42,581 nucleotides of DNA from an uncultured Erysipelotrichaceae bacterium. GTDB taxonomy: Bacteria; Bacillota_I; Bacilli_A; RFN20; CAG-826. The notes beneath the pieces are model-generated. The model ran no database searches. It had not been told where the DNA came from and saw only the letters and a list, made by a program, of their open reading frames with translations. Each line of letters starts with the position of its first letter. The stretch's first letter is position 1. Both the position numbers and the translations under genes were made by a program. The stretch lies in NCBI GenBank assembly GCA_902800355.1, contig CADCEE010000008.1, positions 1,084 through 43,664 on the forward strand, given 5' to 3'. This document shows positions 1 through 42,581 of the stretch, piece after piece.

Positions 1-1
1 T

Positions 2-898
2 CGTATCTTTGATAAAAATTATCGATTCCATAGAGCAATCGCTATTGATCAAGTTGGTTCTTTATATCGTATGGTCACCCCTGCTGGATTAGGAAGCCAA
101 TTAATGGAGACTTATATTTACCGTAAACAAGGTATTCGTATGTCTAATGCTTTAAGCATTTTAGCGATGTATACGATTGTGTATCAGATTGTTTTAATTA
201 TATATGGCTTATTAAGCATTATTATCAAACATCAAATGATATCCGATATTGGTTATATTTCTTTTGGTAGTGGAGCGATATCTATTTGGTTACTTATTGG
301 TATTGGTTTTGGCTTTAATATTATTACCATTGGCTTTGTGTTCTTATTATCATATTGGGAACCTTTTTATAAATTTATAAAAGGTCCAATCTATTCTTTA
401 TTACATAAAGTCCATTTAATGCATGATTTAGAGGCTTCTAGAGCCCGTTTAGATTCTTCTAAGTTAAATTTCCGCAATAATTTAAAAAACCTCTTAAAAC
501 ACGTGAAAACCTTATTATTGGTCGCTCTTACTTTCTTTATCTATATCACTATTTCTTATAGTGTTCCTTATATTTGTGGTTTAGCGGTGGGGAATACTTC
601 TAGTACCGCGAATTATTGGGATAGTGTTTTATTATCTAATGTCCATCAAATGGCGACTTGTGTGATTCCTATTCCTGGAAGTGCAGGTGTCTCGGAACTT
701 GTGTTCTATAACTTATTTTATAAATCTAATTTCTATAGTAGTGAAGAAATCACAAGAGCCTCATTACTATTATGGAGAACTTTGATGTTTGTGATACCTT
801 TAATTATCGCGATGACTTATACAATTATTTATCGTCCAAGAAAGAGACCATTTAAAGATGAAGATAACCAAAATCAAGATATTGAAGTCCAAGGTTAA
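2..898 (+). CDS. LPG synthase TM/YbhN-family membrane protein, 3' part
   Basis: This is the C-terminal part of a polytopic membrane protein; the reading frame is open to the left edge, so the start lies outside the window. Hydrophobic spans separated by short basic loops and the motif IPIPGSAGVSELVFYN near the end match the lysylphosphatidylglycerol synthase transmembrane (UPF0104/YbhN, MprF flippase-type) family, whose members have a P-x-PGxxGvxE stretch. Family members flip or modify lipids or have unknown substrates; which applies here cannot be told from this fragment. The first visible ATG in frame is at 71, but clear coding continues upstream of it (residues such as IDQVGSLYRM), so 71 is not the real start. 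The 3' end overlaps recX by 41 bases, suggesting co-transcription. Confidence 0.8.
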   Translation, partial: RIFDKNYRFHRAIAIDQVGSLYRMVTPAGLGSQLMETYIYRKQGIRMSNALSILAMYTIVYQIVLIIYGLLSIIIKHQMISDIGYISFGSGAISIWLLIGIGFGFNIITIGFVFLLSYWEPFYKFIKGPIYSLLHKVHLMHDLEASRARLDSSKLNFRNNLKNLLKHVKTLLLVALTFFIYITISYSVPYICGLAVGNTSSTANYWDSVLLSNVHQMATCVIPIPGSAGVSELVFYNLFYKSNFYSSEEITRASLLLWRTLMFVIPLIIAMTYTIIYRPRKRPFKDEDNQNQDIEVQG

Positions 899-1616
899 TA
901 TATCTTTAGATAATGGGTCTAAATTATCTATAGATAAAGATACTTTCACTAACTTCTATTTATATGAAGGAAAAGAAATTAGTAAAGAAGAATTAAAAAA
1001 GATCAAAGATCTTAATAATTCCTCTAAATTACTTCAATATGCTTTAAAACTTAGAAGCAAATCTTTATATAGTGAATTTAAATTAAGAGAAAAGCTATAT
1101 AAAAAAGAAGCCAGTAAAAAAGAAGTAGATAAGATTATTAAAATATTAAAAGGTTACGACCTTATTGATGATAAAGCTTACTCTGAAGAGTTAGTGGAAT
1201 ATTATAATTCCTTAAATTATGGGGAAAATAAGATTAAAACTAAATTAGCGGATAAAGGAATATTTAAAGAACAAATTGATAAAATTAAATTCCTAGTTTC
1301 TGTAGAAAAAAGAAAAGCGAATAATATACTACCTAAACTAGAAAAGAAATATGATAAATATAACGCTTCTAGTAAGAAGCCTCATATCTATAATGCTTAT
1401 CTAGCTGAAGGATATAGTAGAGATATCGCTAGTGAGATGACTAATAAAATAAAATCACCTAATCAAAAAGATGAATTAGCGAAATTAAAATTAGATTATC
1501 AAAAAGCTAAAACTAGATTAGAAAATAAATATAAAGGTAAGGAATTAAAACAAAAGATATTGTCTTCTTTATTAACCAAAGGTTATAAACTAAACGATAT
1601 CTTAAAGGTGATATAG
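858..1616 (+). CDS. recX: Regulatory protein RecX
   Basis: RecX binds RecA filaments and limits recombinase activity. The 252-residue protein is rich in Lys, Glu and Ile and has the repeated three-helix pattern of the family: the segment from about residue 55 (LLQYALKLRSKSLYSEFKL) through KGYDLIDDKAYSEELVEYY is the classic first RecX repeat, followed by LADKGIFKEQIDKI, and weaker repeats to the end (KQKILSSLLTKGYKLNDIL). The length is typical of Firmicutes RecX. The start lies inside the preceding gene, with only a weak purine-rich ribosome site. The stop is 12 bases before the downstream nuclease gene, so all three genes probably form one transcript. RecX is the best match; no other family fits the repeated helices. 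Confidence 0.85.
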   Translation: MKITKIKILKSKVNISLDNGSKLSIDKDTFTNFYLYEGKEISKEELKKIKDLNNSSKLLQYALKLRSKSLYSEFKLREKLYKKEASKKEVDKIIKILKGYDLIDDKAYSEELVEYYNSLNYGENKIKTKLADKGIFKEQIDKIKFLVSVEKRKANNILPKLEKKYDKYNASSKKPHIYNAYLAEGYSRDIASEMTNKIKSPNQKDELAKLKLDYQKAKTRLENKYKGKELKQKILSSLLTKGYKLNDILKVI

Positions 1617-1628
1617 GAGGATAGATAA

Positions 1629-2561
1629 ATGGTGTTACTTAAAGACTTATTAGAGGGAGATCGAACTAGTATTCAAACTTTAGTGGGATCTGTATCTAAC
1701 GGTACGAATAAAAGTGGCTCTCCTTATTTAAATGTCGAACTTCGCGATAATAGTGGATCTTTAGCCGCTAAAAAGTGGGAGATAGACGGAAGCGATAAAG
1801 ACATCTTTGTAGTGGGCAATATCGTGGAAGTAATGATTGAAGTTATTAAATATAACGATTCCCTTCAAGGTAAAATCTTAGGAGCAAAATTATTAGATTT
1901 AGATAATATTGATGTCACTAGATTTATTAAAGCTCCCCCAATTCCTAAAAGTGAATTAATAGAGAGATTCAATAAACTTGTATCTTCTATTAAAGATAAA
2001 GACTGTAAAGCCTTATTAGATTATTTCATTAAGAAGTTTGGAGAAAAGATTTATCTTGCTCCTGCTGCCGCTAGTGTTCATCACGAGTTCTCTAGTGGCT
2101 TATTAATGCATTCAGTCTCTTTAGGAGAACACGCAGATTATTTCGCTAAATATTATCCTGATATTAATAGAGACTTATTAGTAACAGGCGCTTTACTACA
2201 TGACTTTGGTAAATTAATTGAATTAGAAGGACCAGCGGTTTATCACTATTCTTTAGAAGGTAAGTTACTTGGTCATATTTCTATTATGTGTGGAGAACTT
2301 AGAATCGCCACTAAAGAATTAGGCTTAACTAGTGAAGTACCTCTATTATTAGAACATATGGTGCTATCTCATCACGGACAACTAGAATTTGGCTCTCCAG
2401 TTCTTCCACTTACTAAAGAAGCTTTACTTCTATCTATGATTGATAATTTAGATAGCAAAATGTTAGTGCTTGATAAAGCATTTATAGATGTCGCTCCTGG
2501 AGAATTCTCTCAAAAAGTATTCGCTTTAGACGGGAGAATGTTCTATAAACCAAAAAATTAA
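1629..2561 (+). CDS. yhaM: 3'-5' exoribonuclease YhaM-like (OB fold + HD domain)
   Basis: Predicted cytoplasmic 3'-5' exonuclease of the YhaM/Cbf1 family, acting on RNA and single-stranded DNA. The N-terminal ~90 residues read as an OB-fold nucleic-acid-binding domain (LVGSVSNGTNKSGSPYLNVE, then KKWEIDG). A metal-binding HD domain follows: VHHEF, LLMHSVSLGEHAD, then ALLHDFGK near residue 191 and SHHGQ near residue 248, ending with MIDNLDSKM. At 310 residues it matches the family length. The ATG at 1629 follows a strong AGGAGG site eight bases upstream, which fixes the start. A strong bidirectional hairpin terminator lies after the stop and separates it from the convergent HIT gene. Confidence 0.88.
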   Translation: MVLLKDLLEGDRTSIQTLVGSVSNGTNKSGSPYLNVELRDNSGSLAAKKWEIDGSDKDIFVVGNIVEVMIEVIKYNDSLQGKILGAKLLDLDNIDVTRFIKAPPIPKSELIERFNKLVSSIKDKDCKALLDYFIKKFGEKIYLAPAAASVHHEFSSGLLMHSVSLGEHADYFAKYYPDINRDLLVTGALLHDFGKLIELEGPAVYHYSLEGKLLGHISIMCGELRIATKELGLTSEVPLLLEHMVLSHHGQLEFGSPVLPLTKEALLLSMIDNLDSKMLVLDKAFIDVAPGEFSQKVFALDGRMFYKPKN

Positions 2562-2584
2562 TTATAGATTAATGTCTATATTGT

Positions 2585-2617
2585 AAAAAAAAGCAAGGAA
2601 TAAGCCTTGCTTTTTGG
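2585..2617. terminator. Bidirectional intrinsic terminator
   Basis: A perfect 11-bp stem (AAAAAGCAAGG / CCTTGCTTTTT) with a six-base loop lies between the converging yhaM-like and HIT genes. It has an A-tract on the left and a T-tract on the right, so it can end transcription from both directions. Confidence 0.9.
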
Positions 2618-2630
2618 TTTGTTTCTTTTC

Positions 2631-3041
2631 TTATAATTCCTTTTTAATTTCTTTAGCGATTGCAGGAAGATTAAGGCCTTCAGAGTTATTCTTCATCTCT
2701 AAGATAAATCCTTCTTCAGAGTTATATCGAGGAATAACGTGAACATGGAAGTGCATGACAGTTTGTCCAGCAGCAGGATAGCAGTTAGTGAGTATATTCA
2801 CTCCTCTAGCGCCAAGTAACTTTACTTCCACTTGGCCAATTCTTTGAGCGACATCCATCACTTTATGCATTTCACTTTGAGGAATAGTTAAGAAGTTGTC
2901 GTAATGTTTTTTACAGACCACTAAAGTGTGTCCTTTAGTGACTTGAGAAATATCTAAGAAGGCAAGTACATCATCGTCTTCATAGACTTTGTGACAAGGA
3001 ATTTCTCCTTCAATTATTTTACAAAAGATATCTTTTTCCAT
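2631..3041 (-). CDS. hit: HIT family protein (HinT-like nucleotide hydrolase)
   Basis: Histidine-triad protein of 136 residues, probably hydrolysing purine nucleoside phosphoramidates or acyl-adenylates. The N-terminus CKIIEGEIPCHKVYEDDDVLAFLD is the standard HinT opening, GHTLVVCKKHYDNF follows, and the catalytic triad motif HFHVHVIPR lies near residue 98. Cys residues near the N-terminus may bind zinc in some relatives, but the full zinc site is not evident. The start is 22 bases after the stop of the FtsX-type permease gene and has a modest AAGGA site about a dozen bases upstream, so it is probably the last gene of that operon. A bidirectional terminator follows. Why a HIT protein rides with this exporter is not evident; it may simply be read-through housekeeping. 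Confidence 0.92.
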   Translation of the reverse strand: MEKDIFCKIIEGEIPCHKVYEDDDVLAFLDISQVTKGHTLVVCKKHYDNFLTIPQSEMHKVMDVAQRIGQVEVKLLGARGVNILTNCYPAAGQTVMHFHVHVIPRYNSEEGFILEMKNNSEGLNLPAIAKEIKKEL

Positions 3042-3063
3042 ATATTTATATATCCTTTCAATA

Positions 3064-4974
3064 TTATTCTAGGCTCTTTAAGGAAATATTAAAGTCTATT
3101 TTACATATTTTCTTATGTAATATAAGAGAAGATATTAAAGAAGTGACTATTATAATCGAATAAGTAAATATATATGTATACCAATGAACATTCCAAATAG
3201 AGCCAAAATCTAGGAAAGAGAACGCTCCATAGGCTGCAAGCATACTAACTGGAATGCCTATTGCCCCGGCTAGTACTGTGATTAAGATTAATTCTCTAGA
3301 GATAAATAAAGAACATTCCCAGTCTTTATAACCCAGTACTTTAAGTACTGCAATTTCTCTTTCTCTTTGGTCAATATTCATACTACTAAGAGCGTAAATA
3401 ATTAAAGCGGATAAAACCATGCCATATAAAACAATAATTAAAGAGATAAATCCAATTGATCCAGCAACATTTTTAAATAAATGGTCATTAGTAAGACTAT
3501 TGGCGTTATCTCTTAATCCTAAGCCTAAGAATATTAGTACCGTACTACCAATAACCGATAAACTAGTTAAGAATAAATTCTTTTTATGTCTAAAGATATT
3601 ACGAACACTGTTTTTTAGTGAGAATGATAATTTATTCCAAATAAATAGTATTTTTTCTAAAAGAATCTTTTTACCAGCTTTAGGAGCTTTAGGTTTAAGT
3701 AGTTCTGCAGGAGTTTCTTTTAAAGATTTATGAGTAGAGTGATAAGTAACAACAAAAGTGGATAATAACACTAAAGCAACTGTAATAATTCCGATTAAAG
3801 AATATAAGTCATAAGTAATAAAAGGAACGATGAATGTTGAATTATAAGCGCTGAATATTAAAGTTGGTAAAATTAAACAGCCTAATATATAACCAACAAC
3901 CGCTCCAATAAAGGAAGATAACATGCTATAGAATAGATATTTAGAATATATCTTTCTAGTTGGTACACCTAAAGAGAAACTACAAGCAATCGCACTACGA
4001 TCATCAGCGATTAATCTAGACATAATAATCATGACCACCAAAGCACAAACTGCAACAAAGAAAACTGGGAAGACAATAGAAATAATATTTATCTTCTTTG
4101 TATAGCTTTTATAAAGCGCATAAGACGTATTTTCTTCTAAGGTTAATACTTTTACTTTGGAACCAAAAACTTCTTCTATTTTGGTTTTATAAGCGTTTAT
4201 TTCGTTTTTATAGGTATCAGTTAAATAGTTGCCAGTATGCTCTAAAGAGACATATAGGTCACTAGGAGTTAATATAGAGGCATAAACATCTAAAGCTTTA
4301 AAAGAAGAGAAATAGATATTATCTAAATAAAATTCTTCTTCTGACATTGCTCGCTCTTTTTGTTTTGATGTCGTTAAAACGCTACTAGCGTAGCCTACAA
4401 TTTTAGTAGCGACTTTTATTCCAGGTACTGGGGATACGGCGTTCATCTTTATAATATCGCCAATATTATGATTTCTTGATTTATCAATTCCTTCTAATAG
4501 AAGTGATTCAAGAACAAAATAATCTTCATTATCGATTTTCATCGTTGTGGCTGGATTAATTGGATATTCACCATCTACTTTAGTAGGTAAACCCACTCCA
4601 TTTTCTTCTTTTAGATCTTTAAAGAATTGCACTCTATAGTTTTCACTAGCTTCATCTTTTTTATCCATACTTAATAAAGATGTAATCTTTTTGATTCCAG
4701 GAATCTTTTCTTGAAGCTGTTTTATTCTTTCGTCACTCCATAAAGTAGTTTCTTCTCCTTCGGGTATATATTTTAAAATCACATCAGGAGCGTGACCTTT
4801 TTCAAAATTAGAAGCGTAAGCTGGAGAATATGAATCTTCTAAAGAACCAATTCCTGCTGTTAAAGAAACGGATATTAAAACAATTAAGATATTTAAAATA
4901 AATCTAATATATCTTTCTTTAATCAGTTTAAAAGTTGTTTTTAAATAGATTCTACTTTTCTTATTATTTACCAT
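3064..4974 (-). CDS. ABC transporter permease, FtsX/MacB-type
   Basis: Membrane subunit (636 residues) of a mechanotransmission-type ABC system. There is one N-terminal TM helix (about residues 21-43), a large extracytoplasmic segment to about residue 295, a three-helix FtsX core (about 300-410), a cytoplasmic linker, and a second FtsX-type set of helices from about 455 to the end; SSMNIDQREREIAVLKVLGYKDWE is the characteristic coupling-helix region of FtsX domains. It starts with ATG seven bases after a GAGG site and overlaps the ATPase gene by 7 bases, so the two are translationally coupled partners. Such pairs export peptides, extract lipoproteins or mediate antimicrobial-peptide resistance; the substrate cannot be read here. 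No linked two-component system is visible. Confidence 0.85.
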   Translation of the reverse strand: MVNNKKSRIYLKTTFKLIKERYIRFILNILIVLISVSLTAGIGSLEDSYSPAYASNFEKGHAPDVILKYIPEGEETTLWSDERIKQLQEKIPGIKKITSLLSMDKKDEASENYRVQFFKDLKEENGVGLPTKVDGEYPINPATTMKIDNEDYFVLESLLLEGIDKSRNHNIGDIIKMNAVSPVPGIKVATKIVGYASSVLTTSKQKERAMSEEEFYLDNIYFSSFKALDVYASILTPSDLYVSLEHTGNYLTDTYKNEINAYKTKIEEVFGSKVKVLTLEENTSYALYKSYTKKINIISIVFPVFFVAVCALVVMIIMSRLIADDRSAIACSFSLGVPTRKIYSKYLFYSMLSSFIGAVVGYILGCLILPTLIFSAYNSTFIVPFITYDLYSLIGIITVALVLLSTFVVTYHSTHKSLKETPAELLKPKAPKAGKKILLEKILFIWNKLSFSLKNSVRNIFRHKKNLFLTSLSVIGSTVLIFLGLGLRDNANSLTNDHLFKNVAGSIGFISLIIVLYGMVLSALIIYALSSMNIDQREREIAVLKVLGYKDWECSLFISRELILITVLAGAIGIPVSMLAAYGAFSFLDFGSIWNVHWYTYIFTYSIIIVTSLISSLILHKKICKIDFNISLKSLE

Positions 4975-5675
4975 TCAATATCCTCAATTGGAGTTGGATT
5001 ATTATTATATTCATCTTGTATGAATTGGCCGTTTTTCATCCTATAAACATGGTCTCCCATATCCGCTAAAGCGGAGTTGTGAGTTACGATAATGACAGTT
5101 TTACCAAATTCACGAGCTTCCTTAGATAATATTGCTAATATTTCTTTTCCGGTTTCATAATCTAACGCACCAGTTGGTTCATCACAAAGAATGATGTCAC
5201 AATTTTTAGCAACGGCTCTTGCGATAGATACACGTTGTTGCTCTCCTCCAGAGAGTTGAGCTGGGAAATTATCTAATTTATCGCTTAGTCCCACGGAAGT
5301 TAATATTTCTACTGGCTCCATAGCATCACTTTTAAGTTCAGTAGCGAGTTCCACATTTTCTTTAGCGGTTAAGTTAGGCATTAAATTATAAAATTGAAAA
5401 ATAAATCCGATTTTATTTCTACGGAAATTAATTAATTCCTTTTTTGTATATTTAGAGACATCTTCCCCATCAATTATTAATGATCCACTTGTGGGAGTAT
5501 CCATACCACCTAATAAATTTAATAATGTGGATTTGCCTGCTCCCGATTGGCCTAATATGACGACTAGTTCACCTTTAGATATTGAAAAATCTATTTCATT
5601 AACTGCGGTGACTTCAATATTGCCATTAATATATTTCTTAGAGACTTTCTCTCCTAAAATGATTACATTATTCAT
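4968..5675 (-). CDS. ABC transporter ATP-binding protein, MacB/LolD-type
   Basis: ATPase partner of the downstream FtsX-type permease. The 235-residue protein has all ABC motifs: Walker A GQSGAGKST near residue 41, Q-loop IFQFYNLMPNLTAKENVEL, signature LSGGEQQRVSIARA, Walker B ILCDEPTGALD and the H-loop THN. The wording of the signature and of the D-loop (GALDYETGKEIL) is typical of the LolD/MacB/SalX group. The start is preceded by a G-rich ribosome site (GGGGGTC). A likely promoter lies at 5699-5728. The gene overlaps its permease partner by 7 bases. Confidence 0.93.
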   Translation of the reverse strand: MNNVIILGEKVSKKYINGNIEVTAVNEIDFSISKGELVVILGQSGAGKSTLLNLLGGMDTPTSGSLIIDGEDVSKYTKKELINFRRNKIGFIFQFYNLMPNLTAKENVELATELKSDAMEPVEILTSVGLSDKLDNFPAQLSGGEQQRVSIARAVAKNCDIILCDEPTGALDYETGKEILAILSKEAREFGKTVIIVTHNSALADMGDHVYRMKNGQFIQDEYNNNPTPIEDIEW

Positions 5676-5698
5676 ATTTAGACCCCCAGATTGTATTC

Positions 5699-5728
5699 AT
5701 TATATATAAATATTTATATATTTTGTAA
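5699..5728 (-). promoter_or_regulatory. Candidate sigma-A promoter for the ABC-HIT operon
   Basis: On the minus strand a -35-like TTACAA (5728-5723) and a perfect -10 TATAAT (5704-5699) are separated by 18 bases, just upstream of the ATPase gene. The surrounding DNA is very AT-rich, so chance matches are possible. Confidence 0.55.
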
Positions 5729-5746
5729 CATTGATTTTATCTCAAA

Positions 5747-5783
5747 TAAAAAAACCAGATACAATCGAATGTACCTGGTAAAT
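5747..5783 (-). terminator. Intrinsic terminator after the twin lipoprotein genes
   Basis: Read on the minus strand: ACCAGGTACA, a short loop, TGTATCTGGT and then seven T. The stem has a G-U wobble that pairs only in minus-strand RNA, which supports this orientation. It lies 15-50 bases downstream of the 685-residue lipoprotein gene. Confidence 0.85.
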
Positions 5784-5797
5784 TTTAGTTTGATAGA

Positions 5798-7855
5798 TTA
5801 TTCGAATAAGTCTGGATAATTACTCTTGAAGTAATCATAAACACTTTGATCGTGATATTTGATATCCATTTTCTTTAACCAATATTCTTTGCTTAAAGAA
5901 GAATAGCTACCGGTTTCAGCGACCTTGGTGGTGATTTCAGAAGTAACAGCATTTAAGAATGCTTGTCCACGACTTGTAGCATAGCTACCAGTGGATTCAG
6001 AATTTCTTAATTTCACATCTTTAGCAGCTTCGATGACTTGGCAGATGTAATATGCACTTCCATCGTCATAGACGATATCGTTGATATATTCACTACCAGC
6101 ATAGTTTCCTTCAAATTTGAGGAAGTAAGCACCATTGATGGAGCAGAGATATTTGTTTTCTTCTGCGGCTTTTTCTTTTCTAATTTCCCAAGTGCCGCTT
6201 TCTTTAGTATAACGGTCAGTAGCAGCTAATAAGCCTTTATTTTCGTTAGCTGGTTTCCATTCAAGGATTGGGTCAGTTGCATCTTTAGCTTCTAATTTAT
6301 TATTAGCAACACCGAGTTGGAATAAATTAGATTTAATAGTGCCGCTACTATCTAAAGATGGACCATTCTTTTGAACATACCAACCTTTAGTGATAGCTTC
6401 AACTTGGCTTAAAGAAATTCTTTCTTGATCAAATCCTTCTTCAGGAGAGACAGTGCCATTTGATGTGAATTTGTTTCTTAAGGAAGAATCAATTTCATCA
6501 AAGCTTTCAGCACTTAAGAATTCATCATAGTCTTCGACTAGATCACCATAAGTGGTGTTTTCATAGTAGGCTTTACCACGTAATTCGCCATACTTGAAGG
6601 CGTCAGAACGAGATTCATGGATTCTAGCGATAATTTGTTCTGGTTTCCAATAATCTGCGCTAGATTCATCTGTTACAATTGTAACAGTACTTGGATCATA
6701 AACTTTTAATCCTTTAGAAATTTCTTCGTATTTTTCAAAGATTTCAAAGTATGGGTTATTTTTGTGGTTTTCATCAACATAGGCGTAATAATCACCTGTT
6801 GGTGCGTGAGAATAGATTTCCTTCACTAATTGTTTGACTAGTAAGTCAGCGTTAATATGGAAGGAACTGTATTTTTCAATCTTGATTACGTTAATTAATC
6901 TCGCTCTAGATTGTTTAACAGAATTACTTTCTTCGTCTAATAAATATTGTTCGATTAATAAATCACCATAGATTTGTGGGACAACTTCTTTTTCAATGTA
7001 GTGATATTGAATTGCACCTTTGTCTTCTTCTTGACCTAATCCATAGTTTGTTTGATAGAACTCTCTATGAAGAATGTTGATGACTTTAGTTTCTTCTCCA
7101 ACTTTGACTTCTTTTTCAAAGACTTCATCATCTTCAACGGTGTAGTCAATAATTAAAGATTTAACACTTTCAACTGATTCATGGTTATATTTAATAACAC
7201 TTTGACCAGCTTCGTATAATGACTTAACGAAATCTTTTTCTTTGAAGAAATGTTTTGAGGTATATGTTCCAGAGCTAATCTTGGAATACATATTTTCTGC
7301 AATTCTTTTTTCGATGTCTTCATATCTAGAACTAACTCTAGTGATTTCAGACTTACATGGAACGAAAGTTTTATCATCGGTAACTGGGGTCCATTTTTCT
7401 GGATCAGGGTCATTATCGTTGACGTGTTCACCTTTGTTGTTATAAGCCCAATAAACTTTATGAGATCTTATAAAAGCATATAGTTTTTCTTTTTCTTCTT
7501 CAGAAGCGCTATTTTCATTGACCTCTTCGGCTATTCTAGCCGCTTCTTTTAAAGTTGTGCTTGCATCACCATCAGAAAGAGTGACTTTGTTATAAGCACC
7601 ATAAACACTTTGAGCGTAACGGTATAAGACTTTATCTAAAGTCTTGCTTGGAAGATCACCATCATGATATTGATCAGCAATAATCTTGATAATGTTATTG
7701 TGGATTTCTTCGGTTTCACCATCAATTTTGATAACTGGTTCATTGTAGTTACTTGGATGAGATTTAACTTCATCACTACTAGCGCCACAGCTTGTTAAAC
7801 CTAAGATACCTAATAAGGATAAAACTGCTAATTTAGAGAATTTCTTATTTAACAT
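5798..7855 (-). CDS. Large secreted lipoprotein, PrsA-like N-terminus suspected
   Basis: Predicted surface lipoprotein of 685 residues with a signal peptide and lipobox (LGLTSC, lipidated Cys near residue 23). After a short polar linker the protein reads KIDGETEEIHNNIIKIIADQ and continues with helical, charged segments resembling the N-terminal chaperone region of SurA/PrsA proteins. I see no convincing parvulin motif, so catalytic activity is not claimed. The start overlaps the upstream 796-residue lipoprotein gene by 11 bases, meaning the two are translationally coupled and probably work together. The start is preceded by GGAGG-type bases inside the upstream gene's 3' end. It could be a diverged paralogue of its neighbour; the function is otherwise unknown. 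Confidence 0.75.
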   Translation of the reverse strand: MLNKKFSKLAVLSLLGILGLTSCGASSDEVKSHPSNYNEPVIKIDGETEEIHNNIIKIIADQYHDGDLPSKTLDKVLYRYAQSVYGAYNKVTLSDGDASTTLKEAARIAEEVNENSASEEEKEKLYAFIRSHKVYWAYNNKGEHVNDNDPDPEKWTPVTDDKTFVPCKSEITRVSSRYEDIEKRIAENMYSKISSGTYTSKHFFKEKDFVKSLYEAGQSVIKYNHESVESVKSLIIDYTVEDDEVFEKEVKVGEETKVINILHREFYQTNYGLGQEEDKGAIQYHYIEKEVVPQIYGDLLIEQYLLDEESNSVKQSRARLINVIKIEKYSSFHINADLLVKQLVKEIYSHAPTGDYYAYVDENHKNNPYFEIFEKYEEISKGLKVYDPSTVTIVTDESSADYWKPEQIIARIHESRSDAFKYGELRGKAYYENTTYGDLVEDYDEFLSAESFDEIDSSLRNKFTSNGTVSPEEGFDQERISLSQVEAITKGWYVQKNGPSLDSSGTIKSNLFQLGVANNKLEAKDATDPILEWKPANENKGLLAATDRYTKESGTWEIRKEKAAEENKYLCSINGAYFLKFEGNYAGSEYINDIVYDDGSAYYICQVIEAAKDVKLRNSESTGSYATSRGQAFLNAVTSEITTKVAETGSYSSLSKEYWLKKMDIKYHDQSVYDYFKSNYPDLFE

Positions 7856-10235
7856 AGCATTTTCCTCCTTCTTTCCATTCTTTTTCGTTTACTTTATTGA
7901 ATGAGAAAGCACATGTTGTTGGGACGAATGCATCTTTATACATACCTTCTTCACTTCTTACTTCGTTTTGATTGATTAATTGGATGAGATATTCATTCCA
8001 AGCCTTATTGATAGACTCTTCTTGAGAGAGTTTGGAACTTTCTCTTAATTGTTCAATGGTTTTTGCGATGTTTGTTCTAATTACAGAATTTCCATCTTTA
8101 TCTTCATCAGAGAAGTGAATTTTGCCAGCAATTTTGCCGCTTCCAAAATCATAATTGAGTAAGGCTTCGTAAATACGATAGTCATAAGCAGCATCAAAGT
8201 TGCTGGATTTGACATCGTTCTTGATAGTGTTAACACGATTTGTATAGTAGGAGCTATCATTAACATTTTTAATGTTAACGTATGTTTCGTGATCCCAGTT
8301 ATAGTCTTTATCGGTTGGGACTTTTTCAGTGTAGTAATAATCTTCTAGAGAAGTGTGTGTTTTCTTATCGGAATTAGCTTCATCAATAACTTCGATTGTT
8401 TTGCTTGGATCATCTGGATCTTCAACTTCCTTGTAAACGATTTTTTCATATGCGAGTTTATTGGTGTTTTCAAAGACAGATTTTCTCATCACCATGAAGT
8501 GAATTCCGGCTGTACTTCTAACGCCGATAACAACGTTCTCGTTGGTGTCGCATAATACTTCTTTATCAAAAGCAGTGTCACTGATAGTAGCTAATTTGCC
8601 ACCTTTGAAGTTGTGCTTCTTTAACTTTAAAATTTCTTCGTCGTCAAATTCGTATTTTTTAACGCCCACACTGTCTTTTCTGACTCTAATTTCGCCTTTA
8701 AGGTCTGTTGTCGAACCGGATAATGTCCAAGCACCATCAACATAAGCCCAATATTTATACTCTCTTGGCTCTTCTCCTACAGGTTCCTTATCAGAATACA
8801 TATAGAGTTTAGACTTGTCTTTAGCGACTCCTTGATTTTCGATGAAGTTAGCAACAAAATCTGCTTCGGTTGGATAAGTAGATTCGGTAAATGTTACAAA
8901 TTCATCACTGTTATAATCAACATCATACACAGTGCTTTCTTTTAATAATTCATTTGTAATAACAAATGGAGAACGGAAATTTAAGAAAGCGTTGAATAAA
9001 ACGTTTCTTGGTAAAGAGGCTTGGCTTCCTTCTGGTGTGAAGGTACCAATTTTATCTTCTTTAGCGGCTAAACCAATTTGTCTAAATACATCAAATGGAA
9101 TAGCAGGTAATAATTTTTGTTCTTCATCTAAGTGAACGTTAACTTCAGTTAACATTGTTTCTTTAATAACATCAACAACGTTTTCTTCTGTTTCGTCAAT
9201 TTCTTCGACGCCTGTTTCTGGATTAACTTTAGAAACAGTGTTTGTAACGATTTTAGCATCTTTATCTAAGCCAAAAGCTTTATAAAGTTTATTGTTAACA
9301 TCACTGGTTTCTTTGTTATTTTCACTTAAGATAGCATCGTAAGCATAAGTACCTAATTTGAATTCATTATAGAAAGAGGTTCTTGTGCTCATTAATTCAA
9401 CGTCACCATATTCACTACTTGAAGTATCATCAGATAATTTAGCGACTTCTTCGAAAGTGTATTGTCCATCGACTAAATGTCTCATGATATCCCATAATTT
9501 TTCCGCTTCTGCTTGTGTGATGGTTGCGCGGTTATAATCGCTTGCATCCGCACTCAACTTCACAAGAATATGAATAACGTGATATGGGAATACTGGTTCA
9601 ACATCTTTAGTCGTTGGTTCAATTTGTGTCCAGTTTGAAGTTTCTTTTTCACCTTGTGTTGCAGAAACACCAACATATTCTTGTTTTAATCCGACGACAG
9701 TCTTTTCGCCTTCTTCGTAGGATTCATAGTGTTTCTTGAAGTACCAGTCATTAATGGCTTCTTTTTCTAATTCGTAAACGAATTTTAATCTTAAATCTTC
9801 TTCAGTTTCAACATCGTTGTTCTTTAAGATTTTTTCCCATTCTTCTTCTGGTTCAGTGCCATTGTTTTTGGCATTATCATTAGCGGTTTGTTTAGCAGCT
9901 TTAACTTTATCAAGGGCTTCAGACTTAATTCTACTGAACTTCTTGAGATCAGGTTCTTTTGGATTTTCATCTGCGGCAAGTTTTGGATATTCGTATCTGA
10001 TTAAAGATTCAAGGACAGCATTATAGTATTTTGTAGTGCCATCTTTGCTTTCTCCGAATTCACGATACAATTGATCCACGTTGATTTCTAAACGATCGGT
10101 CTCACTATTGTAACCGATAAAATCAACAACAGATTTGTCGCTTGGTGTAACAGTGGCTGTGCTACCACAGCTTGTTAACGCAAGTGCGCCGATGAAACTA
10201 GTAACTAAACCGATAGATAGCTTACTTTTTTTCAT
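7845..10235 (-). CDS. Large lipoprotein with PrsA/parvulin-like PPIase segment
   Basis: Predicted extracytoplasmic folding factor of 796 residues. A signal peptide ends in a lipobox (LALTSC, Cys near residue 23). The N-terminal part (to about 200) is helical with YREFGE and AINDWYFKKHYE, like the SurA/PrsA chaperone region. A parvulin-type segment follows at about 215-290: VIHILVKLSA, then a helical stretch, YTFEEVAKLSDDTSSSEYGD, which matches the HIL...F...A...S.D.....G pattern of PpiC domains. The remaining ~500 residues are much longer than in PrsA (about 290 residues in total), and I do not recognise them. The start has an AAGGAG site. The promoter at 10272-10300 diverges from suf. A role in folding secreted proteins, perhaps the giant enzymes encoded downstream in this window, is inference. 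Confidence 0.72.
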   Translation of the reverse strand: MKKSKLSIGLVTSFIGALALTSCGSTATVTPSDKSVVDFIGYNSETDRLEINVDQLYREFGESKDGTTKYYNAVLESLIRYEYPKLAADENPKEPDLKKFSRIKSEALDKVKAAKQTANDNAKNNGTEPEEEWEKILKNNDVETEEDLRLKFVYELEKEAINDWYFKKHYESYEEGEKTVVGLKQEYVGVSATQGEKETSNWTQIEPTTKDVEPVFPYHVIHILVKLSADASDYNRATITQAEAEKLWDIMRHLVDGQYTFEEVAKLSDDTSSSEYGDVELMSTRTSFYNEFKLGTYAYDAILSENNKETSDVNNKLYKAFGLDKDAKIVTNTVSKVNPETGVEEIDETEENVVDVIKETMLTEVNVHLDEEQKLLPAIPFDVFRQIGLAAKEDKIGTFTPEGSQASLPRNVLFNAFLNFRSPFVITNELLKESTVYDVDYNSDEFVTFTESTYPTEADFVANFIENQGVAKDKSKLYMYSDKEPVGEEPREYKYWAYVDGAWTLSGSTTDLKGEIRVRKDSVGVKKYEFDDEEILKLKKHNFKGGKLATISDTAFDKEVLCDTNENVVIGVRSTAGIHFMVMRKSVFENTNKLAYEKIVYKEVEDPDDPSKTIEVIDEANSDKKTHTSLEDYYYTEKVPTDKDYNWDHETYVNIKNVNDSSYYTNRVNTIKNDVKSSNFDAAYDYRIYEALLNYDFGSGKIAGKIHFSDEDKDGNSVIRTNIAKTIEQLRESSKLSQEESINKAWNEYLIQLINQNEVRSEEGMYKDAFVPTTCAFSFNKVNEKEWKEGGKCYVK

Positions 10236-10271
10236 CTAATTGTTTCTCCTTTTCAAATACATAGCGAGTAT

Positions 10272-10300
10272 ATTTTATATATCTTCGTTTTTGCGCGCAA
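10272..10300 (-). promoter_or_regulatory. Candidate promoter for the twin lipoprotein operon
   Basis: Minus-strand TTGCGC (10300-10295) and TAAAAT (10277-10272) are spaced by 17 bases, upstream of an AAGGAG ribosome site and the ATG at 10235. The CG-rich GCGCGC around the -35 stands out from the AT-rich surroundings. Confidence 0.55.
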
Positions 10301-10373
10301 TAATAATTTTAATTATTTTCGTGTATGTGCTAGTGCGAAAGCCTTGTTTTTTATATTTTTCTTACTATATCGT

Positions 10374-10402
10374 TTGCATATTATTTTTGAGAAAATTACA
10401 AT
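10374..10402 (+). promoter_or_regulatory. Candidate promoter for the suf-mnmG-rsmG operon
   Basis: TTGCAT (10374-10379) and TACAAT (10397-10402) are separated by 17 bases. They would start transcription about 15 bases before the sufC ATG, giving a very short leader with a GAGGT ribosome site. No recognisable IscR or Fur operator was seen. Confidence 0.5.
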
Positions 10403-10424
10403 AATTCAGCATTGAGGTAGAAGT

Positions 10425-11246
10425 ATGGCAACTTTAAAAATTAATGACCTACATGTTCAAGTTGAAGGAAAAGAAATCCTTAAAGGTGTCTCTTTTAGTA
10501 TGTCTGAAGGAGAAACAGTAGCCTTATTAGGGCCGAACGGACATGGTAAGTCAACTTTATTTAATGCGATTATGGGCCACCCTAGATATAAGATTACAAA
10601 AGGTAGTATTTATCTAGATGATGTCGACTTAACGCATATGACCACTGATGAAAGAGCAAGAGCAGGTCTATTTTTAGGATTACAAAATCCTGCTGAAGTT
10701 CCTGGTGTTATTAATAGTGATTTCTTAAGAGCTGCGGTAAATGCGACTAGCGAAGAAAGAGTTTCAACTTATAAATTTTATAAGTTACTTGATAGCGCTA
10801 CTAAAGAATTAAAGATGCCATTTGATTTAGCCACTAGAAGTTTAAATGAAGGATTTTCTGGTGGAGAAAAGAAAAGAAACGAAATACTTCAACTCATGTT
10901 ATTAAATCCAAAAATTGCGATGCTTGATGAAATTGATTCAGGTTTAGATGTGGACGCTATTCAAACTGTTGCTGATGTGATCAATAAATTAGAAGGTGAA
11001 GGAAAAGGTTTTTTAGTTATTTCTCACTATGCTAGATTATTTGATTTAATTAAACCTACAAGAGCGATAGTAATGGTTAATGGAAAAATCGTTTTAGATG
11101 GAGATCCAAGTCTAATTAAACGAATCGATCAAACTGGTTATGAATTTATTAAAGCAGAACTAGGAATTAATATTGAAAAAGAAGAGAACAAGATGAATGA
11201 AGTTTCTATCGGTAGTTGTGCTGTTAGAGAGTCAATTAAAAAATAA
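10425..11246 (+). CDS. sufC: Fe-S cluster assembly ATPase SufC
   Basis: ABC-type ATPase of the SUF scaffold SufBCD. The 273-residue protein shows Walker A GPNGHGKST near residue 36, the SufC-typical LFLGLQNPAEVPGV region, signature EGFSGGEKKRNEI, and Walker B AMLDEIDSGLDVDA followed by VISHYAR. The core ends with the usual GYEFIKAELGI; about 25 further residues (EKEENKMNEVSIGSC and onward) form a C-terminal extension beyond the common length. The ATG is preceded by GAGGT. It is the first gene of an operon whose members abut or overlap, and sufD starts 2 bases after its stop. Confidence 0.97.
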   Translation: MATLKINDLHVQVEGKEILKGVSFSMSEGETVALLGPNGHGKSTLFNAIMGHPRYKITKGSIYLDDVDLTHMTTDERARAGLFLGLQNPAEVPGVINSDFLRAAVNATSEERVSTYKFYKLLDSATKELKMPFDLATRSLNEGFSGGEKKRNEILQLMLLNPKIAMLDEIDSGLDVDAIQTVADVINKLEGEGKGFLVISHYARLFDLIKPTRAIVMVNGKIVLDGDPSLIKRIDQTGYEFIKAELGINIEKEENKMNEVSIGSCAVRESIKK

Positions 11247-11248
11247 AT

Positions 11249-12022
11249 ATGAAGAAGATTATTGTAGATAGAATAAGTAATTTAAACCTATCCACTTATG
11301 AGAGTGAATTATCTTTTGAATTTGCTTCAGTAGATACATCCTTATATCTACATAATTTAAAAAGTGAAAGTAATCTTAATTTTGAGTTATTGGAGAACGC
11401 AGTTTTATATTTATCTTTCTTTGTGGACTCTACTCTTGAAAATGTGAAAATTAACGCAAATCTTGGAAAAAATTCGAAAATTGTCGTCTATTTTGCTGAT
11501 TTTAGTGTTCAGAAGAATAAATTAGAAGCGACTATTAATCTTAATGATGAGGGCGCAACTTGTGAATGGCATTTGGCTTCTCTTTCTTCCAATAAAGATA
11601 ATAAGGATATAGTTGTAAATATTTATCATAATCATCCATCTACTTTTTGTCGAATTGATAATTATGGAGTCTGTAAAGATGAAGGAAAATTACAGTTTTC
11701 TGGAATCTCTTATATTTTAAAGGGATGTCATCAATCTAAGTCTCATCAAAATGCGAAAATTGTCGTCTTTGATAATAACTGTGTAGCAAAGGCTAAACCA
11801 ATATTAAAAATTGATGAAAATGATATTGAAGCAAGTCATGCGGCTAGTGTAGGAAAAGTTAGTGATGAACACATCTTCTATTTAACCTCTAGAGGTTTAA
11901 ATTTAGAAGAAGCAAAAATGCTGATTACTCTTGGATATTTAAAACCAATTTTAAAAGGATTTAATGAATCTATTCAAAACGAGATTGATTCATTGATTGA
12001 AAGGAGACTATCTAATGTATAA
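11249..12022 (+). CDS. sufD: SufD-like scaffold subunit, short form
   Basis: SUF scaffold component expected to pair with SufB and SufC. At 257 residues it is much shorter than common SufD proteins (about 400 or more); the N-terminal helical region is essentially missing. The beta-helix core can be followed from about residue 60 (LSFFVDSTLENVKINANLG) through CHQSKSHQNAKIVVFDN, and the C-terminal helix region is clear: IDENDIEASHAASVGKVSDE, then FYLTSRGLNLEEAKMLITLG, closely echoing SufB. It lies between sufC and sufS, overlapping sufS by 8 bases. Position and the C-terminal motif make the assignment firm despite low similarity elsewhere. Confidence 0.88.
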   Translation: MKKIIVDRISNLNLSTYESELSFEFASVDTSLYLHNLKSESNLNFELLENAVLYLSFFVDSTLENVKINANLGKNSKIVVYFADFSVQKNKLEATINLNDEGATCEWHLASLSSNKDNKDIVVNIYHNHPSTFCRIDNYGVCKDEGKLQFSGISYILKGCHQSKSHQNAKIVVFDNNCVAKAKPILKIDENDIEASHAASVGKVSDEHIFYLTSRGLNLEEAKMLITLGYLKPILKGFNESIQNEIDSLIERRLSNV

Positions 12023-13253
12023 GATCGACGAAATTAGAAAGCAGTTTCCTATGCTTGATGGCAAAAAGACTATGCAAGGGCATCCATTAGTTTTTCTTGA
12101 TAGCGCCTCAACATCTTTAAAACCTTATTCAGTAATTAAGGCAATTGAAGAATATTATAGCGATTACACCGCTAATCATCATCGTGGTGATTATGATCTT
12201 TGCTATAAAGTGGATATGAAAGTTCAAGAAGTTAGAGAAAATGTTGCTAAGTTTATAAATTCAGAGACAAACGAAGTGGTGTTTACTTCTGGAGATACTG
12301 AATCTCTTAATTTAATAGCTTATGGCTATGCCTTAGATAATTTAAAGAAAGATGATGTTATTTTAATTAGTTTAGAAGAACATGCCTCTAACACATTACC
12401 TTGGTATCGTATTTGTGAATTAACAGGAGCAAAAATTGAATTTGTTGAATTAGAAGATAAAAGAATTACTGTTAACAAAGTTAAAGAAGCTTTTACAAAA
12501 TATAAAAATATTAAGATTGTTTCATTTGCTCATGTTGGTAATGTTTTAGGATATGAGATAGACGCTAAAAGTATTGCTAAGGTAGTACATGAAAATGGGG
12601 CAATATTTGTGTTAGATGGTGCTCAATCTGTACCACATATCAAAGTCAACTTTAAAGATTTAGATGCTGATTTTATTACATTCTCCGCACATAAAATGTG
12701 CGGCCCTACTGGTATTGGCGCTCTTATTGGTAAATATGAATTACTCCAAAAGATGTCATTATTTAAAACCGGTGGAGGCATGAATGTTAAGTTTAATAAA
12801 AAAATGGAAGTCATTCCTTTAGATGCGCCATATAAATTTGAAGCTGGTACTTTAAATATCGCCGGTATTGTTGGTTTTGGTGCAGCAATTGATTTTATTA
12901 ACTCAATTGGATTAGACGCTATAAGAAAGCATGAAGAAGATTTAGCGAAATATGCTCTGTCCAAATTAGAAAGCTGTAAAGATATTGTTGTCTATAACAA
13001 AGATTCTAATTCTGGAATTATCGCTTTTAATAGAGCTGGAGTATTCGCGCAAGATGAAGCGACTTTACTTAACTCTAAAGGTATTGCGGTTAGAAGCGGA
13101 CAACACTGCGCCAAGATGATTGATGAAGTGATTGACACTATTGCTACTGTAAGAGCGAGTTTCTATTTATATACTTCTAAAGTAGAAGTTGATATATTTG
13201 TGGATAATTTAATTAATGGAGGAGATATTTTAGATGCCTATTTCTCTAAGTAA
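12015..13253 (+). CDS. sufS: Cysteine desulfurase SufS
   Basis: PLP-dependent group II cysteine desulfurase, supplying sulfur for Fe-S clusters through SufU. Starting at the ATG at 12015 (AAGGAG site nine bases upstream) gives 412 residues, the family norm; an in-frame TTG at 11997 lies before the ribosome site and is rejected. Key motifs: FLDSASTSLKP, NHHRGDYDL, EEHASNTLPWY, DGAQSVPH, the PLP lysine in FSAHKMCGPTGIGAL near residue 227, and the catalytic cysteine in RSGQHCAKM near residue 364. The gene overlaps sufD by 8 bases and sufU by 20 bases. HHRGDY replaces the more usual NxHRG(V/I)H, a small variation. Confidence 0.97.
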   Translation: MYKIDEIRKQFPMLDGKKTMQGHPLVFLDSASTSLKPYSVIKAIEEYYSDYTANHHRGDYDLCYKVDMKVQEVRENVAKFINSETNEVVFTSGDTESLNLIAYGYALDNLKKDDVILISLEEHASNTLPWYRICELTGAKIEFVELEDKRITVNKVKEAFTKYKNIKIVSFAHVGNVLGYEIDAKSIAKVVHENGAIFVLDGAQSVPHIKVNFKDLDADFITFSAHKMCGPTGIGALIGKYELLQKMSLFKTGGGMNVKFNKKMEVIPLDAPYKFEAGTLNIAGIVGFGAAIDFINSIGLDAIRKHEEDLAKYALSKLESCKDIVVYNKDSNSGIIAFNRAGVFAQDEATLLNSKGIAVRSGQHCAKMIDEVIDTIATVRASFYLYTSKVEVDIFVDNLINGGDILDAYFSK

Positions 13254-13668
13254 CGATATGATGAGATCCATTATTATGGATCATTCCTCTAATCCTATTA
13301 ATAAACATCTCCCAAAAGGAGAAGGGTATGATAAGGTTCATATGCATTCAGATAACTGCATAGATGATTTAGATATTTATTTTAAAGTTGAAGGCGATAA
13401 GATTGTCGATGCTTGTTTTGAAGGTGTAGCCTGTACTATTTCTTTAAGTAGCACAGATATAATGTGCGATTTAATTAAAGGAAAGTCTAAAAGCGAAGCG
13501 GAATATATGATTGCTCAATATCAACATATGATGCATGAAGAAGATTTTGATGCGGACGTTTTAGAAGATGCGATTGTTTTTATTAATACTTCTAAACAAG
13601 CTGCTAGAATTAGATGTGCGACTATTGGCTGGAATGCGGCCAGTCAATTATTAGAGGAAAAAAAATAA
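13234..13668 (+). CDS. sufU: SufU, zinc-dependent sulfurtransferase partner of SufS
   Basis: SufU-type protein (144 residues) that accepts persulfide sulfur from SufS. The three conserved cysteines are visible: in [11 protein letters not shown], in [13 protein letters not shown], and in RIRCATIGW near the C-terminus, with Asp in the first motif completing the zinc site. The SufU-specific insert between the second and third cysteines is present ([20 protein letters not shown]), which separates it from IscU. ATG 13234 follows GGAGG, so the 20-base overlap with sufS is real. The stop shares a base with the sufB start in TAATG. Confidence 0.96.
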
Positions 13669-15065
13669 TGCCGAAAGATATCAAATTTCAAAATGATTAT
13701 AAGTTTGGTTTTAAAGACAAAGATGTCTCTATTTTAAAGACGGAAAAAGGTTTAAATGAAGATATCGTAAGAAAGATATCTAAATATAAAAATGAACCAG
13801 AATGGATGTTGGAATTTCGCTTAAAAGCTTTAAAAAGCTTTAAAGCCATGCCACTTCCTAATTATGGACCAGATTTAAAAGGTTTAGATTTTGATTCTTT
13901 TACTTACTTTATTAGACCAAGTGAAAAAGAAGTGAAAAATTGGGATGAAGTTCCTGATACGATTAAAAACACTTTTGATAAATTAGGAATTCCTGAAGCT
14001 GAACAAAAATATTTAGCCGGTGTTTCTACTCAGTATGAATCAGAAGTGGTGTATCACAATATGCTTAAAGAAATTGAAGATAAAGGAGTCATCTTCTTAT
14101 CCACTGATATGGCATTAAAGTTATATCCAGATTTATTTAAAAAATATTTTTCTACAGTTATTCCCGTTGCGGATAATAAATTCTCTGCTCTTAATGGAGC
14201 AGTGTGGTCTGGAGGTAGCTTTATCTATGTTCCTAAAGGTGTACATTTAGATAAACCACTTCAATCCTATTTTAGAATTAATAATGAAAAGTCCGGACAA
14301 TTTGAAAGAACCTTAATTATTGTTGATGAAGGAGCGGATGTCCACTATGTGGAAGGTTGTACTGCTCCTACTTATTCTAAAGAATCTTTACATGCTGCTG
14401 TAGTGGAAATCATTGTCCTTAAAGGTGGAAAATGTCGATATTCAACAGTTCAAAACTGGTCTACAAACATTGTAAATTTAGTCACCAAAAGAGCGGTCTG
14501 CTATGAAGATGCCTCTATGGAGTGGATTGACGGGAATATCGGTAGCCAAGTGAATATGAAATATCCTGCTTGTATATTAAAAGGTAGGGGCGCTAAAGGA
14601 ACTTGTATTTCTATAGCAGTTGCTGGAGAAGGTCAATATCAAGATGCGGGAGCTAGAATGATTCATGAGGCCGAAGATACAACTAGTACAATCATCTCAA
14701 AATCTATTGTTAAAAACGGTGGAGTGGCTAATTACCGTGGAACGGTAAGACATAAAGAAAATGCTAAAAACTGCCGTAGTCACGTAGAATGTGACACGCT
14801 GATTTTAGATCATCTATCTAAGAGTGATACTATTCCTACTAATGAGGTACATAACAATACTTCTTATATTGAGCATGAGGCTACTGTTAGTAAGATTAAT
14901 GAAGACCAATTATTCTATTTAATGAGTAGAGGCATTTCAGAAAAAGACGCTACTCAAATGATTATTATGGGATTTATTGAACCATTCTCCAGAGAACTTC
15001 CTATGGAATACGCTGTTGAGCTTAATCAATTAATTAAGATGGATATGGAGGGTAGCGTTGGCTAA
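13668..15065 (+). CDS. sufB: Fe-S scaffold protein SufB
   Basis: SufB, the main scaffold of the SUF system, 465 residues when started at ATG 13668 (TAATG junction with sufU, GAGG ten bases upstream). An in-frame start at 13614 would sit inside sufU and add sequence not found in SufB. Diagnostic stretches: [55 protein letters not shown], the late cysteine-containing [14 protein letters not shown], and [18 protein letters not shown]. It overlaps mnmG by 8 bases, so mnmG translation is coupled to the suf genes. Confidence 0.97.
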
Positions 15066-16941
15066 TATGGACTATCAAGTGATTGTTGTTGGTGGTGGAC
15101 ATGCTGGCTTAGAGGCTGCTTTTTCTAGTGCCCATATGGGTATGAAGACACTTTTAGTGTCTATCAATATCAAGATGATGGGGAATATGCCATGTAATCC
15201 TTCTATTGGTGGATCTGCTAAAGGAATAGTGGTCAGAGAAATAGATGCTTTAGGTGGAATGATGGGTATAGCGGCAGACCATCACTATTTACAAATGAAA
15301 ATGTTAAATACTGGTAAAGGTCCAGGAGTGCAGTGTCTAAGAGCCCAACAAGATAAATTAGAATATCCAAAATACTTACAAGATTTAGCGTTAAATACTA
15401 AAGACTTAACTGTGGTGGAAGGTATCGTTAATGAATTAATTCATGATGATAGTCGTGTTTTTGGAGTTAAGCTCACTGATGGAAGATCTTTTACTTCTGA
15501 GGCAGTGATTTTATCTACAGGAACATATATGGAATCTTATATCTTTAGAGGCCATAAAAAGATTCAACAAGGTCCTGATGGAGAAAAGCCTTCTTTAGGT
15601 CTATCACCTTATTTAAGGAGCATGGGTATAGAGACCTATAGGCTTAAAACTGGTACTCCTCCAAGAATTAAAAAAGATTCCATTGATTTTTCTAAAGCTA
15701 AAATAGAACCAGGAACTAAAGGACATTTAGCGTTTAGCTATACCACTAAGGAATTTATTCCTTTAGAGGAACAAGAAGTTTGTTATTTAATATATACAAA
15801 TCAAAATACTCATAACATTATTAAAGAACATTTAGATGAGACTGCATTATATAGTGGGAATATTGTTGGAGTAGGTCCTAGATATTGTCCTTCTATTGAA
15901 TCTAAAATCATGACCTTTAAAGATAAAGAAAGACATCAATTATTCTTAGAACCTGAATCTAGATATACTGATTCTATTTATCTTCAAGGGTTTTCCACTT
16001 CAATGAGTGAAGAAGTTCAAGAGTTAATGGTGAGGTCATTACCAGGATTTGAGCACGCCGAATTTTTAAAATATGCTTATGCGATTGAATATGATGCGAT
16101 TAAAACTACAGAATATGGACCAACTTTAGAACTTAAGAAGTGGCCAGGATTATATATCGCTGGTCAAATATGTGGTACATCTGGTTATGAAGAAGCCGCT
16201 GGTTTAGGTTTACTAGCGGGTATTAATGCTTCTTTAAAAATTCAAGGTAAGGAACCATTAATATTAAGAAGAGATCAATCATATATTGGAGTGATGATTG
16301 ATGATTTAGTCACTAAAGGAACAGAAGAACCTTATAGGTTACTTTCTTCTAGAGCGGAATTTCGTTTACTTCTTAGACACGATAATGCGGATTTAAGATT
16401 AACTGATATTGGTCATAAAATTGGTTTAATCAGTGAAGATAGATATAACTATTTCTTAAAGAAAAAACAAAATATCAAGGAAGTCTGTGAGATTTTAGAA
16501 TCTACTTATCTAGGAAAAAGAAAAGATGTTGAAAAGTACATTATGTCTTTAGGTTTTAACGAACTTAAAGGTGGAATATTGGCTTCTGAATTATTAAAAA
16601 GACCTGGCGTCACTTATAGTGAACTCGCTAAGTTTATTCCTGAATTAGATAAATATGAATTAGATGAACAAACCATTGAAGAAATAGAAATCATTGAAAA
16701 ATATGAAGGATATATCATTAAGCAAAAGCGAGACGCTGAGAATCATCAAAAATTAGAAGAATTGAAGATTCCTAGTGACATCGATTATTTAAATATGTCA
16801 GGAATTAGATTAGAGGCTAGAGAAAAACTCAATAAAGTTAGACCATTAACTGTTGGTCAGGCCAGCAGAATTAGTGGAGTCAACCCTAGTGATGTATCTA
16901 TGCTAATATTAAATATAAAGAAGATTTTAAATCATGAATAA
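15058..16941 (+). CDS. mnmG: tRNA uridine-5-carboxymethylaminomethyl modification enzyme MnmG
   Basis: FAD-dependent enzyme that, with MnmE, modifies U34 of certain tRNAs. The 627 residues begin with the dinucleotide fold [15 protein letters not shown], then [42 protein letters not shown]-type substrate loops, and the GidA-typical ending [18 protein letters not shown]. The TTG at 15058 is taken as start because GGAGG lies about seven bases upstream; the ATG three codons on is too far from it. It overlaps sufB by 8 bases and rsmG by 8 bases. mnmG-rsmG adjacency is common in bacteria; its attachment to suf is less so. Confidence 0.96.
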
Positions 16942-17620
16942 AGAATCGCTAATTTTAGAGTTAGAAAAACTTCATTTAGATACTTCAAAAGTTGATTTAT
17001 TAGAAGAGCATATGAAAGCGACATTGAAGGCTAATGAATCTTTTAATTTAACAGCGATAAAAGATGAAGCAAAATTTCGTGAATTAATGATTTTAGATAG
17101 TGCATATCCTCTAAAATATTTTGACTTTGAGAATAAGAAAATTATCGATATTGGGACCGGCGCTGGTTATCCTGGATTAGTTATGGCAGCTCTTTCAAAA
17201 GGTGAGTTTACATTATTAGACTCAACAAATAAAAAAGTGGAGTTTTTACGTAATTTTGCCTCAAAAACCGGATTTTTTAACGTAAATTTCGTTTGTGAGC
17301 GCGCTGAAAACTTTGCTCGAAAGCATAGAGAAGAATATGATTTTGCGGTTGCTAGAGCAGTAGCAGAACTTCCTGTTTTAATTGAACTAATTCTTCCTAT
17401 GCTCAAAGTTGGAGGATACTTTATTGCTTTAAAAGGCTCAAAGGGACAAGATGAACTAAAAGCGTCTAATAAAATGTTAGATAAATTAGGCGGAGAATTA
17501 TATCAAATTGATGAATATGAACTTCCTGAGTCTCGCGAGAAGCGCGTGAATATTATTATTAAAAAGATAAAGGAAACACCTAAAAAGTATCCAAGAGAAT
17601 ACTCAAAGATAATTAAGTAA
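16934..17620 (+). CDS. rsmG: 16S rRNA (guanine527-N7)-methyltransferase RsmG
   Basis: GidB/RsmG methyltransferase, 228 residues, the usual size. It shows NESFNLTAIKDEAKF and MILDSAYPLKYF in the N-terminal region, the SAM-binding IIDIGTGAGYPGLVMA, LLDSTNKKVEFLRNF, and DFAVARAVAELPVLIELILPM. It overlaps mnmG by 8 bases at ATGAATAAA and is the last gene of the suf operon; no clear intrinsic terminator was seen before the FMN riboswitch region, only AT-rich DNA. Confidence 0.96.
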   Translation: MNKESLILELEKLHLDTSKVDLLEEHMKATLKANESFNLTAIKDEAKFRELMILDSAYPLKYFDFENKKIIDIGTGAGYPGLVMAALSKGEFTLLDSTNKKVEFLRNFASKTGFFNVNFVCERAENFARKHREEYDFAVARAVAELPVLIELILPMLKVGGYFIALKGSKGQDELKASNKMLDKLGGELYQIDEYELPESREKRVNIIIKKIKETPKKYPREYSKIIK

Positions 17621-17654
17621 ATTTAATTGATAACTAATTAATAATTAATTACAA

Positions 17655-17660
17655 TATAAT
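17655..17660 (+). promoter_or_regulatory. -10 element for the FMN riboswitch transcript
   Basis: A perfect TATAAT sits just upstream of the riboswitch aptamer, within TACAATATAAT. The DNA further upstream is a low-complexity mix of A and T (TAATTAATAATTAATT), and no clear -35 at 17 bases can be chosen. Confidence 0.5.
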
Positions 17661-17663
17661 CAC

Positions 17664-17767
17664 TTCAGGGCAGCGAATTAACGCGACCGGCGGTATACCC
17701 CGCAAGCTATATGCATGAACTAGTGAAATTCTAGTGGCGACAGTAAAGTCTGGATGAGAGAAGTAAA
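17664..17767 (+). ncRNA. FMN riboswitch (RFN element) aptamer
   Basis: The conserved RFN blocks appear in order: TTCAGGGCAG, ACGCGACCGGCGGTA, CCCGCAAGC, TAGTGAAATTCTAGTGGCGACAGT and AAAGTCTGGATGAGAGAAG. Together they form the known FMN aptamer with its peripheral hairpins. It directly precedes a riboflavin-transporter-like gene, the expected target. Binding of FMN should favour the terminator at 17789-17815 and switch the gene off. Confidence 0.95.
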
Positions 17768-17788
17768 TAGAATGTATTTTCTATATGT

Positions 17789-17815
17789 AGCCCCTGGAGT
17801 AGAGGGCTATTTTTT
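17789..17815 (+). terminator. Riboswitch expression-platform terminator next to the start codon
   Basis: TAGCCC, a ten-base loop (CTGGAGTAGA), GGGCTA and then TTTTTT form an intrinsic terminator whose T-tract runs directly into the ATG at 17816. The only ribosome-site-like bases (GGAG, GAGGG) lie in the loop and 3' arm of this hairpin, so both termination and translation could be controlled. Confidence 0.85.
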
Positions 17816-18565
17816 ATGAAAAAAGAAAGAAGAAATGTTAAAGAAGTAATAACTAGAATGGCAACTTTAGCTACGCTATCAGCTTTAGGATTTGTCTTAA
17901 TGGCGTTTGCGCAGTTCCCATATCCTATGGCACCTTGGCTAAAGATTGAGATTAGTGAAATAGTCACTATTTTGGCATACGCATTATATGGCTTCCCTGG
18001 TGGTATTATTGTTGCGATTGTTAAAACTGCTTTAAATCTTGCATATCACGGATTATCTGGATTAGGTATTGGAGATCTAACTGCTTTATTCACTTCTGGA
18101 ATGTTTATCTTAGCGTTATTCTTAACTAGCCATGTCTTTAAATGGTTTAAAAAAGGCTTAGGGTTTAGAATCCTAGCCTATACTTTCTTAGCGGTATTTG
18201 TTTCTACCATCTTAACTATTGCTAATGCAATAGTGATTACTCCTTCTTATTTAACTGTTTTTGGTAGCAGTCCTCGCTTTGCAACTTGCTTTGAAGAAGG
18301 GATGATTCAAAATGTAACCGCCTACCTTACTAAAGATAGTACCTCTACTCATAATGCTTGGACTTATGTTGGAACGATTTCAACTATTTATTTACCTTTT
18401 AACCTTATAAAGACTGTAGCGTGTTGCGTTTTATATGAATTATTGTTCAACCGCTTGATCTTTGTTTTTATGCGTAAGTCTGAATTTTTCAGTAAATACT
18501 TTGTCGGTAATATTTTCACAAAAGAAACATCTGAAGAAGAAGTGACACTATCGGACGACAATTAA
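17816..18565 (+). CDS. ribU: ECF transporter S component, riboflavin type (RibU-like)
   Basis: Substrate-binding membrane subunit of an energy-coupling-factor vitamin transporter, predicted to bind riboflavin. The 249-residue protein has about six TM spans; the region PYPMAPWLKIEISEIVTILA followed by YGFPGGIIVAIVKTALNL matches the conserved RibU segment. The FMN riboswitch immediately upstream makes riboflavin the likely ligand. No ECF A/A'/T genes are in the window, so shared ECF modules must be encoded elsewhere. The first ATG follows the terminator T-tract directly; an ATG at 17858 is possible but has no better ribosome site. Confidence 0.9.
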   Translation: MKKERRNVKEVITRMATLATLSALGFVLMAFAQFPYPMAPWLKIEISEIVTILAYALYGFPGGIIVAIVKTALNLAYHGLSGLGIGDLTALFTSGMFILALFLTSHVFKWFKKGLGFRILAYTFLAVFVSTILTIANAIVITPSYLTVFGSSPRFATCFEEGMIQNVTAYLTKDSTSTHNAWTYVGTISTIYLPFNLIKTVACCVLYELLFNRLIFVFMRKSEFFSKYFVGNIFTKETSEEEVTLSDDN

Positions 18566-18589
18566 AAATGAACGCTTTTTACATTTTTG

Positions 18590-18618
18590 TTTACAAAAAG
18601 TTATTATTTTGATTTAAT
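18590..18618 (+). promoter_or_regulatory. Candidate promoter for an intergenic small RNA
   Basis: TTTACA (18590-18595) and TTTAAT (18613-18618) are spaced by 17 bases, placing a start site near 18625, just before the structured element. Confidence 0.45.
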
Positions 18619-18624
18619 ACAAGT

Positions 18625-18719
18625 AATGGTTCGCAGGTGAGACTGGATTAAGTCTGGCGAATCAATAATGTTACTGGATGCATATACGGCTTTAATTAGC
18701 GAGTTCTGCGTCCTTTTTT
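18625..18719 (+). ncRNA. Candidate structured small RNA or attenuator of unknown class
   Basis: Downstream of a plausible promoter, GGTTCGC (18628-18634) pairs with GCGAATC (18657-18663), enclosing an inner stem AGACT/AGTCT. After a 12-base linker, GGATGC (18676-18681) pairs with GCGTCC (18708-18713), again enclosing a small inner stem GGCT/AGC, and six T follow, as in an intrinsic terminator. This gives a self-contained transcript of about 95 bases. I compared it by memory with the TPP, THF, ZTP, preQ1, fluoride and guanidine riboswitches and none fits. No gene follows on this strand until 19463. It overlaps the 3' end of a minus-strand small ORF by a few codons. Confidence 0.5.
18688..18700 (+). 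repeat. 13-bp direct repeat, copy 1
   Basis: GGCTTTAATTAGC, identical to a second copy at 19055-19067. It forms the tip hairpin of the candidate RNA terminator and contains the stop codon of the minus-strand small ORF. Confidence 0.8.
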
Positions 18720-19031
18720 AATTCTTTTTATTTTCCTTTTGTCATTTTTGTCCCAAATCCATTTATATATTCTTTTATCAAACGATTTGTAATGATCAAC
18801 ATATATTCTGTTTTCTATATAAAAATTTTTATCTAGAGGGATATTTGGATTTGGGTGTCTATATAATGGCGTATTATTTTTAAAAAATGACACCAGTTTA
18901 TCTTTAGATAAGTTATTTTTTAACAAAGGGTCACTGTGCAATAATAGGTTTTTTCTTAAAATACCTTTTTGCTTAAATATATAGGAATAGTGTTTTCTTT
19001 TCTTGTTATATCTGAATTCGCTTTTTGATAT
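18696..19031 (-). CDS. Small basic ORF without a standard start codon (or decayed gene)
   Basis: An open minus-strand frame of 111 codons ending at TAA (18698-18696). A conventional start exists only at TTG 18941, giving 81 residues with no good ribosome site. Yet the frame upstream of that TTG looks coding (SKSEFRYNKKRKHYSYIF), and an AGAGGT site (19042-19037) is spaced six bases from an ATA codon at 19031, exactly where a start would be expected. The product is very basic and aromatic (RHPNPNIP, KWIWDKNDKRKIKRIKKG). I do not recognise the family. Possibilities are a gene using ATA or ATT as start, a gene with a mutated ATG, or a decayed cassette gene. It lies between two 13-bp direct repeats. 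Confidence 0.45.
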   Translation of the reverse strand: MSKSEFRYNKKRKHYSYIFKQKGILRKNLLLHSDPLLKNNLSKDKLVSFFKNNTPLYRHPNPNIPLDKNFYIENRIYVDHYKSFDKRIYKWIWDKNDKRKIKRIKKGRRTR

Positions 19032-19054
19032 AATTTACCTCTATTTATACACCT

Positions 19055-19067
19055 GGCTTTAATTAGC
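19055..19067 (+). repeat. 13-bp direct repeat, copy 2
   Basis: GGCTTTAATTAGC, identical to 18688-18700 and 367 bases from it. Here it forms a near-perfect palindrome GGCTTTAATTAGCC. It is followed on the + strand by CCCTAC...GTGGGTTTTTT, a second terminator-like hairpin ending near 19096. Confidence 0.8.
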
Positions 19068-19152
19068 CCTACACTATATACAGAGTGGGTTTTTTCGAAA
19101 ATTTGTAAAAAAAGTTTCTGAGATTGACTCAAAAACTTCATTATGCAAAGCA

Positions 19153-19187
19153 TAAAAAAACCAGATTTTTTGAGGATCTGGTTTTTC
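19153..19187 (-). terminator. Intrinsic terminator of the ferredoxin gene
   Basis: On the minus strand AACCAGAT, a loop, ATCTGGTT and a run of T, lying 8 bases after the ferredoxin stop codon. The left arm also begins with T on the other strand, so some bidirectional action is possible. Confidence 0.85.
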
Positions 19188-19194
19188 TATATCA

Positions 19195-19374
19195 TTACTC
19201 TTCTACAGAGATTGCACCAACTGGGCAGACACTAACGGCTTCTTCTTCGCCTTCTCCAGAAACAACTTCTGCTAATCCGCTATCGCCGATTGCGAAGTCA
19301 TCTGGGTATGTACCTGCGCAACATCCACAACCAATGCATAAGCTTTGATCGATTCTGACTTTCTTTTTCGCCAT
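19195..19374 (-). CDS. fer: Small ferredoxin, single 4Fe-4S cluster
   Basis: A 59-residue acidic ferredoxin, found by reading the minus strand from ATG 19374 (strong AGGAGG site upstream) to TAA 19195. It starts MAKKKVRIDQSLCIGCGCC; the cluster ligands are C13, C16 and C19, plus C50 in SVCPVGAISVEE. Cys18 is an extra cysteine not needed for the cluster. The size and the C-terminal CPVGAI are typical of Firmicutes low-potential electron carriers. It is a single-gene unit, with a -10-like TATAAT upstream on the minus strand and its own terminator; the divergent neighbour is the cytidylyltransferase gene. Its redox partner cannot be told from the context. Confidence 0.93.
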   Translation of the reverse strand: MAKKKVRIDQSLCIGCGCCAGTYPDDFAIGDSGLAEVVSGEGEEEAVSVCPVGAISVEE

Positions 19375-19462
19375 TGATATTTACCTCCTGGGTTTTATTT
19401 GTTTATTATACTATTGCCTATTTTATTTTGCTAATTATTATTAAAGAGATTATTATTAACGC

Positions 19463-20131
19463 ATGAATGTAGCGCTTATTGTCTTTGCGGGATCTGGGTC
19501 AAGAATTCACTCTGATATTCCTAAACAATTTATTAAAATTAATGACCGAGAAATGGTCATTTATTCTATTAAAAAATTTAATGAAAATCCGCTTATTGAT
19601 GAGATTGATTTAGTGACTTCTAAGGAATATATTCCTTATGTTGAGTGTTTTAAAGAGAAATATCATCTAGAAAAAATTAATAAAGTAATTGCAGGAGGAG
19701 ACTCTAGACAAGCCTCAGTTAGACTAGGGTTAGAGGCTCTTATCTTACAAGAAAATGATAAGATATTAATTCATGATGGAGATCGTCCTTTAGTTAGTGA
19801 TGCTCTTATTAATCAAGCCATCGATTATCTAGACGAATTTGAGGCTGCTTGTCCTTTTATTTACGTTAAAGAACAAATCCCTCAAATATCTAATTTAGGA
19901 AGAAGACATATTTTAAACGGAGAAGAAATACATATTCAAACTCCTCAAGCGTTTAAGTTTGGATTAATCAAAAATAAGCATATTATTAATAAAGACATCG
20001 CTGTTAGTGATGATATATCTTTAGTGGACGAGTCTATGGTAAAATATTATCATGGTGACAAATTTAACTTTAAAGTTACCACAGATGATGATTTAGAATA
20101 TTTGAAAGAGTGTATTGAGCAAAAAAGATGA
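19463..20131 (+). CDS. IspD/TarI-family cytidylyltransferase
   Basis: Nucleotidyltransferase of 222 residues that joins CMP to a sugar-alcohol phosphate: either 2-C-methylerythritol 4-phosphate (IspD, isoprenoid synthesis) or ribitol 5-phosphate (TarI, teichoic acid). Motifs: the nucleotide loop VFAGSGSRIHSDIPKQFIKI, GGDSRQASVRLGLEAL, ILIHDGDRPLV, IQTPQAFKFGLI, and the C-terminal KVTTDDDLEYLKE. The PKQF wording leans towards TarI-like enzymes, but no other teichoic acid or MEP pathway gene is near, so both remain open. The usual AAG of the loop is VFAG here. There is no strong ribosome site. It overlaps the next gene by ATGA, and its own stop is TGA. Confidence 0.85.
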   Translation: MNVALIVFAGSGSRIHSDIPKQFIKINDREMVIYSIKKFNENPLIDEIDLVTSKEYIPYVECFKEKYHLEKINKVIAGGDSRQASVRLGLEALILQENDKILIHDGDRPLVSDALINQAIDYLDEFEAACPFIYVKEQIPQISNLGRRHILNGEEIHIQTPQAFKFGLIKNKHIINKDIAVSDDISLVDESMVKYYHGDKFNFKVTTDDDLEYLKECIEQKR

Positions 20132-20541
20132 GTAAATTTACAGACAATTTCCGTAAATATCGTAAAACCTATATTTTTACTTTTGCGATTTCCCTTTTAA
20201 TGGGTATCGCTATTTTTTGCTTATATTTTTTCTTAAACGGATATTTTGTTTTATCTGCTTTAAATGGAGTCAGTATTGCCGCTGTTGCAATTGTGGGTAT
20301 GGCGGGCTTAGTTTGGGTCCATTCTCAAGGTGCATTTGATACATTTGCATATGGATTTAAACAAATGTTTAGTTCCTTCTTTTCTAAGAATGCGAATAAA
20401 TATAATGACATGTATTCTTATAAGCAAATAAAGGCTGAAAAAAGAGAAAATTCTCCTCGCATTTATTTTGCGATGCTTTTTGCCGCTATCGTCTTTGTTT
20501 TAGCAATTATTGCTTTAGAAATTGTCTATCACATTCATTAG
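20128..20541 (+). CDS. Small membrane protein, DUF3899-like
   Basis: A 137-residue protein with three predicted TM spans: about residues 17-38, 43-64 and a last one at 114-134, with a basic cytoplasmic stretch between (KNANKYNDMYSYKQIKAEKRE). The pattern of a TM hairpin, then GAFDTFAYGFKQMF, then a final helix resembles the DUF3899 family of Bacilli, whose function is unknown. It overlaps the cytidylyltransferase gene by four bases (ATGA), so the two are co-translated. A short terminator follows. Confidence 0.7.
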   Translation: MSKFTDNFRKYRKTYIFTFAISLLMGIAIFCLYFFLNGYFVLSALNGVSIAAVAIVGMAGLVWVHSQGAFDTFAYGFKQMFSSFFSKNANKYNDMYSYKQIKAEKRENSPRIYFAMLFAAIVFVLAIIALEIVYHIH

Positions 20542-20571
20542 TTGATTGGCTAGTAAAAATAGGTTAATTAG

Positions 20572-20592
20572 CGGCTTTAGGCCGTTTTTTTG
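20572..20592 (+). terminator. Short intrinsic terminator
   Basis: CGGC TTTAG GCCG followed by seven T, 30 bases after the small membrane protein stop. Confidence 0.7.
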
Positions 20593-20593
20593 T

Positions 20594-20623
20594 TTGCAAT
20601 ATGTATGCACATTAATATATACT
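20594..20623 (+). promoter_or_regulatory. Candidate promoter for the subtilase operon
   Basis: TTGCAA (20594-20599) and TATACT (20618-20623) with 18 bases between. Together with the AAAGGAGGT ribosome site at 20664-20672 this would drive the protease, binding protein and Big2 lipoprotein genes. Confidence 0.5.
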
Positions 20624-20678
20624 AATACGCAAATAAAAAATACACGTGCTTATATGTACGAGAAAAGGAGGTAAAATT

Positions 20679-23600
20679 ATGATTAAAAAATTAGCGATGC
20701 TTGCTACTGTCACAGCCGGACTATTCATGGGCGCTAACACTGCAGGAAGCATTCCTCAAGCTAGTAAAGCTCCACTTGATACTGGAATCATCGTTGAACT
20801 TGAAAGATCCTTAAGTTCATTAACTGACGAAGGTATTCGAAACGTCCAAAATGCATTCCTTAATCGCGTTCGTAGTGAAGTGACAAGCAATGTTAAAGTA
20901 TTGTCTAATTATACAGTCTTAAATAACGCTGTTGCGATTGCTGTTAATAGTCAATATGTTAGTCAAATTACCAATTTAAGTGGTGTTAAAAGTGTAACTA
21001 GAAATGAATTACATGAAATCACTAGTACTTCTAGAGACATCATTCCTGTTGATCCAGAAACCGATTACGGTGGAAGTGATAACATTTCCGCTGACACAAT
21101 GAAAAAGCCTGACAACACTAATGATGGTGAAGGTACTGTTATTGCTATTATCGATAATGAATTCTATTTACGCGGCAAACACACTGAGAAAAACGAAGCT
21201 GGAGAAGATGTTACTATTGATGCTTGGCATCATGAAACCTTCACATCCTTTGAAGAATTAAGTGAATCCGTTACTCAAAGATTCCAACCAAAAAGAAAAG
21301 TAATTCAAGGAAAAACAATTTATATTACTCCAGACTTATATCAACAAGCCTCACACGCCAAGTCATCTATTGTTGCAAACACTGAAGTAGGCACTGAAGG
21401 ATCCTTATTCTTCAACTCCAAAGTCCCATTCTATTACGACTATGGTGGAAGCGCTGATAAATACGGTGTTGATGGAACTCCTGACTGTGATGTCACTAGC
21501 TTAATTGATTATCATGGTAGCCACGTTGCTTCTATTGCCGCAGGCCATTCAGAATTCTATAAAGGTATCGCTCCAAAAGCACAACTCGTGTTAATGAAAG
21601 TCTCTACTGACTTCCGTGCACCAGTTATCGCTGAACAAATGGGCTTATCTTCATATTCTGGTATGTTTGATACTGCTATTTTAAATGCTTTAGAAGACGC
21701 AATTAGCTTAGGCGTTGATGGCATTAACATGTCCTTAGGTACTAACCTTGATGACTTTGATGGTGATTCCATTACCATGAAGACCATTACTAGATTATCT
21801 GATGCTGGTATCTTAAGTGCTATTTCTGCTGGTAATGCTGGTAAAACCTCATTCGCTTCTTTAGGTGGATATGGTAACTGGACTAGCGATATGGTGGAAA
21901 CTGGTACATTGGGTGGATACGCCAATCATAAGTCGGCAACCATTATTGCCTCTGCTCAACCAAATAAAATCTTCTATACACAAGCTTTAAAAATTGGTTC
22001 TTCATTTGTTGCATTTGAAGATCAAGTAACCAATAGAGAAGGCTTCCCAAAAGATTATAAAGTTGAAAGACCATTCAAAGATTTATTTCCAACTGGAACC
22101 GAATCATTAGCTTGGCAATATGTTCCAGGATTTGGTACCGCTGCTGATTATGTCGGAATCGATGTAAGAGGCAAATTAGCGATTGTTAATCGTGGTAGTA
22201 CCGCATTCTCTGATAAATATACTGTTGCCAAAAACCAAGGCGCAAAAGCGATGGTCATTATTAATAACGACCCAACCGCTAACGATTTTAACTTCCATTG
22301 TTCATTTGGAGAAACTCAACCTGAATTCCCAATTATCTTAGTGTTATTCAAAGATAAGCAAGTATTCGATGGAACATTAGGTGAAAAATCTGGTGTTTTA
22401 CATCTTGCTCAAAACGAATTACAAGTTAATGAAAAGGCCAAGACTGCTTCTACATTCACTAGTGACGGTTTATCATTCGATCTTGAAATTAAACCAGACA
22501 TCTCCTCTCCTGGAGATTTAATTAGAGGTGCAGTCCCACCACAAAATAAAGATGATAAAGATTCTCGTCCACTTACTTCATACGCATTCTTAAGTGGTAC
22601 ATCTATGGCTTCTCCAAACTACGCTGGAGCCCAATCCGTCTTATTATCTAAACAAGCTAAGGCTTACTATTCTAAAGCTGCTGGCGCAATGACTGCTGAT
22701 CAATTTGCAGCATATAAAAACACTATTGATATGCGTATGTTATCAACCGCTGATCCAATGTATGACTTAGAAGTTTCTCCTGAAACTGGAGTTAAAACCT
22801 TAACTTCCCCACGTATTCAAGGAGCAGGCTTAGTTGACTTAGGCGGCGCATATAACACTGATGTCTATCTTGAAGGTGCGGATGTATTAGGTAACCATAC
22901 CGGAAAAGCAAAAGTCTCTTTAAGAAATTATGAAGACATCAATAACGGACGTATTAAATTAAAATTCTATTCCCATAATGAAAGTGATGAAAATCGTAGT
23001 TATGACGCTTATCTCACAGTGATGAGACCAGCGATTAAAAACGATAACGGTGTTGTCACTAAAGACTATAACTACCGTGGAGAAATTGATTCTATTACTG
23101 CATGGCCAAGTAGAAGCTATTGGGAATTATCTGCTGATCCTGAAACAGGTGCAGATATCTATGTGGAAAGAACTGTTGCTGGTAAAGTTGAAAATAAAGA
23201 CTACTTCAAAGTCTCTAGAGAAATTACTTATTATGCAACTGAAGAGGCATGTAGAAATGCTACATATGATGAACAAAATCACACTTGGTCTTGTAGCAAC
23301 TGTGGTGAATTACACATTGCAGGTGGCGAAGAACACTGCCCTAACTGTTTACACGATAAAGAACATTACACAGAAGACTTCTACACTAGAATCGCTCCTG
23401 AAAAATATGTTTATAACGAAGAAACCCGTTCATGGGAAGTCTTACCTGGATATGATTATCAATCCACTCAAGACGTCTTCATTGAAGAAAGATTACCATT
23501 AGGCGAATTAACATTCGTTCCTGGTGAAGAACTCCATGAATTAGCTACTTATCAATTAAGTAACGAAGTTAAAGAAGATATCTTAAAATTCTTCGAATAT

Positions 23601-24977
23601 GGTTGTTACATTGAAGGATTCTTAACCTTAGAAAGTAGACAAAATAAAGAAAACCTTAATCTTGTCTATGCCGGATTCTTCGCTGGAGGAGAAAATACAT
23701 ATCATGACGCTCCAGTTGTGGAACCATTCAACTTCGAAAAAGATGAAAAGAAGGTTTATCCAAGTGATTTAGTTAATGACATCGCTAAAGTCTTAGCTGG
23801 TAAAGATGTTGCTGACTTCGGAAGTACTTGGATTGCTGGTTATCTTGAAAGTGGTAAATCATTTGATACTACTGCCTATGAAGAAAACACCAATTCCTTC
23901 TCTAACTTAGCCAAAACATCATCCAACTGGCACTTCGTTGGTGAAGATCCATTCACTGGCGAAATGGTGGATAATCCAAAAGATAATATCTATGTTGGTG
24001 ACCCACGCGCCACAAATACGATGATTATTCAACAATTTGTGATGAGATCAGTTGTGGATAATTACTTCACGATTGTGAATACCGAAACTGGCGAACAAGT
24101 CTATAAGTCCAACTTACAAGATATCGCTAGACCATACGGTTATATGAAGAGATGGCCACTTTATAAATCACACGTTAATGGTGATAGATTAGGTAGCTAT
24201 ATTGCTGATAAAGCCGTTGCCATTATTCCTTTATATGATGTCGAGACTGGTGTAGCGTTCGAAGATGGTGAATATGCTATAACCTTTAATTACTTACTCG
24301 CGGGCACGAATGAGTGGACTGGCGATAAATATCAATACAAGTTCACAATTGATAGTTCTGCTCCAGAAGTAAGCAAAGTTGTCCATGACTCAGTCGACGA
24401 AAGTGTGAGACTCTACATCGAAGAAGGTAATCTCGCCTACGCTGCATTTGGCGGTATGTCTGGTGGATTATGGGAAGTTCAAGAAGATGAAGACGGACAA
24501 TACGTTGAAGTCAGTGAAGAAAAACTTACTGAACTCTTAGACGAAAATCCAAATGAGGCGACTGATGATACTGGAAGATTATATCTCTCCCTAGTCAATA
24601 AAGCCTTTGGATCTACTGGTGTTGTCGTTAGATTCAGATATGACTTCAAGAAAGACGCCTATGACTTCGATAATCAAATCATGGCGCAACATAATCAATT
24701 AACTATTGCTCACGATTTAATCGATAGAGGTACTTATCTCAGCATTATCGAAGTGAATGGTGGTCAATATAAAGAAGTAACCGATGAGGACATTGTGAAA
24801 TTCGCACTTTGTAGTAGAAATAACGTAGTGATCGAACACGTCGAATATGTCCCAGTAGTTACTGGCGGTTGTGGTGGAAATGTCGCTGCAACTAGCATCA
24901 TCTTATCAACATTATCAATTAGCGCGATTGTCTTAATCGTTATTGCTAGAAAAAAGAAAAAACTAGGAGGTAAATAA
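20679..24977 (+). CDS. Membrane-anchored S8 subtilase with PA domain
   Basis: Secreted serine protease of 1432 residues when started at ATG 20679, which follows AAAGGAGGT; an upstream in-frame GTG would precede the ribosome site. Order: signal peptide (to about residue 25), an inhibitor-like propeptide (IIVELERSLSS to GVKSVTRNELHE), and a catalytic domain with Asp159 (VIAIIDNEFY), His279 (DYHGSHVASIAAG) and Ser642 (LSGTSMASPNYAG). A PA-type insertion precedes the Ser (YVGIDVRGKLAIVNRGST). A long beta-rich region follows. A CxxC...CxxC knuckle lies at residues 872-890. The C-terminus is GGCGGN, one TM helix and RKKKK. The plan resembles cell-envelope proteases of the lactocepin/C5a peptidase group, but there is no LPxTG. 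The peptide-binding lipoprotein gene starts one base after its stop. Confidence 0.93.
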   Translation: MIKKLAMLATVTAGLFMGANTAGSIPQASKAPLDTGIIVELERSLSSLTDEGIRNVQNAFLNRVRSEVTSNVKVLSNYTVLNNAVAIAVNSQYVSQITNLSGVKSVTRNELHEITSTSRDIIPVDPETDYGGSDNISADTMKKPDNTNDGEGTVIAIIDNEFYLRGKHTEKNEAGEDVTIDAWHHETFTSFEELSESVTQRFQPKRKVIQGKTIYITPDLYQQASHAKSSIVANTEVGTEGSLFFNSKVPFYYDYGGSADKYGVDGTPDCDVTSLIDYHGSHVASIAAGHSEFYKGIAPKAQLVLMKVSTDFRAPVIAEQMGLSSYSGMFDTAILNALEDAISLGVDGINMSLGTNLDDFDGDSITMKTITRLSDAGILSAISAGNAGKTSFASLGGYGNWTSDMVETGTLGGYANHKSATIIASAQPNKIFYTQALKIGSSFVAFEDQVTNREGFPKDYKVERPFKDLFPTGTESLAWQYVPGFGTAADYVGIDVRGKLAIVNRGSTAFSDKYTVAKNQGAKAMVIINNDPTANDFNFHCSFGETQPEFPIILVLFKDKQVFDGTLGEKSGVLHLAQNELQVNEKAKTASTFTSDGLSFDLEIKPDISSPGDLIRGAVPPQNKDDKDSRPLTSYAFLSGTSMASPNYAGAQSVLLSKQAKAYYSKAAGAMTADQFAAYKNTIDMRMLSTADPMYDLEVSPETGVKTLTSPRIQGAGLVDLGGAYNTDVYLEGADVLGNHTGKAKVSLRNYEDINNGRIKLKFYSHNESDENRSYDAYLTVMRPAIKNDNGVVTKDYNYRGEIDSITAWPSRSYWELSADPETGADIYVERTVAGKVENKDYFKVSREITYYATEEACRNATYDEQNHTWSCSNCGELHIAGGEEHCPNCLHDKEHYTEDFYTRIAPEKYVYNEETRSWEVLPGYDYQSTQDVFIEERLPLGELTFVPGEELHELATYQLSNEVKEDILKFFEYGCYIEGFLTLESRQNKENLNLVYAGFFAGGENTYHDAPVVEPFNFEKDEKKVYPSDLVNDIAKVLAGKDVADFGSTWIAGYLESGKSFDTTAYEENTNSFSNLAKTSSNWHFVGEDPFTGEMVDNPKDNIYVGDPRATNTMIIQQFVMRSVVDNYFTIVNTETGEQVYKSNLQDIARPYGYMKRWPLYKSHVNGDRLGSYIADKAVAIIPLYDVETGVAFEDGEYAITFNYLLAGTNEWTGDKYQYKFTIDSSAPEVSKVVHDSVDESVRLYIEEGNLAYAAFGGMSGGLWEVQEDEDGQYVEVSEEKLTELLDENPNEATDDTGRLYLSLVNKAFGSTGVVVRFRYDFKKDAYDFDNQIMAQHNQLTIAHDLIDRGTYLSIIEVNGGQYKEVTDEDIVKFALCSRNNVVIEHVEYVPVVTGGCGGNVAATSIILSTLSISAIVLIVIARKKKKLGGK

Positions 24978-24978
24978 T

Positions 24979-27900
24979 ATGAAAAAGATTCATTATTTAT
25001 TCTTAACAGCCTCAGCCTTATCAGTGATGTTTGGCGTGGCAGGTTGTGGTAGTGACCCAGTCTCACCACAAGCAGACTTTGACTTTACAGTTGAATTATC
25101 TACTAAAAGAACAAAGGTGTATTTAAACCAATATCAAGAAGATCCTAAACATTTCGACGATCACATCGTGGTTCGTGAAATTAACAAAAAGCCAGGACAA
25201 GTCACAAACTATACCTATGAAATTAGAACTGCTGCTCAAAGAAGTTATGCCACAGTTGATAGTTCAGGATATATCACTCCTTTAAAATTAACTGATACAA
25301 CAGTTTCTTCTATTAAGGTTAGAGTTCTTGAACAAAATTCTGAAATTGCTCGTAACTGCATTTTCACAATTACAAATAAGAGCCCAGAAGCCAATAAAGG
25401 TGCTAACTACTCTTCTTCTAAAGAAGATAAGAACACCATTCTTGGTCAATTAGAATCATTCGCTATGAATAATTTCTTAACTGGTATTACCTTATTCGAA
25501 AATGGTGGTTGGATTAGATATTCTGATCGTGCCATCTTAGGCAGTTCAACCTATATTCCAGGATTTGGATTTGGTTTATTATCTGAAGGTTCTTTAGACC
25601 CAACTAAACCATTATCTGGTATTACTGATAGTTGGCCAACTTACTTAAGAACTGCTTCTTCTTCTGAAACCTATGGTATTAACGCATGGGATGCAGAAGG
25701 CAGCCAAATTAGTGATTTAAATAGCTATATTACCCAAGGCTATTGGGGAACTAAAATTGATGAATCTGGTAAAGGTTATACTTGGTATCCAGTTTTAGCT
25801 AGCGACACCATTACAAAGTATGACTTACAAAACGGTGGCTCTGCTGAAGTTGCTAACAATAGACCAGTTCCAGTTGATAACAATGGTAACTTAGTTACTA
25901 AAGAAACCAAAAACGAAAAAGGTTTATACCGTCGTTGGAGAGTCTATGTTAAAACTAGTGAAATTAAATACCGCACTATGGCGGATAATGGTTATAACAA
26001 TAGATCTATCGAATTAGAAGACTATGTCTTCCCATTCAAATTATTATTAACTCAAAATTCTAACTTATTCCGTGGATCTGAATTAGCCTCTGATACCTCT
26101 TACGGTATTAAAGGTGGATATTCATATTTCCGTAATACAAAAGAATTAGCGTACACCAAAGCCGATACTTTATTTAATGAAGCTACTGGCTATGATGAAG
26201 CTACTGATACTAGAAAAGGTGGCTCTTTAGGTATTGTTACTGGTAAGAGTGATGAACTCGGAAATGGTAGCTATATTGAATTTGAATTAATCAACCCAGT
26301 TGATGATTTCACCGCAATGTATACCTTAAGTAGTAATTTATATTCACCTCTTCCAGAATCTTTCTTAGTCAACCTCCCAGAAAACACTGGTAATAATGGT
26401 TGGATTAGCGCTGGTAAGATTTACGGTAAATATTCCAATAAACCAGATGCTGAAGATGATACACACTGGTTTAGAAGAAATATGCTTTGCGTTGGACCAT
26501 ACTTCTTAGAAAGATGGGATACAACCTCTCAAGTTATCTTCAAGTTAAATGAAGATTGGTTTGAACATAAAGCCCCTTACAATAGATATCACATCGATGG
26601 TGTTCATATTTCTATTGAAACCGCTGCTCAAACTAAACCAGATCATATTTGGAACTTATTTGTTAAAGGTAAGCTCGATAGCGCTGGCATTCCAAAATCC
26701 TATATTGAAAATCACTCTATCCCAGAAACTGGTAAAAGAGATTATCAAACTAGAGGTGATTCTACCTTTAAGTTAAATGTTAACTCTTGTAATCAAGAAT
26801 ATAGTGATTACTTATTTGGTACTAACGGTGTTATTGAAAAACATGAAACTCCAAGAACTGTTAAACCTTGGATGGCAAACAATGACTTCTTAAGAGGATT
26901 ATTCTGGTCCATTAAGAGAAAAGAATTCGCTGCTAACCGTGGTGTGAACCCATCTTACGAATATTTTGCCGATGCTTATTTAACAGATATTTTAAATGAA
27001 GATTATGATCCAGAAGTGGACCCAATTGAAGATAAATACAAATCAGTTGCTTATAACTCTACTGACGAACATAAAGCAGCATTAACTAGCTTCTTAGGAT
27101 TTGATCCAACTACGAGTGAATCTGACGCTGCTAAATATGGCTATAGCCATGACAATGCCGTCACCCACTTCCAAATCGCAGTCTCTGAATTAGTTAAACA
27201 AACTAAGCTCGTTCTTGGAACTAAAGAATCACCTACCCCAATTTCTATTGATGTTTGGTGGATGTATCAATCCGATATCGAAGAATATGGTAACGATATT
27301 AAAAACTATTTCGAAGATGCATTTAACGATAACGAAGTCTGTAACGGACAAGTCAAATTAACCGTTAATAACTTATACGTTACTAACTGGGAAGATGTTT
27401 ATAAGAAACACCTTATGACTGGTGATTTCGACTTAGGTTTTGGTGCTATTAGTGGTAACACCTTAAACCCACTTAACTTCTTAGAAGTTTTAAGAAGTGA
27501 TAACTCTTCTCAATTCACCCTTAACTGGGGTACTGATACTTCCAAAAAGTCTGACATCTATCCAATCATCTTCGATGGACAAGAATGGACATATGACTCA
27601 TTATGGGCTGCTGGAGATCACGGCGTCATCGCTAGTAACGGTAAAGAAGTTAAACCAGTTGAAACTGGTTATATGGCTTCTCCAAAACAAATCGATCATC
27701 CAGAACTACCTGTTGAAGGTGGAGACTTATCACATGGTTGTATCTTAGATATTCCATTTGAATTTGTTTCTGCTCCAGATGGAAGTAAACTTGAAGGCGT
27801 TGATTTTACAATTACCAAAGTTCAAATCTATCTCCCAGGTACTGAAAACTTAGTCATTACTGCTGAAGATGCTAGATTAGTAATTGAAAAAGACGATGAT

Positions 27901-28185
27901 GGTAATGTTACTGGTATTAAAGTAACAATTCCTGAAGCAATTGCTCTTGATATTAACGCTAGATTATTTGAAGCTAATGAACTTCAAGAAGAATATGATA
28001 GAGAAACAGATCCTGAAAAGAAAAAGGATATTGCTACTCCATTCAAAACCACAAAATATGACTTATATTGGTCAGTTGAAGTTTACTTCGACTTAGAAAT
28101 TAGTGGTGCAATGCCTGTTGAAAACGTCTACTATGTCGCATCTAGCGAAAGTGACGTCGAAAGAAGTTTTGCGCTTGTAAAGTAA
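24979..28185 (+). CDS. oppA: Oligopeptide-binding lipoprotein (SBP family 5), oversized
   Basis: Extracellular substrate-binding lipoprotein of an Opp-type importer. It has a signal peptide with lipobox GVAGC (Cys near residue 23), then an Ig-like stretch (about 35-130, SYATVDSSGYITPLKLTD) resembling Big2. The family 5 binding fold follows in pieces: FRRNMLCVGPYFLERWD, NEDWFEHKAPYNRYHIDGVH, FLRGLFWSIKRKEFAANRGV, and a late QVKLTVNNLYVTNWEDVYKK section. At 1068 residues it is about twice the usual OppA length (about 540). AGGAGGT precedes the ATG, which lies one base after the subtilase stop. The transporter membrane and ATPase genes begin 1.4 kb downstream. Peptide binding is inferred from family and context. 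Confidence 0.82.
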   Translation: MKKIHYLFLTASALSVMFGVAGCGSDPVSPQADFDFTVELSTKRTKVYLNQYQEDPKHFDDHIVVREINKKPGQVTNYTYEIRTAAQRSYATVDSSGYITPLKLTDTTVSSIKVRVLEQNSEIARNCIFTITNKSPEANKGANYSSSKEDKNTILGQLESFAMNNFLTGITLFENGGWIRYSDRAILGSSTYIPGFGFGLLSEGSLDPTKPLSGITDSWPTYLRTASSSETYGINAWDAEGSQISDLNSYITQGYWGTKIDESGKGYTWYPVLASDTITKYDLQNGGSAEVANNRPVPVDNNGNLVTKETKNEKGLYRRWRVYVKTSEIKYRTMADNGYNNRSIELEDYVFPFKLLLTQNSNLFRGSELASDTSYGIKGGYSYFRNTKELAYTKADTLFNEATGYDEATDTRKGGSLGIVTGKSDELGNGSYIEFELINPVDDFTAMYTLSSNLYSPLPESFLVNLPENTGNNGWISAGKIYGKYSNKPDAEDDTHWFRRNMLCVGPYFLERWDTTSQVIFKLNEDWFEHKAPYNRYHIDGVHISIETAAQTKPDHIWNLFVKGKLDSAGIPKSYIENHSIPETGKRDYQTRGDSTFKLNVNSCNQEYSDYLFGTNGVIEKHETPRTVKPWMANNDFLRGLFWSIKRKEFAANRGVNPSYEYFADAYLTDILNEDYDPEVDPIEDKYKSVAYNSTDEHKAALTSFLGFDPTTSESDAAKYGYSHDNAVTHFQIAVSELVKQTKLVLGTKESPTPISIDVWWMYQSDIEEYGNDIKNYFEDAFNDNEVCNGQVKLTVNNLYVTNWEDVYKKHLMTGDFDLGFGAISGNTLNPLNFLEVLRSDNSSQFTLNWGTDTSKKSDIYPIIFDGQEWTYDSLWAAGDHGVIASNGKEVKPVETGYMASPKQIDHPELPVEGGDLSHGCILDIPFEFVSAPDGSKLEGVDFTITKVQIYLPGTENLVITAEDARLVIEKDDDGNVTGIKVTIPEAIALDINARLFEANELQEEYDRETDPEKKKDIATPFKTTKYDLYWSVEVYFDLEISGAMPVENVYYVASSESDVERSFALVK

Positions 28186-28198
28186 GGAGGATCTAAAT

Positions 28199-29416
28199 AT
28201 GAAAAAATTAGGTCTATCTGTCTTATCTTTAGCAGGAATCCTTGCTTTAGCAGGATGTGGTGAAACTATTACTTATAAACCAGTCGTGGTTGAAGAACAT
28301 CTCACCCCAACAATGATATATGCTGATGAGCCTGGTTTCGTCTTATTCACTGGCGAAACCGCTCAAATCCATATGAATATCAGACCTTTAGTGGCCTCTG
28401 ACGCTACACTTGTTTATGAAAGCAGCGATAAAAAAGTTGCCACTGTCTCTGATACCGGTTTAATTACCGCAGTTGGAGGAGGAAGTGCCGATATTACAAT
28501 TTCCGCTAAAGAAGATCCTTCAGTTTTTGAAACGGTCACTGTTGGCGTTGAAACTAATATTATTACTGCCGATCCAAAAGATACCGATGCTATCAAAGCA
28601 CAAAGAAAAGATTTAAATGATCATTTAGTGAAGCAAAGAACTGTCCAAAGAGAAAAATATGGAACAAGTGATGATCTAGATAAAGTACAAATCTATAATG
28701 GTTATGTTGATTACACAACTAGAGATGGCGAACATTTTGCTAGCGAATCCGTTAGACAAGATTTCACTATCAGTAGATCAAATGGTTTCTTCCATTTTAA
28801 TATCTTAGATAAGGATACTCGTTCTCCTGGTGGAGACGCTTCTCTTGATGCCTTTGGCTATTACTTCTTCTGTAACGAAGACTTTGACGCTCACGTCTAT
28901 AAACATTCCGATTCTGCTAAGAGAAGATGCAAAGTCAATGCTCAAGACTATATTGGAAAAGTTGATCGTACTGAAGTCGTGTGCTTAATGCTTGATCAAT
29001 TCTTCACTAGCGGTAGAAAAGTATTCACCAATCAACCAACTAACGCTTTAGAAAGTAGCGCCATTAGTGGTGGTAGTGCCGCTAATAAAGGTGGTTATAG
29101 TGGTGATGGATTAACTTCAGGTGGCTACTTTAAATTTGGCTCTCCTGCAACTCAAAAAGTTACAGCTGAAGAAGAAGATGATTTAAATATTCCAACAGGC
29201 ACTGTGTTAACATTTAAATCTGATTCTGGTTATCACTGGTCTAACGGAAGAATCGATGCTTCTTATTCTAGCCAAACTATGGAATATGATTTAGACGGAC
29301 ATCACTATGTTAATACTTTTACTTCTTATACTAGAGTATTGATTGAAGAAGAAGTTGATATTGTCTACCCTGATAGAGATAGCTATCAATTAGTCGCAGC
29401 AATCTTCGACTTATAA
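28199..29416 (+). CDS. Lipoprotein with Big2 Ig-like domain
   Basis: A 405-residue predicted surface lipoprotein: signal peptide and lipobox LALAGC (Cys near residue 20), then a Big2-type Ig-like domain at about 50-115 (YESSDKKVATVSDTGLITAV). The remaining ~280 residues have no recognised family; they contain aromatic, Gly/Ser-rich beta-type sequence (SGGSAANKGGYSGDGLTSGG). It is the last gene of the subtilase operon, 13 bases after the binding protein with an AAGGAGG site, and is followed by a clear terminator. It may be an accessory to the protease or the binding protein; nothing in the sequence proves this. Confidence 0.75.
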   Translation: MKKLGLSVLSLAGILALAGCGETITYKPVVVEEHLTPTMIYADEPGFVLFTGETAQIHMNIRPLVASDATLVYESSDKKVATVSDTGLITAVGGGSADITISAKEDPSVFETVTVGVETNIITADPKDTDAIKAQRKDLNDHLVKQRTVQREKYGTSDDLDKVQIYNGYVDYTTRDGEHFASESVRQDFTISRSNGFFHFNILDKDTRSPGGDASLDAFGYYFFCNEDFDAHVYKHSDSAKRRCKVNAQDYIGKVDRTEVVCLMLDQFFTSGRKVFTNQPTNALESSAISGGSAANKGGYSGDGLTSGGYFKFGSPATQKVTAEEEDDLNIPTGTVLTFKSDSGYHWSNGRIDASYSSQTMEYDLDGHHYVNTFTSYTRVLIEEEVDIVYPDRDSYQLVAAIFDL

Positions 29417-29436
29417 TTCTATTAATGTCAAAATTA

Positions 29437-29462
29437 GGGCACTAGCAATAGTGTCCTTTTTA
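29437..29462 (+). terminator. Intrinsic terminator of the subtilase-OppA operon
   Basis: GGGCACTA, GCAA loop, TAGTGTCC and then TTTTT, 20 bases after the Big2 lipoprotein stop. Confidence 0.88.
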
Positions 29463-29528
29463 TTTTTATCAAAAACCAGCAGGAGAAGGCCTCTATTTTA
29501 AAATTTGAAAACAAAATTACTTATAAGG

Positions 29529-29557
29529 TTGTCTATAAAGACAGTTTGATATATAAT
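29529..29557 (+). promoter_or_regulatory. opp operon promoter overlapping an inverted repeat
   Basis: TTGTCT (29529-29534) and TATAAT (29552-29557) with exactly 17 bases between. The -35 overlaps an inverted repeat TGTCT-ATAA-AGACA (29530-29543), a possible operator for a repressor. Confidence 0.65.
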
Positions 29558-29598
29558 AAACAAACAATTTATTAAATTAAATTGTAGAACTGAGAAAA

Positions 29599-30639
29599 AT
29601 GTTAAAGTATTCCATTAAAAGAGTCATCCTAGCCTTAATAACAGCGTTTATTATTATTTCGATTACTTTCTTTTTAGTGAAATCTCTTGGTATTAAAGAT
29701 ACTTCACTTGGACAAAAGCAAAGTGTCAGACACGCATTCTTTTTAGAGCAATTAAGACTTGAATACGTGGTATGCTTTGATCACCCAGTCAGCGGATATG
29801 GTGAATTACTCGCTGAATTCCATGACTATGGTGCTCCTGAATATTTTTATCAAAAGCCAATTATTGAACAATACGGTGTTTGGTTAAGAAACGTCTTTAC
29901 CAAATGGGAATGGGGTAATTCCTTATATATCGTTCCCGACCGGTCGGCAATATCGATAATTGCGGATCGTTTACCAACGACCGTTATTTTAAATATTATC
30001 GCGGTTGTCGTTTCTGTTCCTTTAGGTATTGGTTTAGGAATTTTAGCAGGTTTAAAGAAAAATACATGGGTCGATCATTTAATTTCCACTCTTGTTATGA
30101 TCTTTATCTCTGTTCCTAGCTTCGTTGTTATTTCCTTACTTATATATTGGTTTGCCTTCCTTAATTCATGGCTGCCGACTAAGTGGCCCGCACCTACTGA
30201 ACCAACAAGCCAAAAAGTTTTAGCCTTCATTATTCCAGTTATATCTTTATCATTTGGTTCTGTTTGTGGTTACACCAGATTCGTCAGAGCCGAATTATGT
30301 GAAGTTATGTCTAGTGAATATCTTTTACTTGCTAGAACTAAGGGCTTAACTAAAAACCAAGCTATTACTCGTCACGCCTTAAAGAATGCATTCGTGCCAA
30401 TCTTACCAAGCATTCTTGCTGAATTTATTGGTATTTTCGGTGGCTCAATGATTCTTGAACAATTGTACGGCATTAACGGTATTGGTAGCTTATACATTAC
30501 CGCAATTGAACAAAAAGACTATAACGTGCTTATGTTAGATATGACAATCTTTACTACAGTCGGCTTATTGGCAGGTATTGTTTTAGACTTGTCTTATGGG
30601 TTTATTGACCCTCGTATTAGAATGGGAGAAAAACGTTAA
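29599..30639 (+). CDS. oppB: Oligopeptide ABC transporter permease OppB
   Basis: First permease of the peptide importer, 346 residues. TM1 is at about 10-28 (ILALITAFIIISITFFLV), then an outer loop with the family signature EQYGVWLRNVFTKWEWGNSL, then five further TM spans. The cytoplasmic coupling loop is EYLLLARTKGLTKNQAITRH, the EAA motif, near residue 235. The ending YGFIDPRIRMGEKR is typical of OppB (..DPRIR). Length is only slightly above the family norm. The ribosome site is weak (TGAGAAAA). Its stop overlaps the OppC start (TTAATGA). Confidence 0.94.
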   Translation: MLKYSIKRVILALITAFIIISITFFLVKSLGIKDTSLGQKQSVRHAFFLEQLRLEYVVCFDHPVSGYGELLAEFHDYGAPEYFYQKPIIEQYGVWLRNVFTKWEWGNSLYIVPDRSAISIIADRLPTTVILNIIAVVVSVPLGIGLGILAGLKKNTWVDHLISTLVMIFISVPSFVVISLLIYWFAFLNSWLPTKWPAPTEPTSQKVLAFIIPVISLSFGSVCGYTRFVRAELCEVMSSEYLLLARTKGLTKNQAITRHALKNAFVPILPSILAEFIGIFGGSMILEQLYGINGIGSLYITAIEQKDYNVLMLDMTIFTTVGLLAGIVLDLSYGFIDPRIRMGEKR

Positions 30640-32840
30640 TGAAAAAAGTCGATGACGATTTTAAATTAGTTGATCTTCCAAGCGAGGCTCAAGATCCAGA
30701 GATTAAAGAAGAAGACTTTGTTCTTAAAGACGCTAGTGAATCATCTCATGAACAAAGATTCCAAACTAAGCCTACCACCTTCTTTAAAGACTCGATGAGA
30801 AGATTTGCCAAAAATAAGAGTAGTGTTGTTGCTGCTGTTATTTTAGGTATTTTAGTTGTCTTATCTATCATTGTCCCTCTTGCTTCACCTTATCGTGATC
30901 GTATTGATGGGGCTCAAGATGCCGCATTAGTTAACCTTGAACCAAAATTATTTAACAGTGGTACTGGATTCTGGGACGGAACAAAAAAAGTAGAACATGT
31001 TTCTATTGATGAATTCACTGGTTTACCTGATCCAGATACATATCCTTTAAATGGTATTGTGGGTGGTAAAGATGCGATGGTGGTTACTGCTCCTGAATAT
31101 ACTAGCGTTGCTGATAAGTTCGGTTTTGATGGATATGCTTTGGTGGGATTTTATGGCTCCATGGGTGTTAATAAAGTCTCTTTAAGATCCACTAACCCAT
31201 TTGAATTTGACGCTGATTTAGCGAGCAAAAAATTTACCTTAAATTTAGATGAAGTTTCTTTAGTTTTAACTAATTTTGATGTCTGTGATTTAGATAAGAT
31301 TAGATATTATGAAGACGATGACACTATTGAATTACCACGTGGTTATACTTTAGGTTTAACATCTTTGGAATTTAACTATTACGATGTCACTGAAAAGAAA
31401 TATGTTCCTGTCACTTTAGTGGAACCTGCTTTAACCCATGATATTGATGAATATCACACTGTAGATATTGAAAGTATTATTGTTGCTGAAACAGGCTTAA
31501 CTTCTTTTGATAAGTTCTATTTCACAATCTCTGTTACTCCAGTAGAAGGCACTGCTAGTGACGCTAACGTGTGTGGATTAGTGAAAAACATGATGATTTA
31601 TAACTCTAGAGTAGATGAGCCATTTACTCCTACTGAGTTAGATCCTGTTAATCCTCATTTACCAGAAATAGAATATTTCTCTACTAATTTAACTAGTGAC
31701 TTACATGGAATCTGCTTTGATAATGCAATGACCTTTATTGCTCGAAGACTCACCATTGGTTATGGTGCTAATGTCAAACAAAATAGAGGCTATTGGTCCA
31801 TTAGTTCTTCTAGAGATTTTGCTAAAGAAATCTTCTTGGGAAAATGTCGATTTGCTTCTTTTACATTTGATAGCTATGCAGCTACTTTAGGTAATGTAGA
31901 AAAAACAATTTACCTTGCTCAACTTGCTAACTATAAGAATTCTGGTTGGATTTCATTAAACTATGACTGGGATTTAGATATTTATGACAGACCTTATGTC
32001 ACTGAATTTGAAGTCCATATTAAAAATAGAGAGAAATGTCCATTAGTAGAAGACTTAGATTTAGATGATGTTATTGGCATCAATGTTATTGGTGGCAAAC
32101 CAACTATTGAAGTTAGAGCAAAAGTCACAATGTGGAAATTCCTTGAATTTGACTCTATGCCTAAATTCCTTATGGGTACTGATAGAGCTGGTAGAGCGAT
32201 GTTTACTTATGTCTTTGAAGGCTTAAGAAACTCATTATTATTAGGTCTGTTAACATTCGTTGTTTGCTTCTTATTTGGTTTAATTTGGGGTGCTATTTCT
32301 GGATATTTTGGTGGTAATGTCGACCTCGCTATGGAACGACTCACTGATATTTTAAGTGGCATGCCTTGGATTGTCGTTATGACAATTATAGTTATGCACA
32401 TGGGCCGTAACTTTACTGCCTTTGCTATCGCGTTATGTTTAACTGGTTGGATTGGTACTGCAAGTACTACTAGAACCCAGTTCTATAGATTTAGAGGACG
32501 TGAATACGTTTTAGCCTCTCGTACTTTAGGCGCAAGTGATGCAAGATTAATTGCAAAGCACATCTTACCTAACGCCATGGGTACAATTATTACTGGTGCT
32601 GTTTTAATGATTCCTAGTGTTATCTTCTCAGAAGCGACATTAGCCTATTTAGGTTTAGGCTTCCAAGATCATTCATCTTTAGGTGTTATTTTAAGTGCTA
32701 ACCAGGCTCAATTATTTAATCACCCATATCAATTGATATTCCCGTCTGTAATTATTTCCTTGTTAATGATTTCGTTTAACTTATTTGGAAATGGTTTGCG
32801 TGATGCGATTAACCCAAGTTTGAAAGGAGAAGGAGAATAA
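30639..32840 (+). CDS. oppC: Oligopeptide ABC transporter permease OppC with large insertion
   Basis: Second permease, 733 residues against about 300 in typical OppC. An N-terminal cytoplasmic tail leads to TM1 (about residues 62-82, VVAAVILGILVVLSIIVPLA). The usual short periplasmic loop is replaced by about 400 residues of beta-rich sequence with Asp and Tyr (for example LVGFYGSMGVNKVSLRSTNP and FASFTFDSYAATLGN). The normal OppC core then resumes near residue 510 with FLMGTDRAGRAMFTYVFEGL and the TM spans, and the EAA loop EYVLASRTLGASDARLIAKH. It ends AYLGLGFQDHSSLG and NGLRDAINPS, both OppC signatures. The reading frame is intact throughout, so the insertion is not an artefact of fusion with a neighbour. 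It shares a base with the oppD start. Confidence 0.92.
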   Translation: MKKVDDDFKLVDLPSEAQDPEIKEEDFVLKDASESSHEQRFQTKPTTFFKDSMRRFAKNKSSVVAAVILGILVVLSIIVPLASPYRDRIDGAQDAALVNLEPKLFNSGTGFWDGTKKVEHVSIDEFTGLPDPDTYPLNGIVGGKDAMVVTAPEYTSVADKFGFDGYALVGFYGSMGVNKVSLRSTNPFEFDADLASKKFTLNLDEVSLVLTNFDVCDLDKIRYYEDDDTIELPRGYTLGLTSLEFNYYDVTEKKYVPVTLVEPALTHDIDEYHTVDIESIIVAETGLTSFDKFYFTISVTPVEGTASDANVCGLVKNMMIYNSRVDEPFTPTELDPVNPHLPEIEYFSTNLTSDLHGICFDNAMTFIARRLTIGYGANVKQNRGYWSISSSRDFAKEIFLGKCRFASFTFDSYAATLGNVEKTIYLAQLANYKNSGWISLNYDWDLDIYDRPYVTEFEVHIKNREKCPLVEDLDLDDVIGINVIGGKPTIEVRAKVTMWKFLEFDSMPKFLMGTDRAGRAMFTYVFEGLRNSLLLGLLTFVVCFLFGLIWGAISGYFGGNVDLAMERLTDILSGMPWIVVMTIIVMHMGRNFTAFAIALCLTGWIGTASTTRTQFYRFRGREYVLASRTLGASDARLIAKHILPNAMGTIITGAVLMIPSVIFSEATLAYLGLGFQDHSSLGVILSANQAQLFNHPYQLIFPSVIISLLMISFNLFGNGLRDAINPSLKGEGE

Positions 32841-34585
32841 TGGAAGAAAAAGAAGTAGTGCTTTCCGTTAAAGATCTTAAGATTAACTTCTCTACAGACC
32901 ATGGGTATGTTCAAGCTGTAAGAGGTGTCTCTTTTGACTTATATAAAGGTGAAACCTTATGTATTGTTGGAGAATCTGGTTCAGGTAAATCAGTTACTAA
33001 TAAAGCGATCATGGGCATTTTAAGTGCGAATGGTCGTATTATGGGCGGATCTATTATGTACGAGGGAGAAGACTTAACTAAAGTTAGTGAAGATGAATTC
33101 CATCGTATTAGAGGTCATAAGATTGGTATGATTTTCCAAGACCCATTATCCTCTTTAAACCCAATTGTTCGTATTGGTAAGCAAATCACTGAAGCTATGC
33201 TTCTTAATAACTCAAAACTTAAGAAGATGTTTGATGATAAAGTCGCTAATGAATTAGTGGCCTATAAGAATGCGGAAACTGAATATAAATCTTTATTAGC
33301 CGCCAGAAAAGAAAAGATTAAATTCACTAAAGGCGAAGCTAAAAAAGAAAAAGCTAAGATTAAAAATGAACCTGGCTTATTAAAAAGTGGTAAATTCTAT
33401 TCTTTAAAGATTGAATATAACGGCAAAAAATCTGAGGCTAATGAAACTTATAAGAATAAGGTTAAAGAATTATCTAAAGAAGAATTAGCTGCTCAAGAAG
33501 CCACTTTAAAAGCGAAAAGAGATGAAAAGATTGCCGCTGCTAAAGCTTGGTTTGAAGCTGAATCTTTAAAGATTAAAGAAGAAGTTAAGGCTTTAAAAGC
33601 GGAAGTTCCTTCTAAAATTAAAGAAGTTAAAGATAATACTCAAAAAGAATATGGCAAAATTAAGGAAGCAACAAGTGAATCTAAATCTTCTTTAAAATCA
33701 AAATATGTTCCTTTGATTAAACAAAATAAAGCGAAATATAAAGCAAGATGTAAGACCGCTAAAAAAGAGGTCAAAGAATACAAACAAGAACTTAAAGAAA
33801 GATATCAAAATAAAGTTAACTATGCGAAGTCTTATTTAAGTGATAAAAACGAAATTAAAGAGGCTTGTAAAAAGGCTAAACAAGATTATATTTCTTCTAT
33901 TAAAATCACAAGATCTCAGGCTAAAGCTAGAGCCTTAAAGATTATGAAAGAAGTAGGTATCTCTAATCCAGAAAAGAGATTTAGACAATATCCATTTGAA
34001 TTCTCTGGCGGTATGAGACAACGTATCGTTATCGCGATTGCCTTAACCGCGAATCCAGATATCTTAATTTGTGATGAACCTACTACTGCTTTAGACGTTA
34101 CAATCCAAGCGCAAATCTTAGAGTTAATCAATAGATTAAAAGAAGAGAGAAATATCTCTGTTATCTTTATTACTCATGACCTTGGTGTTGTGGCTAATAT
34201 GGCTGATAGAGTGGCGGTTATGTATGCTGGTAAGATTGTGGAATATGGTACTGAAGATGATATCTTCTATGATCCACGTCATCCATATACTTGGGCCTTA
34301 TTATCTTCTATTCCTGATATCGATAGTAAAGAAAAACTTGAAGCGATTCCAGGTACACCTCCAAATATGATTTATCCACCTAAAGGTGACGCTTTCGCCT
34401 TACGTAGTAAATATGCAATGGCTATCGACTTTAAAAAGGAGCCACCAATGTTTAAAGTTAGTGACACTCACTACGCTGCTACTTGGTTACTTGATCCACG
34501 TGCTCCAAAAGTGGAAATGCCAAAGATTGTGAAAACTCGTATTGAAAACTCTTTAAGAAATGCGAAGAAAGGAGCAAGTAAATAA
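32840..34585 (+). CDS. oppD: Peptide transporter ATPase OppD with coiled-coil insertion
   Basis: ATPase subunit, 581 residues against about 330-360. Walker A GESGSGKS is at 44-51, the Q-loop MIFQDPLSSLNP has Gln100, and the signature SGGMRQ is at 389-394, followed by Walker B LICDEPTTALD and ITHD with His446. Between the Q-loop region and the signature, about residues 123-357 form an insertion of Lys, Glu and Ala with almost no Pro or Gly, predicted long helices (for example KAKRDEKIAAAKAWFEAESL). The C-terminal region lacks the cysteines that family members usually carry near GCxFxxRC (here GDAFALRSKYAM). All catalytic motifs are intact, so an active ATPase is expected. Confidence 0.93.
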   Translation: MEEKEVVLSVKDLKINFSTDHGYVQAVRGVSFDLYKGETLCIVGESGSGKSVTNKAIMGILSANGRIMGGSIMYEGEDLTKVSEDEFHRIRGHKIGMIFQDPLSSLNPIVRIGKQITEAMLLNNSKLKKMFDDKVANELVAYKNAETEYKSLLAARKEKIKFTKGEAKKEKAKIKNEPGLLKSGKFYSLKIEYNGKKSEANETYKNKVKELSKEELAAQEATLKAKRDEKIAAAKAWFEAESLKIKEEVKALKAEVPSKIKEVKDNTQKEYGKIKEATSESKSSLKSKYVPLIKQNKAKYKARCKTAKKEVKEYKQELKERYQNKVNYAKSYLSDKNEIKEACKKAKQDYISSIKITRSQAKARALKIMKEVGISNPEKRFRQYPFEFSGGMRQRIVIAIALTANPDILICDEPTTALDVTIQAQILELINRLKEERNISVIFITHDLGVVANMADRVAVMYAGKIVEYGTEDDIFYDPRHPYTWALLSSIPDIDSKEKLEAIPGTPPNMIYPPKGDAFALRSKYAMAIDFKKEPPMFKVSDTHYAATWLLDPRAPKVEMPKIVKTRIENSLRNAKKGASK

Positions 34586-34587
34586 TT

Positions 34588-36105
34588 ATGAATTTTATTA
34601 ATAGCTCCATTTATCGTATTAAGGCGAAATATAAACCAAGAAAGCCAACATATAGACCTGAACTCAATGAGCAAGGTATTGAACTTTCTGTTCGTCATTT
34701 AAAACAATTCTTTAAATTTGGTCATGGTCGTAGTGCTTTTAAAACTAAGGCCGTTCATGACGTCTCCTTTGATATTAAAAAAGGTGAATGTTTTGGTGTT
34801 GTTGGTGAATCTGGTTGTGGTAAAACCACAACAGGTCGTTCTTTAATTAGACTTTATAACATTACTTCTGGTTCTGTTTATTTTGAAGGTAGAAGAACTT
34901 CAGCTGGATCTAGATGGAATGAAAAAGAAATTAAATGGACCAAAATTAGAGGTAGAAGAAAAATCAAAGAATTAAAGAAAGAATTAGCCTCTGAATTAGA
35001 GAAGGTTTTAGACACTACTGGATTAATTCCTGAAATTGAAAAGATTAATGATGAATTATCGAAATTAGAAGCCGAGATTAAAGAAATTAAATCTACTTAT
35101 AAAGAAAGAATGGAACAAGCCGCAAACATTGAAGATGAAGAGGCTAAAGCTCTTAAAATTGAAGAGATTAATAAAGAACATTCTTCCGAAATTGAAGTTA
35201 GAAGAGTGAAGATGGAAGCTTTAAGTGAAAAGCTTAAAGAATATAAGGCTACTGTTAGAGCGGCAAAAAAGAAAGTAGTGGATGAATCTACTCAAAAAAC
35301 CGCGGATGAATTAAAAGCGCAATATAAAGAAAAGATTCAAGCAGTTAAAGATCATATCGACGAAGTCGAAAAAGAACAAATTGAGCAAATTGCCCAAATT
35401 AAATATGACAATAAACACGTCGATAAGAAATTAATGTCCAAGATGCAGATGATCTTCCAAGATCCTGTTGATTCTTTAGACCCTAGAATGACTGTTGAAG
35501 ATATCATTCAAGAAGGTTTACATATTCAAGGTCAATATAACAGATTTAAGAACTCTCAAAAAGTGAAAGATGTTCTTGTTAAAGTTGGTTTACTTCCAGA
35601 ATACGCTTCTAGATATCCTCATGAATTCTCAGGAGGACAAAGACAACGTATTGGTATTGCTCGTGCTTTAATCATGCAACCAAGATTCTTGATTTGTGAT
35701 GAACCAATCTCCGCTCTTGATGTTTCTATTAGAGCGCAAATCATTAACTTATTAAATGATTTAAAAGAAGAAATGGGTTTAACCATTATGTTTATTGCTC
35801 ACGACTTATCAGTTGTTAAATATTTCTGCGATCGAATCGCGGTTATGTATTATGGAGAAATCGTGGAACTCGCTAGTAGTGATGAGTTATTTAAACACCC
35901 ACTTCATCCATATACCCATGCACTTTTATCCGCTATTCCTAAACCAGATCCATTAAGTGAGAAAAATAGAACTAGATATTTATATGTTCCTGCTAATGAG
36001 CATGATTATTCTAAAGAAGCTCCAAAACTCACTGAAATCACTCCGGGACACTGGGTCTTAGCGAACTCTGCTGAGTTAGAAAAATACAAAGAAAAACTCA
36101 AATAG
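34588..36105 (+). CDS. oppF: Peptide transporter ATPase OppF with coiled-coil insertion
   Basis: Second ATPase, 505 residues against about 310-330. Walker A GESGCGKTTTG is at 73-80. The Q-loop MQMIFQDPVDSLDPRMTV has Gln291, the signature EFSGGQRQR is near 347, Walker B is FLICDEPISALD and the H-loop IAHD. Unlike OppD, the insertion lies before the Q-loop: about residues 122-278, Lys/Glu-rich helices with a central heptad-like pattern (EKINDELSKLEAEIKEIK). The C-terminus ends at LTEITPGHWVLANS and lacks a cysteine motif. It starts 2 bases after the oppD stop and is followed by a terminator. Confidence 0.93.
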   Translation: MNFINSSIYRIKAKYKPRKPTYRPELNEQGIELSVRHLKQFFKFGHGRSAFKTKAVHDVSFDIKKGECFGVVGESGCGKTTTGRSLIRLYNITSGSVYFEGRRTSAGSRWNEKEIKWTKIRGRRKIKELKKELASELEKVLDTTGLIPEIEKINDELSKLEAEIKEIKSTYKERMEQAANIEDEEAKALKIEEINKEHSSEIEVRRVKMEALSEKLKEYKATVRAAKKKVVDESTQKTADELKAQYKEKIQAVKDHIDEVEKEQIEQIAQIKYDNKHVDKKLMSKMQMIFQDPVDSLDPRMTVEDIIQEGLHIQGQYNRFKNSQKVKDVLVKVGLLPEYASRYPHEFSGGQRQRIGIARALIMQPRFLICDEPISALDVSIRAQIINLLNDLKEEMGLTIMFIAHDLSVVKYFCDRIAVMYYGEIVELASSDELFKHPLHPYTHALLSAIPKPDPLSEKNRTRYLYVPANEHDYSKEAPKLTEITPGHWVLANSAELEKYKEKLK

Positions 36106-36128
36106 ACCATCTTCGGATGGTTTTTTTG
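36106..36128 (+). terminator. Intrinsic terminator of the opp operon
   Basis: ACCATC TTCG GATGGT followed by seven T, beginning at the oppF stop. Confidence 0.93.
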
Positions 36129-36185
36129 TTTAGGCGGTTTCCTATAAAACGTAATTAAGAAATATAAAAATAATTTTTATATAAG

Positions 36186-36214
36186 TTGTAAATAGGTGGC
36201 ATTAAGTCTAAGAT
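36186..36214 (+). promoter_or_regulatory. Candidate promoter for the first nuclease gene
   Basis: TTGTAA (36186-36191) and TAAGAT (36209-36214), 17 bases apart. The start would be near 36222, right at a hairpin AAGTGT/ACACTT (36223-36241) that lies ten bases before the ATG. There is no Shine-Dalgarno sequence. Confidence 0.5.
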
Positions 36215-36251
36215 TAATGTGTAAGTGTTTTAGCTACACTTTAATAATATT

Positions 36252-38615
36252 ATGAAAACTAAAAAACTATTTACATCATTATCTTTTTTAACCCTTGCTT
36301 TAGGGGCATTTTCTTTTGCTACTATTATTAATGATAGTAGTGTTAAAGAACCAGCTGTTATTGAAGCATGGAGTACTGATGTTAAGCCAAGCGTTGCTGC
36401 TAGTTATTATTCTGCTGCTGATGGCAAAACAGGATCACAACTTAGAAATGCGTTAGCAGATTTTAATAAACCAACCTCTCCATCCTATGATTGGTCTAGA
36501 TATGAGGCTGCTGACGAAGCTCAAGACGATAGCAGCGCTATTTATTGTGTCTATACTAGACATAACATTCCAAAAAATGCGCATGTTGGTAGTGGTTACT
36601 CTTGGGATAAATGGAATAGAGAGCACGTTTATACTCAATCCTCATTTCCTGCGAGTGATAAAGACAATCACAATATTTTTGCTTGCGAAGGTCAAATTAA
36701 TAACACACGTGGTAATTTGCCGTATGATGAAGTTCAAGGCAAAAGCGGAGCTAGCAGGATTAGTGAATTCGGTCACACAACAGATTGTTATTATATATCT
36801 GGCACTTCGTTTGAACCATGCGATGAGGCTAAAGGCGAAATTGCTAGAGCCTGCTTATATTGCACAATCTATTATGGTTATGACTTAAGCCAAATTTTTG
36901 TTGATAAAAATATAGCTTTAAAGTGGAACGCAATGTATCCAGTTACCGCTAGAGAAATTTATAGAAATAACGTCGTTTATACGTTACAAGGAAATAGAAA
37001 TCCATTTATTGATCATCCTAGCTACGCTCAAAAGATTTATGATGGACCAGCTTATCAAGGAACAGATCCTCTTAGTGACGAAGGCGTAACAATTACTCCT
37101 TCATCTGCCTCGATTGAAAAAGGAAAAACGGTTACTTTAACCGCAGTCGCTAGTGATAGCAGTGCTATAACTTGGACTACTTCTAATTCTTCGATCGCGA
37201 CAGTTAGTTCATCTGGTGTTGTTACTGGTGTTAATAGTGGTACAGCACAAATTACTGCGACAAGTAGTACTGTTGGTAGTGCTAGTGCCACAATTACTGT
37301 TACCGAACCAGCTGTATTATCTTCTATTTCTGTTAGCGGACAAAAAACATCTTATGTTGTTGGTGATAGTTTTGTTAAACCAACGGTAACTGCTACTTAT
37401 AGCGATAGTTCTTCAAAGGATGTTACTAATTCTGCAACTTTTTCTAATTATGATTTAAATACCGAAGGTAATTACACGGTAAATGTTAGTTATAAAGAAG
37501 AAACTATTACCAAAACTACATCGTACGACATAACTGTTGCTCCTCAAGGACAAGTTGTTGTTGAAGCTTCTGTTAAGGGTGATAAAACTTTCTATGTTGG
37601 TGAATATATTTCTAATTCCGATATCGATGTATACGTTGACAATGTAAAAACAACCTCATTCTTATTTAACGGAAGTAATAATTATTCATATCAATTTACT
37701 TATGAAGACGCTGCTAGTGGAGGAGCTATCACAAACAAAGTGTTTGAAAATGCGATTTCTGCTAGTGGAGGAGTAGGATCATTAACCGCTAAAGTTAAAA
37801 GAAAAGAGCGCGGAAGCTCAGAATCAGTTACTGATGTTATGACCGCTAATGATTTAACTGCTACCGATACCTCATATACTCCGTTCTCCAATGTTTCCTT
37901 AACTAGTAGTGCTCGATACGCAGGCAATTCTGCTAAAAATACTGCAGGAAATATTCAACTAAAATCTAAAAATAGCAACTCTGGTATTGTATCAACAACT
38001 AGTGGAGGTAATCTTACTAGTGTCAGAATTGTTGTAGGCAGTGGTAGTAATACTGTTCAAATCTATGGAAAAAACACTGCATATAGCAGTGCAAGTGACT
38101 TATATGATTCCACAAAACAAGGAACTCAAATAGGTTCTTGCTCATCTACATCTACAATTAATATAACTGGTGAATATGCATATGTAGGAATTAGATCTGC
38201 TAGTGGTGCTTTATATTTATCTAGTGTTGAATTTACATATGGCAGCGAAGATACAGCAGAAAATGTCGCTAATTATATTATGTACGAAGATACTGCTAAC
38301 CAATGTAAAACCAAAACCACTATTGCTAAAGGATATTTTGAACAGCTTAGCAAAGAAGAAAGAACTTTATTCATGGAATCAAGCGAATATGTTATTTCTA
38401 AAGGCAGAGAAAGATTATTAGCATGGTTAAAAAATCAAGGAATGGAAATAGAATCTTCTAATAATGATTATGTTATTAACGCTAATAGTGCTTCTATTAT
38501 AAATGGCGGTGAAACTGATAATATTTCTTTGATTATAATCATTACTGTTTCTGCTGTATCATCTTGCTTATTGCTTGGTGTGTTGATTTTAAAAAAACGT
38601 AGATATCATAAATAA
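36252..38615 (+). CDS. Secreted EndA-type nuclease with Ig-like modules and TM anchor
   Basis: Predicted cell-surface nuclease of the endonuclease I (EndA/Vvn) family, 787 residues. After a signal peptide (to about residue 27), the nuclease domain shows the catalytic WNREHVYTQSSF near 117, the Asn-bearing NNTRGNL, and EIYRNNVVYTLQGNRNPFID near 240. Next come a Big2 domain (about 278-350), a second Ig-like unit (SSISVSGQKTSYVVGDSFVK), further beta modules, and from about residue 670 a helical C-terminal module (NYIMYEDTANQC ... AWLKNQG) that also occurs in the next protein. The end is one TM helix and KKRRYHK. It probably degrades external nucleic acid for uptake. The ATG lacks a Shine-Dalgarno site. 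Confidence 0.88.
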   Translation: MKTKKLFTSLSFLTLALGAFSFATIINDSSVKEPAVIEAWSTDVKPSVAASYYSAADGKTGSQLRNALADFNKPTSPSYDWSRYEAADEAQDDSSAIYCVYTRHNIPKNAHVGSGYSWDKWNREHVYTQSSFPASDKDNHNIFACEGQINNTRGNLPYDEVQGKSGASRISEFGHTTDCYYISGTSFEPCDEAKGEIARACLYCTIYYGYDLSQIFVDKNIALKWNAMYPVTAREIYRNNVVYTLQGNRNPFIDHPSYAQKIYDGPAYQGTDPLSDEGVTITPSSASIEKGKTVTLTAVASDSSAITWTTSNSSIATVSSSGVVTGVNSGTAQITATSSTVGSASATITVTEPAVLSSISVSGQKTSYVVGDSFVKPTVTATYSDSSSKDVTNSATFSNYDLNTEGNYTVNVSYKEETITKTTSYDITVAPQGQVVVEASVKGDKTFYVGEYISNSDIDVYVDNVKTTSFLFNGSNNYSYQFTYEDAASGGAITNKVFENAISASGGVGSLTAKVKRKERGSSESVTDVMTANDLTATDTSYTPFSNVSLTSSARYAGNSAKNTAGNIQLKSKNSNSGIVSTTSGGNLTSVRIVVGSGSNTVQIYGKNTAYSSASDLYDSTKQGTQIGSCSSTSTINITGEYAYVGIRSASGALYLSSVEFTYGSEDTAENVANYIMYEDTANQCKTKTTIAKGYFEQLSKEERTLFMESSEYVISKGRERLLAWLKNQGMEIESSNNDYVINANSASIINGGETDNISLIIIITVSAVSSCLLLGVLILKKRRYHK

Positions 38616-38625
38616 ATTTTCATAA

Positions 38626-38661
38626 AAAAACGTCGTTCCAGAGCCTAGGAACGATGTTTTA
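38626..38661 (+). terminator. Intrinsic terminator between the nuclease genes
   Basis: AACGTCGTTCC, an eight-base loop, GGAACGATGTT and TTT; the stem is flanked by A on the left and T on the right, so it could work both ways. Confidence 0.85.
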
Positions 38662-38682
38662 ATATTTGGTCAAAAATAATGC

Positions 38683-38711
38683 TTACATAAAAAATTATAA
38701 TTGTGTAATAT
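38683..38711 (+). promoter_or_regulatory. Candidate promoter for the second nuclease gene
   Basis: TTACAT (38683-38688) and TAATAT (38706-38711), spaced by 17. Transcription would start just at a hairpin TCTTTC/GAAAGA (38716-38734). Confidence 0.5.
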
Positions 38712-38752
38712 ATATTCTTTCCTAATAAGAAAGAGAATCGAAATATATAATT

Positions 38753-41700
38753 GTGAAAAAAAGAATTATCGGACTCGTTTTGGGCACCTTGGCCCTTTCT
38801 TTAGGCACTATTTTAATTGCGGGCAATTCAGATAAAGATAATAGAGTTGCTGCTGCTTATTATTCACCTAGTACTCACTATGAAGTTTCTGATACTGCAT
38901 CAGAATTAGCATCTTATTATAGCTCTATTTCTGATAGCGATAGTGGAACATCACTTTTAAGTAAACTTCAATCTTTAAACTCTAGTAAACGTAAAAAGAC
39001 TATTGGTTATAGTGGCATTGGTACTGATACTGGTGGAGCGGTTATTTATACAGATTATGATTTAAATAACACCGCTAAAGATAGCAATGGCCAAACATAT
39101 GGAACTAAGGTTGCTTCCTTCTATACAAAGACAAGTGCTACTAGCTGGAATAGAGAACACATGTGGCCTAATAGCCATGGTGGAAATAACGTCGAGGCCG
39201 ATATTTTACATACTAGACCTACAATTAGTTCAGAAAACTCTAGCCGTGGTAATTCTTTCTACGTCGAAGGTAAAAATAGTAGTTCAGCAGGTTGGGATCC
39301 ATTTACTGCTGGATATGATGCTGAAGTGCGCGGAGAATGCGCTCGCGTAATTTTATATTGTGTTGTTGCATACCCAAGTTTTACTTTAAGTGATGCTGAT
39401 TCGCATTCTACCTCTAATAATAATAAAGATAATATGATGGGCAACATGAACACTTTAATTAAGTGGCATTTTGACTATCCACCTAATGTCTATGAAATAA
39501 ATAGAAATAATGGTGCGGAATATCTTCAAGGAAATAGAAACCCGTTCGTGGATCATCCTGAATATGTTGCCCGCATTTGGTCAAGCTTTAATTCTACTGT
39601 TAGTACTTTATGTACTAATAATTCAAGTAAATATTCTAGTTGGCAACCAGGTAATTACTGCAATTATGGTGAAACTACTCCAGTAAATAATGATGGAGTT
39701 ACTATTAGTAGTTCTTCTGCTAGTATTTCAGTTGGTAGTTCCACAACTTTATCTGCAACTGCCTCTAATAGCGGAACAATCTCTTGGACCACATCAAATA
39801 GTTCTGTTGCTAGTATAAGTTCATCTTCATCTAATAGTGGAGCAAATATCACTGTTACTGGTGTAGCTGCTGGCACAGCGACTATTACTGCTAAAGCGAC
39901 AATTAACGGAACTCAATATTCTAAAACTTGTACAGTTACTGTTACTAAAGTAGTTAGTTCTCTTTCTAAAGGTTCTACTTCTCCAACTAAAACTACATAT
40001 ACCGCTGGAGAGTCTTTTGATCCAACTGGATTAACAATTACCGCTACATACACTGATTCCACTAGTAGCAATGTTACTAGCTCTGTAGTTTGGACACCAA
40101 ATCCATTAACCGCGGGCACAACATCAGTTACAGGTACCTTTGGTGGCAAAACAGTCACTATTACAGGTATAACAGTTAATGCAGCAGCGGAACCAGAGAA
40201 TTATTCTATTACAACCGGTGATTTGGATACTAGTTATCCAAAAAGTGAAAAATCATATACCGCGGAATCTGGCATTTCATTTACAGCATATTACACCGCT
40301 AACTATAGCAGTAAAATTCAATTTAAAAGTAGTCAGGGTTATCTTTATAACAACAATTCACTTAATTTAGGCACCTTAACTCTATCTGGTGTTTCCGGCT
40401 CTTTAACTGTGTACGCAGGAACAACAAAGAATCCATCGTCCACAACAATATCTGGATCAAATGGAGTTTATAATTTAACAGGATATAATTATTTTAAAAT
40501 AATTAATAGCAGTGGTTCTGTCGCAACTTGTAATAGTATTAGTGTTGGCTTAGCTGCTCAACAAAAGACTCTGTCTTCTATTTCAGTATCTACGGCACCA
40601 ACTAAAACAACTTATACAGCAGGCGAATATTTCGATCCTACTGGTTTAGTCATTACACGAACATATTCTGATAGTACATCAGATACATATACATACGCTA
40701 ATCACACATCAGACTTTACATTTAACCCAAGCACATCTACTGCGTTAACCACAAGTAACGCAAGTATCACTATCACTTATGGCGGTAAGTCATGTAGTCA
40801 AGCTATTACTGTAAATGCTGCTAAGACCTTATCTTCTATTTCGGTGAGTACAGCGCCTACTAAAATAACATATACAGCAGGAGAGACTTTTGATCCTACT
40901 GGACTTGTAATTAGAAGAAATTATTCTGATTCAACATATGATACATACACATATAGTGGACATACCTCTGAATTTACATTTAGTCCATCTACGTCAACTG
41001 CATTAACGACGAGTAACGCAAGTGTCACTATCACCTATGGTGGTAAATCAACTTCACAAGCCATAACTGTTAATGCTGCTGCTAAGACTTTATCTTCAAT
41101 TTCTGTTAGTGGTGGCAAAACATCATTCACTATTGATGAAGATTTTAGCTTTGGTGGAACAGTAACCGCGAACTTCTCCGATTCAACTTCTAGCAATGTT
41201 ACAACGAGTGCAATATTCTCTGGTTATAATATGTCTGTAGCGGGTAATTACACCGTTACTGTTAGTTATACCTATGGTGGCACCACTAAAACCGCAACTT
41301 ACAGTATTACTGTAGCTAGTAGTGGTGGAGGTAGTGGAGGAACCGAAGAAGGTTCACAAAGAATTTCTGCTAGTACAACTTCTACTTATTATCAATCTGG
41401 AGACATTTGCCCAACAGGATCTACATCCTCTGCAACAGCTACATGTGACGCGTTTGATGTAAGCTGGCTTAAAAATGGTGGTAGTAATAGCATTGCCTAT
41501 ACGTATGCAGAAATCCGCGTTTATGCTAGCCATTCATTTACCATCACTCCAAAAGAAAATTATACGATTACCAGCGTGGTGATTACTGCAAACAGCAGTT
41601 CTTATGCAAGTGCTGTTGGTGGTTCTTCTTTAACTAACTGTACAAAAGATGTTAGTAGCTCGACTGTTACTTTAACACCAACTAATGGTGATAGTGCAGT

Positions 41701-42581
41701 AGGATTTACTAATAGCGCTCAATCAAGAATTAATTATATTGTTGTTAATTATGAAACTGAGTCGTCTGGTTCAGTAGATCCAGTAACTTCTATTACTGCC
41801 TCAGTTAGTAAGACATATAATGTTGGTGAGACTATTAATATCTCTGATATCACAGTTAAAGATAATAACAATAAAACTGTTACTGGATTTACATTCGCTA
41901 ATGATGGATATCAATTTACTTATAGCGATGCCTCTAGTGGAGGAGCTTCTACCAGTAAAACATTTACTAATTCTATTAGTTATGAATCATTATCTTGTTC
42001 TTTAACTGTTCAAGTACAAAGAAAAGCATATTCTGCTCCAACCAGTTCTTCTCTAGAACATACTGGTGCAGAATTTAAAACTGCTGGTATTGGAACTAAT
42101 TATGCTACTGGACAAACTGCAACAGTGGATGGAATTACTTTTGATGTCGATGGTTATGTTTATAACAACACATATTTATCATTAAGTGCGTCTAAATCAT
42201 CTGCACCTGGAAAAGTTTTAAATACTACTCCTTATCCAGGCGGAATTACTTCAGTTGCTGTTAGTGGAGCATCTCCAGATATTCAACTTTCTACTGATGG
42301 AAGTAGTTGGGTTGATTTAAGTAGTGCCACTACTGGTAGTGTTAACTATTTCTATTTAAAGATTTTCTATAAGACTACTGGACAATCTAACTATGTTAAT
42401 ATCACTAATATTACTGTCACTATTAAGGGAGTGGAAACCGCTAATAACGTTTCTAACTTCATTATGTATGAAGACACTAATAATCAATGTGTTAGTAAAT
42501 TAACTACTGCAATTAGTTATCTTAATAATTGTTCTAGTAGCGAATTGAATACATTTAAAACATCTAGCGATTATGTAATTT
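38753..42581 (+). CDS. Secreted EndA-type nuclease with repeated Ig-like modules, 3' end missing
   Basis: An open frame of 1276 codons from GTG 38753 to the right edge; the stop is outside the window. The signal peptide is MKKRIIGLVLGTLALSLG and onward. The nuclease domain has SWNREHMWPNSHGGN near residue 136, LHTRPTISSENSSRGN, and EYLQGNRNPFVDHPEYVARI near 265, as in endonuclease I. Next come Big2 (about 312-400), a divergent Ig-like unit, two nearly identical units in tandem (40570-41095), another unit, a beta module shared with the preceding nuclease (TFTNSISYESL), and the start of the same C-terminal helical module (FIMYEDTNNQC). A TM anchor is expected beyond the edge. No Shine-Dalgarno site is visible; the GTG start is chosen because the signal peptide begins there. 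Confidence 0.87.
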   Translation, partial: MKKRIIGLVLGTLALSLGTILIAGNSDKDNRVAAAYYSPSTHYEVSDTASELASYYSSISDSDSGTSLLSKLQSLNSSKRKKTIGYSGIGTDTGGAVIYTDYDLNNTAKDSNGQTYGTKVASFYTKTSATSWNREHMWPNSHGGNNVEADILHTRPTISSENSSRGNSFYVEGKNSSSAGWDPFTAGYDAEVRGECARVILYCVVAYPSFTLSDADSHSTSNNNKDNMMGNMNTLIKWHFDYPPNVYEINRNNGAEYLQGNRNPFVDHPEYVARIWSSFNSTVSTLCTNNSSKYSSWQPGNYCNYGETTPVNNDGVTISSSSASISVGSSTTLSATASNSGTISWTTSNSSVASISSSSSNSGANITVTGVAAGTATITAKATINGTQYSKTCTVTVTKVVSSLSKGSTSPTKTTYTAGESFDPTGLTITATYTDSTSSNVTSSVVWTPNPLTAGTTSVTGTFGGKTVTITGITVNAAAEPENYSITTGDLDTSYPKSEKSYTAESGISFTAYYTANYSSKIQFKSSQGYLYNNNSLNLGTLTLSGVSGSLTVYAGTTKNPSSTTISGSNGVYNLTGYNYFKIINSSGSVATCNSISVGLAAQQKTLSSISVSTAPTKTTYTAGEYFDPTGLVITRTYSDSTSDTYTYANHTSDFTFNPSTSTALTTSNASITITYGGKSCSQAITVNAAKTLSSISVSTAPTKITYTAGETFDPTGLVIRRNYSDSTYDTYTYSGHTSEFTFSPSTSTALTTSNASVTITYGGKSTSQAITVNAAAKTLSSISVSGGKTSFTIDEDFSFGGTVTANFSDSTSSNVTTSAIFSGYNMSVAGNYTVTVSYTYGGTTKTATYSITVASSGGGSGGTEEGSQRISASTTSTYYQSGDICPTGSTSSATATCDAFDVSWLKNGGSNSIAYTYAEIRVYASHSFTITPKENYTITSVVITANSSSYASAVGGSSLTNCTKDVSSSTVTLTPTNGDSAVGFTNSAQSRINYIVVNYETESSGSVDPVTSITASVSKTYNVGETINISDITVKDNNNKTVTGFTFANDGYQFTYSDASSGGASTSKTFTNSISYESLSCSLTVQVQRKAYSAPTSSSLEHTGAEFKTAGIGTNYATGQTATVDGITFDVDGYVYNNTYLSLSASKSSAPGKVLNTTPYPGGITSVAVSGASPDIQLSTDGSSWVDLSSATTGSVNYFYLKIFYKTTGQSNYVNITNITVTIKGVETANNVSNFIMYEDTNNQCVSKLTTAISYLNNCSSSELNTFKTSSDYVI
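40570..41095 (+). repeat. Two tandem Ig-like coding repeats
   Basis: Units of about 260 bases, each encoding a form of LSSISVSTAPTK-TYTAG ... FDPTGLVI ... STALTTSNAS-TITYGGKS, about 85 residues. The two copies differ at few positions. A more diverged relative begins near 39959 (SPTKTTYTAGESFDPTGL). Confidence 0.85.

What the first reader, a model, noticed from the sequence alone, without database searches (positions are those of the whole stretch)
18688..19067. Small minus-strand ORF bounded by a 13-bp direct repeat
GGCTTTAATTAGC occurs at both ends of a 367-base segment that holds little except a basic 111-codon frame. Removing one repeat unit would join the upstream RNA element directly to CCCTACACTATATAC...GTGGGTTTTTT, itself a terminator-like hairpin. 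This fits insertion of a small cassette into an older structured RNA, or recombination at the repeat.
Basis: partly seen in the sequence, partly recalled or inferred. Interest (0 to 1): 0.55.

Follow-up and report, generated by a model that had tools for sequence, protein, structure and literature searches.

The report
Small toxin-shaped gene with uptake promoter
A small gene for a toxin-shaped protein, behind the same promoter that precedes this bacterium's DNA-uptake and recombination genes, sits at a spot where related species carry a different gene or nothing.

Summary
The 13-bp repeat is real (18688-18700, 19055-19067) and has no other exact copy in the 1.14-Mb genome. But 13-bp pairs this close are frequent in this window, and the repeat does not mark the insert's ends. 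The "terminator-like hairpin" beside its right copy is, on the minus strand, a promoter block found at 68 sites in 8 of 19 genomes of the genus and at 0 in the reversed control. It precedes recA, dprA, comEA-comEC, the radC operon and the comFA-like locus, and many small accessory genes, so it looks like a competence (DNA-uptake) promoter. The minus-strand frame is one such accessory gene: 111 codons, ATA where all 15 intact relatives have ATG, predicted MazF/CcdB-like fold. The left "RNA element" is a hairpin and border also found behind another MazF-like gene in arrays before comFA. Between ferredoxin and its neighbour, 5 of 18 genomes carry promoter plus one of three cargoes, 11 are empty, one keeps a remnant, one has another gene. 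Insertion is thus real, but the unit is promoter + gene + 3' hairpin; no single-repeat empty site was found. Regulator, mobility and protein activity are inferred or unknown.

The parts
19067..19117 (-).
   Evidence: 0 mismatches to AAAAANNCACTCTNTATATARTGNRGG; 68 sites in 8 of 19 genomes of the genus, 0 in the reversed control; block edges; neighbouring genes
19055..19067 (.). right copy of the 13-bp repeat, in the 5' leader just after the promoter
18696..19031 (-). small basic gene, 111 codons plus TAA; ATA (19029-19031) where the 15 intact relatives have ATG; predicted MazF/CcdB-like fold
18688..18700 (.). left copy of the 13-bp repeat; contains the gene's stop codon and lies in the loop of its 3' hairpin
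18676..18719 (+). hairpin GGATGCA...TGCGTCC plus T run; the broken G011 copy has GGATGTA...TACGTCC, a change on both sides of one pair
   Evidence: DNA matches over 18604-18664 in G015 and G009; contexts; RNA fold z -3.28
18607..18619 (-). border TATTAAATCAAAA, identical to the sequence that leads into several comFA copies in the arrays

Best explanation
The segment is an accessory gene cassette on the minus strand behind a competence-regulon promoter. SHOWN by sequence: the block at 19067-19117 is the same promoter block that precedes recA, dprA, comEA-comEC, the radC operon and the comFA-like locus in this genus. The gene behind it belongs to a family found here only in uncultured Bacilli, many from ruminant stomachs, and is predicted to fold like MazF/CcdB proteins. 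The place beside ferredoxin is filled in some species, with different genes behind the same promoter, and empty in others. The left hairpin and border match the 3' ends of similar cassettes at comFA. INFERRED: when the cell turns on DNA uptake, this promoter fires and the small protein is made together with the uptake machinery; the cassette arrived as promoter + gene + 3' hairpin, probably by recombination of DNA taken up. The present copy may be decaying (ATA start; T/S at 32 replaced by H, near-invariant K34 by D). The 13-bp repeat is incidental or a by-product.
For: Promoter: 15-mer core at 34 sites in 7 of 19 genomes against 2 in the reversed control; longer pattern 68 sites in 8 of 19 against 0. 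Genes behind 56 distinct sites held, sorted by my own regular expressions: recA 6, dprA 3, comEA 3, radC operon 2, DUF1016 6, ORF6N 2, other small basic proteins 6, short hydrophobic peptides 12, window gene 1, unclassified or cut 15. Over their Pfam cut-offs: RecA, DprA (DNA_processg_A), CinA, RadC, ORF6N, DUF1016_N, SLBB for comEA, ComEC domain in 16 of 19 genomes. Own genome: P_com, DUF1016 gene, comFA-like gene, ComF-type gene in this order. Hotspot. Gene family: 17 GTDB loci, directly behind a radC-like gene in 4. Fold: pLDDT 86.4; the 50 rows listed are MazF-type, CcdB, CptN or called only toxin/endoribonuclease, best Z 7.8, rmsd 3.2, 90 aligned. A second cargo family, with a poorer model, lists the same class in 49 of 50 rows, best Z 7.4. 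Mismatches to the G011 copy by codon position: 15, 8, 25 of 64, 63, 65.
Against: No expression data; the competence label rests on the gene set. NCBIfam matches for ComEC/Rec2, ComF and the ComEA-like family are below their curated cut-offs, and the comFA-like gene matches only general helicase models; its name rests on its zinc-finger-like start and the ComF-type gene behind it (partly recalled). No regulator was found: ComK in 0 of 19 genomes, one sigma-70 region 2 hit in the own genome. 11 of 19 genomes lack the motif as written, and many sites precede accessory genes. The ATA start and lost residues may mean a dying gene; copies in G010, G011 and G016 have broken frames. Z stays under 8, Foldseek alone was weak (best MazF E 1.2; PemK-like protein E 0.044 in BFVD), and no Pfam, NCBIfam, PHROG or PADLOC family matched the protein or its relatives at E 0.01 or better. 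The genome is a draft, so the ATA cannot be checked against reads.
Confidence: 0.77

Rival explanations
1. The 13-bp direct repeat is the footprint of an insertion or excision event (target-site duplication or cassette core), so the 367-bp segment between the repeats is the mobile unit.
For: Exact copies only here in the genome; each copy lies near an end of the gene; a similar GGGCTTTATTAGC follows the promoter at this place in G011 and G001.
Against: No single-repeat site in the stretches held for 17 relatives; the insertion difference includes the promoter and the left hairpin; the 3' copy exists with the gene elsewhere without a partner; six such repeat pairs in the window.
Confidence: 0.08
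2. The dispersed block is an SOS (LexA-type) promoter/operator rather than a competence one; the cargoes are damage-induced genes.
For: recA and small toxic-peptide-like genes are typical SOS targets (recalled); several own-genome sites hold a short palindrome CACT-N8-AGTG.
Against: No CGAAC-N4-GTTCG box in 55 contexts; dprA, comEA-comEC, comFA and radC are competence rather than SOS genes; the palindrome is not kept in congeners. LexA itself was not searched for.
Confidence: 0.12
3. The frame is no longer a working gene: a pseudogene remnant between two convergent genes.
For: ATA start, K34D and T/S32H, broken frames in relatives of the same genus.
Against: Open over all 111 codons, perfect promoter match, ribosome-binding-like AGAGGT 5 bases before the ATA, codon-position bias against the G011 copy.
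Confidence: 0.3

Closest known systems
Streptococcal late competence (ComX/CIN-box) regulon
   Same: Overlapping gene set behind one promoter type: in S. suis ComEA, ComEC, RadC, ComFA, ComFC, DprA, cinA and recA are under ComX, and a fratricin-like gene and a putative bacteriocin operon are CIN-box regulated too (PMC5167698, passages seen).
   Different: No CIN-box as a rule (TACGAA or its complement in 3 of 55 contexts); the motif is T-tract, A-tract, CCACTCTTTATATAATG; accessory genes are MazF-like proteins, DUF1016, ORF6N and short hydrophobic peptides.
PemK/MazF and CcdB toxins
   Same: Predicted fold and size.
   Different: No sequence-family match, no antitoxin gene in the unit, very basic, under the competence-type promoter; activity untested.
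Integron gene cassettes
   Same: At comFA: a promoter followed by several small genes, many with their own 3' hairpin, content differing between species.
   Different: Each unit also carries up to about 105 codons of comFA; no integrase was sought; as single-stranded DNA most hairpins are no stronger than chance.

Membership tests
Competence regulon | one promoter motif shared by DNA-uptake and recombination genes (recA, dprA, comEA-comEC, radC, comFA) | tested here: met
   gene identities; comFA by position and recalled features
Competence regulon | induction during competence | not testable with these tools
   no transcriptome held
ComX/CIN-box regulon | TACGAA-type CIN-box in the promoters | tested here: not met
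   3 of 55 contexts of up to 190 bases contain TACGAA or TTCGTA
ComX/CIN-box regulon | competence sigma factor encoded | tested here: inconclusive
   one Sigma70_r2 match in the own genome; 2 or 3 in some congeners; a diverged sigma could be missed
ComK regulon | ComK protein encoded | tested here: not met
   0 of 19 genomes; among 14 controls it rings in B. subtilis only
SOS (LexA/DinR) regulon | CGAAC-N4-GTTCG operator | tested here: not met
   0 of 55 contexts
SOS (LexA/DinR) regulon | LexA protein encoded | not tested
PemK/MazF superfamily | MazF/CcdB-type fold | tested here: met
   predicted model only: best Z 7.8 over 90 residues, the 50 listed rows all of this class; Z is under 8, and Foldseek alone was weak
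PemK/MazF superfamily | sequence-profile membership | tested here: not met
   no Pfam or NCBIfam match at E 0.01 or better; PDB profile search gave one unrelated chain at E 0.38
PemK/MazF toxin-antitoxin system | antitoxin gene beside the toxin | tested here: not met
   no second ORF of 60 aa or more that could be one lies in the unit; shorter ones were not examined
PemK/MazF toxin-antitoxin system | RNase or growth-arrest activity | not testable with these tools
   needs expression
Integron cassette | integron integrase | not tested
Integron cassette | structured attC-like site behind each gene | tested here: inconclusive
   single-strand DNA folds of 8 stretches: z from +0.24 to -4.28, two below -2
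Transposon with target-site duplication | single copy of the repeat at the empty site | tested here: not met
   absent from the stretches held for 17 relatives, up to 2 mismatches

The most novel reading that the evidence does not exclude
This genus has a cassette-exchange system tied to natural competence: small genes, at least two families of them MazF-like in predicted fold, are captured directly behind competence promoters. At comFA they form tandem arrays in which a unit's gene and hairpin are followed by a fresh copy of the first 105 or so codons of comFA, joined at a fixed point in the Walker A motif, so that the uptake gene is restored each time. The window holds a single such cassette that has moved to another competence promoter.
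Probability: 0.3. Interest if true: 0.85.

Novelty: new variant of a known kind. Interest (0 to 1): 0.6.

Why it matters
It gives a testable promoter signature for natural competence in an uncultured clade of Bacilli in which ComK was not found and the CIN-box is not the shared motif. It suggests that toxin-fold genes ride under the uptake promoter and differ between species at fixed spots, one of them the uptake gene comFA itself. If competence recruits its own cargo this way, DNA uptake and cassette acquisition would be directly coupled.

Tried and rejected
Rfam: only the FMN riboswitch upstream of the ECF transporter gene reached a gathering score; at relaxed thresholds the 14 matches in 18500-19250 stayed far below their cut-offs. 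A plus-strand RNA split by the insert: rejected, because the left hairpin occurs with its border behind other cargo genes in comFA arrays and the right hairpin is a minus-strand promoter. The left hairpins could still end the transcript of the convergent transporter gene; I did not test that.

A palindromic operator as the conserved feature: complementarity around the best centre averages only 0.51 over 54 aligned sites, so I call the block a promoter, not a proven operator. An antisense or type III antitoxin RNA: no evidence beyond position; a type III toxin (CptN) is among the fold matches at Z 5.7 and 6.3. A pattern search for the left hairpin with 2 mismatches in 96 genomes gave about as many reversed-control hits in many genomes, so its counts were not used.

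Mobile replicons: no relative of the protein in IMG/VR or in the phage collection, no match of the segment in the plasmid collection, no promoter or array-junction pattern in IMG/VR. Profile comparison did not join the two cargo families by sequence (probability 6.4). The short hydrophobic peptides are called Hol_Tox-like from memory; the one peptide tested had no Pfam match. Searches for print; among the papers listed (at most 15 per search) I saw none on this promoter, on comFA cassette arrays or on this protein family. Only PMC5167698 was looked into further, in passages.

Full report
Observation. The 13-mer is present twice as described, and no other exact copy exists in the 1.14-Mb genome. 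Six direct-repeat pairs of 13 bp or more within 400 bp exist in this window against a mean of 0.8 in 40 Markov sequences, so the pair by itself proves nothing. The minus-strand frame spans 18696-19031; read from ATA it has 111 codons.

What the right-hand hairpin is. A DNA search of 96 genomes with 18560-19200 showed that 19067-19117 is a dispersed block: three more copies in the own genome and many in congeners, most with a sharp edge at or within a few bases of 19067. On the minus strand these blocks lie just upstream of genes: recA (with CinA before it) and dprA in the own genome, short hydrophobic peptides (Hol_Tox-like, a label from memory), and in congeners a radC operon, ORF6N and DUF1016 proteins. 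The pattern AAAAANNCACTCTNTATATARTGNRGG with up to 3 mismatches has 68 sites in 8 of 19 genomes of the genus (own included) and none in the reversed-pattern control; a 15-mer core has 34 sites in 7 of 19 against 2 in the control. Further sites precede comEA-comEC and the comFA-like locus; the own comEA has a variant that I read by eye. ComEC passes the Pfam cut-off in 16 of 19 genomes. NCBIfam finds ComEC/Rec2, ComF and a ComEA-like family, all below their curated cut-offs, and only general helicase models for the comFA-like gene, whose name therefore rests on its position before a ComF-type gene and on recalled features. The consensus from 56 sites is T-tract, A-tract, CCACTCTTTATATAATG, then G-rich. 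There is no TTGAC-type -35, no LexA/DinR box, and TACGAA or its complement occurs in 3 of 55 contexts. ComK is absent from 19 of 19 genomes; the own genome has one sigma-70 region 2 match. The gene set overlaps largely with the streptococcal late competence regulon (PMC5167698, passages), so I read the block as a competence promoter with an unknown regulator. 11 of the 19 genomes lack the motif as written; G016 has a variant of it at 7 sites.

What the gene is. Relatives of the frame were found in 14 of 115 genomes (own included) at E 0.01 or better, five of them doubtful, and at 17 loci in GTDB r220. The titles there are uncultured Bacilli, Bacillales or Erysipelotrichaceae; several name goat, water deer, water buffalo or yak stomachs. 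Fifteen of the 17 are intact and start with ATG; L156 is frameshifted, and L157 is decayed and also has ATA. In four loci the gene directly follows a radC-like gene (L145, L146, L154, L155; Pfam tested one of them). The window copy lacks the T/S at 32 and the near-invariant K at 34. AlphaFold2 gives pLDDT 86.4. The 50 rows listed by the structural aligner are MazF-type proteins (among them YdcE and MoxT, recalled as MazF homologues), CcdB, CptN, or entries called only toxin or endoribonuclease; best Z 7.8. The tool warns that Z below 8 may be only a common arrangement, and Foldseek alone was weak. A different cargo family from the comFA arrays, predicted separately with a poorer model (pLDDT 77.5 for the best of five, 41 or less for the others), lists MazF, CcdB, Kid, CptN or toxin entries in 49 of 50 rows, best Z 7.4. 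I take the fold as likely and the activity as unknown.

What the left-hand element is. The hairpin at 18627-18664 with its border 18607-18619 matches DNA in G015 and G009. There, and in G005, G008, G012 and G013, the element follows a 107-codon ORF of that second family, and outside G012 it leads into a copy of comFA. G015 has a further copy behind a different ORF that does not lead straight into comFA. The second hairpin, 18676-18719, overlaps the gene's stop codon and travels with it: the broken G011 copy at another locus, the second gene behind its promoter, keeps it with a change on both sides of one pair.

The insertion. Of 18 genomes in which the ferredoxin gene was found (own included; none in G018), 5 carry promoter plus cargo: own, this gene; G008 and G014, a short hydrophobic peptide; G011 and G001, ORF6N (the promoter of G008 is seen with the 15-mer, not with the longer pattern). 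Eleven have the ferredoxin gene directly beside the neighbouring membrane-protein gene (G002, G004, G005, G006, G007, G010, G012, G013, G015, G016, G017); that neighbour is ribU-like or another membrane protein, judged by eye. G003 keeps a remnant of a peptide gene, and G009 has a different gene (G005 read by eye). None of the 17 relatives shows a single 13-mer at the junction.

The comFA arrays. All 19 genomes have one long comFA match. Eight also have 5' fragments of comFA that reach codon 90-105 (G001, G005, G008, G009, G014, G015, G016, G018), and G003, G006 and G007 have shorter remnants. In the best fragments the homology stops at the same point of the Walker A motif, followed by a shared stretch ending in a ribosome-binding-like sequence and a small ORF. 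G001 has the promoter followed by four units of comFA fragment plus small ORF and then the full comFA; G004 and G017 have comFA without cargo between it and the preceding gene. This supports repeated, ordered acquisition, but homologous recombination through the comFA copies would explain it without a new recombinase; hence the modest probability of the boldest reading.

Limits. All genomes are drafts. The promoter classes rest on my regular expressions, and 15 of 56 sites stay unclassified or cut. Regulator, expression, mobility and protein activity were not shown.

Noticed in passing
window 17657-17769 (+): FMN riboswitch (82 bits) upstream of an ECF transporter gene (17816-18565), hence the name ribU.
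   Followed up: no
L076, L084, L145, L146, L154: A conserved peptide of 60-69 aa (MKYELLSDSEMEQQVSGEALTLTAVMAVL...GGWKFSW) directly before radC, behind the competence-type promoter in L076 and L084; looks like a bacteriocin or signal-peptide precursor.
   Followed up: partly
L009, L013, L015, L042, L177, L181: Short hydrophobic Hol_Tox-like peptides (label from memory) with long leaders behind the same promoter.
   Followed up: partly
L296, L297, L300, L301, L302: Small ORFs separated by comFA 5' fragments, most of which end at one fixed point in the Walker A motif.
   Followed up: partly
L157: A decayed relative of the window gene that also has ATA in place of the start codon.
   Followed up: no
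L143, L147, L150, L151, L153: In other genera the same gene family has a similar T-tract/A-tract upstream region, in some ending in an inverted repeat such as CCTCC...GGAGG that includes the ribosome-binding site; possibly a diverged form of the same promoter.
   Followed up: no
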